Below, piece by piece: positions 1-64,000 of a DNA stretch of 64,000 nucleotides. The stretch is from Spirosoma endbachense (GTDB lineage: Bacteria > Bacteroidota > Bacteroidia > Cytophagales > Spirosomataceae). Location: contig NZ_CP045997.1 of the NCBI RefSeq assembly GCF_010233585.1, positions 2,270,692 to 2,334,691 on the forward strand, written 5' to 3'. The notes under the pieces were generated by a model, which saw only the letters and a list, made by a program, of their open reading frames with translations, searched no databases and was not told the DNA's origin. Position 1 is the first letter of the stretch; every line of letters begins with the position of its first letter. Position numbers and translations under genes: made by a program.

Positions 1-100
1 GGCCTACGGCTCCATCGGTCAGCCGTGACAAGCCAGTCGCGGTAGTCTGGCCAAAACTACTAAGTAAGTAGTCAGTATAGAGGTCGAGGGTTGTCTGCAT
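1..100 (-). CDS. Transposase, 5' end only (runs off window)
   Basis: An ATG at 98-100 on the minus strand opens a frame that continues past the window edge with no stop (33 codons). The visible N-terminus reads MQTTLDLYTDYLLSSFGQ and then TTATGLSRLTDG. I recognise this as the start of IS4/IS701-like DDE transposases that are common in Spirosoma. The rest of the element, including the catalytic core, lies outside the window, so intactness cannot be judged. Confidence 0.55.
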   Translation of the reverse strand, partial: MQTTLDLYTDYLLSSFGQTTATGLSRLTDGAVG

Positions 101-242
101 ACTCAAAATTAAACCAGCCATCCAAAAAGTGGCGTAACATCAGTTAATAAGTAACGATTTAATATTTTTAGGATCAAGTGCAAAAGTTGTGGAGGGCGTT
201 GTATTTTTCTAGGTTTGTGGTTTCACCCAAGTCTAGCTCATT

Positions 243-612
243 TTGGAAAGTTTCTTGCCCTTAGTCGAATACCTCTTACCAGAGTTTATCTTAACATACT
301 ACCAATTAACTCGTGTCGAACACGCTTTAGAAGTACTTCATCTATATCTGGAGGAGAAAAACTACGACGAGTCGGCTAAGCCCAAAGACCAGTTGTTATC
401 CAAAGGCTTTCTGCCAGAAATGACTATCCATGACTTCTCCATTCGAGACAAACGGGTATTTCTGCACATCAAACGCCGACGTTGGCCACCGTGGCACGGC
501 TCAATTCCAGAACGGGCCGAGTAGAGACAAGGGATTGGAGCCAAGTGGCACAGGGCACGCGAATGACGAGTGAGTTCGCACGGTACGCCGTCACGGGCTT
601 TTTTAAAAGAAA
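243..612 (+). pseudogene. ISAon1-type transposase N-terminal-region protein, frameshifted
   Basis: The first 80 or so codons give the helix-turn-helix-like ISAon1 N-terminal protein (MESFLPLVEYLLPEF, later LLSKGFLPEMTIHDF and VFLHIKRRRW). After KRRRW, near 490-500, the frame is lost. The remaining conserved part (RDWSQVAQGTRMTSEFARY) continues in another frame to about 600. The frame stays open only to the TAG at 522-524. The product would be truncated and probably inactive. Confidence 0.7.
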
Positions 613-1307
613 TTGACGGATTTATCCCCCCACAGTACCACTAGCCTTGGTTACCTTTATGGCGTTGATGGCAACCGGCTGGCACGACAATACCGCACTC
701 AGTTAAGTGATTTTTCGGCTTGGTCCCGGCGATCGCATGCCAGGCAGCGGCTGTTGTTTCCGGCTAACTTAGGGTCCCATCTCTCCCTTGATGAAACCAG
801 CTTATCCCATGGTGAACTGTATACGATCCTGACCAATACTAAGTTCAGCCCGATGACTACCAACCGGAGGTGCTCTCCAATGGCGACACGCTGAAACAAC
901 TGCTGGCTCGCAGTCGCTACGTGCTCTATAAAAAGCCTACCGACTGGACCCAAAATCAGCAAGAGCAGGCTGTCCTGCTGTTTGAGCGGTATCCTGATCT
1001 GAAGAGCGCCTATGAGTTGAGCCAGTCGCTGAGTCATATTTTTGAGAACACGACCGACAAACTTTACGGCTTAGCTCGTTTGGCAAAATGGTATGAACAA
1101 GTTCGACAGGCCGGTTTCAAAGCGTTCAATACGGTGGCTCGTTCCATCCAAAATCATTATGAGACGATTCTCAACTAGTTTGATAACCGCAGTACGAATG
1201 CCTCGGCCGAGTCCTTCAATGCCAAAATCAAGGCCTTTCGGGCTCAGTTTCGAGGGGTTCGGAATGTGGAATTCTTTCTGTATCGACTAACTCAGTTATA
1301 TGCTTAA
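613..1307 (+). pseudogene. ISAon1-type transposase, internal deletion plus nonsense codon
   Basis: The N-terminal part (LYGVDGNRLARQY, FPANLGSHLSLDETSLSHGELYTILTN) is followed at about 840-860 by a jump to a C-terminal part (YQPEVLSNGDTLKQLLARSRY). The two parts are in different frames, so most of the catalytic core appears deleted. A TAG at 1176-1178 then interrupts the frame where the family usually has Tyr (N-Y-F-D-N-R-S). The frame resumes as FDNRSTNASAESFNAKIKAF and ends at TAA 1305-1307. The gene is dead by at least two independent lesions. Confidence 0.75.
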
Positions 1308-1400
1308 TCCAAGTTGATCCACAACTTTTAGAATTGATCCCTCCGATTCAGCTCACCCACTTTCGCACTTTTGTGACTATCGATACTTACCCTCCCACTT

Positions 1401-1593
1401 TACAAGTGTAAACAGCCGTCAGCACCTGTTCCGCAAAACACGGCGCCTACTCGTGACGATAACATGATCCTGGGTAATCCCGACGGAGCCAGGCCAAGTG
1501 AGAGCAGCCCCAACGCTTACCTGATCACCCGGCCTACGCTTATCCTATAGCATTGCCAATTGGTGCAGCTGGCATTTGAGCCAAGAGGGTTAA
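1401..1593 (+). pseudogene. Fragment of a DNA/RNA non-specific endonuclease (NUC family)
   Basis: Just downstream of the IS right end, an open frame reads C-K-Q-P-S, possibly a lipobox Cys, then RDDNMILGNPDGA and NAYLITRPTLIL, then TAG at 1548-1550. In a second frame the sequence NWCSWHLS follows at 1557-1580. The pattern DNM-x-x-GNP ... NYL..RP ... NWVSWHLS is what I know from the N-terminal part of secreted NUC1-type endonucleases in Bacteroidetes. The catalytic DRGH motif and everything after it are absent. This is a decayed 5' fragment. It has no ATG start of its own. Confidence 0.5.
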
Positions 1594-1676
1594 AAGTAAA
1601 ATCTAAACCCGTACTGACTTTTGCAACAGACACACTGATTATAGAACTCAATTTATCCTAAAAGGACCAAACGCAA

Positions 1677-2189
1677 ATGGAACATCAAATTCAAACTAAA
1701 TCCAATAATATGTATTTGATCACCGTCATTTTGTTAATGTTTGTTCTACCCCTTAGTTCAATTTTGGTCGAGCTTTCCTTTACTAACTCCTCACTTCCAA
1801 TTATGAACTTGACGGGGAAGTGGTTTTTGTTTTGGGCGGTGGGAATGCGGCTATTTACAGCAGGAATCAGACAAGCGGTAAATCCTGCTTTTACGGCAAA
1901 AGATATCTTTCACCTAACTACTCAAGAAAGTTATGTAATTGTCAAAGAGCTTGGCTTTGCCAACATTTGTCTAGGTCTGGTGGCGATACTTTCATTGTTT
2001 GTGCCGCCATCTCGTCTTATAGCGGCCTGCGCGGGTGGCCTTTTCTTTGGGATTGCAGGGACAACTCACCTCCTCAAGAAGCCAGTTAGCTCGAATGAAT
2101 GGATCGCGATGATTTCAGACATTTTTATTTCTGTTGTTATGCTAGTTTTTATACTATTTTGTTTCTGGACGAGCTATATAGCTGAGTAG
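1677..2189 (+). CDS. Four-helix membrane protein, DUF6790-like
   Basis: The protein has 170 residues and four hydrophobic segments at roughly residues 13-32, 47-60, 94-125 and 140-163. A conserved-looking soluble stretch runs from the second to the third (FTAKDIFHLTTQESYVIVKE). The layout resembles the small DUF6790 membrane family, a recollection not checked by search. The start ATG is preceded by an AAAAGGA stretch 9 nt upstream. It stands alone between the IS/nuclease debris and a convergent histidine kinase. No function is known to me. Confidence 0.75.
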   Translation: MEHQIQTKSNNMYLITVILLMFVLPLSSILVELSFTNSSLPIMNLTGKWFLFWAVGMRLFTAGIRQAVNPAFTAKDIFHLTTQESYVIVKELGFANICLGLVAILSLFVPPSRLIAACAGGLFFGIAGTTHLLKKPVSSNEWIAMISDIFISVVMLVFILFCFWTSYIAE

Positions 2190-2383
2190 AAGCCTCTATT
2201 TTAACATAAGAGATGTGGCTGTTATAAAAGTCGGTGTGGCGATCTAGACTGGTAGTTTAAGCCCGTTCCAGCTTCCAATGCTGATGATTTTAATTGCTAG
2301 TTTTTGCAGGGTAGAGCCAAGTCATTGCTCATTCCTCTTTTGCCATCATTAATCATTTTGACCAGGGTCACCCTAGAAGCGAA

Positions 2384-4633
2384 TTATTGATAGTTGTAAT
2401 CAGTATGAGAACCCAACGAAGTAAGCTGATGCTCCGAAAAGGTTAACCGGATGGTTAAACCTTCCTGGCTGATGATCGATAACTGACCCCCCAACTGGTC
2501 ACTGAACCCCTGGATCAAAGTCATACCCAACGACTGACTCCGACTGGGGTCAAAGTCCACCGGTAAGCCCACCCCATCATCCCGGATGGTTAGCTCATAA
2601 CTGTCCTTCCGTAGAAATCCTAGACTTACCTGACCTCTACGCCCATTGGGAAAGGCATACTTAAGGGCGTTGGTGATAGCCTCGTTGATGATCAAGCCTA
2701 AGGGCACCGCCTGGATGACGTCCAGCTCGATGGGCTCCACCTGCACATCATAACCAATCGGTTGGGGCAACTCATAGGACTCGCGCAGGTAAGCCACAAC
2801 CTCCTGAATGTAGTCATCCATTGGGATGCGGGCGATGCCTTCAGCCTGGTAGAGCTTCTGGTGGATCAGAGCCATGGCCTGCAAACGATGCTGACTCTGC
2901 TGGATGGCCGACAGGGCGGCATTATCGGAGAGATAGCTGGCCTGGGAGTTGAGTAAACTCATCACCACCTGGAGGTTGTTTTTGACCCGGTGGTGGATCT
3001 CCTTCAGTAGCCGTTCTTTCTCGGCCAGCAGACGCCGTAAGTCCTGGTTCTTGTGGTTGATTTCTGTTTGCTGGGCTTGAAGCTGATACTGTTGAGTCAG
3101 GAGTAGCTCATGCTGATGCTGCAATTGCTGGTTGCTGCGCTGTTTGAGTCGGTAGCGGTTGTAGGTAAGACCCAACAACAACAGGAGCATAACGGCTCCC
3201 AGGCCAATCGAGTTACGCACCAGGCGATCCTGCTGGAGTTGCTGGGTCTGAAGTTGCTGCTGTTGGGAGAGGACCTGAATGCGTTGGTTTTGCAGGCGGA
3301 TGTCTTTGTCTTTCTGTTCGGTCTCGTACTGGGTTCTGAGTTCCTCGAGCTGACGGTTCTTGGTCTGGTTGAAAAGGGAATCGTTGATGGCGGTAGCGAG
3401 CTGGAAGTGCAGCAAGGCGGAGCGCAGATGGCCTTGGGCCGAGTCAACCTTGTAGAGGGCCTGATGCAGGATGGCCGTTCTATCCGGGAAGCGGCCTTGC
3501 TGACTGACCGTCAGCGCTTTTTGGAACAAGTGTCGGGCCTGTTCATAACGTCTGGTAAGCCAGTAAAGCTCACCAAACTGCGTATTGATATAGATTAAAC
3601 CGGATAAGTTATTAAGTTTCTCATAAAACGGCAGCAAGCGAATGTATAAGCGTTCAGCCTGTTCATACTGGCCTAAAACAACATAGCTCTCAGCCAGGCA
3701 GGTGGTTAAGGGAAGACTTTGCGGATCGGGGTTCTGGCGAACCAGTTCAATAATAGCCAATGCCTGTTGACGAGCCTGAGGGTACTGATGGTTCTTTGGG
3801 TATAACTTCATCAGTATTCTGTATTGTCCTACAAGCAGGTTAATGGACTCAATACCCCGTTGAGAACGGATTAAGCGAAGTCGTTTATGGGAAATAGTTA
3901 TGGCTCTTTCGTAATTGCCTAATAGCTCATAGATATCAGCCAAGCGCCCATTAATATCGATTTGATAATTTAGATTATTCCTTTGCTCAGCCAGGCGTAA
4001 GCTTTGTAAATAGGCCTGTAAGGCTAGTTGGTAATTCCCTATGTCTTGATGTATTACCCCAATTCGCTCGAAGGTCAAGTAGATGGTTGTATCCCGATAC
4101 GATTGTTGAATGGCTAACTCCTCCATAAATAAAGGGAGGGCTTTATGAGAACCAACATGTAAGCGAACCATATCGGCATAATCTTCCAGTACTTCGGCCG
4201 CCTTGGGTTTATTCCCTAGTTGCTGATAGGCCTTCTGAGCTTGCTGGTAGTAATCGATTGTTCGGGTGGAATCGTAGCTTTCACCGAAACTAAAACACTT
4301 TGCTAGCAGATAGAGGGCCTGTGCTTGCTGAGGGAGTTGGTTAGCCGCTGAACTTACCTGCACTACCTGCCTGGCATTGTTAATCGCACTATCCAACAGA
4401 TGATGTATTTCAGGCATAGCAGCATGGTTTCTACCTTTTCGGCTTTCTTTATACTGATCGTAGTATTGTCGACCGATTTGCAGCAATAATTTAGTTCGAC
4501 TGGTGTCAGCTGGTAAATGCAATAGCTGTCTTTTCAGACTATCAATTCGATTATGGGCTTGAGACCAGGCGCTGTGGGGGTCAAATGCAGTGGCTATCAT
4601 CAGGGTAATAAAAACGACACGGAATCGGCTCAT
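2384..4633 (-). CDS. TPR sensor histidine kinase (HisKA_2 type)
   Basis: The protein has 749 residues. An N-terminal signal peptide (cleavage near AWSQA) is followed by a periplasmic region of about 400 residues made of tetratricopeptide-like helices ([20 protein letters not shown] and similar). Then come a Gln-rich coiled coil, one transmembrane helix at about 473-493, and a second coiled coil. The kinase part begins with the phospho-acceptor HHRVKNNLQ at about residue 547, typical of HisKA_2, and continues with an N-box ([12 protein letters not shown], about 650) and a G-box (DDGVGLP, about 685). No response regulator lies next to it in the window, so its partner is unknown. The family usually signals to LytTR or CheY-like regulators encoded nearby or elsewhere. 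Confidence 0.9.
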
Positions 4634-5138
4634 GGCACAGCAGCAGCTTGTTTCGGAGAATTCAATCTATAGTTATAGGCAAATTACTCATTTACAGCTG
4701 TGACCGCACCTGATTAATGACTTTCATTCTGCTTGTGCTGGCCCCGGATGAAGTATCCTTTTATACAGTACGAATTGGATCAATCCTCTTGATGTATGCC
4801 AGCCAGGTTTGATATACCTACTGGACGGCGTACGTACGATGAGGAAAAAGAGTTGGCGTCCTTTTTTCGGACGCCCTTGATTATCAATAGTTTTAAGAGT
4901 TGCACCCCTTAGGTGCTATTAGGCTGACTTTGAGACTCGTAAGGGAAGAAACTTCCCAAATTTTCCCTCAACTTTCTCTATTATTCTCTCCATTTAGCAG
5001 GTTGAAAAATCTCCAAAGCACCTTGCTCGAATCGATGAAAATGGTCTTCTGTTAGGTATAAGCAGTGGCTAGTCTATTTGTTCTGGTTGATGATCATTAA
5101 CTCCACCTAAAAGTTACTTACTGAAAAAAAGATGCCAA
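4634..5138. other. Intergenic region, no gene seen
   Basis: No protein-like frame was found on either strand. The only structure noted is a small hairpin at 4855-4875 (GGCGTCC / GGACGCC, 7-nt T-rich loop). It is not placed right after any gene, so I assign it no role. Confidence 0.5.
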
Positions 5139-5506
5139 TTAGTTTAGAGTTACCCCACTCAGCAATCGAGCTATTCGGATCATTTCGTAGCCAATCATTA
5201 GTTCTTTTCTAGCCTCCAGGAGTGTATGTGCTTCTTCTAATAGTCGAGTAAGGATCTTTATCTCCTTTAATAGCAATACGCTGGCTTGAGATGGTTTATA
5301 ACGGTGCCTCCATTCAAAAACGTCCCGAGTTGTATGAATATCTGTTTTATAAGGGCCAAACCCAATATCATTGATGGATAACCTTACCTGGAGTACCCCC
5401 TGATCACTGCCTAATAATTCTCCAGAAAGCCGTAGTAGGCTATCGCTTTTGAACTCAAACCGGATACCAAAAGGCTGCGCAGTAAGCCGGTAGTATTTTT
5501 AGCCAT
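5139..5506 (-). pseudogene. Small unknown gene, one-base frameshift after the start codon
   Basis: On the minus strand an ATG at 5504-5506, preceded 6 nt upstream by AGGA, starts M-A-K-N-T-T but soon stops. Moving one base at the A5 run (about 5496-5500) gives an open frame of about 120 codons ending at TAA 5139-5141: M-A-K-K-Y-Y-R-L-T-A-Q-P-F-G-I-R-F-E-F onwards, with a helical, charged C-terminus (LLLKEIKILTRLLEEAHTLL). The length of 368 nt is one short of a multiple of three, as expected for one lost A. I do not recognise the family. It could be a real inactivation or a homopolymer sequencing error. Confidence 0.45.
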
Positions 5507-5955
5507 GGTTTCCTGAAGGTTAGCTTTCACTCAAAAGCAAAAGGGAACAACCCTCTCCCCTGCCTATACCCTCCGACCAGGAGGTTATATTACGTATGAT
5601 GCTTACACGGTGGCAAAGCAACGCTGACTGGCCACTTTCTGCTGGCTATGTCTTTATAGTAAGTTAACAGCAAACAACCGTAAACATATTGAATAGCCAC
5701 CGATTACTTTACCCTGATAGCCATATCTTCGGCCATAGGTGCACTGGCTAATTGGCAGAATGGATAGCCAAAAGGCTAACTTTGGCGATCCGATTTCATT
5801 CATTTTATACATATAAGGGCTATTCTGGTTTCAATTGATTTACGGTTACTTATAATGTAGTGGCTCCGCCAAGTAGTTCGCCAGCCTGACTGACTTGGTC
5901 AGCAAACCACCTGTTTTCGCTCCGTTATTCAGCCTGACGATTCTTAAAGGCCTCT

Positions 5956-5980
5956 ATAGGATTATATTGATTAATCCTAT
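5956..5980. repeat. Perfect 9-bp inverted repeat downstream of 6007-6276
   Basis: ATAGGATTA at 5956-5964 and its exact complement at 5972-5980 are separated by 7 nt. It lies 27 nt past the stop of the minus-strand gene ending at 6007 and could end its transcript, although there is no T-run. The rest of 5507-6006 shows no gene. Confidence 0.35.
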
Positions 5981-6006
5981 GGTTGGATAACAAATCGATG
6001 GTTTGA

Positions 6007-6276
6007 TTAAGGTTCGGGCAGTGGAATCATGACCACATAGCCGCCAAAGGGCGCATTCCTGGGGTGCTTATGGATGGGTATCAGCACAATATCAGCCTCG
6101 ATCAGCCCGAAGCCAGTCAGATAGACTTTTAGTTGCGGGAAGGTAAGAGTGCGACTGGGAATGAATAGGCCAATCTGATGCCGAGGAATTGATTCATCGG
6201 CAAAGCAAAGGCAACTATGTTTGTCTTTGCTGTCAGTAACGAGCCAATCATATTGCTCTTGTGTCATAGTTGTCAA
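6007..6276 (-). CDS. Small hypothetical protein, 89 aa
   Basis: The frame starts MTTMTQEQYDWLVTDSKDKH and contains alternating hydrophobic/charged stretches ending in GGYVVMIPLPEP. No signal peptide or membrane segment is seen, so a cytoplasmic globular protein is likely. The second Met (residue 4) is an equally possible start. It follows the 6317-6595 gene by 40 nt on the same strand, so the two may be co-transcribed. I do not recognise the family. Confidence 0.5.
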   Translation of the reverse strand: MTTMTQEQYDWLVTDSKDKHSCLCFADESIPRHQIGLFIPSRTLTFPQLKVYLTGFGLIEADIVLIPIHKHPRNAPFGGYVVMIPLPEP

Positions 6277-6316
6277 GATGAACTTGGGCTGTGTCCTGTA
6301 TTGGCCTGAACTAGCA

Positions 6317-6595
6317 TTAAAATCTGGGTAATGTTCCCGTTAAGGGGTTGGGATTATCGGATTGACTGACCGAAGTGGGTAAGGTTATTCGGGTCAAAAG
6401 GTGGAATAACGGTTCAACAACAGATGTTCCAGCGGGTGTTCTGGAATCCTTACTAAGCAAAATACGCCCTGCGATCGTATCGGCAAGCAACAACGGGCCG
6501 TATCCCCTGATTACGCCATCAACAGTACAAGTGCCATAAAGAGAATGTTTGACCTTATTACCTTTTTGGAGTTGATATATTTCTTTGATATTCAT
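6317..6595 (-). CDS. Small hypothetical protein, 92 aa, beta-rich
   Basis: The sequence starts MNIKEIYQLQKGNKVKHSLY and continues with Gly-rich short strands (GTCTVDGVIRGYGPLLLADT). This suggests a small beta-barrel, SH3-like fold; that is an inference from pattern only. The C-terminal 20 residues are rich in Ser, Asn and Pro. It is the upstream gene of a probable two-gene unit with 6007-6276. The family is not recognised. Confidence 0.5.
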   Translation of the reverse strand: MNIKEIYQLQKGNKVKHSLYGTCTVDGVIRGYGPLLLADTIAGRILLSKDSRTPAGTSVVEPLFHLLTRITLPTSVSQSDNPNPLTGTLPRF

Positions 6596-6671
6596 GTAGT
6601 TATTTGTTTTGTTGTTATTCTAATAGGAACGTACTAACCCGAACATACGTTCGTGGTGCAAAATTATTTAG

Positions 6672-6709
6672 CGAATGCAACGCCCGGCTTGAGACCGGGG
6701 TTGCATTCG
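6672..6709 (-). terminator. Strong hairpin after the degraded surface-protein gene
   Basis: A 10-bp arm CGAATGCAAC (6672-6681) pairs with GTTGCATTCG (6700-6709). An inner 5-bp stem (CCCGG/CCGGG, one bulged G) closes around CTTGAGA. It starts 1-2 nt beyond the last recognisable stop codon (6711-6713) of the minus-strand pseudogene, which fits a relic terminator for it. No long T-run follows. Confidence 0.5.
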
Positions 6710-6710
6710 A

Positions 6711-7866
6711 TCAAATTAAGGGCAAACATGGCTTTAAAAGCTTCACTTGCTGGTGCTCGGTGCCGTGTTGATCTGCAAGAGGATTAGCCCTTTGCCCTAC
6801 TAATAGGCACACGCACTCGATCTAGTGAGGCTGCATCCTCAAGCCGTTGCTGATGCAACAGGTTGACCCGCAGGTCCACCAGATTCAACTCAACAGCCTG
6901 ACCGGCTACCCCCCCAAATCTCGACCTCGACGGATTTGCCTTCCACCGGATTGCCCAACACCTTGACCTCTAAGCCTGTTCCGCCTTCTGCTACACCCAC
7001 CCGGACAGGAGCCGTGCAGATGACTAACCAGTTGTAGACATAGCTGGCCACCGAGTATCACCCCGTTTAGCCACCAGGGTGATACTCGGATTGTCGGTGT
7101 ACAGATTCAGGCTATAGGGACTCGGATTGGGGGTAGCTGGCATCTCATTGACGACCGAGAAACTAATAGGTGAACTGTCCACTCCTCCGTACTGGGGCGT
7201 AAAGGTCACTCGTTTCAGCCCTGCGCTGAGCATGTCACAGCTTACCGTCGAAACACCCACAATGGTAAAGCCGGCGGGCGTCGAAGGCATCGGATTGACC
7301 GTCAACTGGAAACTGGTTTGGGCGGACAAACCACCCGGATCCAGCGCCGTTACCTGAACATTGTTGACACCAGTAGTCGAAGGTGTACCGCTGATGAAGC
7401 TGCCGCTGACCGAGAGTCCACTGGGTAAACCCGTCGCGGAATAGATTAGCGTTTGCCCATCGGTATCCGAGAAGTAGTTATTGAGATTCAGTTGATAAGC
7501 TTGACCCACCAGGATGGTCTGGTTCGGAATACCACTAGTCGTCGGGGGGCTATTCGGATCGTTGCCCGTCTGACAGGAAGCCAGCCAGTTGACTGGGGGG
7601 TAAACTGAGCCTGATAGCCACCTTTGGCTTCATCGATGAGCGTATAGTTGACCATTGTCACCTTCGTTATCGAAAGACTTTGGGTAGTACTTGCAGCGCC
7701 TGAGGAGCCGAGGCTGGGCCCGTGCCAGTACCCACCGTGCAGGAGGCTTACAGGGTGTAGTTGCCCGGTTGCGAGAAGGTGTACACATTGCCGTTAGCTT
7801 GCCCCGTGCCACCCAGAGGAAACCAATTGATCGTACCCAAGCAGCCGTAGTAATGAGAGAGCAAAG
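6711..7866 (-). pseudogene. Decayed cell-surface protein with Ig-like/cadherin-like domain and T9SS-type sorting tail
   Basis: The minus strand reads as one protein in several frames. The first piece is an Ig-like repeat (CLGTINWFPLGGTGQANGN, then YTFSQPGNYTL followed by a stop). Next comes VNYTLIDEAKGGYQAQFTP, broken at a C6 run at about 7596-7601. Then comes a cadherin-like putative-Ig domain in an open frame from about 7600 to 7024 (ILVGQAYQLNLNNYFSDTDG, YSATGLPSGLSVSG). Last is a C-terminal domain (GLEVKVLGNPVEGKSVEVEI, GVAGQAVELNLVDL) ending QQVKLLKP after further shifts. The last part fits the type IX secretion sorting domain. At least three frame breaks and one stop make it non-functional. 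Confidence 0.65.
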
Positions 7867-8302
7867 GACTAGAAATGGCAATATAAACTATTCATTAGTA
7901 GGTTTTTACATAAATTTTAGAGAATATATCCGCATATGATGTCTATTTAGATTTACAATAAGCTAATTATTTTTGCTACTCAAGTATATTTTTTAGTTAT
8001 TTACAAAGAAACTACTCACTTAATATTCATGAGTTTGTGCTCATTTGAAGTAGCATAGGCGCTGTGTATAAAACCATCCGATCTCATAGAAACCGGGTGT
8101 TCGCTTCTAACGCACGTTTTTAGGCTGTTTAGACCCAGAAAGGGCTGTACCCAGTGCTGGGTACAGACACTCTAACAGGTACTTACCAAACGGTATATAC
8201 CCATCGGGAGTTGATGAACTCTGCGCCGAACGTATCCCGCATACGTTGACCATTTCTCCACTTAGGAGGCTTTGTGAAAATGCAGTACGGGTAGGTTCAT
8301 GA
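7867..8302. other. Intergenic region, nothing recognised
   Basis: This AT-rich stretch lies between the surface-protein pseudogene and the HNH gene. A minus-strand frame at 8107-8319 (70 codons, Ser-rich) shows no family-like features and is not called. No repeats or RNA structures were noticed. Confidence 0.4.
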
Positions 8303-8425
8303 ATCCTTTCCAAAAGCAATACCCTTATCTATCTTATTATTAAACAGGCAAAGAATGAGGGTATCCTAGGTTTAGATACTAAACCGTTTGTATTAACGGA
8401 CGAAAAGAGGGCCAAATTTAGTAAA

Positions 8426-8701
8426 ATGGGTAAGACTAATTTTGGTAGGTTTCGAAAAGATGACCTTACTCAACTTGCTAGTTTTACCAGAATACGGGAT
8501 CGATTATTTAAATTAAGAGGTCGTAAATGTGAAAGGTGTGAATGGGCGGAAGTTAATCCTTACAACGGCTTCATTCCAGTTCAGATTGATCACATTGACG
8601 GAGATAGAAGTAACAATGCTCTTGATAATTTGATCATACTCTGTCCAAATTGTCATAGCTTGACTGAGAAGTTTATGTTTTATGGAGCGAAACGAAAATA
8701 A
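8426..8701 (+). CDS. HNH endonuclease-like protein, 5' end uncertain
   Basis: The protein has two CxxC pairs (CERC and CPNC) framing the HNH core: IDHIDGDRSNNALDNL followed by CPNCHS. This is the zinc-supported beta-beta-alpha nuclease fold of phage and free-standing HNH enzymes. The frame is open upstream to 8303 and still looks coding (KNEGILGLDTKPFVLTDEK), but contains no ATG, GTG or TTG before 8426. An ATG at 8299 in another frame starts a 14-codon peptide. The real gene may therefore have begun further 5' and be truncated or shifted. It lies 39 bp before two tRNA-Gln genes. Confidence 0.7.
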   Translation: MGKTNFGRFRKDDLTQLASFTRIRDRLFKLRGRKCERCEWAEVNPYNGFIPVQIDHIDGDRSNNALDNLIILCPNCHSLTEKFMFYGAKRK

Positions 8702-8740
8702 ACCGTTGACGGGCGTTTGAATTGCTCCAGATGTGCAAAT

Positions 8741-8811
8741 TGGGGTATAGTACAGTGGTAGTACGTCTGATTTTGGTTCAGATTGCGGTGGTTCGATTCC
8801 ATCTACCTCAA
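8741..8811 (+). tRNA. tRNA-Gln (anticodon TTG)
   Basis: The acceptor stem TGGGGTA (8741-8747) pairs with TACCTCA (8804-8810), with one G-T wobble, and the discriminator is A. The anticodon stem TCTGA/TCAGA encloses the loop TTTTGGT, giving anticodon TTG. The T arm contains GGTTCGATTCC. The gene is 71 nt, and CCA is not encoded. Confidence 0.92.
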
Positions 8812-8815
8812 CTAT

Positions 8816-8887
8816 TGCCGGATAGTATAGCGGTTATTACCCCCGACTCTGACTCGGGTGACCTAGGTTCGATTCCTAGTCCGGCAA
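8816..8887 (+). tRNA. tRNA-Gln (anticodon CTG)
   Basis: The acceptor stem TGCCGGA (8816-8822) pairs perfectly with TCCGGCA (8880-8886), and the discriminator is A. The anticodon stem CCCGA/TCGGG encloses CTCTGAC, giving anticodon CTG (codon CAG). The T arm GGTTCGATTCC is intact and CCA is not encoded. Only 4 nt separate it from the preceding tRNA-Gln, so the two are surely co-transcribed. Confidence 0.92.
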
Positions 8888-8963
8888 CAAAAGGGTGTCG
8901 TGTAGTTGGCTTTCTTCGTTTTTGGTGCTAAACCATTTATTAATATCACATAGTAAATTAAGC

Positions 8964-9824
8964 CTAATCGGGCTTTTTTGGTCCTGCTCGACCTGCTGCT
9001 CCTGTTGGCCCACCTGGCGGAAAATTCCCAAATACATACAGCACAAACTTATTGAAGAATCCTGCATTTAGGAGCCATGAGTATCCAAAAGCAAATACGG
9101 CAATCGATTCACCGATAAAAGTGCCAATACCATTCGTTTCTCTTTCAAACCATTCCCGCTTTAATAGTATACCATAATTACCCATAACGATACCTAGTAT
9201 TGCAAGAATCATGACAATTCCGCAGCCGATATATACTGTTGTATAAAAAGTTGGATGTTGTCTAAACTCAGGAGATGGGTCCGTTTTAGGAAATCTGAAT
9301 ATTGATATTAATGCCAAAGAGAGCAAAAATACTCCGGCAGAAAAAAAGTGAGTTTTCGTCCTGATGTCATAATAGCCAGTTTTTCCAAGAAAAGTCACCG
9401 CATATTCCGGGACTCCAGATTTTGAACCTAAATCAGAAGTTGGTAATAGGACGACAAGTAAAGCACATGCACCTGCAATAGATGACAACCAAATATCCGC
9501 TGGATCCTTACCTCTATAAAGGAGTAACACTACGGCCAGTAGGCTAAGAGTGACCACAAACCAAGTGCTCATTCTCGTGTAGTAATAATGACTTATTGAC
9601 TCAAGGGGAAAATAATTTGCTGGATGATACGTATAAGCGGATAGACCTCCCCAAAGAATAAAAGGAAGTAATATGCCCAAAAGGCCAATAAGAATTTTAA
9701 GCTTATTCTGCTCAAGGGTTGTTGGTGCACCTTCACTTCCGTTTCCACCGGCTGGAGGAGGTGGTGGAGGAGGAGGGCTAAATCTGAAGGTGTTTATTAA
9801 ATTATTTAAGAGAGCCATACCCAA
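8964..9824 (-). CDS. Polytopic membrane protein with N-terminal proline run
   Basis: The protein has 286 residues. An N-terminal cytoplasmic-looking segment carries eight consecutive prolines (residues 17-24) followed by a Gly-rich stretch. About seven transmembrane helices follow (for example LKILIGLLGILLPFILWGG and WFVVTLSLLAVVLLLY). The C-terminal tail is collagen-like (GGPTGAAGRAGPKKPD). The stretch ESISHYYYTRMSTWFV before helix 2 recalls a widespread family of uncharacterised bacterial membrane proteins with S-I-S-x-Y-Y-x-T. The function is unknown. It is convergent with the tRNA pair. Confidence 0.8.
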   Translation of the reverse strand: MGMALLNNLINTFRFSPPPPPPPPAGGNGSEGAPTTLEQNKLKILIGLLGILLPFILWGGLSAYTYHPANYFPLESISHYYYTRMSTWFVVTLSLLAVVLLLYRGKDPADIWLSSIAGACALLVVLLPTSDLGSKSGVPEYAVTFLGKTGYYDIRTKTHFFSAGVFLLSLALISIFRFPKTDPSPEFRQHPTFYTTVYIGCGIVMILAILGIVMGNYGILLKREWFERETNGIGTFIGESIAVFAFGYSWLLNAGFFNKFVLYVFGNFPPGGPTGAAGRAGPKKPD

Positions 9825-10286
9825 AGAGATTAAGGATGATCATACTTATATGAAATCAACTTAAAGTTCGTTGAGTATGCACGCTAAACACCTGAAAATT
9901 AAGCGTTTCGACTTTACCTCTGTAAATATTATTAATTATTTATTGATTGGTATGTCGGACACTTTTTTGAGCCTGCTTTTACTTCCAGATTTTAAAATGA
10001 CTTATAATGTCTTAGTTCTTGATGTGTTGGACAGATTTCCTAAAATGGCGGCCGCTACTGCGGTTGTGTCAAAAACTACCTATGCTTCCTACCATTTTTG
10101 CTGGGGTCTGGGCCATGATGAAATACAACTGAAGTACTTAAGCCAGCTAGCTTAATAACTAGTTGTACACTGGCCTAAAGCACGAATTCCTAAAAGAGAA
10201 AAATATTATAAATACCGGATTTTCCCCGTTGACTTATTGCGGATTTGCTCACTAGTTGCATAAGTACCTTTCAACTGGCATGCCCC
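9825..10286. other. Intergenic region with one unsupported short frame
   Basis: A plus-strand frame (9871-10155, 94 codons, MSMHAKHLKIKRF start) is open but has no signal peptide, domain or neighbour supporting it. I leave it uncalled. The region is AT-rich and presumably holds the promoters of the divergent membrane-protein and GH13 genes. Confidence 0.4.
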
Positions 10287-12545
10287 ATGAGCTTATCGGT
10301 CACAATCCATTATAAAAATGTGCAGCAGTTTGCTGAACCTCATCTTTGGGTGTGGTACACAGGGTCAAATAGTCCTGATCAGTTTGCTCCAACAGGAATG
10401 GACAGTTTTGGCCATATCTTCACGGCTGATGTCAAACGTCCCACCTTCTTCTTTAAATTTAAAGATGGTGTCGGTACGGAAGGGCCCTGGGAGAGTGACT
10501 CATTGAGTCGCTCATTTCGACAGCTCGAAGGAGAGCCTACTGTAACCACTTTCATAACAGAGGTCTGGTGCAGAGGGGATAAAGCCTTTGTCTATCCGGT
10601 ACTTCCGCGCGAAGCTGAGTCGATTCCGGCTTCCAGCTTTTTAGCTACTGTTAAGCCCAAACCGGGCATTGCTTTTTCAGATACGGGCGGAAAGTCAGGG
10701 TTAGGAGCCACACTGCTCGTTGGAGAGGGAACCCTTTTTGGCTTTTATCATCCGAATGCAGCTCGGGTCTATGTCATGGGGAGTTTCAATGAGTGGCAAC
10801 GGCCTGGTCATGATAACCCGGATCCGAATAAATTTTGTGAGTTGCGACTTTATGAAGGCTACTTTGGGACACCGAATCTGTGGTTAGGCGTAATCCCGGA
10901 GGCCAAAGCGGGTGATGAATACAAATTCTGCGTTCAGGGAGGAGTTGCCAGCGATGAGAAGGGCCGCTTTCAGCAATACTTTTCGGATCCATATACGCGT
11001 CAGTTAGGGCCTAACTTTAGTACTAATAATAGTGTCATCGTAGACCCCACACAATTTGAGTGGACAGATGGTGATTGGGAAACACCTGACAAAGCCAACT
11101 TGATTATTTACGAATTGAGTGTATTCGGTTTTACTGAGGGAGATCCGGGCATTAACCAGCCGGGTAAATTTGCCGGAATTACGGAGCGGATTGAGGGCGG
11201 TTACTTTAATGACTTAGGCATTACGGCTCTTTCGCTAATGCCTTTGGCTGAATTCCCCACACCTCAGGGCGACCGAACACTGGGGTATAACTCTTCCCTG
11301 TTTTGCGCCGTTGAGCGAGACTTTGGTTCGCCAGATGACCTCAGGACGCTGGTTAATTCGGCTCATTCCCGTGGCCTTGCCATAATCCTTGATCAGGTGT
11401 TCAATCATACCGATAATGCGTTTAACCCATTATGGCGGATGATCCTGGAACACCCAAATGAGGAATTTGATCATGATGAGGGGGGGCTTTATTTTAACGG
11501 AAGTACACGCTGGGGAAATCGGATAGCCACCGAAAAGCTGGATGTGCAAAATTTGTTAATCGATACCTGCAAACTACTCCTAAAAGAGTATCATGTAGAC
11601 GGTTTTCGATTCGATGCGACAAATACTCAGTATATGGATCATGGATTCTTGTATCGATTAGCCCCCGAATTAACAGCCATCAAACCATCAGTGATTCTGG
11701 TCGTGGAAAATCTGCCCAACCAGAGTGATTTAAACCGGTCTGGTTTTGACGGTTTTATGCAATGGGCTGATCCCTTTCACGATAAGCTAAAGGCGCTTCT
11801 TCGCGAAGGGACATTTGACAACTCAAATTTTTATAATACCGACAAGCTTGCCGACATCTTTTTCTTCTGTAAATCCCTGTATGCGACCCACACCAATAAT
11901 GTGATCAATTACGTCGAAAGCCATGATGAAACCAGTGTGGCTTATGAAGTGAGCACAAATCCTCTCTTAAATAATTCAGCTACCAAAGACCGAAAAGGGC
12001 GGTTAGGCTTATTTGCCACTATGGTCGCTTTAGGGCAGCCCATGCTCTACATGGGTGGTGAATTTAACGTGGAGCGTGACCGCAATATTGTGAGCTTTAG
12101 CTGGCCGGCCGACGGCCCAGATAGCAATGGCTTTTTCCGCTGGGCAAGACGGCTGATTCGATTGAGAAGACGTTATCCTTCCCTTAAATTAACTGGTGAT
12201 CGGTTAACCGCAGATGGGCGATTTGGCTGGATTTTAGGGCCTTGGCTGGATAATCGTCATGGACAGAACAAACGCTTATTGGGTTGGCGGCTTCAGCCCA
12301 ACTCGTCGGCCCATGAGCGCATGGTTATCCTGCTCAATTTTGAGAATCACTCGGTTAATGTTGATATTGAGCTTGGGCGGGCGGGCCGTTGGGTCAAGCT
12401 AGCTGATCTGGACACCGTCAATGATATTTCGCCCGAGGGTACAAATTCTAGTCATGAGTCGAGCACCCTACAAAGTAACGATGGTCGTTTTCTCAATTTT
12501 AGTTTGCCTAGTTCCAGCGGCTTTATTTATAAGTGGGAGCCCTAA
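10287..12545 (+). CDS. GH13 alpha-glucan-active enzyme (branching-enzyme/amylase-like) with two carbohydrate-binding domains
   Basis: The protein has about 752 residues from the ATG at 10287; a TTG at 10245 is in frame but less likely. The N-terminal domain (VTIHYKN, HLWVWYTGS, FAPTGMDSFGHIF) resembles a pullulanase-type CBM. The second is a CBM48-like domain (FGFYHPNAARVYVMGSFNEW). The GH13 barrel follows with its four classic regions: DQVFNHTD, VDGFRFDATN (nucleophile Asp), the ENLPN acid Glu, and VESHDE. No signal peptide is seen, so it probably acts in the cytoplasm on glycogen or maltooligosaccharides. It is a stand-alone gene with no other glycogen genes nearby. The exact specificity (branching, debranching, trehalohydrolase) cannot be told by eye. 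Confidence 0.85.
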   Translation: MSLSVTIHYKNVQQFAEPHLWVWYTGSNSPDQFAPTGMDSFGHIFTADVKRPTFFFKFKDGVGTEGPWESDSLSRSFRQLEGEPTVTTFITEVWCRGDKAFVYPVLPREAESIPASSFLATVKPKPGIAFSDTGGKSGLGATLLVGEGTLFGFYHPNAARVYVMGSFNEWQRPGHDNPDPNKFCELRLYEGYFGTPNLWLGVIPEAKAGDEYKFCVQGGVASDEKGRFQQYFSDPYTRQLGPNFSTNNSVIVDPTQFEWTDGDWETPDKANLIIYELSVFGFTEGDPGINQPGKFAGITERIEGGYFNDLGITALSLMPLAEFPTPQGDRTLGYNSSLFCAVERDFGSPDDLRTLVNSAHSRGLAIILDQVFNHTDNAFNPLWRMILEHPNEEFDHDEGGLYFNGSTRWGNRIATEKLDVQNLLIDTCKLLLKEYHVDGFRFDATNTQYMDHGFLYRLAPELTAIKPSVILVVENLPNQSDLNRSGFDGFMQWADPFHDKLKALLREGTFDNSNFYNTDKLADIFFFCKSLYATHTNNVINYVESHDETSVAYEVSTNPLLNNSATKDRKGRLGLFATMVALGQPMLYMGGEFNVERDRNIVSFSWPADGPDSNGFFRWARRLIRLRRRYPSLKLTGDRLTADGRFGWILGPWLDNRHGQNKRLLGWRLQPNSSAHERMVILLNFENHSVNVDIELGRAGRWVKLADLDTVNDISPEGTNSSHESSTLQSNDGRFLNFSLPSSSGFIYKWEP

Positions 12546-12600
12546 ATGTAGTTTTTACTGCATACCGTCAGCAGAAAGTTGACAAAAGGGGAGACAAGTT

Positions 12601-12783
12601 TCAGGCGGGCAAATTATCTACACTAATTTCATAAGAAAAATTATTCTCACCGCCGGGCCCTTTAGCAGTTAAGGTAACTTTATACTTCTTTCTCTTTTTA
12701 TAATCGTTCACTGGTTCTTTTTCAGTTGGAGATTGCCCGTCGCCAAAATCCCAAGCAGAGGCATTACTATTTTCTATTAATTC
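12601..12783 (-). pseudogene. PKD-domain fragment of a lost surface protein
   Basis: On the minus strand, from just after a TAA (12784-12786) to TGA (12601-12603), the frame gives NASAWDFGDGQSPTEKEPV, Y-K-V-T-L-T-A-K-G-P-G-G and E-I-S-V-D-N-L-P-A. This is a recognisable PKD domain, with the W-D-F-G-D-G hallmark. There is no start codon and nothing upstream, so this is the 3' relic of a larger extracellular protein. Confidence 0.55.
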
Positions 12784-12806
12784 TTATTTAGAATAATTAA
12801 AGATAA
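12784..12806 (+). promoter_or_regulatory. Candidate Fur-type operator (site 1)
   Basis: The site is a 23-bp imperfect palindrome starting TTATTTAGAA and ending GATAA, 58 nt before the ATG of the 12865 receptor. It matches the sites at 20821 and 32278 at 19 of 23 positions each. Only the pattern is observed; iron/Fur control is inferred from the neighbouring genes. Confidence 0.5.
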
Positions 12807-12864
12807 TTTTTAATCCTGTATTTTTTCGTGTTGCTTTGCTCTCTGAATTCTTGACACTCAGAAA

Positions 12865-15318
12865 ATGAAGTACATACGATTAATTACATTGCTTTTTCTT
12901 TCAGCTTTATCTACTATTTCGCTGTCGCAGCAACTTGGGAGTATCCGAGGGAAAGTAATATCTGCCGACGGCGATCCCGCCGAATATGTAACGATCAGTT
13001 TGAAAAACCGTAGTCAGGGAGCCATTACCAACGCGAAGGGCGACTACATCATCAACCGGGTGAAACCCGGCTCCTATACGGTTCTGGCTTCGGCTATTGG
13101 CCTAAAAACCAGTGAAAAACAAGTGACCGTCATCGGAGACGAAGCCGTGACGCTTGATTTCGCTTTAGCCGAGAGCACTGCCCAGTTGCAGGAGGTCATT
13201 GTGAGTACCGGACGAATTAACAAATTTTCCAGAACCTCCAGTGAGTACGTCTCCAAAATGCCGCTTAAGAATCTGGAAAACCCGCAGGTGTACAATACCA
13301 TTGGCAAAGAGTTACTGACCGAACAACTGGTTTTTTCGGTCGATGATGCCATGCGTAATGCGCCGGGCGTTCAGAAGATGTGGGAAGCAACCGGTCGCGG
13401 TGGTGATGGCGGTAGCTTTTATAGCTCACGTGGGTTTATTGTGCAGAGCCAGCTTCGAAACGGCCTGGCGGGCAATGTTACCACGACAATCGACGCGGCC
13501 AATCTGGAGAAACTGGAAGTGGTCAAAGGGCCATCGGCAACGCTGTTTGGCAGTAGCTTGACTTCTTACGGGGGCTTAATTAACCGGGTAACGAAGAAGC
13601 CCTACGAGCGCTTTGGTGGTGAGGTAAGCTATTCGGCGGGTAGCTATGGGCTCCAGCGGGTGAGTGCCGACGTCAATACACCCGTCAATCCGGCAAAAAC
13701 GCTTCTATTCTGACTAAATGCGGCCTTTAATTACGAAGGTACTTTTCAGACCCAGGGTTTTAACCGAAGTGTAGCCATTGCGCCAAGTCTACTATACCGG
13801 CCTAATGATCGCCTGTCGATACTGGTTGATGCTGAAGTATTTCGGAGCAAAAACATCGGAAAACAGATTCTATTCTTTTACTTCCCGGCGGCTGCGCTGG
13901 GTGCATCCCGGGCCGATCAGCTCAAGGTGGATTACCGGAACTCCTATACCGGCGATGGGCTAACTCAGGATTCCCGAAGCGCAAATATTTTTGGACAGAT
14001 CAACTATAAAATCTCCGATAGCTTTACTTCGTCAACGAATCTGACCTCCAGTCATAGCTATTCAGAGGGATTCGGCCCTTACTTTTATCTGATCCCGGAT
14101 GCCGTAGTAACGGAGAATGCCGCCGATGCGGGTAAGGCCAACTACCTGGTCCGGGCTGATCAATCGACGGCCAATAGTAAAAACGATGTTTTTGAGGTTC
14201 AACAAAACTTCAATGGTGACTTTCTCCTGGGTACATTACGAAATCGTATTGTGTTAGGGCTGGATTTTCTGCGTATCAATGCCAATCAGAACTTCTTTGG
14301 CAGCCAGTACGATGTGGTTCCTATAAACGTCGCTGGGTATGATTACAGTAAATTCAACGGTATAAACATGAAGGCACTGTACGCAAGTGGCCCTCCACAA
14401 TTTACCTATCCGATAACGGGCATACGGAACACGTACAGTGCTTTCCTCTCGGATGTGCTTAACCTTACCGACCGGTTAAGCATACTGGCTGCACTACGCG
14501 TTGATCGCTTTCAAAACAAAGGTGGAACAGAAGGAGCAACCGTAACGGGCTATGAGCAAACGGCACTCTCGCCAAAGTTTGGTCTGGTATTTCAACCCCT
14601 TAAAGACCGGCTTTCGTTGTTTGCCAATTACCAAAACAGCTTTACGAACCGGGGTGTTTACAATGCATACGACGTAACGGCCCGCGATAGCCTTACCCTG
14701 CGATTTGCCAAGCTCGAACAGGCCAATCAGTTTGAAGCCGGTCTGAAGCTGGATGCCTTTTCGGGGAAGCTGAGCACTACTATCAGTTACTATGCCATTC
14801 GGGTGAATAACCTATTGCGCACAGATCCTAATCCATTAGCAGCTGCCAAATTTGCGCAGACACAGGATGGCGAGCAAGTGAGTAAAGGCGTTGAAGTGGA
14901 TATTATTGCCAACCCCTTCAGCGGCTTTAATGTGGTGGCTGGTTTCAGCTACAACGATTCAAAGCTGGAAAAAGCGGATGCCGATGTGAATGGTCGCCGG
15001 CCTACTACAGCTTCGTCGCCCGTGCTGGCCAACCTCTGGCTGAGTTATCGCTTACCCGATTACCTGTTGAAAGGGCTGGGCTTTGGTTTCGGTGGCAATT
15101 ATGCCAGCGACAACAAAATCCTCAACAGTATCAGCATGGGCGAATTTATACTACCCGCCTATACGGTATTGAATGCCTCCGCCTTTTACGACCGGCCGAA
15201 ATTCCGGATTTCAGCTAAGGTCGATAACCTTACCAATCAACAGTACTGGATTGGGTATACGACAGCCAATCCGCAGAAATTGAGAAGTTTGGTTGGTAGT
15301 ATCAGCTATAAATTTTAG
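12865..15318 (+). pseudogene. TonB-dependent siderophore receptor interrupted by one in-frame stop
   Basis: The gene has 817 codons. A signal peptide (cleavage near SLSQQ) is followed by a CarboxypepD_reg-like domain (IRGKVISADGDPAEYVTISL), a plug domain (DDAMRNAPGVQKM, EVVKGPSATLFG) and a 22-strand barrel ending in Phe. The frame is intact from end to end except for TGA at 13711-13713 (T-L-L-F-stop-L-N-A-A-F). The paralogue at 18225 has Arg at the matching place (V-L-F-R-V-N-A-A), so CGA to TGA is the likely change. The peptide before the stop (282 aa) covers only the plug, so no pore forms unless read-through occurs. It is followed 40 nt later by a PepSY protein in the same direction. Confidence 0.8.
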
Positions 15319-15358
15319 GACTTTAAAACCACTGGCTTTAGCAATTGGGCTTAAACCG

Positions 15359-16579
15359 ATGTCGATTATGAGCACCACAAAACAAGTGTTGGCCTGGTTT
15401 CACATTCATAAATGGACCAGCCTGATCTGTACGGCTTTCCTGCTGATGCTGTGTCTGACGGGCTTACCCTTAATCTTCCATGAAGAAATTGATGAGTTGG
15501 AAGGAAAGCCCCATCTAGCTCCTCACCTATCGGCTGGAACCCCAAAACTGCCGCTGGAACAACTGGCTCAGATCATCCGCCAACGATTTCCGAAAAAAGT
15601 AATCCGCTATACCTACTGGGACGAGCATGAACCTAACACGATGACGTTCACACTATCGGATTCGCTGACGGCCCCGGCAGATAACTATCAACTCGTCATT
15701 CTCGACGAACGGACAGGAAAGGTGCTCGAAGAACCGAATCTTCAGGAAGGTTTTATGTACGTGATGCTTCAGCTCCACGTGGACATGTTCATGGGCATTG
15801 GGGGGAAGTTATTTCTGGGGCTGATGGGCATACTGTTCGTCGTTGCAATCCTTTCCGGGCTAATGTTATACAGCCCGATTATGCGTCGGTTTAATTTTGG
15901 TATGGTCCGCACCGAGAAGTCAACCCGGCTCAAATGGCTCGACCTGCACAACCTGCTGGGGGTAGTCACCGTCGTCTGGGCGACGGTGGTCGGGCTAACG
16001 GGTGTTATCAATACTCTGTCTGAAGTGGTATTGGCACTCTGGCAGCAGGGGCAACTGGCTCAGATGGTAGCCCCTTACAAGGATGCCCGTCCGCTAACGG
16101 GAAAACTTAGCCCGCTTGATCAGGCCATGAAAGTGGCCAGTGGAGCTGCTCCCGACATGAATCCATCGTTTGTTGCCTTTCCAGGTACGCCGTATTCCAG
16201 CCAGCACCACTATGCCGTTTTCATGCGTGGCGATACACCCTTAACGGAGCGGCTATTAAAACCTGCTCTTATTGACGCCAAAACCGGGAAATTAACCGAT
16301 ATGCGTTCTATGCCCTGGTACGTAAATGCTTTATTCGTGTCGGAACCGTTGCATTTTGGCGACTATGGCGGGTTGCCCCTGAAAATCATCTGGGCATTAT
16401 TTGACATCATTACCATTGTTGTCCTCATTAGTGGCCTATACTTATGGTTTGCCCGGCATAAAGCCACCAGAGCGCAGATTGTCCGAACAGGTAAAACAAA
16501 GGGAGACAAAACCAGCCAACAAGTTGAAGAGGCCGAAATATTAACGCTTAGCCTACGGGAAGAGGAACAACATGACTAA
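15359..16579 (+). CDS. PepSY-associated transmembrane protein (siderophore/iron-uptake associated)
   Basis: The protein has about 406 residues from the ATG at 15359 (MSIMSTTKQ); a second ATG lies at 15368. The four membrane helices (for example WTSLICTAFLLMLCLTGL near the N-terminus and ALFDIITIVVLISGLYLWF near the C-terminus) and the extracytoplasmic loops fit the PepSY_TM family. Some members of this family act as inner-membrane ferric-siderophore reductases. It follows the receptor gene directly and overlaps the next small gene by 8 nt, so the three form an operon. Confidence 0.85.
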   Translation: MSIMSTTKQVLAWFHIHKWTSLICTAFLLMLCLTGLPLIFHEEIDELEGKPHLAPHLSAGTPKLPLEQLAQIIRQRFPKKVIRYTYWDEHEPNTMTFTLSDSLTAPADNYQLVILDERTGKVLEEPNLQEGFMYVMLQLHVDMFMGIGGKLFLGLMGILFVVAILSGLMLYSPIMRRFNFGMVRTEKSTRLKWLDLHNLLGVVTVVWATVVGLTGVINTLSEVVLALWQQGQLAQMVAPYKDARPLTGKLSPLDQAMKVASGAAPDMNPSFVAFPGTPYSSQHHYAVFMRGDTPLTERLLKPALIDAKTGKLTDMRSMPWYVNALFVSEPLHFGDYGGLPLKIIWALFDIITIVVLISGLYLWFARHKATRAQIVRTGKTKGDKTSQQVEEAEILTLSLREEEQHD

Positions 16580-16769
16580 TCGGTTCTGGCACATCTGGAC
16601 AATACCTCTTTTGCTGGGGATTATTAGCCTTGGAGGGCTTATATCAGCACTGGTCGGCGATACAATTTGGGATGTCCTTTCCTGGCTTACACTAAGTATT
16701 CCACTACTGGTCATTGCCCGATTTTGGCTGAAGCCACAGGGAAGCAAGAAATCCACCTCCCTAAAATGA
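16572..16769 (+). CDS. Small two-helix membrane protein in the PepSY operon
   Basis: The protein has 65 residues with two hydrophobic helices (IWTIPLLLGIISLGGLISAL and VLSWLTLSIPLLVIARFWL) and a basic tail. Its ATG lies inside the last codons of the PepSY gene (ATGACTAA overlap), indicating translational coupling. Small proteins of this type often trail PepSY genes in Bacteroidetes. A subunit or chaperone role is inferred only from position. Confidence 0.75.
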   Translation: MTNRFWHIWTIPLLLGIISLGGLISALVGDTIWDVLSWLTLSIPLLVIARFWLKPQGSKKSTSLK

Positions 16770-16787
16770 CTTTGTCATTTTAGGGAG
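16757..16787 (+). terminator. Hairpin overlapping the end of the small membrane-protein gene
   Basis: The 14-bp arm 16757-16770 pairs perfectly with 16774-16787 around a TTT loop. The stop codon of the upstream gene (16767-16769) lies inside the left arm. A rho-independent-type ending of the plus-strand operon is likely, and the hairpin is symmetric enough to work both ways. Confidence 0.7.
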
Positions 16788-16912
16788 CCAACGAATTCCA
16801 ATTTACAGATCTCTTTATGGTTCTTTCCTTCGCGAACTGTAATCTGATTAATTTTTTCAATGACTATCCGCTACTTACGAGTCAAACCTGGGTGGGATGA
16901 TTTGCCTCAAGC

Positions 16913-18145
16913 CTACTGCCGTAGGTACACATTGGCCTCTTTTCCGGAAGATTTGGGAGTCTTTTTTGATTTCTTTCCCCGGAACCACCAGATAATAAAG
17001 CCGGTCACCGGTAAACTGGCACCGATCAAACTGACGAAAAATGCCAGAATTCGCGTGGGTAAACCCCAAATCTGGCCAACGTGAATATCAAAATTCATCC
17101 GGTAAAGCTTTTCCCCAGCAGATAGTTCTTCATACCGTCGTGATTCATCCGATGGTAATTCTTTTAGGGTCTTCTGATCAAAAAAGCGGGTGAACGTTTT
17201 ATAAATGGTGCCGTCTTCCGGATTAATAGTCACCTCGAAAGGGTCTTTGGCCTCTTCAGGAAAGGATAGGCTCAACCGACCGAAATTGCCCGGATGCTCC
17301 CGGCGAATCAATTGCCATAGTATATCTTCCGGTTGCGAATACGTGCGAGTGGTTATGGTGGTGTCGGAGAAGGGGTGTTCGTCCGATAGACCATGATGAC
17401 CGGTCTGGGTTTTGCCCGTTAACAACCAATAGTACCCGTTGTCGAACCAGCTAAAACTATAGACAATCCCCGAAATCGTTAAGGCCAGGCAGACCAGCAA
17501 CGCATAGAATCCCAGTACGTTATGTAAGTCCAGATTAACCCGCTTCCAGTTCGCCTTCCAGTTGATGGTAAAGCTTTTTTCGCGGGTCGATTTCGTCCAT
17601 TTTTTCGGATACCACCAAATGAGCCCCGTAATCATCAGAATGACAAAAATGATACACGCACTTCCAACGATCGGGCTGCCGATTTTTGGCGGCAGGAAGA
17701 AGAAGCGATGCCCGCTTCGGGCAAAAATGAAAAATGCTTCGGCTTTCGAGGGCCCTTTCTTATGGTGAATTATTTCACCCGTATACGGATTCAAGAAAAT
17801 GGAATAGAATTTACCTTCGGCGGGTTTGTAGCTGGCGAAAGCTGATTTATTCGGCCCTCCGTATGTAATACCCATCAGCGTAACGGACTTTCCTTCGGCT
17901 TTTTGCGCAAATGTCTGGGCTTTTTTTAGCAATAGGGAGGGGGCCAGAAACGGACGATTTTGAGGCTCAACCCGCTGATACGTTTCCGTAAAATACCAGA
18001 CTTCGTATCGAAACACCCAAAAACAGGCGCTCAGACATACCACAAAGACGACGATGCCCGACGCTAGCCCCAGCCATAAATGGAGCCATTCGTTAATCCG
18101 CCTAAAAAGAGAACGTTTTGGTTTTTCCGTCGATTGCCGGGCCAT
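16913..18145 (-). CDS. PepSY-domain inner-membrane protein
   Basis: The protein has 410 residues. The N-terminus is basic (KPKRSLFRRINEWLHLWLG), with a first helix (ASGIVVFVVCLSACFWVF), a PepSY loop, three further helices and a Lys-rich C-terminus. The motif LHLWLGLASGIVVF recurs in the PepSY protein at 23512, so the two are paralogues. It lies downstream of the siderophore receptor at 18225 on the same strand and probably reduces or transports the imported ferric-siderophore. That role is inferred from the family. Confidence 0.85.
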   Translation of the reverse strand: MARQSTEKPKRSLFRRINEWLHLWLGLASGIVVFVVCLSACFWVFRYEVWYFTETYQRVEPQNRPFLAPSLLLKKAQTFAQKAEGKSVTLMGITYGGPNKSAFASYKPAEGKFYSIFLNPYTGEIIHHKKGPSKAEAFFIFARSGHRFFFLPPKIGSPIVGSACIIFVILMITGLIWWYPKKWTKSTREKSFTINWKANWKRVNLDLHNVLGFYALLVCLALTISGIVYSFSWFDNGYYWLLTGKTQTGHHGLSDEHPFSDTTITTRTYSQPEDILWQLIRREHPGNFGRLSLSFPEEAKDPFEVTINPEDGTIYKTFTRFFDQKTLKELPSDESRRYEELSAGEKLYRMNFDIHVGQIWGLPTRILAFFVSLIGASLPVTGFIIWWFRGKKSKKTPKSSGKEANVYLRQ

Positions 18146-18178
18146 AACTACTAAGAGGTTGGAGGTTTTCGATGGAGA

Positions 18179-18211
18179 TTCGTAGATCGACGCTCAATGT
18201 CGATCTACGAA
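18179..18211 (-). repeat. 13-bp hairpin between receptor and PepSY gene
   Basis: TTCGTAGATCGAC (18179-18191) and its exact complement (18199-18211) flank a 7-nt loop. The hairpin sits in the 79-nt gap between two co-directional genes, so it may tune the receptor-to-PepSY expression ratio or stabilise the receptor mRNA. Confidence 0.55.
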
Positions 18212-18224
18212 CCTCCATCAGATG

Positions 18225-20591
18225 CTAGAACTTGAATGTCAGTGAGCCCGACAATTGTTTCAGGGGTTGCGGCAAAGCCCAGTTCGAATAATAGGCTTCA
18301 TTGGTCAGGTTATTGCCTTTGAGCGTAATTCGCCACTTCGGTTGGTCGAAGAATACCGACGCGTTGAGCAGCGTATAGCCAGGAATGGTAATTAGGTTTG
18401 CCGCGTCGAAATAGCAGTAGGACACGTGATTGCCGCCGATTCCCAAGCCGAGGTTACGCAGTGCTTTGCCGGAGAACTTATACGTCACCCAGAGATTACC
18501 GAAATTTGTGGGTGACTGCGCCACAAAATTGCCTACGAAATCGGCTGCTTTAACGACCTTATTTTCATTCTTAGAATAGCCAGCTATGATATTGAGGCCC
18601 CTTACCGGGTTGGCAATCAATTCGATTTCGTAGCCTTTACTTTTCTGAGAGCCATCCTGGAGGACGAAACTATTTTCGACACGGGTAGCATTGCTAATGG
18701 CAATATCATAATAACTAATGCTTCCGCTCATCTTCCGATTGACGATTTCTGCTTTTACGCCCACCTCCCATTGATTGGCATTGAGTGGTTTGAAAACCGA
18801 CGTAGTGCCATCGGGCTGCACCACAGGCGCTACGTTCTGGAATCCATTCATGTAATTGCCAAAGAAGGACAACTGCTCGGGCACAAGCTGATAGACAAAC
18901 CCAAATTTGGGCGAGAGCGCTGTTTGCTGGTAGTTGTTGGTGCCAGCAACTCCGTTGGTAATGGTCGGATTGTTCACAAAACGGTCAACCCGCAGGCTCA
19001 GCATCACAATCAGATTCTGCGTCAGATTGATCACATCGGATGCATAGGCGCTGTAGGTACTAAGCTTCGTCTCGTTATTCGAATTGGTTTTAGTCGCGAT
19101 TAAGGCGTTTACCTTTTCCAGATTGATGCCGGGAATCGGGCGCTTTGTATTGATGACATCGTAAGTGCCTACGTCCGTGAATCGTAGCTGGCTCGAAAAC
19201 GTGTATAAATCGACGCCTGCCAACAAACGATGCCGGATACTACCCATCTGAAAATTGCCTACAAAGTTTTGCTGCGCATTAATTGATGTAAAAATCCGTG
19301 GTCCATAGTTGGATATATTTCGGTTAAAGGTTGTGTCGCTGGTCCAGTTTGGGTAAATCTGATTGCTGTGTTCAATCCGGTTCGTACCAATGGCTACCGT
19401 GGTTTGCGACGTCCATTGTTTATTAAGGATGTATTTTGCGCCAGCCGAGTAGTTCAATGACGTCAGGTCGGCATCAATATTTTCACCCCCCAACGATGTA
19501 CTGACGCTAATGGGAATATCCTTGAAATTGCGATAGGATGTCCGGTTCAAGGTCTGGTAATACGCCACCGTCGACCGATTCGTCGAATTCAGTTCCGCAT
19601 CGAATAAAAACGATAGCCGATCATCGACTTTATACGACAGGCTGGGCGTAACCGTGAAGCGACGATTATGACCAAAATTCTGGAAAGAGCCTTCTGAATG
19701 TGCAGCGGCATTCACCCGGAATAAAACCGTTTTATCTGTGTTTAACGGCGTGTTTATATCGGCTGTAAATCGGCTCAGTTCGTAGCTTCCTGCTGTATAG
19801 GATACCTCGCCTTTGAAGGTTTCGAACGGTTTTTTAGTGACCTGATTGATCAAGCCCCCAAAACTTATCAAACTGGAACCAAACAACGTACCAGATGGCC
19901 CTTTGATGACCTCAACCCGCTCCAGATTGATAACATCCGACTGGTAAATCTGAACGGCCATCCCATTACGAATGGTTGTGGTTGCCGTAAATCCACGGAT
20001 GGTAGCGCCCGTTCCACCCGCCGGGTTGTTGTTGGGCGCTACGCCGGGAACATTTCGTAACGCATCTTTAAAATCAGTAACTACCTGGTCGCTAATCAGC
20101 TCCTTGTTGACTGCCGTGTAGACCTGCGGATTTTCGAGGTTCCTGATGGGTAGCCTTGCTACGTAATCCGATTCTTTAGCCGCAAATTTATTCTGATTTC
20201 CCCTGACCAATACTTCCTCTAACACTTTCGAATCTTCATTCAGGTTAATCGTAGGCGCAATGGTCGTTTTATTAGCGACCACATCCACAGTCAGTTCCAC
20301 CGGTGAATAGCCAACAAACTGAACCACCACCGTTTGTGCGCCTTCTGGTACGTTTTTTATCAGATATTCACCGTTTTCATTCGTTACCGAGCCTTTATTT
20401 AGCCCTTTGATGGTAACGTTTACGAATCCCGCAGGCTTGTCGTCTGCGGTTTGAACAGTTCCTCTAATGGCCCCCCTGCCTGCTTCTGAAGCGTGCGTTT
20501 CAGCGTAAGCGCTGTGAAGCGACAGAAGAAACGGTAGGAGTAGAAAAACACAAATGGGTAACCTACTGATTAGGTACTTAAACTGTTTCAT
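18225..20591 (-). CDS. TonB-dependent siderophore receptor
   Basis: The protein has 788 residues from the ATG at 20589-20591 (MKQFKYLISRLP); the frame is open further upstream but this start gives a proper signal peptide ending SAYA. A CarboxypepD_reg-like domain (IRGTVQTADDKPAGFVNVTI) is followed by a plug (FKDALRNVPGVAPNN, VEVIKGPSGTLFG) and a full barrel ending in F-K-F. The plug and barrel closely resemble the broken receptor at 12865, so it may be the surviving functional copy. It transports ferric siderophores across the outer membrane with TonB energy. Confidence 0.92.
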   Translation of the reverse strand: MKQFKYLISRLPICVFLLLPFLLSLHSAYAETHASEAGRGAIRGTVQTADDKPAGFVNVTIKGLNKGSVTNENGEYLIKNVPEGAQTVVVQFVGYSPVELTVDVVANKTTIAPTINLNEDSKVLEEVLVRGNQNKFAAKESDYVARLPIRNLENPQVYTAVNKELISDQVVTDFKDALRNVPGVAPNNNPAGGTGATIRGFTATTTIRNGMAVQIYQSDVINLERVEVIKGPSGTLFGSSLISFGGLINQVTKKPFETFKGEVSYTAGSYELSRFTADINTPLNTDKTVLFRVNAAAHSEGSFQNFGHNRRFTVTPSLSYKVDDRLSFLFDAELNSTNRSTVAYYQTLNRTSYRNFKDIPISVSTSLGGENIDADLTSLNYSAGAKYILNKQWTSQTTVAIGTNRIEHSNQIYPNWTSDTTFNRNISNYGPRIFTSINAQQNFVGNFQMGSIRHRLLAGVDLYTFSSQLRFTDVGTYDVINTKRPIPGINLEKVNALIATKTNSNNETKLSTYSAYASDVINLTQNLIVMLSLRVDRFVNNPTITNGVAGTNNYQQTALSPKFGFVYQLVPEQLSFFGNYMNGFQNVAPVVQPDGTTSVFKPLNANQWEVGVKAEIVNRKMSGSISYYDIAISNATRVENSFVLQDGSQKSKGYEIELIANPVRGLNIIAGYSKNENKVVKAADFVGNFVAQSPTNFGNLWVTYKFSGKALRNLGLGIGGNHVSYCYFDAANLITIPGYTLLNASVFFDQPKWRITLKGNNLTNEAYYSNWALPQPLKQLSGSLTFKF

Positions 20592-20820
20592 ACTTTTGTT
20601 TACTCTGTTAATCGTTTTGGAGAATGAATTGACGGATATCCGGTGTAAGGTTTGGCGACAGTGCACCGGATTTTTATTGACTGAACTGGGTAATGAAAAC
20701 ACAAGAATCAGTAAATCACTCACTGGAAATTCAGTGAGTCGTTAACCACTTTAAGTGCGCATCAGGATGCTTATTGTTCGTTACTTGACTTGATTCAAAA
20801 GATACTTTTAATCGTTATAT

Positions 20821-20843
20821 TTATTTAGACCAATTATAAATAA
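20821..20843 (-). promoter_or_regulatory. Candidate Fur-type operator (site 2)
   Basis: The 23-bp site has perfect TTATTTA...TAAATAA arms. It is 19/23 identical to sites 1 and 3 and lies 230 nt upstream of the receptor start at 20591. The distance implies either a long 5' leader or a promoter set well upstream. Confidence 0.5.
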
Positions 20844-20856
20844 CATCACAAACTTA

Positions 20857-20903
20857 AGGTAGAATAATAACCCGTGCAAACGACTGGTGTTATTATTCTA
20901 CCT
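20857..20903 (-). terminator. 15-bp hairpin after the 21081 receptor pseudogene
   Basis: AGGTAGAATAATAAC (20857-20871) and its exact complement (20889-20903) enclose 17 nt. The hairpin lies 178 nt beyond the stop of the minus-strand gene at 21081 and 14 nt before site 2. It probably separates the two minus-strand transcripts. There is no pronounced T-run. A smaller hairpin occurs at 20718-20739. No gene is seen in 20592-21080. Confidence 0.45.
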
Positions 20904-21080
20904 CTTGTCACCTGATTAGTGATCAGGGCGTTATAAAATGCAGTAGAGAAGTTGCTGAGAAATTTCCCGAATCCGCAAAGCTTTCAGGAAATTGGTTGAT
21001 GTCGGCGATAGCCAACCATGTTTGTAAATTTGGTTCTTAGATAATTGGCTCATACCTCACCAATAGTCATCAACCTTAAT

Positions 21081-23522
21081 TCAGCCACCACGCTTTGTGT
21101 TCTTCTGGTCGTCGTTATTGATTTTCCGGCTATTATCTGCTTTGAATAGGGTGCCGAACTCCCAGTTCAGCGAAAGACGGACTGTGCGCATCAGATACCG
21201 GTTTTGAATGGTGGTTTCGAAATCGGTGCCTCGTGTGAGTCCCGTCTGACTAATGTAGCCGCCAAAGGGACTGACAGAGGTAAGTGTAACGGTCAGTTTT
21301 CGCGCAGGAAATTCTTTTTTGGCCGAAAAGCTATAGTAAAACCAGGAGCCTTCGTAACCCTGCAAGGTCACACTTCGGGCATCGTAGTCGCTGTAGGCTT
21401 GTAGGCTAAACTGGTTTGGAAATTTCCAGCTACTGTTTACATTGATACCCCAGGCCATACCACTGTTGCTGATCGCCACTGCTCCGCTCTGGAAACGGGC
21501 ATGCCGCAGGTTGGCATTGCTGTTGATTTTCCAGTTAGGCAGTACGTTGAATGAGGTGGATAGATTAAGGCCGAATTGCCGGTTCGACGCCAGATTCTGT
21601 TTGGTGGTGGTTGCAATTCCTGCTGCGTCAATTCGAATAATGCTTTCGATGGAATTGCTGGTTTCCCGTCCAAATAGCGATGCATTGAGAAAGAAATCGG
21701 AGTCGGTTTGGAGTGCATACGTGAATTCTAGCTGGTTTACTCCTTCGGGACGAAGCGCCGGGTTACCCATTTCGATATTCTTGGGGTCTTGTGAGTTCTG
21801 GTTAGGATTTAAATCCCAGATGGAAGGTCGCGAAATGCGTTTGGTGTAGCTCAGCGTCAGATTGTTGTTGGCGTTCAGCTTTTTAAACAGGGTTGCGCTC
21901 GGAACAAAATTCCAGAACTCATTGCGAAAGGTAATGCTCTGATTCTGTTGTCGGCCTTTCAGAAACGTACCTTCCAGGCGGGCTCCGGCGTGTAGTGCCC
22001 AGCCATTTTGCCATTTTAACTTAACCTGACTATACCCCGCCAATACGTTTTGAGAATACGTAAACAGGTCGCTACGTGACGCTACTGGCACCAGTTGGCT
22101 GGGATTTTCAATCTGGCTGGCCCATAGCTGATACGTACTGCGATTGTCGCGGAGAATTAATTTGGCTCCACTTTCCCAGGCATGTTGACTACGCTTCGCA
22201 AAAGGTCGAACATAGTCGGTCTGTAATGTCCATTCCTGATTGTTGGTATGGTTGTCGTTCACTTCACGGTAGAGAAGTTGCTGATCGACATCCGTTTGCC
22301 GGGCATCATAGTAATAATCATCTACAGAATTAGTATGCTGCGCCATGATGTAAAGCTCCTCACCCGGTTTTCTGAATTTGTGCGTGAAGCCCAGGTTTAG
22401 GTCGATTCCCCGGTTAGGCGATTTGGTCGTAACGTTCTGGCGAAAGTCTTCCAGCAACGTACCATTCGCTGCAAAGCGACGATTGTGCTGATCGCTGTTG
22501 TTTGGCCAGTTGCCCAGCCATCCATTCACAGAAAAGTGAAACACATTCGTAGAGTCGGGGGTAAACTCAATTTGCAGATCACCCGAGCCGTGTGGCTTGG
22601 TATTATCCCGGGTAACGTCCTGTTGAATCCGGCCCGTTGGGGTTCCGTTTTCGAACGTCAATCGGTTCAGATTAACTTCTTCCCTGTTCCGAAACTGGTG
22701 GATATGCAGGTAGGAGCTGACGTTCCATTTATCGCGGCTGACCGAAATACGCGGATTGATGGCCTGTTCCAGATTCCCCGCTACCACTTCTACCGTACCA
22801 CTCATCTGTTGCTGTCCTTTTTTGGTGATGATGTTAATTACCCCGGCGGCTCCTTCGGCATCATACTTAGCCGATGGGCTGGTAATTACCTCGATGGCTT
22901 TGATCGAATTGGCGGGCATCATGTTCAGTGCATCGGCTGCGCTACGTGCCATTTGCCCCGAATATTTCCCATTGATGAGAATGCGTAGATTCCGGTTGCC
23001 GCGCATCGTTACGTTACCAGCCGCATCGACATTCAGAATGGGCGCTTTGCGGAGTACATCAGCGGCCGTTCCACCCTGATTGCTAATGTCCTTTTCGGCA
23101 TTGTAGATCAGCATACCCGGCTGCTGTTCGACCAGCTGGCGCGTACCCGTTACGGTGACGGCCGTTAGTTGTTTGATCTCTGCCTTGAGGTAAATGGTAT
23201 TGAGATCAACGATGGATAATGCCTGAGAAACCGAAAAGGGAATGATTTTAGGCGCATATCCGACAAATGACAGATTCAGAAAATAAGAACCCTCGGTTAT
23301 ATCGGCGGACTTGAAAACGCCATTTTCGTCGGAATACGTTAACGCTATGACTTTTTTCTACGCATCCTGAATGCCGATGGTGGCAAATTCGATTGGTTTT
23401 TGGGTCAGGGAATCGGCAATGATGCCTTTGATAAGGTAAGGTGATGTCTTTTGGGCGTTAGCAGGTGTTGAGTGGGTGAAGCAAAAGAAGAGAATGGAAG
23501 ACAGGAGAAAGTTATACTTCAT
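21081..23522 (-). pseudogene. Outer-membrane beta-barrel receptor (CarboxypepD plus OMP_b-brl_3 type) with one in-frame stop
   Basis: The ATG at 23520-23522 (MKYNFLLSSILFF) starts a signal peptide and a CarboxypepD_reg-like domain (IKGIIADSLTQKPIEFATIG). TAG at 23358-23360 then stops it after I-Q-D-A. The same frame continues without further breaks (K-K-V-I-A-L-T-Y-S-D-E-N-G-V-F) through a plug (VLRKAPILNVDAAGN) and a barrel to the stop at 21081. One substitution therefore separates it from a full protein of about 813 residues. The start overlaps the PepSY gene by 11 nt, so it is the last gene of the xus-like operon. An internal start near the ATG of MLIYNAEKD (23114) could make a barrel without a signal peptide, which would not be exported. 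Confidence 0.8.
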
Positions 23523-24675
23523 AACGAATTGAACGATTACGGGAAGCCGGTCTGGGCTTTTTTCGCTGCCCGAGTCCACGGTTGCCGAATCCACGGCGGC
23601 CCCACCAGACGTAAAAGCCGGTGATGGGTAAACTGGCGCAAATCAGGCTGGCAATGAAATAGATAATCTTGGTCGGCATGTCGCCAATGGCCCCTACATG
23701 CAGGGCATAGTTGGTCCGACGGAGCCAGTCGGCAAAGTTCAGTTGGTCGATCTGAAGGGCCGTAGAAGGTAATTCCCTGAGTGTGTATTGATCGAGGTAA
23801 ATATCGCGCCAGGAGCCTTTGTCCATGTCCGTGCAAACGTAAATGGCTTCGGCGGGGCTGTCTGGAATCGAAACAATGATGGCATCTTTGTTATAAACGC
23901 CCAGTTCTTCGAGGCCATTTTTAAACGCTAAATCCACGTTTTTCAGGCCGTTTTTCAGGGCAACCTGCGTTGTATCGGATACGCCCCGTTGGTAAGGAGC
24001 CGGAGCGCCACCACCCGATGCGAGCCAGTAGACACCCTGGTTGACCCAGGGAAAGCCCATGATAAGGCCGGTGAGGGTAAGAACCAGCGCAATAATCAGC
24101 GAGTAAAAGCCCAGCACATTATGCAGGTCATAATTAAGTCGCTTGAATCGGGCCTTCCATTTGATGGAAAAGCTCTTTTCCCGGTTGCTTTTGTTCCATT
24201 TTTTGGGCCACCACAAAATCAGCCCGGTAATCAGTAATACGAAAAAAATCAGCGTCGCCCAGGATACGATCTGATGGCCAACCTTCCCTTCAACCCAAAG
24301 CCCGGTATGCCCTTCCAGAATGAAATGGAAGAAATCTTCATGATCGACGATGCCCGTAATTGCAGCCGTGTAGGGGTTGACAAAGATCAGTGAATCGGAA
24401 TCCAGTGTAACTTTAGCCGTCCGCCCATGCCCCTGGTACCAGATACTTGACATCGTTTTATCGGGGAAAGCGGTTTTCATTTTCTGCTGAATCGCCGACG
24501 GAGGCAGGTAGACGGCTTCGGCAGGCCGTTTCGCGTTTTGCCAGGGCTGGGTCAGTGGCTTAAGCTCCTGCTCGAAGACCAGAATACAGCCCGTGATCGA
24601 TACAATGAAAACAACGATGCCCGATGCCAGGCCAAGCCATAAGTGCAGCCAGGCATTGATTTTTTTCAGGATCAT
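23512..24675 (-). CDS. PepSY inner-membrane protein, XusC-like
   Basis: The protein has 387 residues. It begins M-I-L-K-K-I-N-A-W-L-H-L-W-L-G and has four membrane helices (SGIVVFIVSITGCILVF, VSWATLIFFVLLITGLILWW and others). The C-terminal tail is Arg/Gly-rich. In Bacteroides the order TBDR, DUF4374 lipoprotein, PepSY protein is XusA-XusB-XusC, used for uptake of foreign siderophores. The same order is seen here (28365, 25939, 24675), so this is the XusC position. Its 3' end overlaps the next receptor gene by 11 nt. Confidence 0.85.
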   Translation of the reverse strand: MILKKINAWLHLWLGLASGIVVFIVSITGCILVFEQELKPLTQPWQNAKRPAEAVYLPPSAIQQKMKTAFPDKTMSSIWYQGHGRTAKVTLDSDSLIFVNPYTAAITGIVDHEDFFHFILEGHTGLWVEGKVGHQIVSWATLIFFVLLITGLILWWPKKWNKSNREKSFSIKWKARFKRLNYDLHNVLGFYSLIIALVLTLTGLIMGFPWVNQGVYWLASGGGAPAPYQRGVSDTTQVALKNGLKNVDLAFKNGLEELGVYNKDAIIVSIPDSPAEAIYVCTDMDKGSWRDIYLDQYTLRELPSTALQIDQLNFADWLRRTNYALHVGAIGDMPTKIIYFIASLICASLPITGFYVWWGRRGFGNRGLGQRKKPRPASRNRSIRYEV

Positions 24676-24721
24676 GATAGCAAGGTTAAGTCGCCCGCTA
24701 CGTAGCGGGCGACCAGAACAA

Positions 24722-25939
24722 TTATTTCGTTTTTTCGAGACGAAGAATGTAGTTGATACCCCCCACGAACTCAGCGCCCTGGGTCAGCTTGTCGGCAGTT
24801 GGGTCGTATTCCCAGATGTAGTCTTTATCGGCCGCGTTGACGGCGATGTACGCTTTGCCATTTTCTACAACTACGGCCTGTACCATTCGTTCGCCTTTAT
24901 CGACAGGTAGAGCCAGTGTTTTAACAAAGGCACCGGTTTTAACATCGATCACCGAGAAGGAATGATCGGCATCAATCGACTCACCAGCTACACGTGTGCG
25001 AACAATGGCTTTGCCGTTGCCGACATACCACATGGCTGCGCCCATACCTTTGTTAACTTTAGACGAAAAATCGAAGTAGTACGACTGATCCAGCGTCGTG
25101 CTGCCACTCTTGATCCGGTAAACGGCTGAAGGTGATTTGTAATCGTAGTTATAAACCGGGTCGGTCATGAAGTAAATATCCCCGCCCTCATCCTGGAAAG
25201 AAGCGGGCGCATAGACGGTTGGCCCGCCGGGATTGGTCGAGCGTATATCCGAGATAGTACTTTCTACGGCCATTGTCGATGCATTAATGACCGCTACACT
25301 CAACTGCTGATAGACTGGCATAATTGGGTATGTCGAAAAATCGGATGACGCAAAGCTGTATCCCAGAAACAACTTACCGGCACGATATTCAGCAAAGCCC
25401 ATCGAATACGTATCGAAGCCCGTCGGAAATGCCTTTAAATCGAGCTTGCCCGTCGTAACGGTCATGTCGGCGACTTTAATGACCGCGTAACGGCCTTCAT
25501 TTTTACCCGCGTTTTCGCCCGTACCGAAAATGACCAGTGTTTGATCATCGACCCAGGCGTAGGAACTCCAGTTGAGGTACGTAAAGGGTACTTCTTTATC
25601 GACCACTACAGCACCATTGGCAACATGATACTTACCCAACCGGCCACTGCCAAAATTGGCATGGTAATAAAATCCATTTTTCTGGATGATGTCCTGCGCG
25701 TACACCTTACCGGTCATTTCAGCGCCGTTGCCTTGTAGGCTGATCGTACCAGAGGTCAGCGACGGAATATCGGCGATGTAATAGGCAATATTTGGCCAGG
25801 AGCCCACCGCCAGTACGGCAGAATAGGTGCCCGCTTCCTGCGGTGCTGGTGTATCATTGCTACTGCTACAGCCATTCAGGAGGAATGCGAGCAGGGCGAT
25901 CAGAATTGTTTGGACAGGGAAATTGAGAAATCGGTTCAT
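24722..25939 (-). CDS. DUF4374 surface lipoprotein, XusB-like
   Basis: The protein has 405 residues. The N-terminal lipoprotein signal carries the lipobox L-N-G-C (Cys about residue 24) followed by S-S-S-N-D. The rest is a repetitive beta structure likely to form a propeller (YSAVLAVGSWPNIAYYIAD, GRYAVIKVADMTVTTGKL, YIWEYDPTADKLTQG). DUF4374 members such as Bacteroides XusB bind ferric enterobactin at the cell surface and hand it to the XusA receptor. It is 30 nt from the receptor gene upstream and 46 nt from the PepSY gene downstream. Confidence 0.85.
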   Translation of the reverse strand: MNRFLNFPVQTILIALLAFLLNGCSSSNDTPAPQEAGTYSAVLAVGSWPNIAYYIADIPSLTSGTISLQGNGAEMTGKVYAQDIIQKNGFYYHANFGSGRLGKYHVANGAVVVDKEVPFTYLNWSSYAWVDDQTLVIFGTGENAGKNEGRYAVIKVADMTVTTGKLDLKAFPTGFDTYSMGFAEYRAGKLFLGYSFASSDFSTYPIMPVYQQLSVAVINASTMAVESTISDIRSTNPGGPTVYAPASFQDEGGDIYFMTDPVYNYDYKSPSAVYRIKSGSTTLDQSYYFDFSSKVNKGMGAAMWYVGNGKAIVRTRVAGESIDADHSFSVIDVKTGAFVKTLALPVDKGERMVQAVVVENGKAYIAVNAADKDYIWEYDPTADKLTQGAEFVGGINYILRLEKTK

Positions 25940-25968
25940 TGCATTGATTAGTATAAAACGAGAGGTTG

Positions 25969-28365
25969 TTATTTAAGAAAATAGCGGAGTTTCACCGAGA
26001 AAGCTCGTCCGGGTTTCTGCAGTCGGAAATTGTCGAAAGCCAGTGCATCGGTCAGGTTGCGGCACTCACCCGAAATGTTGTAGCGACCGTTAAGAAAGGA
26101 GTAGCTCAACGTAGCGTTGTGGATCAATTGATTGGGAATGCTCGATTTGCCGTTTACATTGCCAAAGGCCGCCCAGGTCAGATAGAACCAGTGTACATAC
26201 TGGGTGTACCAGTTAAATTGCAGCCGAGTGCCGTTGCCGAAAACGTTATTCTTGCCAAGGCTCAGATTGGCATTGCCGAAAAACCAGGGTTGGTTCGGAA
26301 TCTTGTTCTTGTAGGTTGCCTCGTAGACCGTGGAACTGGTGCTACCAAACTTGGTCATATTGACCGCACTTTGATACGTAGCATTGATGTTGAATGAAAG
26401 CAGATCGGCGTAGTCGTAGCGTAACTCGGCTTCAAAACCCGTAACCTGCACACTCGATTTATTCTCATTTTTTAGCGCCTTCGACCGTTGGTCGGGAACG
26501 GGATAGATGAAATCCTGCGCATCGCGGTAAAAGCCCGAAGCTTCGGCAAAAAAGCGGTGTTTGTTAAATCGTAAACCGTAATAACCACCCAGGTTGGCGT
26601 TGTAGCTGCTTTCAGGTTTGAGGTCAGGATTAGGCTGAACGTTCAGGCCATCGCCAAATACTTCTTCCACTTCCTGTAAGCGGTAAGCCCGTTCGAGCGA
26701 TAGTTTGATACCCAGATCAGGCAGAATTTTAAAGCGCGATGCCAGGCCATAGCCGTATTTGTCGAAATGGGTATTCAGGGTTTGATAGGCCAGGTCAACG
26801 TATTTTTTTCGCTCCAGCCCCAGACCGTAGTATTTGGCAAAAAAAGTGTTAGTCAGCCGTTTGTCCAGAAATTCCTGCTGATAGGCGAAACCAATGATCT
26901 GCTTGCTCATCAGGCCCGGCATATCGTCGCCCGAAACCAATAGCGAATTGTAGCTTTCGTTTTTGAGATGGTCGAGGGTATAGTTGAGGTTGAAGGAATG
27001 CTGCTCGTTCAGCACATAGCTCAGATTGGCCCGCATGAATGTTCGGGGGCGAATAATGTAGGAAAGCGACTTGATGCCACCCATTTCGCTGGCGGCTTTG
27101 GCCGTCCAGAAACCATCCCAGTAATATTGCCGGAAAAGTGTATCGGCGGTGATGTAGGTGTCTTTTGACCGCGATGCGAACAGATTCAGATCGAGTCCTT
27201 TCACCAGCAAATCATTCTTTTTGTAGCGTAGCGTAGCCGTTGAGGCTTTGCTTTTTCGGGTCACGTTGCCATATACAATGGTCTGCTCGAAACCAGTTTG
27301 TAAATCCTGCTGCCCTTCCGAATAGCCAAATCCTGCGTAGAAAACATCAGCCCAGCGTTTGTTGGAAATACCCACTTCCACCTGCCCCATGGCCGATTGG
27401 TAGTGATCGTGAAACCGAGGCACATCGGCCACCACAAAAGAAGCCCCTGTCAGATCGGTGATCTCGTTTCCGACTCGTTTGCCACCTTCCAGGATTTCCA
27501 CTCCTTTCATTTTGTAGGTATTGTCGGAGTAATTGTAGAAGCCGCTGGCTTTGAGGGTGATGCCCGTTGGTTTATGAACGTACTGCCCCGTCAGCGCCGA
27601 CCGATGCGTATTGAACGAACCGTAGCTATGGCTGACGTCCAGATAATTTTGCTGACGCTGGTTCGTGATTACGTTCACAGCTCCGCCCATCGCATCGGAA
27701 CCCAGTTGTACAGGCACGACGCCTTTGTAGACTTCAATCCGTTCGGCCAGATTAACAGGAATGCTATTGAGCGATACCGCACTACCCAGAATTTCCAGTG
27801 GCACACCGTCGATGAAATATTTGACCGCCTTGCCCGAAAGCCCATTGATTGAAAAATTGAAATTGGACCCCAGGCCGCCCTGCTCCCGAATACGTACGCC
27901 CGCGCTACGATTCAGAATCTGATTCAGATCGGCCGTCGTATTGGCAAATTGCTTAGTCTCGATGGCATTGACCGTAAAGGCCTGTTCTTTTACCTGCTGG
28001 ACCTCGGTCTTGCCAAAAACACTAACCTCATTCAGGTTTTGCTGATTCTCCTTTAAGCTGAAATTTGCCGTTTGGGACTGGCGGGACTTAATCGTAATTT
28101 CCTTGAAAACAGGCAGGTAACCAATGGCCGAACTACCAATGGTATAGTTGCCCGGCTTGATCGATACGAATGAATAGAAGCCGTTCGCATCGCAGGTGGT
28201 GCCGTAAGCTGTATTTTTAAGGGCGACGGTAGCGCCAGGAATGACTACACCCGATTCGGATTTGACATAACCCGAAAGCACCGCGACGCTTTGCCCGGAA
28301 GCCGCAAACGACAGTAGCCAGAGAGGAATTAGTAACTGAAAAAGTACAGATTTGACAGGTTGCAT
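25969..28365 (-). CDS. TonB-dependent receptor, XusA-like
   Basis: The protein has 798 residues from the ATG at 28363-28365 (MQPVKSVLFQLLIPLWLL, signal peptide to ASG). A CarboxypepD_reg-like domain (LSGYVKSESGVVIPGATVAL) is followed by a plug (LNQILNRSAGVRIREQGG, ERIEVYKGVVPVQLGSDAMG) and a barrel ending F-L-K. The preceding TTG (28395) in frame would add ten residues and spoil the signal peptide. It is the XusA position in the TBDR-DUF4374-PepSY order. No internal stops were seen. Confidence 0.9.
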   Translation of the reverse strand: MQPVKSVLFQLLIPLWLLSFAASGQSVAVLSGYVKSESGVVIPGATVALKNTAYGTTCDANGFYSFVSIKPGNYTIGSSAIGYLPVFKEITIKSRQSQTANFSLKENQQNLNEVSVFGKTEVQQVKEQAFTVNAIETKQFANTTADLNQILNRSAGVRIREQGGLGSNFNFSINGLSGKAVKYFIDGVPLEILGSAVSLNSIPVNLAERIEVYKGVVPVQLGSDAMGGAVNVITNQRQQNYLDVSHSYGSFNTHRSALTGQYVHKPTGITLKASGFYNYSDNTYKMKGVEILEGGKRVGNEITDLTGASFVVADVPRFHDHYQSAMGQVEVGISNKRWADVFYAGFGYSEGQQDLQTGFEQTIVYGNVTRKSKASTATLRYKKNDLLVKGLDLNLFASRSKDTYITADTLFRQYYWDGFWTAKAASEMGGIKSLSYIIRPRTFMRANLSYVLNEQHSFNLNYTLDHLKNESYNSLLVSGDDMPGLMSKQIIGFAYQQEFLDKRLTNTFFAKYYGLGLERKKYVDLAYQTLNTHFDKYGYGLASRFKILPDLGIKLSLERAYRLQEVEEVFGDGLNVQPNPDLKPESSYNANLGGYYGLRFNKHRFFAEASGFYRDAQDFIYPVPDQRSKALKNENKSSVQVTGFEAELRYDYADLLSFNINATYQSAVNMTKFGSTSSTVYEATYKNKIPNQPWFFGNANLSLGKNNVFGNGTRLQFNWYTQYVHWFYLTWAAFGNVNGKSSIPNQLIHNATLSYSFLNGRYNISGECRNLTDALAFDNFRLQKPGRAFSVKLRYFLK

Positions 28366-28397
28366 TGGTTGATATAAAAAGTAGCTATCAACCAATG
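28363..28397 (-). promoter_or_regulatory. Perfect 12-bp hairpin covering the XusA-like start codon
   Basis: CATTGGTTGATA (28363-28374) is exactly complementary to 28386-28397, with an 11-nt loop. On the transcript the ATG start codon forms the end of the 3' arm, so folding would hide it. Translational control is an inference. Confidence 0.5.
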
Positions 28398-28456
28398 AGT
28401 AGCGTCACCGCCAACTTCCCGAAGGTCAGGGAGAGAAAAAAGTTGAATTTTTTTTA

Positions 28457-28576
28457 GTCAAGGGTTCAGCCGGTCTAGCCGCAGGATGTAATCAACCTGG
28501 TCGTCGAAGTGGCGACCCTTACGTAGCGAACCGGCTTTAGGATCGTAAATCCAGATGTAGTTGCCACCTGAGTTGG
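28457..28576. repeat. 120-bp direct repeat, copy A (displaced 3' end of the DUF4374 gene)
   Basis: The sequence is identical base for base to 29718-29837. It encodes the last 39 residues and stop of the DUF4374 protein at 29719 but has no gene upstream of it. It begins right after an AT-rich stretch that looks like the original downstream flank (a run of T at 28448-28455), and ends next to the stop codon of the nuclease gene. Confidence 0.9.
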
Positions 28577-28577
28577 A

Positions 28578-29561
28578 TTACTCTAATAATCTTTTCAGTT
28601 CCTCTTCATTTGGAAGATACAACAGGTATTTGCTGGCAAAAATCTGTTTGTTGTCTTTAGGCAGGGTGATCTCTACTATGGCGTCTTTTTTGTCTTTGCA
28701 AAGGATGATACCAATAGTGGGCAATTCATCTTCTGTCTTAACGTACCGGTCGTAGTAATTCACATACATTTGCATCTGGCCTAAATCCTGATGTTTGAGT
28801 TTGCCGATTTTAAGGTCGATTAGCACAAAACACCTTAGTAAACGATTATAAAACACCAGATCTACCCGAAAATGCTCTTCCTCAAACGTGAATCGTACCT
28901 GTCGTCCTACAAACGTGAAGCCTTTGCCTAATTCCAATAAGAAATGTTCGAGCCTATCGATCAATGCTTGCTCTAATTGCGATTCGGAGTAAGTGCTTTG
29001 TTCGCTCATGTTCAAAAACTCAAGAACATAAGGGTCTTTGATCGCGTCCAGCGGTTTTTCTAATATTTGTCCGGTGAGCGCTAGGTCTTTTACCTTGTTT
29101 TTGTCTTTGGAGACGAGCAGCCTTTGGAATAATCCGGAGTTGATTTGCCTTTCCAGCTCACGCACGCTCCATTGGTTGTTTTCAGTTTCTATCTGGTAAA
29201 AGCTTCGTTCATCTTCGTTGTCGATACGCATCAAATGGATGTAATGCGTCCAGCTGAGACTTTGCGAAATCACCGATTTCGCATTCTTATAAGTGATATA
29301 AAACTTACGAATCAGTTCAAGATTTCTCCTCGAAAAACCCTTCCCAAATTCAGCATTAAGGTGTTTGGACAATTCGGTTAAAACATACGAGCCATAATCT
29401 GTCGTATGCTGGCCATGCTGTTCCTGCTCCACAATCTGTTCCCCCATTTCAAAATAGGTCTGGACCATAATGTGGTTGACCTGTTTGACAATGCCAGTTT
29501 GCGCCTTTAGCAGTAACTGTCTGATACTTTCAAAAAAGGATTTGTCGATTTGTATATTCAC
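28578..29561 (-). CDS. PDDEXK nuclease, DUF1016/YhcG-like
   Basis: The protein has 327 residues with a GTG start at 29559-29561. The N-terminal DUF1016_N-like helical region (SIRQLLLKAQTGIVKQVNHI, GSYVLTELSKHLNAEFGKGF, QSLSWTHYIHLMRI) is followed by a C-terminal PDDEXK core: FRVDLVFYNRLLRCFVLIDL then K-I-G, giving the D...D-x-K catalytic pattern. The family is common in bacteria, sometimes near type I restriction loci, and its role is not settled. Its stop codon (28578-28580) lies only 2 nt from repeat A. It has no obvious partner gene here. Confidence 0.85.
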   Translation of the reverse strand: MNIQIDKSFFESIRQLLLKAQTGIVKQVNHIMVQTYFEMGEQIVEQEQHGQHTTDYGSYVLTELSKHLNAEFGKGFSRRNLELIRKFYITYKNAKSVISQSLSWTHYIHLMRIDNEDERSFYQIETENNQWSVRELERQINSGLFQRLLVSKDKNKVKDLALTGQILEKPLDAIKDPYVLEFLNMSEQSTYSESQLEQALIDRLEHFLLELGKGFTFVGRQVRFTFEEEHFRVDLVFYNRLLRCFVLIDLKIGKLKHQDLGQMQMYVNYYDRYVKTEDELPTIGIILCKDKKDAIVEITLPKDNKQIFASKYLLYLPNEEELKRLLE

Positions 29562-29668
29562 TCACAATTCGAATTATGCGCTATTCGCTGGATTAAAGCG
29601 TTTGTCGTTGTCAATCTGCGTATTGTTTTGTTATACTATTGCCATAACATGCCAATTGACGCAATTTA

Positions 29669-29699
29669 AGTACAAAATGCGCATTACGAAATTTGTACT
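29669..29699 (-). promoter_or_regulatory. 8-bp inverted repeat in the nuclease upstream region
   Basis: AGTACAAA (29669-29676) and its complement TTTGTACT (29692-29699) are separated by 15 nt, about 108-138 nt before the GTG start. Possible operator for a self-regulated gene, or one end of the insert, which begins 19 nt further. No direct evidence for either. Confidence 0.35.
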
Positions 29700-29717
29700 A
29701 CTCGGCAATATTACCCT

Positions 29718-29837
29718 GTCAAGGGTTCAGCCGGTCTAGCCGCAGGATGTAATCAACCTGGTCGTCGAAGTGGCGACCCTTACGTAGCGAACCGGCTTTA
29801 GGATCGTAAATCCAGATGTAGTTGCCACCTGAGTTGG
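29718..29837. repeat. 120-bp direct repeat, copy B (3' end of intact DUF4374 gene)
   Basis: This is the exact partner of 28457-28576. It consists of one base beyond the stop codon plus the last 119 nt of the DUF4374 gene 29719-30939. Outside the repeat the two copies diverge at once on both sides. Confidence 0.9.
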
Positions 29838-30939
29838 GGTTGACAGCAATATAGACCAATCCCTTTTCAACCAGGATGCAATTGCGGGCCGTTCCTTTAT
29901 CGAGCGGGAGATCAAGACGGACCGTCGTTTGTTTGGCCAGATCGAGTACGTAAAAATCGAAATGCGGAACCAGGTAATGATCCTGCATCCCCTTAAAAAG
30001 GCCTTTCCGTTCGGTACGGACAATCGCTTTGTTATTCCCGATGTACCAGAATCCGTAACCGTGGTTATGAATGGGTGAAGCTGAGAGATTGAAAAAGTAA
30101 TCTGGATCGAGTGCTCCGTCTGCCTTATTGATGCGAAAAATGCCGGTCGGCTTTAACGCATTGTTGCCCAACGCAATACCCGGACAGGAAATAAAATAGA
30201 AATCACCCTTCTCGTCCGTAAAGAAATGTGACTGACGCGTATTGACGCCACCAGGGTAGGTCGAGCGGGTATCGGTAAAGGTGCGGATGGTTTTTAGACC
30301 GGGATAGGTTAACTCGGCTACGTACAACGTATCACTGGTGGTGTAGCGGTTTAAGTCGGATTTGTGATAGGTATACCCCAAATACAGGTTGCCGTTCAAA
30401 AACGTAGAGAAACCAATAGACATGGAGTTAAACCCGTTCGCTGGAGCCGGAAGGTCAATCACTCCCTCCATAGCCTTCATCGGATCAAAGGTAATTTTAG
30501 CGTACCGTGCTTTCGAATGTTGGGAGTCGTGCCCCATGATCAGTAGCGTGTCGCCGAGCCAGTTGTAGTTGTCAACACTCCAGGTACCCGTTAACTGAAT
30601 CGAGTCAGTTTGGGCGTACTGCTTGTTTATAATCGTGTTCCGTACGAATTGGCCGTTCTTCCAGCTGAGTCGGTAGTAGCTGTTGTTATGAACAATCAGT
30701 TCATAAAAAATTCGGGAAGGAGTTACTCGGGCGCCCTGAGCGATAGGGTCGATATGGCCAGAGTCAATCGTATCGGTTTGAACGATATACTCCGTTCCAT
30801 CCTTCATCATTACATAAAGGCTGTATTTTTTCTTTGCATTCCGCTCATCACCAGCTCTTTCTGGCGTACAGGTAATGATTTGACTTAAGCCAAAAAAAAG
30901 TAATACTGTAACGAAACAGTTCCTGGAAAACTCATTCAT
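29719..30939 (-). CDS. Second DUF4374 lipoprotein, XusB-like paralogue
   Basis: The protein has 406 residues. The signal peptide ends in a lipobox-like I-I-T-C (Cys about 24) followed by T-P-E-R. The beta-propeller-like body is alignable with the 24722 protein (GFNSMSIGFSTFLNGNLYLG versus GFDTYSMGFAEYRAGKLFLG; YIWIYDPKAGSLRKG versus YIWEYDPTADKLTQG). It probably binds a siderophore at the cell surface. It follows the FecR-like gene by 9 nt. Its last 119 nt are duplicated beyond the nuclease insert, so the protein sequence is unbroken. Confidence 0.85.
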   Translation of the reverse strand: MNEFSRNCFVTVLLFFGLSQIITCTPERAGDERNAKKKYSLYVMMKDGTEYIVQTDTIDSGHIDPIAQGARVTPSRIFYELIVHNNSYYRLSWKNGQFVRNTIINKQYAQTDSIQLTGTWSVDNYNWLGDTLLIMGHDSQHSKARYAKITFDPMKAMEGVIDLPAPANGFNSMSIGFSTFLNGNLYLGYTYHKSDLNRYTTSDTLYVAELTYPGLKTIRTFTDTRSTYPGGVNTRQSHFFTDEKGDFYFISCPGIALGNNALKPTGIFRINKADGALDPDYFFNLSASPIHNHGYGFWYIGNNKAIVRTERKGLFKGMQDHYLVPHFDFYVLDLAKQTTVRLDLPLDKGTARNCILVEKGLVYIAVNPNSGGNYIWIYDPKAGSLRKGRHFDDQVDYILRLDRLNP

Positions 30940-30948
30940 ACCCTCTTC

Positions 30949-31620
30949 TCAGATATTGAACTGCCGCATAAGGTGACGCTGCATCAAAGGTGGCAGACCG
31001 GAGAGAGAACCTTGTGAAAGGATAATGACCTCGTTGTCATTGGATGAATTGCCGTAGTTCAGCGCAATGTAATTCTGGCCTTTTTTTAAGGTCATTTTCT
31101 CGATTGCTTTGTCGGGTCGGGTGCAGCTACCCTGGATTGTTAGTTCAAGATCGCGTTTGGGGTTGATCATCACGGCACCGCAAAATTCAATACGTCCCGT
31201 TTCATTGTTGATTTCAACATTGCTTTTGGGGCCAATAGATAGCGAATAGGCGCTTTCCTGAAGGTCTTGATTGGTGGTTGCCGATACGTTATTGACGACA
31301 ATCACACCGGAATCAGTAGCCTGATTTTTAACGAAATAAGCGCTAAGCCCGGCCAGCGCAAGCAGGAGAATAGCAGCGGCCTGCCGCCAGAATGGACTGA
31401 AAAAAAACTGCACAGTGGGTTTTCGCCGGGAGGGAAGCACCGTCGATATTTCTTCCCACATATCGTCCTGAATCCTGGTCTTGCTTTCGCCGAAGGGAAA
31501 CGGTAACGTAGGTTCGGTGGTGAATTCATCATCGAAAAGCCAGGCCTCTACCGCCTTAATTTCTTCGGGAGAACAGTGGCCGTTGTGGTATTTTTCGATA
31601 AGTTCCTTACTAATCTTCAT
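30949..31620 (-). CDS. FecR-like anti-sigma/sensor protein, short
   Basis: The protein has 223 residues. The N-terminal cytoplasmic part (KISKELIEKYHNGHCSPEEI, then K-A-V-E-A-W-L) is the usual start of Bacteroidetes FecR proteins. One transmembrane helix follows (QAAAILLLALAGLSAYFV, about 90-107), then a periplasmic beta-rich part of about 110 residues. Typical FecR proteins are 300-350 residues with a FecR plus DUF4974 domain, so this one lacks the usual C-terminal portion. It pairs with the sigma factor upstream, 77 nt away. It senses receptor occupancy in the classical model. Confidence 0.75.
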   Translation of the reverse strand: MKISKELIEKYHNGHCSPEEIKAVEAWLFDDEFTTEPTLPFPFGESKTRIQDDMWEEISTVLPSRRKPTVQFFFSPFWRQAAAILLLALAGLSAYFVKNQATDSGVIVVNNVSATTNQDLQESAYSLSIGPKSNVEINNETGRIEFCGAVMINPKRDLELTIQGSCTRPDKAIEKMTLKKGQNYIALNYGNSSNDNEVIILSQGSLSGLPPLMQRHLMRQFNI

Positions 31621-31697
31621 GAATGCGCTTTCGGCAAAATAGCTGCTTTAAGTAAAAGTAGCACAAATCAGGAACAACCGTAAGTCGTGGAGATAAA

Positions 31698-32237
31698 CTA
31701 GATGAAGTATTCAGAAAGATTAGTTTTCAGCGTTGCCAGGGCGCGGGTAATGTGGTACTCGACGGCCCGTTCCGAAATCAAAAGCATTGAAGCGATTTCC
31801 TTATTGGATAATCCCTGCTCGCGGCTCATTTTAAACACATTCTGACACTGGGCGGGTAAAGTATCAACAAGATGACTGACCTTTTCTTTCAAGCTATTAT
31901 AGAGTACCTCGTTTTCGGTACTATTAGCAGCTGCACACTCATAAGCCACTGATTTTGCCGTGTGTTCCTGCCGAATCTTACTGTTTCGCAGGTATTCAAA
32001 AACCTTGAACTTAGCCGAGCGAAGTAAATACCGTTCTACCGATGTTGTGATTTCCAGCTCATCGCGCCGTTCCCAAAGCGACTTGAAAATATCCTGCACC
32101 ATTCCTTTGGCAGCTTCAACATCGCGTAAATTACTGTAACAAACGTTAAACACCTGCTCCCAATACTGCAAATACATCTCCCGAAACGATTGTTCATCGA
32201 TTCTAATAGGATTGGTACAAAGTATCTTTTCAGGCAT
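31698..32237 (-). CDS. ECF sigma factor, FecI-like
   Basis: The protein has 179 residues from the ATG at 32237 (MPEKILCTNPIRIDEQSF); the frame is open 11 codons further upstream. Region 2 (YWEQVFNVCYSNLRDVEAAK, Q-D-I-F-K-S-L-W) and region 4 (LPAQCQNVFKMSREQGLSNK, then EIASMLLISERAVEYHI) are both present. It heads the operon FecI-like, FecR-like, DUF4374, [nuclease], TBDR, DUF4374, PepSY, OM receptor. It presumably drives that operon once a siderophore occupies the receptor. Site 3 lies 40 nt upstream. Confidence 0.9.
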   Translation of the reverse strand: MPEKILCTNPIRIDEQSFREMYLQYWEQVFNVCYSNLRDVEAAKGMVQDIFKSLWERRDELEITTSVERYLLRSAKFKVFEYLRNSKIRQEHTAKSVAYECAAANSTENEVLYNSLKEKVSHLVDTLPAQCQNVFKMSREQGLSNKEIASMLLISERAVEYHITRALATLKTNLSEYFI

Positions 32238-32277
32238 ACAACTAGAGAATGCGCAAAGATAATCTGCCACAATTGTT

Positions 32278-32300
32278 TTATGTAGAATAATTCTAAATAA
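32278..32300 (-). promoter_or_regulatory. Candidate Fur-type operator (site 3)
   Basis: This is the best of the three palindromes: 10-nt arms TTATGTAGAA and TTCTAAATAA match at 9 of 10 when one is reversed and complemented, around TAA. It lies 40 nt upstream of the FecI-like start. The presence of the same motif before two receptor genes supports iron control. Confidence 0.6.
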
Positions 32301-32633
32301 ATTCTTATCAACTCATTAATGTCCTGGTTGCCGGCATACCAGGACGTTTTGAAATTGGCCAGGACTTTAATTGTATGCTTCTGAGTCAGGTTTTAAATTT
32401 CTTTTGCATCGGCAAACGTAGTAGTCAGTGGTTTTCCATCATTACGTTTGTTTTTCTAGGTGTGCAGGCACTTACAATGTGATGTGTCATTGTCCAAAAG
32501 AAGAAACAGCATCCAGAGTCAAAGAAGGCGATATGATTTTAACATGCCTTTGTATATTGTGGATAAACTCGAAAATTTGGGCGAGTCTATCCTGATTATT
32601 TAGAAAAATCAACCATGATGTGCTTCTAAATCT
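32301..32633. other. Intergenic region upstream of the sigma factor
   Basis: It holds one hairpin at 32321-32345 (GTCCTGGT / ACCAGGAC, 9-nt loop) and otherwise nothing recognised. It probably contains the promoter of the minus-strand FecI-like operon. Confidence 0.4.
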
Positions 32634-33116
32634 GGATCAATTCAAAAACTTGTGGGGCATTGTTTTTTTAGGTTTGTGCGTTTCCACTAGTTTTAGAGAG
32701 TTTCTTGCCCATCATTAGTTTCTGTTACCCGAGTTTATTCTGGAGAATTTGAATTGACTTCTATCGATCGGTAGGATGCTGTCTTGTTAGATACATATTG
32801 AGGAGAAAAATACCGATCACGACAAATCCCCATAAGAAGAATCTACTCTCCAAAGGCTTCTTTTCCACCAGTATGGTTCACGCTTTTCCACTCCGAGGCC
32901 ACCAGGTTTTCTTCACATTAATCGTCGTCGATGGCCACCGTGGCGCGGCTCAATACCCAAACCGGCAAAGTCGTTTATCGAGACTGGACCCATGTTTCTG
33001 ATGGGGCGCGGATGATCAGCGAGTTCCCCGCTTTTTTAAAAGCCATCAGCAGCATCGGCTGTCCGACAATACCAATCCGACTAGCATCTGATCCATTGGC
33101 GGATTTTATGGGGTAG
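32634..33116 (+). mobile_element. Second ISAon1-like remnant (left end and N-terminal ORF only)
   Basis: The left end at 32634 (GGATCAATTC, then AAAACTTGTGG) matches the terminal repeat of the element at 171. The following leader (TTTTAGGTTTGTG-type) and coding pieces (NLLSKGFFSTSMVH in one frame, T-G-K-V-V-Y-R-D-W-T and GARMISEFPAFLKAIS in another) correspond to the ISAon1 N-terminal-region protein. Multiple frameshifts and stops occur, and no transposase ORF or right end was found. Confidence 0.65.
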
Positions 33117-33855
33117 ATTGCCGTGATTAATGCCTAATTGAAATATGTTGACCGAAACAGCAGCATTCGTATTCCGCTTATCCAGGTTGTACCAATTCCC
33201 GTTCCTTATGTCGGCTTTTAGGACGACATTGGTCGCCAGGCTCTTGAAGACCGAAAATATTTCCACCAAGAATTCAGGAAACATTTCGGCGTTAATCCCA
33301 GTGAGTATTGCAGCAAAGTAATGAACGCAACGAATTGTCAGTAATATAAACTGGATTTCCTACCTCGCGATCAGCTCCGTTTGGCGATATTTACTCAAAT
33401 CTTACCCGCGAACGACTTCTGAATAAGTCCCAGTCTGGGCGTGAATAGTTAATGAATCTTGTGGCTTTTTATCCAGAGTGAAGTTTAGGTAAAGGGTGTG
33501 GGCAAATTGAATGAGTCGTATTATTTTTCAAACTTATCCCTTTCGCCCTACGACCTCTAGCCAATGTCTCCCACTTCCGGGTTGATGGAAAGTTCGCCCT
33601 ATCCGTTAGCCCAGATCAAAAGGCCCCTTTTATAACCTTCCCCTAAAATTTTAACGGCTTTATCACTGGACTTATCCGCCAAATCAGTTTTTAAGAAAAT
33701 TATTTCTCAATAACATACAATTTTAGGTTCTTAGCGTTATAATTGTATGTAAAACAATAATTGCCTTAACAAGTATATTAGTTCATCAATAAACAAACGA
33801 CTTGCTGCGCTCAGCTGACCAGTTACCAGCCAAGCGGTGCGGTTTGCCAGACCCT
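33117..33855. other. Intergenic region, possibly decayed genes, not identified
   Basis: Minus-strand frames contain short protein-like runs separated by stops (for example DKSSDKAVKILGEGYKRGLL at about 33605-33680, and a stretch reading LGLTPKCFLNS at about 33260-33300). I could not assign either to a family. The 3' part must hold the promoter of the aromatic-catabolism cluster. Confidence 0.3.
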
Positions 33856-35046
33856 ATGCCATTCTATCATACGCTCGGCCAGATTCCCCCTAAACGGCAT
33901 ACGCAGTTTGAGAAAACTGCCCCGTCTGGAAGCTCTTCGGGGTTTTATTACGAGCAATTGTTCGGTACGATAGGTTTCGAGGGAATGTCGTCACTGTTGT
34001 ATCACGTTCATCGGCCAACGATGGTTCGTGAAATGCTCGACAGCGTCGATGTCACCCCAAAAGTTGCAGTGGGGAAAAATATGCTGTCGCGCAAACTGAT
34101 TGGCTTTAAGATTGAACCCGCTAATGATTTTCTGGATAGCCGGGTTCCCCTGCTGATCAACAATGACCTGATTTTCGGCCTGGCAGCGCCCCGACAGTCG
34201 ATGACAGACTACTTCTACAAAAACGCCGATTCCGACGAAATGCTGTTCGTGCATCGGGGATCAGGAAAACTCCGGACTCTATTTGGCTCAATCCCATTCC
34301 AATACGGTGACTACCTGGTTATTCCGCGCGGAACCATTTACCAGATCGAATTTGATACAGCAGATCTTGAACAGCATCAGCCCAGGCTGCTGTATGTTGA
34401 ATCTCATTCCCCGATTTATACGCCTAAACGATACCGAAACCAATTCGGGCAATTGCTCGAACATTCGCCTTTCTGCGAGCGCGATATCGTTCGGCCAGCC
34501 AACCTGGAAACACATGACGAAACGGGCGATTTCCTGATAAAAATCAAAAAACAAGGTTCGCTTCACTCGCTGGTTTACGCCAGCCATCCGTTCGATGTCG
34601 TGGGATGGGATGGTTATAACTTTCCGTATAGTTTTTCTATGTTAAATTTTGAACCCATAACGGGCCGCGTACATCAGCCACCGCCTGTGCATCAAACGTT
34701 TCAGACCGATTCGTTCGTGGTTTGCTCGTTCGTTCCGCGTCTGTACGATTATCACCCAAAGGCTATTCCGGCCCCCTACAACCACTCCAATATTGACTCC
34801 GATGAAGTCATTTATTACGTGGATGGCGATTTTATGTCGCGCAACGACATCGCACCGGGTCACATTACGCTACATCCGGGCGGTATTCCACACGGACCAG
34901 CGCCGGGAGCCATGGAACGCAGCATCGGCAAGAAAGAAACGCAGGAATACGCCGTTATGGTCGACACATTTCGCCCGTTGATGCTCACCGAACAGGCGAT
35001 GAAACTTGATGACGGGACCTATTATAAATCATGGCTGGACCTGTAG
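33856..35046 (+). CDS. hmgA: Homogentisate 1,2-dioxygenase
   Basis: The protein has 396 residues from the ATG at 33856 (MPFYHTLGQIPPKRH); a TTG start at 33802 is in frame but unlikely. It opens the ring of homogentisate to maleylacetoacetate using Fe2+. The cupin-like fold shows the expected features FVHRGSGKLRTLFG and YGDYLVIPRGTIYQIE in the first half. The iron-site half has S-D-E-V-I-Y-Y-V and HITLHPGGIPHGPAPGA (His/Glu ligands). It is the first gene of the Phe/Tyr degradation cluster, 13 nt before hppD. Confidence 0.93.
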   Translation: MPFYHTLGQIPPKRHTQFEKTAPSGSSSGFYYEQLFGTIGFEGMSSLLYHVHRPTMVREMLDSVDVTPKVAVGKNMLSRKLIGFKIEPANDFLDSRVPLLINNDLIFGLAAPRQSMTDYFYKNADSDEMLFVHRGSGKLRTLFGSIPFQYGDYLVIPRGTIYQIEFDTADLEQHQPRLLYVESHSPIYTPKRYRNQFGQLLEHSPFCERDIVRPANLETHDETGDFLIKIKKQGSLHSLVYASHPFDVVGWDGYNFPYSFSMLNFEPITGRVHQPPPVHQTFQTDSFVVCSFVPRLYDYHPKAIPAPYNHSNIDSDEVIYYVDGDFMSRNDIAPGHITLHPGGIPHGPAPGAMERSIGKKETQEYAVMVDTFRPLMLTEQAMKLDDGTYYKSWLDL

Positions 35047-35059
35047 CGACGCCACCGGT

Positions 35060-36205
35060 ATGACACATCAATCAACAAAGACAATGGAAGCAGTAGAAAC
35101 TCTAGTACCTCAAACAACCGACTTTCTGCCACTCAACGGGACCGATTATATTGAACTCTATGTTGGCAACGCCCGTCAGTCTGCACACTATTTTCAGACA
35201 GCGTTCGGCTTTCAGCCCGTTGCCCATGCAGGGCTATCAACGGGTCTGAAAGATCGGGAATCCTTTGTATTGCAACAGGATAGAATCCGGCTTGTTCTAA
35301 CGTCTCCTTTGCACGGCAATACTCCAATAGGAACACATCTGGACCAACATGGCGATGGCGTTCGTGTGGTTGCCTTATGGGTCGATGATGCGACCAGTGC
35401 TTTCGAAGCAACCGTTCAGCGGGGGGCCAGAGCGTTTATGGAGCCAACCCGCGAACAGGATGCCCACGGGTATGTGGTGCGGTCGGGTATTCATGCCTAT
35501 GGAGACACGATCCATGTGTTCGTGGAACGGAATGACTATAAAGGCGTATTTCTGCCCGGTTATGAATCCTGGACTCCCGATTACCATCCAGCTAATGTCG
35601 GGTTAAAATACGTAGACCATATGGTTGGGAACGTCGGCTGGAATGAAATGAATGTCTGGATGAACTTTTACCATGATGTAATGGGCTTTCAGCAACTTGT
35701 TTCGTTCGATGACAAAGACATTTCAACGGATTACACAGCCCTCATGAGCAAGGTCATGAGCAATGGCAACGGGCGCGTGAAATTCCCGATCAATGAACCA
35801 GCCGAAGGCAAGAAGAAATCCCAGATCGAGGAGTATCTGGATTTTTATGGCGGACCGGGTATTCAGCATATCGCCGTAGCAACCGACAACATTGTTGAGA
35901 CCGTCATGGCGCTGCACGATCGTGGAGTTGAATTTCTGACCGTTCCCGATGCCTACTACGACCATCTGGCCGAACGGGTAGGCCCTATCGACGAAGAAAT
36001 CAGCCGGTTACGATCGTTGGGAATTCTGGTTGACCGAGACGACGAGGGTTATTTGCTCCAGATATTCACGAAGCCGGTTTGTCCCCGTCCTACCTTATTC
36101 TTTGAGATCATTCAGCGGAAAGGAGCCCGATCATTCGGAAAGGGCAATTTCAAAGCGCTGTTTGAAGCCATCGAGCGCGAACAGGCCATGCGGGGAACGT
36201 TGTAA
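35060..36205 (+). CDS. hppD: 4-Hydroxyphenylpyruvate dioxygenase
   Basis: The protein has 381 residues from the ATG at 35060 (MTHQSTKTMEAV); another ATG at 35084 is possible. It converts 4-hydroxyphenylpyruvate to homogentisate. Two vicinal-oxygen-chelate domains are visible, with the iron ligands in V-D-H-M-V-G-N-V, Q-H-I-A-V-A-T and FFEIIQRKG. The C-terminal block G-A-R-S-F-G-K-G-N-F-K-A-L-F-E-A-I-E is typical of the family. It supplies the substrate for hmgA just upstream. Confidence 0.95.
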   Translation: MTHQSTKTMEAVETLVPQTTDFLPLNGTDYIELYVGNARQSAHYFQTAFGFQPVAHAGLSTGLKDRESFVLQQDRIRLVLTSPLHGNTPIGTHLDQHGDGVRVVALWVDDATSAFEATVQRGARAFMEPTREQDAHGYVVRSGIHAYGDTIHVFVERNDYKGVFLPGYESWTPDYHPANVGLKYVDHMVGNVGWNEMNVWMNFYHDVMGFQQLVSFDDKDISTDYTALMSKVMSNGNGRVKFPINEPAEGKKKSQIEEYLDFYGGPGIQHIAVATDNIVETVMALHDRGVEFLTVPDAYYDHLAERVGPIDEEISRLRSLGILVDRDDEGYLLQIFTKPVCPRPTLFFEIIQRKGARSFGKGNFKALFEAIEREQAMRGTL

Positions 36206-36220
36206 CTAATGTTGAATGGT

Positions 36221-36287
36221 TGAGTGATTGAATGATCGAGTAGGCCTAATCACTCAATCATTTAATCATTCAATCAATTAATCACTC
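36221..36287. repeat. Short repetitive inverted repeats between hppD and phhA
   Basis: TGAGTGATT (36221-36229) can pair with AATCACTCA at 36248-36256 or with the same sequence at about 36278-36286. The region is built of ATCATTCAATCA-like units. It may form alternative hairpins in the operon mRNA. Confidence 0.4.
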
Positions 36288-36290
36288 ACC

Positions 36291-37016
36291 ATGTTCCAGA
36301 CCTATTCACAATATACTCCCGACGATCAGGCGGTATGGCAGCTGTTGTTCGAGCGGCAGATGGCGCAGTTACCGGGAAAAGCCAGTCAGGCTTATCTGGA
36401 CGGTATTTCGGCAACGGGTTTTCGGCCTGACCGGATACCTGATTTTGACCGTGATTTAAATCCAAGATTGCAACCGCTGACGGGCTGGCGGGTTTGTGCC
36501 GTAAAGGGCTTAATACCAAACCGCGCGTTTTTTGAGTTGATGGCTAACCGAAACTTTCCGGCAACGACCTGGCTGCGTCGGCGTGATCAACTGGAATACC
36601 TGCCCGAACCGGATATGTTTCACGACACGTTTGGCCATGTTCCGATGCTATCGAATCAGGCCTTCTGCGATTTCCTGGCCGCTTTGAGCCGCATTGCCCT
36701 GCGGTTTGTGGATTATGAAGAAGCGATTGACATGATTTCCCGATTGTATTGGTATACTGTTGAATTTGGTTTGATTCAGGAAACGGACGGCCTTCGGATT
36801 TATGGTGGCGGTATTTTATCGTCTGTTGGCGAAACGACTTATAGCCTGTATAGCAGTGAACCGAAGCGGCTGCCCTACCATGTCGATACCTTACTCCGGA
36901 CACCGTACATCATCGACCACTTCCAGATGCAGTATTTTATTATCGACTCCTACGAGCAACTGTATCATTCAGTTCCTGAAATCGAAGCGACGCTGGAAGG
37001 GTTATTAGTCAGTTAA
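36291..37016 (+). CDS. phhA: Phenylalanine 4-monooxygenase
   Basis: The protein has 241 residues and is a single-domain bacterial form of the pterin-dependent hydroxylases. The iron site is clear: MFHDTFGHVPML (two His) and YWYTVEFGL (Glu). The ending SYEQLYHSVPEIEATL is usual for the short bacterial enzymes. It hydroxylates phenylalanine to tyrosine and so feeds the same pathway as hppD and hmgA. It starts 85 nt after hppD, behind the repetitive hairpin region. Confidence 0.95.
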   Translation: MFQTYSQYTPDDQAVWQLLFERQMAQLPGKASQAYLDGISATGFRPDRIPDFDRDLNPRLQPLTGWRVCAVKGLIPNRAFFELMANRNFPATTWLRRRDQLEYLPEPDMFHDTFGHVPMLSNQAFCDFLAALSRIALRFVDYEEAIDMISRLYWYTVEFGLIQETDGLRIYGGGILSSVGETTYSLYSSEPKRLPYHVDTLLRTPYIIDHFQMQYFIIDSYEQLYHSVPEIEATLEGLLVS

Positions 37017-37099
37017 CGTTATTGTCATTAGCTTCGCGTTATTAGGGCATCCTTACCATTGATTCTGTAAGGATAATTTTTAACCAATAACATTTGCCG

Positions 37100-37537
37100 A
37101 TGACGCATCCCTCCGATAACCGGGCCTACTTTTTTAAAATTGACACCACCATCAAGAAAATCAGGAATGCGCTCCAGAAGCAATTTAACGACGCTGGATT
37201 TGAGCTGACGGTGGACCAGTGGGTTGTCATTGACCATCTCTATCGTAATCCAGGCATTAGTCAGAACACGATTTCGGAAATGACAACCAAAGACGCCCCA
37301 ACCGTTACCCGAATCATTGACCTTCTCTCGCAAAAGGGCCTGACCGAACGGCGCATGGCCGATAACGACCGGCGTAAGTTTCTGGTTTATTTAACCGAAG
37401 CCGGTGAAGCCAAATACAGCGAGGTACTGCCCGTTGTGTCGGCTATGCGACGAAAAGGCTGGGGCGACTTAAGCGACGACGATTATCAGCATTTCGTTCG
37501 GATCATGGATTCAATTTATAGTAACATCAGTGAGTAA
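37100..37537 (+). CDS. MarR-family transcriptional regulator
   Basis: The protein has 145 residues from the ATG at 37100. The winged helix-turn-helix is visible (QWVVIDHLYRNPGISQNTIS and PTVTRIIDLLSQKGLTERR, then M-A-D-N-D-R-R-K-F). It sits between phhA and fahA on the same strand, 83 nt after phhA, so it is the likely local regulator of aromatic amino acid breakdown. A small ligand such as homogentisate or a pathway acid is a natural guess but is not shown by the sequence. Confidence 0.88.
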   Translation: MTHPSDNRAYFFKIDTTIKKIRNALQKQFNDAGFELTVDQWVVIDHLYRNPGISQNTISEMTTKDAPTVTRIIDLLSQKGLTERRMADNDRRKFLVYLTEAGEAKYSEVLPVVSAMRRKGWGDLSDDDYQHFVRIMDSIYSNISE

Positions 37538-37609
37538 AGTCTGGAATAATCTCCTGATTAGCTGGCAGGATTATTTACAGAAAACAATCTGAAAATTGGC
37601 TCAGACACG

Positions 37610-38794
37610 ATGTACGGCATTTTCAGTTACGATATTGCTTCGCCCCGCGTAGGATTAAAACACGGCAGCCGAATTCTTGACCTCGAAGTAGTCGGACTAC
37701 TGGGTTATTTTAATGACCTGACTATTGATCCGGCAGTATTCGCCCAACCGGCTCTGAATGAGTTTATTGCTTTAGGAAAACCAAGACATCGGCTTATTCG
37801 ACAACGCCTGAATGAGTTGTTGAGTGATGAAAACGCTGCTTTCAAAGACGTTTACGAGCAGGTTTTCATTGACGAATCGCGCGCAAAGATGCATTTGCCC
37901 GTGCGTATTGGCGACTACACGGATTTTTATGCGGGCATTCACCACGCCGAAAATGTCGGTCGTATGTTCCGGCCCAATGCCGAACCGCTATTGCCCAACT
38001 ACCGGCACTTACCGGTGGCGTATCACGGACGGGCCTCCTCCATTGTGGTATCCGGCACGTCTATCCAGCGACCGAATGGGCAGTATTTAGGCCCGGATAA
38101 TCAGCCTGTTTTCGGCCCGTCGAAAGCATTGGATTTTGAGCTTGAACTGGGGCTTATTATCGGCAAAAACAATGCACTAGGCAATTCCATCGCTGTCGAT
38201 GATGCCGAAGACTACATTTTCGGCCTTACGCTTTTTAATGACTGGTCGGCCCGCGACATTCAGCGTTGGGAATACCAGCCGCTAGGGCCATTTCTGGGAA
38301 AAAACTTTGCATCGAGCCTATCTGCCTGGGTTGTTCCGCTCGACGACCTCGAATCCTTTCGTGTTACGGGCATCCAGCAGGAACCAATTCCTCTCCCCTA
38401 TCTACGCTGTGCAAAAGCCTCTCACTTTGACCTAGAGTTAGAAGTCATTTTGCGCACAGCGGCTGGCGACGCCGTCGTGATTAGCCGCACAAACGCCCGG
38501 AATTTGTATTGGAGCTTTGCGCAAATGATTGCTCATCATACGGTGGGTGGGTGCAACCTCAACATTGGTGATGTGCTGGCTACGGGCACTATTTCGGGTT
38601 CTACACCCGGCTCATACGGCTCACTGCTCGAACTCAGCTGGAATGGTACGCGGCCTTTACATTTGTCAGCCCAAACGACACGTACGTTTTTAGAGGACGG
38701 CGACAGCCTGATTTTACAAGGATGGGGCTTTGCTGAAGGGATTCGGGTTGATTTGGGCGAGGTGTCAGGAACGATTAGCCAAAAACAGCAGTAG
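37610..38794 (+). CDS. fahA: Fumarylacetoacetase
   Basis: The protein has 394 residues. The catalytic half shows D-F-Y-A-G-I-H-H-A-E-N-V-G, PVAYHGRASSIVVSGT, DFELELGLIIG and FNDWSARDIQRWEYQPLGPF, all standard for fumarylacetoacetate hydrolases with a Mg/Ca site. It splits fumarylacetoacetate into fumarate and acetoacetate. No maleylacetoacetate isomerase gene was found in the cluster, so that step must be encoded elsewhere or occur spontaneously with glutathione-type thiols. Confidence 0.95.
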   Translation: MYGIFSYDIASPRVGLKHGSRILDLEVVGLLGYFNDLTIDPAVFAQPALNEFIALGKPRHRLIRQRLNELLSDENAAFKDVYEQVFIDESRAKMHLPVRIGDYTDFYAGIHHAENVGRMFRPNAEPLLPNYRHLPVAYHGRASSIVVSGTSIQRPNGQYLGPDNQPVFGPSKALDFELELGLIIGKNNALGNSIAVDDAEDYIFGLTLFNDWSARDIQRWEYQPLGPFLGKNFASSLSAWVVPLDDLESFRVTGIQQEPIPLPYLRCAKASHFDLELEVILRTAAGDAVVISRTNARNLYWSFAQMIAHHTVGGCNLNIGDVLATGTISGSTPGSYGSLLELSWNGTRPLHLSAQTTRTFLEDGDSLILQGWGFAEGIRVDLGEVSGTISQKQQ

Positions 38795-38823
38795 TCTTAT
38801 TGACCTACCATTCATATCCCGAC

Positions 38824-39726
38824 ATGATCAAAACCATTAATCCGGCCGATCTGCAACCCAGCGAATTCTATCGGTATATGATCGGCACGATTGGCCCGCG
38901 CCCAATTGCATTTGCCAGCACTATCGACGCTAAAGGCCAGGTCAATCTTAGTCCGTTCAGTTTCTTCAACGTATTTGGGTATAACCCACCCACACTGGTT
39001 TTTGCCCCGAGTATTAACCGGCATGGCCACAAAAAACACACGCTCCTGAATCTGGAAGAAGTTGGCGAAGTGGTCATCAATATAGTCAACTACGCAATGG
39101 TTGAGCAGGTGTCATTGGCTAGTGCGGAGTTTGAGCGCGGTATCAATGAGTTCGATAAAGCGGGCTTTACGGCGATTCCCTCCGATCAGGTTCGTCCACC
39201 CAGAGTTGCCGAATCACCGGCAGCATTCGAATGTATAGTCCGGCAGATTATTCCAACGAATGAACGGCCCGCTCATGAGACTCCCGGCGCGGGCTATCTG
39301 GTCATTTGTGAAGTCGTGATGGCGCATATTCACGACACGATTTTCAATGAAGCCGGTGCCATTGATCCCCATCGCCTTGACCTGATTGGTCGGATGGGTG
39401 GCGATTGGTACGCCCGCGCTCATGGCGACGCACTCTTTGAAGTGGCCCGCCCTAAAATCGGTATTGGTATCGATCAGATTCCTCATTCGATTCGGAATAG
39501 CACGATTCTGTCGGGCAACGATCTGGGCAAATTAGGCAGTTTCATAGCCCTGCCAACTGCCGACGAAGTAAGCGCATTCGGAGCATCAGACCAATTGAAG
39601 GAGTTAATTGATGAAGCACGCTACGGTTGCCAGTATTTGCCGGATTTATTGCACCTGCGAGCGAAACAGTTGCTGGCAGATAACAAGGTTAAAGACGCCT
39701 GGCTGACATTGCTGCAAGCGCCCTAA
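38824..39726 (+). CDS. Flavin reductase-like FMN-binding protein
   Basis: The protein has 300 residues from the ATG at 38824 (MIKTINPADLQPSEFYRYM); an in-frame TTG lies at 38800. The split-barrel FMN-binding motif is clear (GTIGPRPIAFASTIDAKGQV, N-L-S-P-F-S-F-F-N). The last 100 residues (NDLGKLGSFIALPTADEVSA onwards) form an extra C-terminal extension. Genes like this are often found with homogentisate-pathway genes in Bacteroidetes. Its substrate is unknown, and a role in the same pathway is inferred from the 29-nt spacing. Confidence 0.85.
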   Translation: MIKTINPADLQPSEFYRYMIGTIGPRPIAFASTIDAKGQVNLSPFSFFNVFGYNPPTLVFAPSINRHGHKKHTLLNLEEVGEVVINIVNYAMVEQVSLASAEFERGINEFDKAGFTAIPSDQVRPPRVAESPAAFECIVRQIIPTNERPAHETPGAGYLVICEVVMAHIHDTIFNEAGAIDPHRLDLIGRMGGDWYARAHGDALFEVARPKIGIGIDQIPHSIRNSTILSGNDLGKLGSFIALPTADEVSAFGASDQLKELIDEARYGCQYLPDLLHLRAKQLLADNKVKDAWLTLLQAP

Positions 39727-39762
39727 AAACAAGAGCACTGAAAGTGAGTTGTCATAAAACCG

Positions 39763-39863
39763 GGGCTTTCGCCAGGAGCCGTCGCGTGAAGCCGTGCCAC
39801 GGTTTGTTTGCGCATATGAGTAACCGTGGCACGGCTCCACGCGACGACTCCTGGCGAAAGCCC
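39763..39863. repeat. 42-bp inverted repeat with 17-nt loop, MITE/REP-like
   Basis: Arms 39763-39804 and 39822-39863 are complementary at 40 of 42 positions. The element is flanked by a 12-bp direct repeat (CCCTAAAAACAA at 39721-39732 and 39861-39872, the second overlapping the right arm by 3 nt). It contains no gene. It may be a small non-autonomous mobile element or a strong terminator for the catabolic cluster. Confidence 0.8.
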
Positions 39864-39890
39864 TAAAAACAACAAAACAGAATCAACACC

Positions 39891-40481
39891 ATGAAACCCA
39901 CTACCTCACTCTCAATAGTACTCGTCGGCCTCATGCTCACGTATGGATGCTCATCGAGCAGCGACAACACAGAAAAAGCCGAGAAAATCAACAACGACAA
40001 AATTGACAAACAGGCTATCGCGGTCAGCAATGATGCGAAAGAAGAAGCGAAAGGTGTCAGTAAAAATATGGTCGAGCTGGCCAATAGTAGCCTGACCGAA
40101 TTCGAACTGAGCAAGGTTGCGCTCAAAAAAGCCACCAATCCCGAAGTGAAAGCGTATGCGCAACGGGTCATGAATGATCACCAGCAAGACGATAAAAATC
40201 TGCAATCACTTGCCAAACAAATGAACGTCACGCTGCCAACCGGGCTCTCCGACAAAAGCAACGGCCATTTAGGCAAACTAACCGGTATGAAGGCTGGTAC
40301 TGAATTCGATTTACAATACCTCGAAAATATGATCAGCGTGAACGATGATGCACTCGATTCTGCCGACGACCTCCGCGATCACGCCCCTAATGATGCCGTC
40401 AAAACCTTCGCCAGAAAGCTTTTAGACGACGACGAGAAACATAAAAAGCAAGCCAAGCAATTGAAAAATGTACTGGACTAA
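39891..40481 (+). CDS. DUF4142 lipoprotein
   Basis: The protein has 196 residues. The signal peptide ends with a lipobox (T-Y-G-C, Cys about 20) and an S-S-S-S-D tail. The mature part is charged and helical with the ferritin-like DUF4142 pattern (LANSSLTEFELSKVALKKAT, VKAYAQRVMNDHQQDDKNL, ARKLLDDDEKHKKQAKQLKN). It probably sits in the periplasm or outer membrane. The physiological role is unknown, and some members respond to stress. Confidence 0.88.
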   Translation: MKPTTSLSIVLVGLMLTYGCSSSSDNTEKAEKINNDKIDKQAIAVSNDAKEEAKGVSKNMVELANSSLTEFELSKVALKKATNPEVKAYAQRVMNDHQQDDKNLQSLAKQMNVTLPTGLSDKSNGHLGKLTGMKAGTEFDLQYLENMISVNDDALDSADDLRDHAPNDAVKTFARKLLDDDEKHKKQAKQLKNVLD

Positions 40482-40484
40482 CCC

Positions 40485-40517
40485 ATAGCGCGGGCGATCA
40501 CCGATCGCCCGCGCTAT
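40485..40517. terminator. Bidirectional hairpin terminator
   Basis: ATAGCGCGGGCGATC (40485-40499) is perfectly complementary to 40503-40517 around ACC. It lies 4 nt after the DUF4142 stop and 7 nt before the convergent ggt stop, so it can end both transcripts. Confidence 0.8.
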
Positions 40518-40523
40518 TGACTT

Positions 40524-42329
40524 TTAATATCCTCTTGCGGTATTATCGGCTCGTGGGTCCGATGCACCTTCATACGAACCATCGGGACGAATCAGTACAC
40601 AATCCATTCGACCAAGGGTGTTCGTCAGTTTTTCGAGTATATAGCCACGACTTTGCAGGGCCTGAACGGTAGCATCGGAGAAAGCCCCATTCTCAAATGT
40701 AGTCTTATCGGGAAGCCACTGATGGTGGAATTTCAACGCATTGACGGCCTGTTGCATTGTCATTCCGTGCTCGATTACGTTCAGAATAGTCTGGTAAACC
40801 GAGGTTATGATGGTTGATCCGCCCGGTGTTCCTACCACCATAAATAGCTTACCATCTTTTTCCAGAATAGTTGGTGTCATGGACGAAAGCATTCGTTTGT
40901 TGGGCGCAATGGCATTCGCCTGATTGCCAATCAATCCGAACATATTCGGAACGCCTGGTTTAACACTGAAATCGTCCATCTCGTTATTCATGAAGAAACC
41001 AGCTCCACCGATAACAACCCGGCTTCCATAACCACCATTGAGCGTTGTGGTAATACTGACGGCACTGCCCTCTTTGTCGACGATCGAAAAGTGAGTTGTT
41101 TCGAGACTTTCGTAGCCGGGAATCATGCCCCCTTTTACGGTTTTACTATCGCTTGCTTTAGCAAACGAGAAATCAGTCCAGCGCGTGCTGAGATAATCCG
41201 GACTCATTAGCTTGTCAACCGGCACTTTCACAAAATCGGGGTCACCTAAAAACTTGGCCCGGTCGGCATATACGCGACGTTCAGCCTCAATCATGACCTG
41301 CACCGTTGAATCACGATTCCAGCCCCATTTACGCAACGGATAGGGTTCTGTAAAACGCATCAGTTGCACGAGCGCTACACCCCCACTGGAAGTCGGTGGC
41401 ATCGTGATAACGTTGTAGTTTTTGTATTTCGCCTGAATCGGGTCGCGCCAGGCGGAATGATAATTTTTAAGGTCCTCTTCAGTAATCAGGCCTTTCCCGC
41501 GCTGCATTTCTTCGGCAATCAGCCGCGCTGTCTCGCCCTCGTAGAATCCGGCCCGCCCCTGCCCCTGAATCCGTTGCAGCGTTTTAGCCAGATCGGCTTG
41601 AACAAATACATCTCCTTTATGCCAGGTGACCGTGTCTGTTGGCACTGTGCTTTTCAGGAAGTATGTTTTGCCAGGATTTATCGTATTCAGATCCGGTTTG
41701 ATTCGGTTTAAACCTAATGCATCCCGTTCGGTGAGCGCAAAGCCTTTTTCGGCCAGATCAACAGCAGGCTGTATTACCTGGCTCCAGGGTAATTTGCCGA
41801 ACCGTTTGTGAGCCTCGGCCATACCGTCTACCGATCCGGGTACGCCACTTGCCAGATGGCCACTTATGCTTAGTCCCTGCCGAACATTGCCAAGCGAATC
41901 GAGGTACATGTTCTGACTGGCCTTACCAGGAGCTTTTTCGCGATAATCGAGCGTATACGCTTTTCCTGCGTTATCCCGATACACCATAAATCCTCCCCCC
42001 CCAATATTGCCTGCTCCGGGATATACGACAGCCAGGGCAAACTGAATCGCCACAGCAGCATCGACCGCATTACCGCCCGCTTGCAGAATAGCCAGACCTA
42101 CCTGAGAGGCTTCGGGATGTGCGGAGGCAACCATACCATTCCGCCCAATAACACCTTGCCGATCCGAGAAAAATGGCTTTACGGTTGGGTCTTCGTCGCG
42201 GTATTGATAAACTCCCTGGCTCTGCTCTATTTTTGAACTGGACGTAGTAGATGGAGCCTGGGTTTTGCAGGAAGCAACAGCAAGGGCAAACAGTATTAGG
42301 GAAGGATAATAAATACTATTTTTTTTCAT
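40524..42329 (-). CDS. ggt: Gamma-glutamyltransferase
   Basis: The protein has 601 residues. The N-terminal lipoprotein-like signal has A-S-C (Cys about 21). The large subunit begins after a linker (PEASQVGLAILQAGGNAVDA, VVYPGAGNIGGGGFMVY). The self-processing site is the Thr of L-E-T-T-H-F-S-I-V-D, where the small subunit begins (S-I-T-T-T-L-N-G-G-Y-G-S). The C-terminus has the glycine-rich GTPGGSTIITSVYQTILN. It cleaves and transfers the gamma-glutamyl group of glutathione in the periplasm. It is a single gene. Confidence 0.94.
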   Translation of the reverse strand: MKKNSIYYPSLILFALAVASCKTQAPSTTSSSKIEQSQGVYQYRDEDPTVKPFFSDRQGVIGRNGMVASAHPEASQVGLAILQAGGNAVDAAVAIQFALAVVYPGAGNIGGGGFMVYRDNAGKAYTLDYREKAPGKASQNMYLDSLGNVRQGLSISGHLASGVPGSVDGMAEAHKRFGKLPWSQVIQPAVDLAEKGFALTERDALGLNRIKPDLNTINPGKTYFLKSTVPTDTVTWHKGDVFVQADLAKTLQRIQGQGRAGFYEGETARLIAEEMQRGKGLITEEDLKNYHSAWRDPIQAKYKNYNVITMPPTSSGGVALVQLMRFTEPYPLRKWGWNRDSTVQVMIEAERRVYADRAKFLGDPDFVKVPVDKLMSPDYLSTRWTDFSFAKASDSKTVKGGMIPGYESLETTHFSIVDKEGSAVSITTTLNGGYGSRVVIGGAGFFMNNEMDDFSVKPGVPNMFGLIGNQANAIAPNKRMLSSMTPTILEKDGKLFMVVGTPGGSTIITSVYQTILNVIEHGMTMQQAVNALKFHHQWLPDKTTFENGAFSDATVQALQSRGYILEKLTNTLGRMDCVLIRPDGSYEGASDPRADNTARGY

Positions 42330-42622
42330 ACGGGGGTCCGGTTAGGCGGTTGTAAACCCCTAAACTACAAAAATTGCTTTATCTGAGCGCGTTATGTCGG
42401 CAAACAAGCTGCTTGCTAAAAGCACATTTTCGAATCAGCCGACGCTATCGTTTCAAAGAAATCTGTTAACGCAACATGCAATCGAAAGCACGATTTACGA
42501 TTAGTGGCAACCATTTATCCGTCAGAATCTTGTACTTGTCCGAAATGATTGGGCAGGGAAGGATTTTATTTATTTCTTTGTTACTCTCACCAGATTAAAG
42601 TCTGCCAGAACCATAAAACACC

Positions 42623-43864
42623 ATGCGGTTTCTTCGTCAGGTATTAGAAAGTTTTCGGTTTGCGTGGCAGGCCCTGCGTTCCAATCTCCTTCGCACAACG
42701 CTCTCACTGCTGGGCGTAACCGTCGGGATCTTTGCGATTATTGCCGTTTTTACGCTGGTCGATTCACTGGAACGAAATATCAAGGATAGTCTCTCTTTTA
42801 TCGGCGATAAGGTCGTTTATGTACAAAAATGGCCGTGGTCGTTTGAAGGTGAATACCAGTGGTGGAAGTATTTTCAGCGCCCCGAACCATCCTTTAAGGA
42901 GTATAAATTTCTGGCCGACAAGCTCGAAAATGCGCAGGCTATAGTAGCGATGGATTTTAAAGGCCGAATTACGGTCAAGCACAACAATAACAGCATGATG
43001 TCGCTGATTCAGGGAACGACATTCGAGTACAATAAAATTTCTGAGGTGGAGGTCGCCAGTGGGCGCTACTTCACCCAACAGGAAATTGATGTGGCCCGCA
43101 ACGTAGCCATTATTGGCGCTGATGTGGCTGAGAATCTGTTTCCTGCTGAAGAACCTGTCGGTAAATCGTTCAAGATAAATGGCATGAACTTTACCATTAT
43201 TGGCGTTCAGGAGAAGAAAGGCGAAAGCCTTGTCAATTTTGGCGGCAACCCCGACATTAAATGCCTCATTCCATACGGCGCATTTTCAAAAATGTTCCAT
43301 TCAATTAACCCCAGTATCGATATTGCGGTTAAAGGATACGATGACGACGAAGGGCTGCTCGAACTGGAAAGCGAAATTAAGGGCTTGTTACGTACCCGAC
43401 GGGGCGTTCGCCCAACCCAGGATGATAATTTTGCCATTAACCGACCTGAAGCGGCTGCACAGGCCATTAGCGGCATTTTTGCAGTATTAACCGTGGCGGG
43501 TTGGGTTATTGGCGGCTTTTCTATTCTGATTGGTGGATTTGGCATTGCCAATATCATGTTCGTAAGTGTGAAAGAACGAACCAACATTATTGGCATTCAG
43601 AAATCGCTGGGCGCCAAGAATTACTTTATTCTTTTCCAGTTTTTATTCGAGGCTGTTCTGCTAAGTTTAGTCGGTGGCCTGGCGGGCATAGCGCTGGTGT
43701 ACCTGCTTTCTTTTATGCAGTTAGGCAGTCTGGAACTCCACCTGACAGCGGGCAACATCATACTGGGCTTAGGGGTATCGAGCGTGATCGGTATTCTGTC
43801 AGGCATCATCCCTGCCTTTTCGGCGGCCCGGCTCGATCCTGTTATTGCAATCCGGGCCAAGTAA
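42623..43864 (+). CDS. ABC transporter permease, MacB/FtsX type
   Basis: The protein has 413 residues. One N-terminal helix (TTLSLLGVTVGIFAIIAVFT) is followed by a periplasmic MacB_PCD domain of about 220 residues (VVYVQKWPWSFEGEYQWWKY, VASGRYFTQQEIDVARNVAI). The three-helix FtsX domain follows (GFGIANIMFVSVKERTNIIG, then I-G-I-Q-K-S-L-G-A-K). Its partner ATPase is not adjacent. This permease probably exports or extracts a substrate through the envelope, but the substrate is unknown. Upstream of 42623 lie 293 nt without a gene. Confidence 0.88.
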   Translation: MRFLRQVLESFRFAWQALRSNLLRTTLSLLGVTVGIFAIIAVFTLVDSLERNIKDSLSFIGDKVVYVQKWPWSFEGEYQWWKYFQRPEPSFKEYKFLADKLENAQAIVAMDFKGRITVKHNNNSMMSLIQGTTFEYNKISEVEVASGRYFTQQEIDVARNVAIIGADVAENLFPAEEPVGKSFKINGMNFTIIGVQEKKGESLVNFGGNPDIKCLIPYGAFSKMFHSINPSIDIAVKGYDDDEGLLELESEIKGLLRTRRGVRPTQDDNFAINRPEAAAQAISGIFAVLTVAGWVIGGFSILIGGFGIANIMFVSVKERTNIIGIQKSLGAKNYFILFQFLFEAVLLSLVGGLAGIALVYLLSFMQLGSLELHLTAGNIILGLGVSSVIGILSGIIPAFSAARLDPVIAIRAK

Positions 43865-44010
43865 GTTTAAGGATATTTCTGGCGCTTCCCACCGTCAGTC
43901 AGCAGCCTTTTTACGAACAATTCCTGCCCGACTCCGTTCTGTTTACTGAACATATACAAAAATTTCGTCTATTTGCACGGTATAAAACCGCAACTTAACC
44001 AAACAAGTCC

Positions 44011-44490
44011 ATGCGAGGGTTACTGTACTTCCTGTTATTTTTATTAGTTGTTTTTGGTGTTCTGTATGCACTTACCGGCTGGAGTTTCAGCGATGGAGAA
44101 CGAGCCGGTACGATCTCTAAATTTAGCCGTCGGGGTTATCTTTTTAAAACCTATGAAGGTGTTCTCAATGTTGGCGGATTCTCCGGCGAAACAGGCTCAC
44201 TCACTCCGCAGTACTTCGATTTTTCTGTTAAAGATGAAGCGGTAGCGAAACAGATTACCAACGCAGTGAAAACCGGGCAGCGCGTTACGCTCCACTACGA
44301 AGAAAAGATCCTGAAATTTCCGTGGAATGGCGAGACAAAATACTACATCACCGGTTTAGAAGTGGTGGGCCCTCCCCCTTCGCCTTACGGTACGAATCCA
44401 GCCTATCCGGGTGGACAGCAAACCACTCCGCAGCAGCCTCAACCAACTCAACCGCAGCCACAATCGGCCACTGTCGATTCTACAATTTAA
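44011..44490 (+). CDS. Membrane-anchored hypothetical protein with Pro/Gln-rich tail
   Basis: The protein has 159 residues. One N-terminal helix (RGLLYFLLFLLVVFGVLYAL) is followed by a soluble beta-rich part of about 90 residues (GYLFKTYEGVLNVGGFSGET, YEEKILKFPWNGETKYYI) and a low-complexity P/Q/T tail. It may be anchored in the inner membrane with the body outside. Similar small proteins are sometimes annotated by mistake as enzymes; no catalytic motif is visible. A strong terminator follows the stop. Confidence 0.72.
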   Translation: MRGLLYFLLFLLVVFGVLYALTGWSFSDGERAGTISKFSRRGYLFKTYEGVLNVGGFSGETGSLTPQYFDFSVKDEAVAKQITNAVKTGQRVTLHYEEKILKFPWNGETKYYITGLEVVGPPPSPYGTNPAYPGGQQTTPQQPQPTQPQPQSATVDSTI

Positions 44491-44514
44491 GTTTCTTCGT
44501 TTCATATCGTTACT

Positions 44515-44547
44515 ATCGGACGTACCCTAATAATGGGTACGTCCGAT
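44515..44547 (+). terminator. Hairpin terminator with T-rich tail
   Basis: ATCGGACGTACCC (44515-44527) pairs perfectly with 44535-44547 and is followed by TTTATTTTC. It ends the transcript of the 44011 gene. Confidence 0.8.
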
Positions 44548-44883
44548 TTTATTTTCAGATAGTTTTTATTATGGCCGCCAATCCTGATTACAAGAGCCTA
44601 TGATAAGATTTCCAATAACTTACGCCAGGCATGCACAGTAACTAAATCAGAAATGACGGCTTGCGTTTAGCCGTCTCTCATCGCTAAAAGAAGCAAAAGC
44701 AGTCTTATAAGCTGACAATCAACAAGTAGACACTTTATTTAAATCTATATCAATAGTAGCTTATAAAATTCAGCAATAAAATCTCTTTTTAAACGCGTCA
44801 ACAAGCCCCAACTATTTCAAAAAACCGTTTGGTAATCCGGGCAATTTTGGTTAATTTTATCTGTTTAAAACAACCATCCTAAC
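44548..44883 (+). promoter_or_regulatory. Intergenic region with probable recA promoter
   Basis: No gene is seen. A TTTG at about 44829 and TAATTTTA at about 44853, with roughly 20 nt between, resemble the Bacteroidetes -33/-7 promoter (TTTG, TAnnTTTG), about 25 nt before the recA ATG. The match is imperfect and I place little weight on it. No LexA-type box was recognised. Confidence 0.3.
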
Positions 44884-45978
44884 ATGGCAAAATCAGATAC
44901 GGCGCAAGCCACAGCATCTGCTCATGACAACAAGTTAAAGGCTCTGCAAACCACTATTGAAAAGTTAGATAAAGCTTTTGGGAAAGGCACTGTAATGCGC
45001 CTGAGCGAAAGCAAAGTCGTAGATGTTCCTGTCATTTCGACGGGCTCGCTAGGGCTTGATTTGGCATTGGGTATTGGTGGAATGCCGCGTGGGCGAGTTG
45101 TTGAAATATATGGCCCTGAATCATCAGGTAAAACCACGCTGACGATGCACTGCATCGCCGAAGCACAGAAAGCGGGTGGTCTGGCTGCATTTATCGACGC
45201 TGAACATGCTTTTGATCGGGTCTACGCTGAAAAGCTCGGCATTGACACGAAAAACCTGCTTATCTCGCAACCTGATAATGGCGAACAAGCCCTCGAAATC
45301 GCTGAACACCTGATTAGCTCGGGTGCCATCGACATTATCGTTATTGACTCCGTAGCCGCACTCGTACCAAAAGCCGAAATCGAAGGCGAAATGGGCGAAA
45401 GCAAAATGGGTCTGCAAGCACGACTGATGTCGCAGGCGTTGCGCAAACTGACCGGTACGATCAATAAAACAGGTTGCTGCTGCATTTTCATTAACCAGCT
45501 TCGCGAAAAGATTGGTGTGATGTTCGGTAACCCTGAAACAACAACCGGTGGTAACGCCCTGAAATTCTACGCATCGGTTCGGATCGATATTCGTCGCATT
45601 GGCCAAATCAAAGAAGGCGCCGATAACGTTGTGGGTAACCGGACTAAAGTGAAAGTCGTTAAAAACAAATTGGCGGCTCCATTTAAAGTCGTTGAATTCG
45701 ACATTATGTATGGTCAGGGTATCTCAAAAGTTGGCGAAATTCTTGACCTGGCTGTTGAAATGGAGATCGTTAAAAAGTCGGGTTCATGGTTCTCGTACGG
45801 CACTAGCCGTCTTGCACAGGGGCGTGATGCCGTCAAGGAGTTACTGCTCGATAACCCCGAACTGATGGCTGAACTGGAAGCAAAAATCCGGGCAAAAATC
45901 GCTGATGATCAGGAAGCCCTGATCGATCCGGTTCTTGCAGCTACTGAAGCCGACGACGAAGGCGAAATTGACGATTAA
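44884..45978 (+). CDS. recA: RecA recombinase
   Basis: The protein has 364 residues. The Walker [10 protein letters not shown] is at about residues 79-87, Walker B at [12 protein letters not shown], and the L2/ssDNA loop region at [20 protein letters not shown]. The C-terminal acidic tail ([10 protein letters not shown]) is as in other RecA proteins. It catalyses strand exchange and induces the SOS response. It is single and well isolated, followed by a terminator. Confidence 0.97.
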
Positions 45979-46000
45979 GTTTTATTATTCTTTGTAGAAT

Positions 46001-46036
46001 GAGGTGGTTGGGTTTTCTCGGCCACCTCTTTTTTTA
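46001..46036 (+). terminator. recA terminator
   Basis: GAGGTGG (46001-46007) pairs with CCACCTC (46022-46028) and is followed directly by a run of T (to about 46036). Classic rho-independent layout 22 nt after the recA stop. Confidence 0.8.
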
Positions 46037-46157
46037 TTTTTGCAAGTGAGTATCCAGATCGGAAGGTTTTATGGCTGCCCGGTTTACGCATTAGTTCGCC
46101 TACACACCCACCCGGATGTGGCTGCTGATACACCAGCCTCAACCAAGCAACCAGGCA

Positions 46158-47411
46158 ATGTCGAATCATCACAACAAACTCACCGTCTGTCCTAACTGTG
46201 GCACAGACTTAGGTCCGGAAGACAATTTCTGCCCGAACTGTGGTCAGGAAAACCACGAAGTCAAACTGCCACTTGGCCATATTTTCTATGAGTTTGCTGA
46301 AAGTATCACCCACTTCGACAATAAATTGTGGAACTCATTAAAAGCAATTTTCACGCGTCCGGGGAAAATGACCGCCGAATTTCTGGAAGGGAAGCGAGCA
46401 CGGTATGTACCACCGGCAAGGTTGTATGTATTTGTGAGCGTTATCTTTTTTTTCCTGATCGGCAAATTTGCTGATCATCAGTTAGAGGAACGTATCAGGC
46501 GGATGAATGGGATTTCTACCGATCAAACAGAGGCTGACACGACTGATCGTGACACTGGAATAAAGATTGATCTGGAGGGGCTCATAAACAACGACAGCTT
46601 ATTGGATAGTCATGGTCTGCACAAAATAGCGACCAGGATCGACTTTAATACGTTGGTGGATTCGGTGGGTCTGGCCCGAACATCGCGTCGTATTAAACGG
46701 CTTCAACCCTACCAGCTGGATTCATTATTGACCAAAGCTAACCTAACCCTGGCAGACTCGAACCGGGCTAAGCTTCGGGAGTTAATTGAGCTTGTTCCGG
46801 CCAACCCAAAAGTGTCGTTTAGTTTTGGACCCACCCTCAGTACCAAAGAGTTTAAAACAGATGCCGAACGAGAGGAATATGAAGAGAAGTTAAGCCACAT
46901 GCCCGATGCTCAGATAGATTCGCTCATTCGGGCCGAAGGCGACACGCCAAACTGGTTCATGAGAAAGCTCTATCGGCGACAGGGCAAACTCGCACACTTA
47001 GGTAAAGGCGAAAATACAGAGAAGTTTCTGCACGCCAGTACGAAGAATCTCTCGGTTGTCATGTTTGTTCTTATGCCATTTGTTGCCGTTCTTCTGCTTT
47101 TAATCTATTTCCGACGTGGGCGGTATTATTATGAGCACCTGATCTTTTCTGTCCACATTCATACCGTACTCTTCCTGATTTTTTCAGTAGTGTTACTCTC
47201 TACTTATTACGTAAACCCAACAGTAACTACTTCCATTCTGGGCTGGACGTTATGGGTATGCTGGCTGTATTTTTTACTCTCGCTAAAACGGGTTTACCAG
47301 CAATCATGGGGTAAAACCATTTTGAAGTTTCTCTTGCTCAGTGTGATGTATTGGTTTGTCGCAACGATTTTTCTGATCGGCTCCTTCGGTGTTGGACTGC
47401 TTACCTTTTAA
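46158..47411 (+). CDS. Zinc-ribbon membrane protein, DUF3667-like
   Basis: The protein has 417 residues from the ATG at 46158 (MSNHHNKLTV). The N-terminal zinc ribbon has two CxxC pairs (CPNC at about 10 and CPNCGQE at about 24). A conserved DUF3667-like stretch follows (FYEFAESITHFDNKLWNSLK, TRPGKMTAEFLEGKRARYV), then a first helix, a long soluble insert rich in charged residues, and four C-terminal helices. The function is unknown. It sits between recA and the convergent gltA, separated by a bidirectional terminator. Confidence 0.82.
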   Translation: MSNHHNKLTVCPNCGTDLGPEDNFCPNCGQENHEVKLPLGHIFYEFAESITHFDNKLWNSLKAIFTRPGKMTAEFLEGKRARYVPPARLYVFVSVIFFFLIGKFADHQLEERIRRMNGISTDQTEADTTDRDTGIKIDLEGLINNDSLLDSHGLHKIATRIDFNTLVDSVGLARTSRRIKRLQPYQLDSLLTKANLTLADSNRAKLRELIELVPANPKVSFSFGPTLSTKEFKTDAEREEYEEKLSHMPDAQIDSLIRAEGDTPNWFMRKLYRRQGKLAHLGKGENTEKFLHASTKNLSVVMFVLMPFVAVLLLLIYFRRGRYYYEHLIFSVHIHTVLFLIFSVVLLSTYYVNPTVTTSILGWTLWVCWLYFLLSLKRVYQQSWGKTILKFLLLSVMYWFVATIFLIGSFGVGLLTF

Positions 47412-47429
47412 ACCTTAAGGTCATAAAAA

Positions 47430-47463
47430 CAGGAAAGCCCGGCTGTATAGCCGGGCTTTCCTG
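47430..47463. terminator. Bidirectional hairpin terminator
   Basis: CAGGAAAGCCCGGCT (47430-47444) is perfectly complementary to 47449-47463 around GTAT. It lies between the convergent 46158 gene and gltA. Confidence 0.85.
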
Positions 47464-47495
47464 TAAATAGATGGAGTCCGTTTTGGCTCCCTTTA

Positions 47496-48776
47496 TTAAC
47501 GCTGGTCGATCGCCTTGAATTCCCGGAGTGTAGCCCCGGTATAAATCTGACGAGGGCGTCCGATTGGCTCTTTCTGTTCACGCATTTCTTTCCATTGCGC
47601 AATCCAGCCGGGCAAACGACCAATGGCAAACATAACCGTAAACATATTCGTTGGAATGCCCAGCGCCCGATAGATGATTCCAGAATAGAAATCAACGTTC
47701 GGATACAATTTACGCTGGATGAAGTACTCATCGTGCAGAGCCGCTTCTTCCAGACCTTTGGCAATTTCCAGAACCGGGTCATTGACACCGAGTTTGCTCA
47801 ACACGTCATCGGCAGCTTTCTTGATGATTCGGGCACGGGGATCGAAGTTTTTATAAACGCGGTGACCGAAACCAAAGAGCCGGAAGCCCGTTGTTTTGGC
47901 ATTTTTCGCCATATCAACGTACTTGCTGACGTCACCACCATCGGCTTTGATGGCTTCGAGCATTTCAATGACTTCCTGATTGGCACCACCGTGCAATGGG
48001 CCCCATAATGCACTAATACCTGACGAAATAGACGAATAGATATTTGCCTGTGACGAACCAACAAGCCGTACGGTTGACGTCGAACAGTTTTGTTCGTGAT
48101 CGGCGTGCAGAATAAGCAGAACGTTCAGCGCTTCAGCGACAACTGGATCTACTTTATAATCCTCTACTGGCAGAGCGAACATCATATTCAGGAAGTTCGG
48201 AATGTAGTCGAGGTTATTTTTGGGATAATTGGTCGGGTGCCCTAACGACCGCTTATACGACCAGGTAGCAATTGTTGGCAGTTTGGCTAACAACCGCACA
48301 ATATGCAGAGCCGGATCATTCTTTTCGTCCTGCGAATCAGGATAGAAAGCGCTCATGGCACTCACCAGTGACGATAAAACACCCATTGGGTGGGCATTGA
48401 CCGGAAACCCGTCAAAGATTTTCCGCATATCCTCATTAACGAGAGTATGACGACGGATACCGTTTTCAAATTGAGCATATTGCTCTTTGGTGGGTAATTC
48501 ACCATAGATAAGCAAATAAGCAACCTCCAGAAACGACGCTTTGGCGGCTAAGTCTTCAATCGAGTAGCCCCGATATTGCAGGATGCCCTGCTCACCATCT
48601 AGAAACGTAATAGCGCTCTTTGTGGCACCGGTGTTTTTATAGCCCCGGTCTAAGGTAACGTAGCCGGTTTGGTCACGGAGGTTGGAGATGTCGAAGGCTT
48701 TTTCGTGTTCCGTTCCTTCAAATGTCGGGAATTGGTACGATTTACCATCGACAGTAAGTTCAGCAGTGTTGGCCAT
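47496..48776 (-). CDS. gltA: Citrate synthase
   Basis: The protein has 426 residues, the hexameric bacterial type. Active-site residues are visible in LHADHEQNCSTSTVRLVGSS (His), GPLHGGANQEVI (His) and GFGHRVYKNFDPRARII, with the Asp region later. It condenses acetyl-CoA and oxaloacetate in the first TCA step. The N-terminal 50 residues (VDGKSYQFPTFEGTEHEKAF) are normal for this type. It stands alone with no TCA neighbours. Confidence 0.96.
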   Translation of the reverse strand: MANTAELTVDGKSYQFPTFEGTEHEKAFDISNLRDQTGYVTLDRGYKNTGATKSAITFLDGEQGILQYRGYSIEDLAAKASFLEVAYLLIYGELPTKEQYAQFENGIRRHTLVNEDMRKIFDGFPVNAHPMGVLSSLVSAMSAFYPDSQDEKNDPALHIVRLLAKLPTIATWSYKRSLGHPTNYPKNNLDYIPNFLNMMFALPVEDYKVDPVVAEALNVLLILHADHEQNCSTSTVRLVGSSQANIYSSISSGISALWGPLHGGANQEVIEMLEAIKADGGDVSKYVDMAKNAKTTGFRLFGFGHRVYKNFDPRARIIKKAADDVLSKLGVNDPVLEIAKGLEEAALHDEYFIQRKLYPNVDFYSGIIYRALGIPTNMFTVMFAIGRLPGWIAQWKEMREQKEPIGRPRQIYTGATLREFKAIDQR

Positions 48777-48954
48777 ACAAAAAATCAGGGTAGAGTATTC
48801 AGAAATATCGAATTAGGAGCCTGTCGAGCACCGGAGCACGTCCATGCCGGGCGAAATTAAGCCAAAAACCCAAACGGCGGATGAAATTATGTGAAAAAAG
48901 CCGCATTACCTTTGTATTAAAATGTAACAGGTAGAAAGCACAATAAGTTTTTCT

Positions 48955-50211
48955 CTATTGTTTATAGAAAATACCCCCTTTCATAACTGCCTGAACGCGA
49001 CGTAAATCGGCAATTGTTTTTGTTGGATCGCCCTCCACAACGACCAGATCGGCCAGTAGCCCCGCCTTAACCCGCCCACGGTCGGCCAGGTGAAACACAT
49101 CGGCATTGACCGACGTAGCCGATCGCAACACATCGAGTGGTTTCATTCCATAATCGACCATCATGCTCAATTCACGGGCATTGTCGCCATGGCTGAACAC
49201 ACCAACATCGCCCCCGGCGCAGATCGTTACGCCCGCATCAAGCGCCTGTTTAAACGTTACACGCTTCTCACGAATACGCGCAGGCTCGGGGTCCTGGCCT
49301 TTTTTCCAACCACGATACTGGCTAACGGCATCACCAGCGGCCAGCGTTGGGCAAAGAGCAGTACCATGTTGTTTCATAAGCGCAAAAATGTCGAGGGTGC
49401 CAGCGTCTCCGTGTTCTACAGTTTCGCAACCACCCAGAATAGCCCGGCGCATTCCTTCGGCGGTACTGGCATGCGCCACTACCGAGCGACCACTGCTTTT
49501 AGCCACCTCGACAATAAGCTTAATTTCATCAACAGTATAGGTCGGCCGGGCTTCGGCCATGAGTCCCCAGCGGTAATCGGCATATATTTTTATGGCATCA
49601 GCTCCTTTACCAATCTGCCGCCGAACAGCCTGAATCAACGCATCATGTCCATCGGCTTCTTCGGCTCCCTGGGGTACATCGATATCGGCACTGAAACCTT
49701 TGGGGGCATAGCTGCCCGTTGCGATCAGCGCACGTGTAACCACGATCATCCGTGGCCCAGGAATAATGCCCTGGTTAATGGCTTGTTTGAGTCCTACGTC
49801 GTCATAATCGGCACCTTCAGTACCCAGATCGCGCACGGTTGTAAAACCTGCCATGAGCGTTTTCTGCGCATGAACTGTGGCCCGCGCTACCCGCAGTGAC
49901 CTGGCCTCTTTCAATACCTGATCGTCCCAGGTTGTTTCGTTGTAGGGATGCAACAAGAGATGGGAGTGGCCTTCAATTAAGCCGGGTAATAAGGTTGCGC
50001 CTTTTAAGTCGACAACCGACACATCGGCCCCGCTTGCTGAAACCGAAGAAGAAGGGCCAGCCGCTTCGATCTTATCGCCTTTTACCCGTACGACCCAACC
50101 TTCATGCATGGTTTCACCATCGAAAACACGGTCGGGACGCAATAAATAGGCTGTTTGAGCGAAAAGAGTACCAGGTAAGCAGAATACAACCAGAAGATAG
50201 AGTCTGTTCAT
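48955..50211 (-). CDS. Secreted amidohydrolase (imidazolonepropionase/prolidase-like)
   Basis: The protein has 418 residues with a signal peptide (cleavage near TLFAQ). The metal-dependent hydrolase fold starts with GATLLPGLIEGHSHLLLHP (HxH metal site at about residue 83). It continues with a carboxylated-Lys candidate (GADAIKIYADYRWG), S-V-V-A-H-A-S-T, and GGCETVEHGDAGTLD. The last metal Asp is in C-A-G-G-D-V-G-V. It probably hydrolyses dipeptides or cyclic amides in the periplasm. The precise substrate is not readable from sequence. Confidence 0.85.
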   Translation of the reverse strand: MNRLYLLVVFCLPGTLFAQTAYLLRPDRVFDGETMHEGWVVRVKGDKIEAAGPSSSVSASGADVSVVDLKGATLLPGLIEGHSHLLLHPYNETTWDDQVLKEARSLRVARATVHAQKTLMAGFTTVRDLGTEGADYDDVGLKQAINQGIIPGPRMIVVTRALIATGSYAPKGFSADIDVPQGAEEADGHDALIQAVRRQIGKGADAIKIYADYRWGLMAEARPTYTVDEIKLIVEVAKSSGRSVVAHASTAEGMRRAILGGCETVEHGDAGTLDIFALMKQHGTALCPTLAAGDAVSQYRGWKKGQDPEPARIREKRVTFKQALDAGVTICAGGDVGVFSHGDNARELSMMVDYGMKPLDVLRSATSVNADVFHLADRGRVKAGLLADLVVVEGDPTKTIADLRRVQAVMKGGIFYKQ

Positions 50212-50296
50212 GAAGTAAGGTTCATAGTAAAACCAAAAATACGCAAAAAGGAGCCATTTGACTCCTCTTTACCACTACCTATCTGTTATTGATCGA

Positions 50297-50701
50297 TTAA
50301 CTATGCTTTCTGTTAATTGCATCCCACGCACCCTTTCCAAATACGAGAACGACTAATCCCGGCAGCAAAATAGCACCAGCTCGAAAACCCGCTCCGGTAA
50401 GCTTGTAAACGCCTGTATTATATTGCGTAAAGCTCTGAAACAGATAGTAGACAGATGCAGCCAATAAAGCAACGGTTATACCGATAGCCAGTGGCTGGCT
50501 AAACCGTCCGGCAATCCAGGTTATCAGAAGGGACACTACAATAACCAGAGCAACCGAACCGATCGCTTTCGGAAAGGTTTCGATCGCTGTATAATCAAAA
50601 AAGAACACCCCAGCCTGACCAATCAGATTGGGGTGTGCCAGGAGCCAGCCGTCAAGCACGGCCAGCACAAGGAGTAAAATGTAAAAGAATGGATTACGCA
50701 T
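50297..50701 (-). CDS. Four-helix membrane protein, unknown
   Basis: The protein has 134 residues with four hydrophobic helices (FFYILLLVLAVLDGWLLA, IGSVALVIVVSLLITWIAG, LAIGITVALLAASVYYLF, GAILLPGLVVLVFGKGAW) and short loops. The family is not recognised. It lies between the amidohydrolase and uvrA on the same strand, 58 nt after the uvrA stop, so read-through from uvrA is possible. Confidence 0.75.
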   Translation of the reverse strand: MRNPFFYILLLVLAVLDGWLLAHPNLIGQAGVFFFDYTAIETFPKAIGSVALVIVVSLLITWIAGRFSQPLAIGITVALLAASVYYLFQSFTQYNTGVYKLTGAGFRAGAILLPGLVVLVFGKGAWDAINRKHS

Positions 50702-50759
50702 AAAACTGTTTTCTCAGGCTGTTTTTAAGAACAACGAAGATAACAGCTTTTCTGTCTTC

Positions 50760-53672
50760 CTATCCCGCCAACTCCATTTTCAGGAACTTCCCGGTATAGC
50801 TTCCTTTCACCTCGGCTACCTTTTCGGGCGTTCCTTCGGCAATGATGTTGCCCCCTTTATTCCCACCTTCCGGACCAAGATCGATAAGGTGATCGGAGAC
50901 TTTGATCACGTCCAGATTATGTTCGATGATCAGTACCGTATTGCCTTTGTCGGCGAGTTTATTCAACACATCGAGTAGGTGCGCAATATCCTGAAAGTGC
51001 AGCCCAGTAGTGGGTTCGTCGAGAATGTAGAGCGTTTTACCCGTATCTTTTTTGGACAACTCTTCGGCCAGCTTTACGCGCTGAGCTTCACCACCCGATA
51101 AGGTGGTGGCATGTTGGCCAAGTGTGATATAACCCAGCCCTACATCGTTCAGTGTCGTTACTTTACGCAGAATTTTCGGCTGACTGGCGAAGAAATCAAG
51201 CGCCTGCTCAACCGTCATATCGAGCACATCGGCAATGGATTTACCCTTAAACCGCACTTCAAGCGTTTCACGATTGAACCGTTTGCCTTTGCAGGTTTCA
51301 CACATGACATGCACATCGGGCAGAAATTCCATTTCAATTTTCTTCATACCCGCTCCCTCGCAATCTTCACAACGACCACCTTTTACATTGAATGAGAACC
51401 GACCAGGTTTATAACCTCTGATTTTGGCTTCAGGCAGTTCGGCAAATAACGTCCGGATTTCAGAGAACATGCCGGTATAAGTCGCTGGATTCGAGCGGGG
51501 TGTCCGACCGATTGGCGATTGATCTACTTCAATAACCTTATCAAGATATTCCAGGCCCTCTACCGATTTGAATGGCAGTGGTTCACGCTTCGACTTATAG
51601 AAATGGCGATTCAAAACCGGAAACAATGTTTCGTGAATCAGCGACGATTTCCCACTACCCGACACACCCGTAATGGTAACCATCCGGCCAAGTGGCAGTT
51701 TGAGCGTTACGTTTTTGAGATTATTTCCAGTTGCATTCTTGATAATCAGAAACTTACCATTCCCCTTACGGCGTTCGGACGGTACTTCGATGTTCCGACG
51801 ACCGCTTAAATAATCGGCTGTTGTACCACCATTTCGAATGAATTCAGCGGGAGTACCAATACCAACCACCTGACCGCCGTGACGGCCAGCGCCGGGACCA
51901 ATATCGAGTATAAAATCAGACTCGAGCATCATGTCTTTATCGTGCTCAACAACCAGCACCGTATTGCCCAGATCGCGCAGATTCTTCAGCGAATCGATCA
52001 GTTTAACGTTATCGCGCTGGTGCAGACCGATACTTGGCTCGTCCATTATATAGAGCACGCCCACCAGTTGTGTCCCAATCTGCGTTGCCAGACGAATACG
52101 CTGCGCTTCGCCCCCCGACAGCGTACGTAGCGGCCGGTCGAGCGTGAGATAATCCAGGCCAATGTCGAGCAGAAAGCCGATGCGCTTCCGAATCTCTTTC
52201 AATATTTCCTTAGCGATTGTATTCTGACGATCGCTCAAGCGACTTTCCAGTCCATCGAACCAGGCGGTCAGCTCCGAAATGTCCATACGGGCCAGTTCGG
52301 AGATATTTTTCTGGTCGATCCTGAAATACAGTGACTCTTTTTTCAATCGTGCACCATCGCACTCAGGGCAGCTCTTAACGACCATAAAATCTTTAAGCCA
52401 CTCCTGAATTTTATCGGTGCTGTTCTCCTGCTGCCGTTTCAGAAAATTAACAATTCCCTCAAACTTAAAGCTGTAATAGTCTTCACGAGTGTCGGCCCGG
52501 CCGGTATCCTTTTTCGAAGGCATAGCAGCTTCGTCTTCCGTGCCATACATGAGTGCATGGAGCAGGTCTTCGGGAAACTTAACAACGGGCGTCGTGAGGT
52601 TGAGTTTGTATTTTTTCAGAATTGCTTCGATTTCCTTAAAAATCCACAATTCGCGATATTCACCCAAAGGGGCAATAGCTCCCCGGCTAATACTCAATGA
52701 TTTATCTGGAATAACGGACTCTTCCGTAATTTCTTCAACCACGCCAAGACCATTACAAACCGGACAGGCTCCGTAGGGTGAGTTGAACGAAAACGAGTTC
52801 GGCGAAGGCTCGTCATAACTGATACCCGATTCCGGGTCCATCAGATTCTGCGAGAAATAGACCAGTTGCCCCGCGCCATCCAGCATCTGCATGGCACCTT
52901 TGCCCTGTTTCAGTGCCGTTTGTATTGACTGGCTCAACCGATAACGATCTTCCGTTTTCGGCACCAGTCGATCGATCACGATTTCAATATCGTGGATTTT
53001 GTAGCGATCCAACTGCATCTTCGGCGCTATATCCTGCACGACGCCATCGACACGAACTTTGGTATAGCCCGTCTTGGCAATCTGGACAAAAAGCTCGCGA
53101 TAGTGCCCTTTCCGACCTTTAATGATTGGGGCCAGCAAGGTCAGTTTTTGGCCAGCATATTGTTCCAGAATGGTATCAATAATCTGGTCCTGTGATTGCC
53201 GTTCCATTTTTCGGCCTGTCACATAGGAGAATGCTTCACCTGCGCGGGCGTAGAACAGACGCAGGAAGTCATAAATTTCGGTCGTGGTCCCAACCGTTGA
53301 ACGGGGGTTTTTGGAGGTAGTTTTCTGTTCGATGGAAATCACCGGACTCAACCCGTTGATTTTGTCTACATCGGGCCGCTCCATATCGCCAATAAACGAA
53401 CGGGCATAAGCCGAAAAACTTTCCATGTAACGCCGTTGGCCTTCAGCGTAGATCGTATCGAACGCGAGCGACGATTTGCCGCTGCCGCTGATACCCGTCA
53501 CGACAACCAGCTTGTTGCGGGGAATGGTGACATCAATATTTTTCAGGTTGTGTTCGCGGGCTCCGAGGACTTCTATCTGGTCGTAACCCGTCAGGTCAAC
53601 ATCGGTAAGTCCGGGCCGAAGCTCGGTTGCTTTTTCTTCTGTCACGTTGGATTGGCTTATTCTAAAGAACAA
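50760..53672 (-). CDS. uvrA: UvrABC excision nuclease subunit A
   Basis: The protein has 970 residues. Two ABC ATPase halves are visible: Walker [15 protein letters not shown] at about 61-74 and [16 protein letters not shown] at about 660-675, with signature motifs [16 protein letters not shown] and [15 protein letters not shown]. The zinc fingers ([20 protein letters not shown]) are present. It detects bulky DNA damage and loads UvrB. The family body begins at about residue 30 ([17 protein letters not shown]). An in-frame GTG ten residues in is an alternative start. Confidence 0.96.
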
Positions 53673-53846
53673 CGTAAAACAGGCAAGGGTAGTTTCCTGA
53701 GAAATACATATGTAATGTAGAAAAGCGACCGTTACCAGGCTTCCTGTTTCAGGACCGAATGGTCTTCATATAGATGACCAACTATGTTCACCTCCGTCTG
53801 ATGGGGTAACAAATTTTACTAATCAACTGATTGCTGACGCCTATAA

Positions 53847-53869
53847 GATGCAAGAGATTGCGTCTCTAC
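53847..53869 (+). repeat. REP-like palindrome upstream of the RAYT gene
   Basis: GATGCAA (53847-53853) and TTGCGTC (53858-53864) form a 7-bp stem with one mismatch around GAGA, followed by TCTAC. The 3' part (GCGTCTCTAC) is shared with the REP copy at 54480-54505. Confidence 0.6.
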
Positions 53870-53872
53870 AAC

Positions 53873-54412
53873 ATGGATGAAACAAAATTTCAAAATAAAT
53901 ATCGTATTGAACCTGCGCGACTGGAGGATTATGATTATGGGGCAAATGGCGCCTATTTTATTACCATCTGCTCCAAAAACAAAATTTGTTATTTCGGCGA
54001 TATTGTTAGAGATAATGATCGACCTATTATTCAGCCAACTATTATTGGGCAAAGGGCCATCGACGGTTGGCTTTCTATCCCTGAGTTTTATCCGTTCGTT
54101 CAGTTAGATGCATTTCAGCTAATGCCCAATCACTTACATGGCATTCTTTTTATCAACAAACCCGACTATAACGATTGGCGGCCCAATGCCTTCGGACCAC
54201 AGAGCAATAACATACCATCAATCATAAGGGGCTTCAAATCAGGCGTAACAGCCTATGCCACGATCCATCAGATTCCTTTTTGCTGGCAACCCCGCTATCA
54301 TGACCGTGTTATTCGTAATGACAACGAACTGAGCAGAATTCGCCAGTATATCGAAAACAATCCTGCCCAATGGGCACAGGATTACGAAAATAAAGAAGGA
54401 TTATACATGTAG
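53873..54412 (+). CDS. REP-associated tyrosine transposase (RAYT)
   Basis: The protein has 179 residues from the ATG at 53873 (MDETKFQNKYRIEPARLEDY); the frame is open upstream but includes the REP hairpin. The HUH-like motif is MPNHLHGIL, and the catalytic Tyr is expected in R-Q-Y-I-E-N-N-P-A-Q-W. RAYTs are single-copy domesticated Y1 transposases that maintain REP palindromes. REP-like palindromes flank the gene on both sides (53847-53869 and 54409-54505), so the gene and its own substrates are together. Confidence 0.85.
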   Translation: MDETKFQNKYRIEPARLEDYDYGANGAYFITICSKNKICYFGDIVRDNDRPIIQPTIIGQRAIDGWLSIPEFYPFVQLDAFQLMPNHLHGILFINKPDYNDWRPNAFGPQSNNIPSIIRGFKSGVTAYATIHQIPFCWQPRYHDRVIRNDNELSRIRQYIENNPAQWAQDYENKEGLYM

Positions 54413-54505
54413 ACGCGACCCTTCGCGTCTCATGCGCGTCAGCAATAAATTGACAAAAACATCTGGATATGAATGAGAATGAGACGCGAAGGGTCGCGTC
54501 TCTAC
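54409..54505. repeat. Pair of inverted REP palindromes (BIME-like) after the RAYT gene
   Basis: REP 1 at 54409-54432 (AGACGCGA CCCT TCGCGTCT core) overlaps the RAYT stop codon (54410-54412). REP 2 at 54480-54505 (GAGACGCGA AGGG TCGCGTCTC) is an inverted copy, with 47 nt between. Each forms an 8-9-bp hairpin, and together they can form a 24-nt inverted repeat. Confidence 0.75.
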
Positions 54506-54531
54506 AGTTACACGCCAGCACAACGCAATAC

Positions 54532-56136
54532 TTAATTCCCTTTACTCGAACCGCCTTCCTGCGCCAGCGCCAATTTGACCGCATCGTAGAGATTCACGAT
54601 CCCGCCCGTTTTTGATAGACTGGCAAAATCAACCGTGTCGCTCGATTCAGGCTTGTGGACTTTCGTTTTGTAAGGCGTTGCAGACTGTACGATAATTCGC
54701 TTGATGTCGGCATAGGTCAGTTTCGGGAAATACGATTTCAATACCGCAGCCACACCCGCTACCACTGGCGAAGCCATGCTCGTACCGCTGTTGTTTTCGT
54801 ATTTACTGCCTGGCACCGTCGAATAAATATCTTTACCCGGCGCAAAAACGTCTACAGTCTGTTTGCCGTAGTTCGAAAAGCTGGCAACCAGATCGGCATT
54901 GTTCGGTTCGGCACTCGCGCCCACCGTAATGACGTTTGGAATAGACGACCCGTCGATAAACCGGGGAGCCGGATAATTGGCGGCCGTATCGATATCCTTA
55001 CCGTCGTTGCCAGCCGCATGAATCATCAGTACACCCTTCGAAAGTGCATAGCGTTCAGCATCTTCAACAACTTTTCGCTGGGGCGAATAGTCCTTGCCGA
55101 AACTCATATTGATAATCTGCGCGCCGTTATCCACAGCATAGCGAATGGCATTGGCAATGTCTTTATCGCGCTCATCGCCGTCGGGAACAGCCCGAACACC
55201 CATAATCTGAACGGCATCAGCAATACCCATCACCCCTAATTTGTTGGTGCGGTCGGCACCGATGATACCGGCAACGTGGGTGCCGTGATCGGCCCGAGGA
55301 CCAGCGATGTCAGAATTGCCGTAATCGCGCTGGGTCAGATCGTTTGGATTGTCGCCCACAATGGCCCGGCTGTCGAAGTCAGGATTATAGTTATATTCGG
55401 CGCGTGACTTCAGTTGCTCGTTTGCCTTTTCAAGTTCGTTCGTCACCACGTCGGCGTCGGCAGCCCCCTGTTGATTTAACAGACGCAACACACCCATCAC
55501 TGGGCGTTTCAGGGCCGCATTCGTAATGGTATCGGCAGCTTTTCGTAGGGTGATCGTATCCAGCTTTGTTACGTTCAGTGCTTTTTTCAAGGCAGTGACG
55601 GCTGTTGTATACTGTTCATAAAACTGGCTAATCCCCTGATACTGTGCCTTGTACTGTGCCTGATTCTTTTCGACTTCGGCTTTTGTTTTTACGTATAGAT
55701 CGTATTCTTTCTGCTGATCCGGCTTTAGTGAAGCACGGGTTTTGCCATCATATTTTGGCTTAAGCTGAGCATAGAGCCGGGTTACTTCGGCCGTTTCATA
55801 GCTAACGTTACGACCATCTTTCCCACCAATGAAGTTCCAGCCATGAACATCGTCAACGTAGCCGTTTTTATCGTCATCTTTACCGTTACCGGCAACTTCT
55901 TTGGGGTTGATCCAAAGCACTCGCTTCAGGTCTTCGTGGGTGGTGTCGATACCGCCATCGATCACAGCGACCACTACAGGCGTAGCTTTACGATCTTTGA
56001 GGAGTTCGCGGTAGGTGCGCTCAACGCTGATACCTGCTGTGCTATCGGTTTTATCACGCAGATACCACTGCGTTTCCTGCGCCAAAGCTGCTACAGAAAG
56101 CAGGCAGACCGACGCGCTGATAAGGAGTTTCTTCAT
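54532..56136 (-). CDS. Secreted S8 subtilisin-like protease
   Basis: The protein has 534 residues with a signal peptide (cleavage near ALAQE). The catalytic triad is visible: Asp in VAVIDGGIDTTHEDL (about 59), His in DHGTHVAGIIG (about 284) and Ser in NNSGTSMASPVVAGVA (about 450). About 200 residues separate Asp from His, an insertion with charged helices (EKNQAQYKAQYQGISQFYEQ), seen in a Bacteroidetes subtilase subgroup. No T9SS sorting domain is seen at the C-terminus. It probably acts in the periplasm or outside. Confidence 0.93.
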   Translation of the reverse strand: MKKLLISASVCLLSVAALAQETQWYLRDKTDSTAGISVERTYRELLKDRKATPVVVAVIDGGIDTTHEDLKRVLWINPKEVAGNGKDDDKNGYVDDVHGWNFIGGKDGRNVSYETAEVTRLYAQLKPKYDGKTRASLKPDQQKEYDLYVKTKAEVEKNQAQYKAQYQGISQFYEQYTTAVTALKKALNVTKLDTITLRKAADTITNAALKRPVMGVLRLLNQQGAADADVVTNELEKANEQLKSRAEYNYNPDFDSRAIVGDNPNDLTQRDYGNSDIAGPRADHGTHVAGIIGADRTNKLGVMGIADAVQIMGVRAVPDGDERDKDIANAIRYAVDNGAQIINMSFGKDYSPQRKVVEDAERYALSKGVLMIHAAGNDGKDIDTAANYPAPRFIDGSSIPNVITVGASAEPNNADLVASFSNYGKQTVDVFAPGKDIYSTVPGSKYENNSGTSMASPVVAGVAAVLKSYFPKLTYADIKRIIVQSATPYKTKVHKPESSDTVDFASLSKTGGIVNLYDAVKLALAQEGGSSKGN

Positions 56137-56268
56137 GAATTGTTAACAAAAAATCTTCACAAATTACGTATAAACAAGTAGTTGTGAGGCTTAAAAGTTG
56201 TTAAATGGCACACATATTTTTAGTTATAGTCTATAATTGATGACTTATTTACTAATTGATATCCTACC

Positions 56269-57210
56269 TTACTTGCTCTGTCTAGCCATTTTGTCCGAAT
56301 AATAAAACTCATTAAACGCTTTCGGATACAGCGGAAAAACGACTTCTGGTTCTTCCAGATCAGGGTGCCAGGTTTTCTCCCACTCGAAACTATAATAGCC
56401 AGTATAGCCCCCATTCGCTAACGCGGCAATCGCATCAAAAATAGGGGTTTCGCCCTGGCCCAGGGAGGTGTAATGGAATTTCCCATCGATCAATTTGGCG
56501 TCTTTGATGTGCGTGTGCCGAATATAAGGCTTTAGCTTTTTGTACACATCGGCGGGCGGTTCTTTGGTCACTGACCACATGTTAAACACATCCCAGATCA
56601 ACCCAACTTTAGGCGATTTAGCCCCGTTCATCATGCTGACCAACTCGTCTGTCTGAACGCCATCGCCATGAGTTTCGAGCAATACACTTACCCCACTTCC
56701 CTTAGCATAGTCGGCCAGGTCGATCAGGCCCTTCGTAATTCGATCGAGCGTTGCACTACGCTCCTGATCCTTGGGCAACGCATCCGGAAAAACCCGAACG
56801 AAGGAACACTGCAACTGATCGGCTAGTGTAATGAATCGCTTCGCTTCGTCTAAATGCCGTTGGCGGGTAACCGGATCGGCATGGTGAAGTTGGGTAGACG
56901 CCCCTAGATTAATAATTTTTACACCTTTGTCAGCAGCCAGTCGCCGGGCACTGGCGATATGTTGGGCGTTATCGAACACCGGCGTTTTTGTCAGGTCCAT
57001 TTCCCCCTGCAAACCCCGGATTTCTATAGCATCGTAGCCATTTTTTGCAGCGGCCTCCAGACTGATCGCCAACGACCATTTCGGGCAACCAAGTGTCGAA
57101 AATGCCAATAATGGTTTTTGCCTGCCAGGACTTAAGGCATTTGCCGTACCAACAGTTGCCAGTAAGCCAATAGTCGACTGCAAAAAGGATCGGCGATTGA
57201 GTTCGTTCAT
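56269..57210 (-). CDS. Sugar phosphate isomerase/epimerase-like TIM barrel, Tat-exported
   Basis: The protein has 313 residues. A Tat-type signal (N-R-R-S-F-L-Q, then a hydrophobic run) is followed by an AP-endonuclease-2-like TIM barrel (KWSLAISLEAAAKNGYDAIE, VSVLLETHGDGVQTDELV, H-T-H-I-K-D-A-K). Metal-ligand Glu and His residues are visible. It probably isomerises or epimerises a sugar or sugar-like compound in the periplasm. It is 67 nt from the GMC oxidoreductase upstream on the same strand, suggesting joint work on a carbohydrate. Confidence 0.85.
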   Translation of the reverse strand: MNELNRRSFLQSTIGLLATVGTANALSPGRQKPLLAFSTLGCPKWSLAISLEAAAKNGYDAIEIRGLQGEMDLTKTPVFDNAQHIASARRLAADKGVKIINLGASTQLHHADPVTRQRHLDEAKRFITLADQLQCSFVRVFPDALPKDQERSATLDRITKGLIDLADYAKGSGVSVLLETHGDGVQTDELVSMMNGAKSPKVGLIWDVFNMWSVTKEPPADVYKKLKPYIRHTHIKDAKLIDGKFHYTSLGQGETPIFDAIAALANGGYTGYYSFEWEKTWHPDLEEPEVVFPLYPKAFNEFYYSDKMARQSK

Positions 57211-57277
57211 AAAGAGTGAATTGAGGATACTACTGCTGCCTGCGTTACAACAAAATCTGCCTGAACTATTTTTAATA

Positions 57278-58990
57278 CTACAACTTTCCTGCTTTTAGTT
57301 GTTTTACGGCATAGTCAGCAGCACGAGCCGTAAGCGCCATGTAGGTCAATGATGGGTTCTGGGTAGAGGTAGAGGTCATACAGGCACCGTCCGTTACAAA
57401 CACATTTGGGCAATGGTGCAACTGATTCCACTTGTTCAATAGAGACGTTTGCGGATCTTTTCCCATCCGAACACCGCCCATCTCGTGGTTTTCACTGCCC
57501 GGCCGTCGTTGCGTGTCCAGCGTCCTGATGTTCGTAAAACCGCATTGACTATACATTTCGGTAAACTGCTGAAAAAAGTCATTGAGAATCTTCTCGTCGT
57601 TATCGTCAAAAGCAACCGAAATGCGAAGCTGAGGAATACCCCAGGCATCGGTCTGGGTTTTATCAAGCTGAACCGTGCTTTTTTCTTTCGGAATAGTTTC
57701 TGCCATCATGCTGGAGCCAATCTGCCAGGGGCCCAATTGTCGCTCCAGTAGCTTTTCTTTTAACGACGCACCGATCAGATCCGAGTTTTGCAGAGCCGAC
57801 CGCGATGCACTGAATGTAGACGCGTATCCGCGCAGGAAATCCGTTTCCTGTTTAACGACATTGCGAAATCGGGGAATGTAACAACTATTGGGCCGCTGAC
57901 TGCGGTTGGTTGAGTCAAGCAGTCCGTCATATTCTGCCGAAATACGGCCCCGGTAGCTATGGAAAGCAATGAATTTGCCTAACAATCCATTATCGTTTCC
58001 TAATCCAGTTGGAAACCGATGTGATGTGGAATTGAGCAGGATCAGGTTTGTATTAAGAGCCGATGCGTTCAGAAAGATAACGCTGGCAAAATAGTCGACC
58101 AGTTCGCGGGTAGTTGAATCGATAACCCGCACGCCTTTCACCCGTTTTTTTGCCTCATCATAAATCAGTGAGTGAACAACCGAATGCGGCCTGAGGGTTA
58201 ATTTACCAGTTTTAGCCGCCCAGGGCAGTGTCGACGCATTGCTGCTATAGTAACCGCCATACGGACATCCCCGCTCACACAGCAATCGATTCTGGCACTG
58301 CGCCCGGCCCTGCTGGGTATGAACAGACGTTGGCTGGGTTAGGTGAGCCGCCCGACCCATAATGACATGACGATCTGAATAACGCTTTCCGATTTCGTTT
58401 CGGAAATGCGTCTCCACACACGACATTTCGTGTGCAGGCAGAAACTCACCATCGGGCAATGTTGCCAGACCATCGCGATTACCGGTTATGCCAACAAATC
58501 GCTCGACATAACTGTACCAGGGCGCTATATCTTTATACCGGATAGGCCAGTCGACGGCGAAACCATCGCGGGCTGGGCCGTCAAAATCAAAATCACTCCA
58601 TCGCTGCGTTTGCCGCCCCCATGTTAGTGAACGTCCGCCAACCTGGTACCCATGCAGCCAGTCGAACGGCTTTTCCTGAATATAAGCCTGCTCACTATCT
58701 TTCGAAAAGAAATGCATGGTATCCTCCCGAAACGCATAATTCCGGCTAACGATTGGATTCTCCTGCCGAACTTTGAGTGGCAACTGACCCCGATGTTCTA
58801 CTTCCCACGGATTGAGCATCATAGTGGGGTAGTCGGTAATGTGTTTTACATCCCGTCCCCGTTCCAGAACTAATGTGCGCAGGCCGTTTTTCGTTAGCTC
58901 TTTGGCAGCCCATCCCCCACTGATACCAGAACCGACTACAATAGCGTCGAAGGTGCGGGCAGCCAGACTGTCGCCGATCAGATTCGCCAT
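57278..58990 (-). CDS. GMC-family oxidoreductase
   Basis: The protein has 570 residues. The N-terminal FAD-binding motif is VVGSGISGGWAAKEL (about 16-30), followed by V-L-E-R-G-R. The middle has CLSSxC-type sequences (C-Q-N-R-L-L-C-E-R-G-C-P-Y-G-G-Y). The C-terminus has G-S-E-N-H-E-M-G-G-V-R-M-G and TSTSTQNPSLTYMALTARAA, as in gluconate/glucose dehydrogenase large subunits. The usual small 'subunit 3' gene is not adjacent. It oxidises a sugar or polyol hydroxyl with FAD. No signal peptide is obvious. Confidence 0.9.
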   Translation of the reverse strand: MANLIGDSLAARTFDAIVVGSGISGGWAAKELTKNGLRTLVLERGRDVKHITDYPTMMLNPWEVEHRGQLPLKVRQENPIVSRNYAFREDTMHFFSKDSEQAYIQEKPFDWLHGYQVGGRSLTWGRQTQRWSDFDFDGPARDGFAVDWPIRYKDIAPWYSYVERFVGITGNRDGLATLPDGEFLPAHEMSCVETHFRNEIGKRYSDRHVIMGRAAHLTQPTSVHTQQGRAQCQNRLLCERGCPYGGYYSSNASTLPWAAKTGKLTLRPHSVVHSLIYDEAKKRVKGVRVIDSTTRELVDYFASVIFLNASALNTNLILLNSTSHRFPTGLGNDNGLLGKFIAFHSYRGRISAEYDGLLDSTNRSQRPNSCYIPRFRNVVKQETDFLRGYASTFSASRSALQNSDLIGASLKEKLLERQLGPWQIGSSMMAETIPKEKSTVQLDKTQTDAWGIPQLRISVAFDDNDEKILNDFFQQFTEMYSQCGFTNIRTLDTQRRPGSENHEMGGVRMGKDPQTSLLNKWNQLHHCPNVFVTDGACMTSTSTQNPSLTYMALTARAADYAVKQLKAGKL

Positions 58991-59089
58991 AAACTTCCAA
59001 AAACAGGTTTATACAAGCGTTGACCTTAGGGAGTTCAAGGCTTTCCTAAGGTCAACTTTTTTTAAGGACGCTTTATTGAACTAGCGGTT

Positions 59090-60211
59090 TCAGGGCTTTC
59101 CGTGGGCCGTAGTTCTGTAGTGTTCCCGTAATAAGTCCTCCCCAAAATCATTGGTTAAATCCCTCACAACCGTATGAATATGGTTCGCATTGGTTTGTGT
59201 ATTATCGTACTCAATCAGAATCGTTGGCCCATGAATCCGATAATACCATCCCTTGCCCTCTCCTAACTCGGGCGTAAGATCGCCAGCCCAACCAAATCGA
59301 AGGCTATCCAGGCCTGTTTTTTGCAGTTTTGCCATTTGCTGGTTGGCAAGCGTAATGCGGTAGTTGTTTAGGTAAACCTGCAACAAACCCAAAAACAATT
59401 TGCGTTGATCAGCCGTCATTTCAGAGAGCATCAGACCATCCATCTTTTCGAGCACAGCACTACGTTTATTACTCGTAACCATCTCGGGATAGGCAACAGC
59501 AGCCAGCACTGCTTTTTTTCGCTGATCTGGATTCAGGGTTTTCAGCAAGGCAAAAGCCTGCTCTGTTTCCTGCTTTAATATTTCACGACCTTTCTGGGGC
59601 AGATCAGATACGCGCGGATCACCCATACGTTTATCGGCCATGGATGGGTCGTATTTCAGAATACCCGGATTGCTACCAAAAAATGTGGGAGTTTGCGCTA
59701 TTACCCGGCCTGTTACGGACATAAACTGAAGCGACAAGTGGTGTCCTTCAATTCGCCAGCTCCATGGATTTTTCGTTGATGGATCGCCGAAAATGGTGAA
59801 CGAATAATTTTCCGGATCACGATACACATCATTTGGAGGGCGATTATCAATTACACGCAGCACATTCTCCATATCAATAATGGCCGTTGCTTTATCGTAA
59901 CCTTGCTGGCTCAGTCCCGTTTTAAGCATAGCCATTGCAGCCTGACGCTGCTCAGGGGTCATCTGTTTCAGGGGAAGACCTTTACGCTCTCTCGGCACAA
60001 AGTGCCAATTGAACCGCTCCGCATCATCGAGCGGGAAAATAGCTTTTTGCCGCTGTTCTGGCGATAAGGTTTGTAAAAATGCCTGAGCAGATTCTTGCAT
60101 CTCATCGCGTACCTGTTGCGCAGACGATTTAGCTTTGGGCTGGGCTACAGTCTGTGCCACAGCCTGGCCCACTATCAAGCAGAAGAAAAGGATACGAATC
60201 ATAACCGACAT
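59090..60211 (-). CDS. DUF3500 protein, exported
   Basis: The protein has 373 residues with a signal peptide (cleavage near AVAQT). The DUF3500 pattern is visible: SPEQRQKAIFPLDDAERFNW, ENYSFTIFGDPSTKNPWSWR, GHHLSLQFMSVTGRV and H-I-H-T-V-V-R-D. It is soluble and mostly helical with repeats of the form L-x-P-E-Q-R-x-x-x. No function is established. It is next in line after the GMC gene on the same strand but more than 90 nt away. Confidence 0.85.
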   Translation of the reverse strand: MSVMIRILFFCLIVGQAVAQTVAQPKAKSSAQQVRDEMQESAQAFLQTLSPEQRQKAIFPLDDAERFNWHFVPRERKGLPLKQMTPEQRQAAMAMLKTGLSQQGYDKATAIIDMENVLRVIDNRPPNDVYRDPENYSFTIFGDPSTKNPWSWRIEGHHLSLQFMSVTGRVIAQTPTFFGSNPGILKYDPSMADKRMGDPRVSDLPQKGREILKQETEQAFALLKTLNPDQRKKAVLAAVAYPEMVTSNKRSAVLEKMDGLMLSEMTADQRKLFLGLLQVYLNNYRITLANQQMAKLQKTGLDSLRFGWAGDLTPELGEGKGWYYRIHGPTILIEYDNTQTNANHIHTVVRDLTNDFGEDLLREHYRTTAHGKP

Positions 60212-60422
60212 CAGTAAGTCTTTTTGAGTAAAGCACTCTCCTCATTGAATTTACTGAATGTAGAATTGTACTCTAACACGGATTTCGAGCAAGATGATTA
60301 GCGGGCGAGTATGGACTCTCCTGCACGAATTACTTACTGATCTTTCATTATTTACTTTCTTTTTGCCAACAACCCGACCTGTTCATTAGTTGTAGAAATA
60401 AATCCACTGTCACACTACGATC

Positions 60423-61532
60423 ATGTCAACCCGGCCACCGAACAACAGTTTTGGTCCATTAGACCATCTGGCTATGCGCTATTTACGGCAGGCACTCGAC
60501 ACGTCGCATCCGACTGATGAGCCTTATGTACTAAGCCCTGTAGAAAGTCGCGTTATCCGACGTACTAAAACGTTGACGCTTGGTTTAGCCTCTCTGCTAG
60601 GCGTTCTGGGCGTTCTGTTCCTTTACGTACCTCAATACAATTGGCCTGCTCTGTTCCAGAATACACCAGTAACGCTGTTCGGAACAACCTATAACCTCCC
60701 AATTGTCACCACTCTATACGGTTTACTGCTGGTTTATATAGAAGTAAATCTCTTAGTTGGCCTGAATTTGCTGGGTGTAAAGGCAATTATGCAGGTGTGC
60801 CAGTTTCCACGCGCTCACGATGCACAGTATGACCGCCATCTGCAGGCTCTTGCCGACGCAGCTTTGGAGAAAACAAATCGAGGCATTCTTCGCTTCGGGA
60901 TTGATCCGTACCTGAACATGCCGCGCTGGGGATTAACGATCTTTTTCCTGCTAAATATTACTAAAGCTGCACTAAGTAATCTGGCGCTAAAATTTTTTCT
61001 GAAGCGTTTTTTGGGCCGATTTGCTCTCCGCCAGGTGACCGATCTCGCAGGGATGCCAATTTATGCCGCCTGGAATGCGTATGCTTCCTGGCAAGTGTTA
61101 CACGAAGCACAGATTCGTGTGATGGCTCCGCTCACAATTCGTGAGTTTGTCAATGAACTTCACGACGAATGGGGTGATAATGAGCAATTCAGGCCACTTA
61201 TTCTAGAAGCCTTACAATATGTTGCCATTCTGAAACGGCAATATAATTACGCCCATTTTCTGCTGACAGAAACATTGGTAGACCGGTTCAATCTTCGAAC
61301 AAACTCTACGCTCACAGGTCATTTTGCCGAGCAGGCCGCCAATGCCCCGGTTGAAGTGCGTAAAAGTCTGGAGCGGCTTATTGTTTTTGGGGTGTTAGTA
61401 GACGGCAACTTATCCTGGCTTGAGAAACGGCGGCTGCGCCAGCTTCGTACCAAGAATTTTCTGACCTACTCAACCGAAGACATACAGCGAATTGGTGAAG
61501 ATTATAATCAGGGGCGCGGACTCTGGGTTTGA
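60423..61532 (+). CDS. Membrane protein resembling the LBF_2804 family
   Basis: The protein has 369 residues. The N-terminal 60 residues are soluble (YLRQALDTSHPTDEPYVLSP), then two helices (LTLGLASLLGVLGVLFLYV and LPIVTTLYGLLLVYIEVNLL) and a third near 180. The C-terminal half is charged and helical (VTDLAGMPIYAAWNAYASWQ, IKRQYNYAHFLLTETLVDRF-like). I recall such proteins in Bacteroidetes under the name LBF_2804 family, but have not checked this. The function is unknown. It is convergent with gldE. Confidence 0.7.
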   Translation: MSTRPPNNSFGPLDHLAMRYLRQALDTSHPTDEPYVLSPVESRVIRRTKTLTLGLASLLGVLGVLFLYVPQYNWPALFQNTPVTLFGTTYNLPIVTTLYGLLLVYIEVNLLVGLNLLGVKAIMQVCQFPRAHDAQYDRHLQALADAALEKTNRGILRFGIDPYLNMPRWGLTIFFLLNITKAALSNLALKFFLKRFLGRFALRQVTDLAGMPIYAAWNAYASWQVLHEAQIRVMAPLTIREFVNELHDEWGDNEQFRPLILEALQYVAILKRQYNYAHFLLTETLVDRFNLRTNSTLTGHFAEQAANAPVEVRKSLERLIVFGVLVDGNLSWLEKRRLRQLRTKNFLTYSTEDIQRIGEDYNQGRGLWV

Positions 61533-61587
61533 GAGCTATTCGATTGGCCACTTTCCGACTTGTCCCGTCCCTAGACGAACCGTCATA

Positions 61588-62934
61588 TTAGGCTTTATCA
61601 TCCGCGGGATCATCTTTCGTAACCCGGACTTCATTAATACGCTTGTCGTCGGCCGATAACACATAAAATGTGTACCCGGCATATGTTGTCTGATCAGCAG
61701 GTTTTGGCAAACGACTGAATAATTCGAGTAATAATCCTCCCAGCGACTCACTATCCCCCTGCACAGCCTCGAATGTAGTGGCATCGACATTCAGAATCCG
61801 GCAAACGTCAGTAATGGGTACTTTACCTTCAAAAACCACCGTCCGGTCATCTTCACGGCGGTAGCCGACGGGCGTTTCATCGTCAAATTCGTCGTTGATA
61901 TCCCCAAAGATTTCTTCAATAATATCCTCAAGCGTTACCAGGCCACGCGTACCGCCATATTCGTCCACAACAATGGCAATATGTACCCGACGTTTCTGAA
62001 AATCCTGTAAAAGGTCATCGACTTTCTTGTTTTCCGGAATAAAGAAGGCAGGACGCACCAAGGACTGCCAACGGAACGAGTCATCTTCATGAATATGCGG
62101 CAGCAGATCTTTGATGTATAAGATCCCATCAATCTGATCCAGTGATTCTTTATAAACAGGCACTCGTGAATAACCAGATGCGTTGATCTGAGTCATTAAT
62201 TCAGAGAATGTCAAGTCGTCTGCTACTGCCGAAATATCGAGTCGTGCCCGCATGACCTGACGAGCCGTCAGGTTGCTGAAATTGACAATACCTTTCAGAA
62301 TTTCTTTTTCTTCTGTCGTCGCATCAGTGCCTGTTAGTTCGACGGCCTGACTAAGCTCTTCAACCGACAATTTATAGCCCCGTCGCTCAACCCGCTTATC
62401 GACCTGATTGCTCAGATTAACAAGCAACATGGCCAGTGGGCGTAGTACAGCAAGACCAACTTGTGCTAATGGTGCTGTCCGGCGGGCAACTGTCATGTTG
62501 TTCTGGCTGGCATATACCTTCGGCACGATTTCACCAAAAAGTACAATTGCCAGCGTTGTGGTCAATGTCACTCCTGATAATATCCAACCCGAAGCATGGT
62601 AAGCCTGCGAAAACTCCCAGGTCAGGTAAGTAACAATCACAACAATGGCAATATTCAGCAAATTATTAAAGATGACCAACGACGCCAGCAATCGTTTCGG
62701 GCGGTCGAGTAACATGGCAATACGCTGATCGCCAGGCTGTATGCTATTTCGACAACGCGTACGGTCATCCGGGGAAAGAGAAAAGAATGCAGCTTCGGAA
62801 GCTGACACCAGACCGGCCAGCAACAATAGTAACAGAATCAGACCCGCATAAGGGGCATATAAATCAAAATAGGTGCTCCAGCCATCTGCAGCTGGGAGCA
62901 CCTGTCGGGGAAGAGGATCACTACTAGGGTCCAT
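61588..62934 (-). CDS. gldE: Gliding-associated protein GldE, CorC/HlyC-type with CBS domains
   Basis: The protein has 448 residues. The N-terminal CNNM membrane domain has about four helices (GLILLLLLLAGLVSASEAAF and ILSGVTLTTTLAIVLFGEIV). Paired CBS domains follow (RVPVYKESLDQIDGILYIKD, HIAIVVDEYGGTRGLVTLED), then a C-terminal CorC_HlyC domain. In Bacteroidetes this protein is encoded with ssb and mutY and is linked to gliding and T9SS through GldD. Here ssb and mutY are right upstream, supporting the name. gldD itself is not in the window. Confidence 0.85.
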   Translation of the reverse strand: MDPSSDPLPRQVLPAADGWSTYFDLYAPYAGLILLLLLLAGLVSASEAAFFSLSPDDRTRCRNSIQPGDQRIAMLLDRPKRLLASLVIFNNLLNIAIVVIVTYLTWEFSQAYHASGWILSGVTLTTTLAIVLFGEIVPKVYASQNNMTVARRTAPLAQVGLAVLRPLAMLLVNLSNQVDKRVERRGYKLSVEELSQAVELTGTDATTEEKEILKGIVNFSNLTARQVMRARLDISAVADDLTFSELMTQINASGYSRVPVYKESLDQIDGILYIKDLLPHIHEDDSFRWQSLVRPAFFIPENKKVDDLLQDFQKRRVHIAIVVDEYGGTRGLVTLEDIIEEIFGDINDEFDDETPVGYRREDDRTVVFEGKVPITDVCRILNVDATTFEAVQGDSESLGGLLLELFSRLPKPADQTTYAGYTFYVLSADDKRINEVRVTKDDPADDKA

Positions 62935-62973
62935 GTATATTAAATCTCGTTCAACAATAGAGCATTGAGCGGT

Positions 62974-63510
62974 TTAGAACGGAAGATCGTCGTCACCACT
63001 ATTGCTCTCAAAAGGAACCGGGTCAGGCTCCCTACGCGGTGGCTGCTGACGTGCAGCCTGTGGAGCAGGGGCAGCTTGCTGACGCGGGGCTGGTGCTGCC
63101 TGCGGTGCCGGTTGCTGGCGCGGAGCAGGCTGCTGGGTTTGCGTCGGTGCTTCGAATGAACCGCCATCCTGACGATCATTAGGCCCACCTAAAAATTGAA
63201 AGGTGGTAGCACGAACGCCAAGCGAAAACCGTTCTTTACCTTCCCGGTCCGTATATGTCTCTGTCCGCAAGCGACCTTCTACATAAATTTGCTGGCCTTT
63301 GCGTACATATTTTTCAATTGTCTTAGCCTGATCATTCCAAGCTTCTATTCGAAACCACTCCGTTGATTCAACCTGCTCCCCAGTACGGGTTGTGTATCGT
63401 TCATTAGTAGCAACGCTGAATTTGGCAACGACTGAGCCTCCATCCAGGTATCGGACTTCCGGATCGTTGCCAACGTTACCAATAATAATTACTTTATTAA
63501 GGCTTGCCAT
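62974..63510 (-). CDS. ssb: Single-stranded DNA-binding protein
   Basis: The protein has 178 residues. The OB fold is typical (LNKVIIIGNVGNDPEVRYLD, EWFRIEAWNDQAKTIEKYV, QIYVEGRLRTETYTDREGK). The linker is rich in Gln, Pro and Ala (APRQQPAPQAAPAPRQQAAP). The C-terminal acidic tip D-D-D-L-P-F recruits repair and replication partners. It is the second gene of a likely mutY-ssb-gldE unit: 75 nt after mutY and 39 nt before gldE. Confidence 0.96.
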   Translation of the reverse strand: MASLNKVIIIGNVGNDPEVRYLDGGSVVAKFSVATNERYTTRTGEQVESTEWFRIEAWNDQAKTIEKYVRKGQQIYVEGRLRTETYTDREGKERFSLGVRATTFQFLGGPNDRQDGGSFEAPTQTQQPAPRQQPAPQAAPAPRQQAAPAPQAARQQPPRREPDPVPFESNSGDDDLPF

Positions 63511-63585
63511 ACTCTGTGTTTTGTTAGTTACGTATGAAAAAATGCGTAGGGCTTAAAGAGATTAAAGATACTGAAATAAACGCAC

Positions 63586-64000
63586 TTATCCAAACGACTT
63601 TTCCAAATAGTTAGCAATTAAAACAGGCTTGGGGAGGTCTCCAATCATTGCCTGTGAATACCACTTTAAACCTGTCGGCAAATGTCCTGCCAGCTTATCC
63701 GGCAGGTCAATTACATAGAACATCGCCTGAATTCGTTGATGAGATAGTAACTGCATTGCTCCAGTCGGCATAGTCGACAGAACGCCTTGCTGCACTAATT
63801 CGTTCACTGAATCAGGCAATAACAGGTCGCGTAACATTGGTTTAGGCTCGTCTGTTTCAAGCAGATAGAAATCGTAGAGATTTTGCCAGATATCCCGATC
63901 CGTGCGTTCACGCATAGCGATTTTATCACCGTTCTTAAAAATAAGATACTGAAAATATCGATTCCGGACAGGCGCTTTTTTAGCCTTGATGGGTAACCGA
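63586..64000 (-). CDS. mutY: A/G-specific adenine glycosylase, C-terminal part (runs off window)
   Basis: The open frame continues past the window edge; 138 codons are visible. The visible part (LPIKAKKAPVRNRYFQYLIF, MRERTDRDIWQNLYDFYLLE, and a C-terminal ...LIANYLEKSFG) matches the NUDIX-like C-terminal domain of MutY that recognises 8-oxoguanine. The catalytic N-terminal half with the HhH and iron-sulphur cluster is outside. The neighbours ssb and gldE support the call. Confidence 0.82.
   Translation of the reverse strand, partial: RLPIKAKKAPVRNRYFQYLIFKNGDKIAMRERTDRDIWQNLYDFYLLETDEPKPMLRDLLLPDSVNELVQQGVLSTMPTGAMQLLSHQRIQAMFYVIDLPDKLAGHLPTGLKWYSQAMIGDLPKPVLIANYLEKSFG

Follow-up and report, generated by a model that had tools for sequence, protein, structure and literature searches.

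Long, variable target duplications have been reported at insertions of restriction genes (excerpts of PMC1643837, PMC3031569, and PMC3154945, citing Nobusato et al. 2000), and fungal mitochondria carry mobile ORFs in which an endonuclease ORF lies between a complete gene and a displaced copy of that gene's end (excerpts of PMC3630166 and PMC7315562). Homology-facilitated illegitimate recombination is described in bacteria in an excerpt of PMC3240628 and is invoked in one of PMC5361080 for Vibrio genes and 3' ends shifted back. As far as these excerpts go, long target duplications at restriction gene insertions are already known, and the titles and abstract openings among the matches listed contained no description of duplications flanking DUF1016 genes.

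We analyzed a 64,000-nucleotide stretch of Spirosoma endbachense DNA (the window), in which a solitary gene for a predicted nuclease stands between two copies of a DUF4374 gene end, one (T) within the complete DUF4374 gene and the other (T') behind the nuclease gene (Table 1). As at the excerpted restriction gene insertions, the direct repeats are long, a transposase is unseen, and the neighbors are kept; the differences are that the window insert is a solitary DUF1016 nuclease, with seven restriction protein queries giving no match in the surrounding 10 kb (window positions 24001 to 34000, E ≤ 1e-5), and that the two copies have different flanks, the flank of T being matched in a relative, G003. 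Like the excerpted fungal mobile ORFs, the locus has a displaced gene-end copy behind the nuclease ORF, here 1 nt after its stop codon, but the fungal nucleases belong to another family than the one predicted here; and whereas the fungal elements combine a foreign attached end with a native displaced one, the window copies are identical and, at a comparable locus (L282), gene body and attached end go together. With homology-facilitated illegitimate recombination, as excerpted, the locus would share one homologous anchor, one non-homologous joint, and an old gene end behind a new gene; the unit here, however, is gene-sized and recurrent for one nuclease subfamily, and no donor was found, none of the 140 DUF1016 loci searched containing a DUF4374 gene.

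Judged by its sequence, the 327-aa protein is a predicted YhcG/DUF1016 nuclease with both family domains, YhcG_C (PF06250, residues 172 to 325, E = 1.9e-58) and DUF1016_N (PF17761, residues 13 to 147, E = 1.5e-41, both from Pfam), and three further genes of this family are present in the same genome. The protein strongly matches the PADLOC models of the candidate defense gene PDC-S02 (best E = 6.7e-139), a label of presumed defense that is silent on how the gene moves.

Layout of the locus and its counterparts in the genus

The flanking segments agree at 120 of 120 positions and consist of the last 119 nt of the DUF4374 gene plus one base, leaving the host gene complete, as the original prediction had it. 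They are the only two copies genome-wide, since no third was found in the whole 10,326,072-base single-contig genome (G000) at E ≤ 0.001, and a chance repeat is ruled out, about 10^-58 such exact 120-bp pairs being expected in random sequence. The nuclease gene is the sole substantial gene between the repeats, and no recombinase or transposase was detected among 10 window proteins tested with Pfam, which agrees with what had been claimed on both points; the distance between the nuclease stop codon and the repeat edge, given earlier as 2 nt, is in fact a single base (28577). On the other side, about 130 bp of extra DNA lie upstream of the nuclease start, between the nuclease and a short segment, L, that is discussed below. 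The G+C content of the inserted stretch is 40%, versus 47 to 49% in its neighbors. A second DUF4374 gene (405 aa) is located at window positions 24722 to 25939, beyond the TonB gene, and both DUF4374 genes are conserved in G003.

Table 1. Features of the nuclease locus, in window coordinates
Feature	Position	Strand	Basis
TonB-dependent receptor gene, other side of insert	25969..28395	-	PF07715, PF00593; syntenic in G003
T', second copy of the DUF4374 3' end (last 119 nt + one base)	28457..28576	-	120/120 identity to 29718-29837; TonB-side homology with G003 stops at 28453
Solitary predicted YhcG/DUF1016 nuclease gene, 327 aa, GTG start	28578..29561	-	PF06250 + PF17761; PADLOC PDC-S02
DNA upstream of nuclease, presumed part of insert	29562..29691	no strand	Without G003 homology; nine related DUF1016 loci match the DNA of the unit within the gene only
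Segment L, probable old DUF4374 3' flank	29692..29717	no strand	Aligns with G003 DUF4374 3' flank, 18/27 columns
T, copy within the complete DUF4374 gene	29718..29837	-	Repeat match; G003 homology crosses both sides
Complete DUF4374 gene, 406 aa	29719..30939	-	PF14298, E = 1.1e-9; G003 ortholog 82% identical

The locus was searched for in 36 genomes of the genus, the genome of origin included, and is intact in one relative only, G003, which has the DUF4374 and TonB genes, one copy of T, and no nuclease gene there. The gap between these two genes is filled in G003 by 4.3 kb of other genes (L107:6678-10986), which we take to be short-chain dehydrogenase-, AraC-, and acyltransferase-like. For this reason G003 is not a perfect empty site. 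The gap, filled by unrelated genes in G003, may be prone to insertion. In another genome, G016, the DUF4374 gene is broken, has one T copy, and has a different neighbor.

The homology that the window shares with G003 ends, toward TonB, at the very edge of T', whereas toward DUF4374 it continues past T up to 29692. Segment L, at the end of this homology, is identical to the 3' flank of the G003 DUF4374 gene in 18 of 27 columns, a short similarity with p about 2e-5; since it resembles the G003 sequence after the same gene, it probably belongs to the old DUF4374 3' flank rather than to the insert. Because G003 homology runs past T and stops at the edge of T', T appears to stand in its old context and T' to be the new or displaced copy. 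The DNA behind the two copies is unlike, G003-like sequence following T and TonB-side DNA following T' at once, and, as the sequence reads, such different flanks are not what a one-step duplication of a single target would predict. Possibly a short match at the T' end, TTGAC, helped to guide a joint. The arrangement in G003, with both neighbors, a single segment copy, and no nuclease, supports the earlier reading of the nuclease gene at this locus as a probable insertion.

Flanking duplications at other DUF1016 genes

Other loci were screened for the same scar, defined as direct repeats on both sides of a gene, within 900-bp flanks, with a DNA score of at least 30 or protein similarity at E < 1e-5; these thresholds were fixed after the first repeat tables had been inspected, and thresholds from 20 to 60 were tabulated. 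As nearest loci we took the 80 top-scoring hits of the window protein in public genomes, which is not a random sample; 71 of them were counted, together with 41 of 43 loci of the host family, 31 of 48 from further genomes of the phylum, and 23 of 30 each for RhuM and Fic genes; loci were dropped when a flank was shorter than 300 bp, when they were duplicates, or when a clear match or ORF was lacking. The loci themselves supplied the control ORFs, among which there may be other mobile genes; one candidate is L010:1730-3184, which has a 167-nt repeat of its own (99% identical), and L081:11409-12053 likewise has a long one (334 nt at 91%).

Flanking repeats were found at 16 of the 71 nearest DUF1016 relatives and at 9 of 289 control ORFs (p = 5e-7), and tight repeats at 11/71 and 2/289, respectively (p = 5e-7). 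A strict count, from which five loci (L012, L013, L027, L028, and L040) were excluded by judgement as having dispersed-type or non-genic repeats, although a further repeat copy within the locus was seen for L028 only, leaves 11/71 (p = 3e-4 versus all controls). The scar was also present at 5 of the 31 phylum genes (p = 0.007) and at 1 of the 41 host-family genes, the window's own gene excluded. Thus, the prediction that other DUF1016 genes would have flanking duplications stands for the close subfamily and falls short for the host family. A search of E. coli with one query (L048) gave no match.

These counts bear on the idea that the nuclease was inserted without any duplication and that T' arose later, by an unrelated tandem duplication plus deletion. 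Segment L, which separates T from the nuclease but has no counterpart next to T', fits such a history; we nevertheless consider it improbable, as scars recur at close DUF1016 genes far beyond the control rate just given and T' starts only 1 nt from the nuclease stop codon.

The scar was found at 19 of 94 genes whose products are at least 53% identical to the window protein and at 3 of 49 below that level. On a quick tree of 144 proteins, 17 of them labeled as scarred (the window among them, and six with dispersed-type or non-genic repeats left unlabeled), the label changes 16 times versus a shuffled mean of 16.4, and for this reason the scar seems scattered rather than inherited as a block. 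Flanking repeats were also found at 4 of the 23 RhuM genes (p = 0.01) and at none of the 23 Fic genes, and the scar may mark several kinds of solitary genes. The RhuM loci with repeats, recovered without DUF1016 as the query, are L210, L215, L216, and L221; at L210, the repeat is 88 nt long at 95% identity, and its copies stand 30 bp upstream and 11 bp downstream of the gene.

Duplicated segments and the history of the two copies

At L282, the end of a type ISP restriction gene is duplicated in a layout like that of the window, with the complete gene first, then the nuclease, and then the old 3' end. At L033, it is the 3' end of an RNA methyltransferase-like gene that is duplicated; at L018 and L050, the 5' end of a DNA methylase gene; and at L022, the end of one gene together with the start of the next, both genes being complete. 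The DUF1016 genes of L018 and L050 (Nitrospirota and Planctomycetota) precede the same kind of DNA methylase gene, the start of which is copied on the far side; the methylase call for L018 comes from Pfam, and we presume the gene to be a type III mod. In the Firmicutes loci L049 and L061, the DUF1016 stretches are flanked by gene starts that we take to be uvrB-like. The L049 start lies 2.4 kb upstream, thus outside the 900-bp count, and neither copy at L061 is part of a complete gene in the stretch; such starts may be a hot spot at which genes insert.

The 3' ends of genes often serve as attachment sites for integrases, which restore the gene, so the window locus could in principle be the remnant of an integrase-borne element that used the DUF4374 3' end in this way. 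Repeats at other DUF1016 genes, however, also occur at 5' ends, within genes, and in the spaces between them. We rejected this origin as most improbable, given that no recombinase was detected among the 10 window proteins tested and that the stretch between the repeats has no other substantial gene.

At the Psychroflexus curvus locus (L076; L275 is the same locus), the start of a small gene is present on either side of the nuclease, this arrangement being preceded by a gene that we take to be trehalose-phosphate-synthase-like, and the nuclease reading frame is broken. Among 20 relatives with the neighbor gene, 19 were fetched; 8 of these have exactly one segment copy and no nuclease in the stretch, and 11 have no match to the segment. 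This is a clean empty site for one DUF1016 insertion. Of 117 sites, 12 differ between the two P. curvus copies, and comparison of each copy with the nearest insert-free species gives 11 and 10 differences, which amounts to species-level divergence. No empty site was obtained for L282, the gene being absent from 10 other genomes of its family. L174 was dropped as a clean case, because its repeat also occurs elsewhere and both relatives with a close ortholog of the neighbor gene have other flanks.

At loci with a coding T, most differences between the copies fall at third codon positions: 23 of 28 at L022 (22 synonymous and 3 other codons), 35 of 49 at L061 (31 and 8), 22 of 36 at L282 (19 and 13), 7 of 8 at L049 (7 and 1), and 19 of 35 at L060 (13 and 12). 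The bias is weak at L076 (7/12, p = 0.07), L033 and L018 have too few differences, and the L050 copy is decayed, with a stop codon. Because of this third-position excess, the copies at several loci had probably both been under selection before they came together, and an origin in two genomes is suggested. For the window, where T and T' are identical, it is the different DNA following them that points to two alleles. One homolog resembles both the L282 gene body and its attached end, which leaves the copy behind the nuclease as the odd one out. An earlier hint of a chimera with a foreign attached end disappeared when windows of the protein were compared, body and end being alike outside one variable region. 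L282 would therefore be compatible with an incoming gene that arrived together with the nuclease and was joined into a resident one; the strict fungal pattern does not fit.

The same observations bear on insertion with a long target duplication, in which a transposition-like process would cleave the target at ends 120 bp apart, insert the gene, and fill in the ends, so that T and T' would be true duplicates. The identity of T and T', the one-copy empty sites in Psychroflexus, and the long, variable duplications reported in the excerpts on restriction gene insertions all suit this explanation; the different flanks of T and T', the resemblance of the copies at several other loci to separate alleles, and the failure to see either shared ends or a transposase speak against it, and we regard it as rather doubtful.

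The moving unit and candidate mechanisms

The extent of the moving unit was compared in 48 pairs of DUF1016 genes that align over more than 600 bp with an identity of at least 80%. In 20 of them, only the gene and short flanks are common to the fetched stretches, amounting to at most 498 bp before the gene (typically 60 to 260) and at most 119 bp after it (typically 5 to 50); nine of these gene-only pairs are combinations of five Spirosoma-type units. In the remaining 28 pairs, the common flanks are longer or extra blocks are present, and three of these pairs are one locus fetched twice. From the 20 gene-only pairs it appears that the DUF1016 gene often moves almost alone, in a unit that ends near the nuclease stop codon. 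At L174, L178, and L181, a helix-turn-helix-like second gene travels with it. No conserved element ends were found, the DNA of the window unit matching nine related loci within the gene only.

The sequence CGGACGTTTNNCTGAAC, which forms the left border of Spirosoma-type DUF1016 units and also of other gene blocks, occurs at 36 places in 17 of the 36 genus genomes (for instance, G000:C1:9440677-9440693), against one for the reversed control. It was rejected as a terminus of DUF1016 units, 26 of 30 places inspected having no DUF1016 gene behind it, and because this dispersed sequence also occurs without DUF1016, the upstream start of the five Spirosoma-type units is not called an element terminus. 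A restriction gene lies within 2.5 kb of 21 of 143 DUF1016 loci in a limited search, and on a Cetobacterium plasmid the DUF1016 gene is located between hsdM and hsdS.

The explanation that we tentatively favor, at somewhat less than an even chance, is a one-sided, homology-anchored integration of a gene-sized unit, by which the old gene end was pushed behind the nuclease. The unit would comprise the nuclease and a short upstream stretch and would end at about its own stop codon. The incoming DNA, from a putative donor, would carry a DUF4374 gene end with the nuclease behind it; this end would pair with the resident DUF4374 gene through shared sequence, and the end at the nuclease stop codon would be joined by an illegitimate, homology-free joint into the resident gene 119 nt before its stop codon. 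The host gene would thus be complete thanks to the incoming end, with its old end displaced behind the nuclease as T'. Duplicating outcomes would presumably survive because neighbors stay intact, and hosts may retain the nuclease gene for defense. The repeat, the order of the parts, the one-copy relative without the nuclease, the recurrence of the scar, and gene-sized homology among DUF1016 genes at unrelated sites are direct observations. In favor of such an integration are the different DNA following T and T', the allele-like divergence of the copies at other DUF1016 loci, Psychroflexus among them, and the window-like layout of L282, and no special enzyme seems to be needed, because RhuM genes bear the scar too. 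Counting against it are the failure to find a donor, the identity of T and T' in the window together with the shortness of the L similarity, the rarity of the scar among Fic genes (0/23) and host-family DUF1016 genes (1/41), the weak codon-position bias at L076, and the decayed copy at L050; moreover, it gives no account of how the nuclease first came beside a given gene.

Alternatively, the element may be homing-like, with the nuclease cutting the DUF4374 gene near its 3' end and being copied in by break repair along with a replacement end. A putative break supplied by the nuclease is possible and would resemble the situation in fungal mitochondrial mobile ORFs, the layout of which, as excerpted in PMC3630166, is similar. 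The predicted nuclease with both of its domains, the enrichment of the scar at close DUF1016 genes, and the gene-sized homology in 20 of 48 pairs could be understood in this way, but the scar is seen at RhuM genes too and is absent from most host-family DUF1016 genes, the repeats lie at unrelated genes and positions among which no common site was noticed, and the attached end of L282, unlike that of the fungal case, belongs with its gene body. Homing at the window locus is thus unlikely in our view. The broader proposal that close DUF1016 relatives are self-moving single-gene chromosomal elements, with a nuclease that cuts into a host gene near one end and enters by being copied along with a working replacement of that end, seems to us equally hard to favor. 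Because the unit is outlined, the scar is countable, and the Psychroflexus empty sites are clean, the rival explanations make different predictions for sister strains.

The movement of solitary defense genes without transposases or integrases has so far been poorly explained. If the close DUF1016 relatives are self-moving, they would enter useful genes without harm and would be a bacterial counterpart of the fungal mitochondrial mobile ORFs, an anti-phage nuclease doubling as a means of spread. Should the nuclease drive the process, DUF1016 proteins would gain a role beyond presumed phage defense; should it not be the driver, the scar would mark one-sided gene capture in general, at RhuM genes as well.
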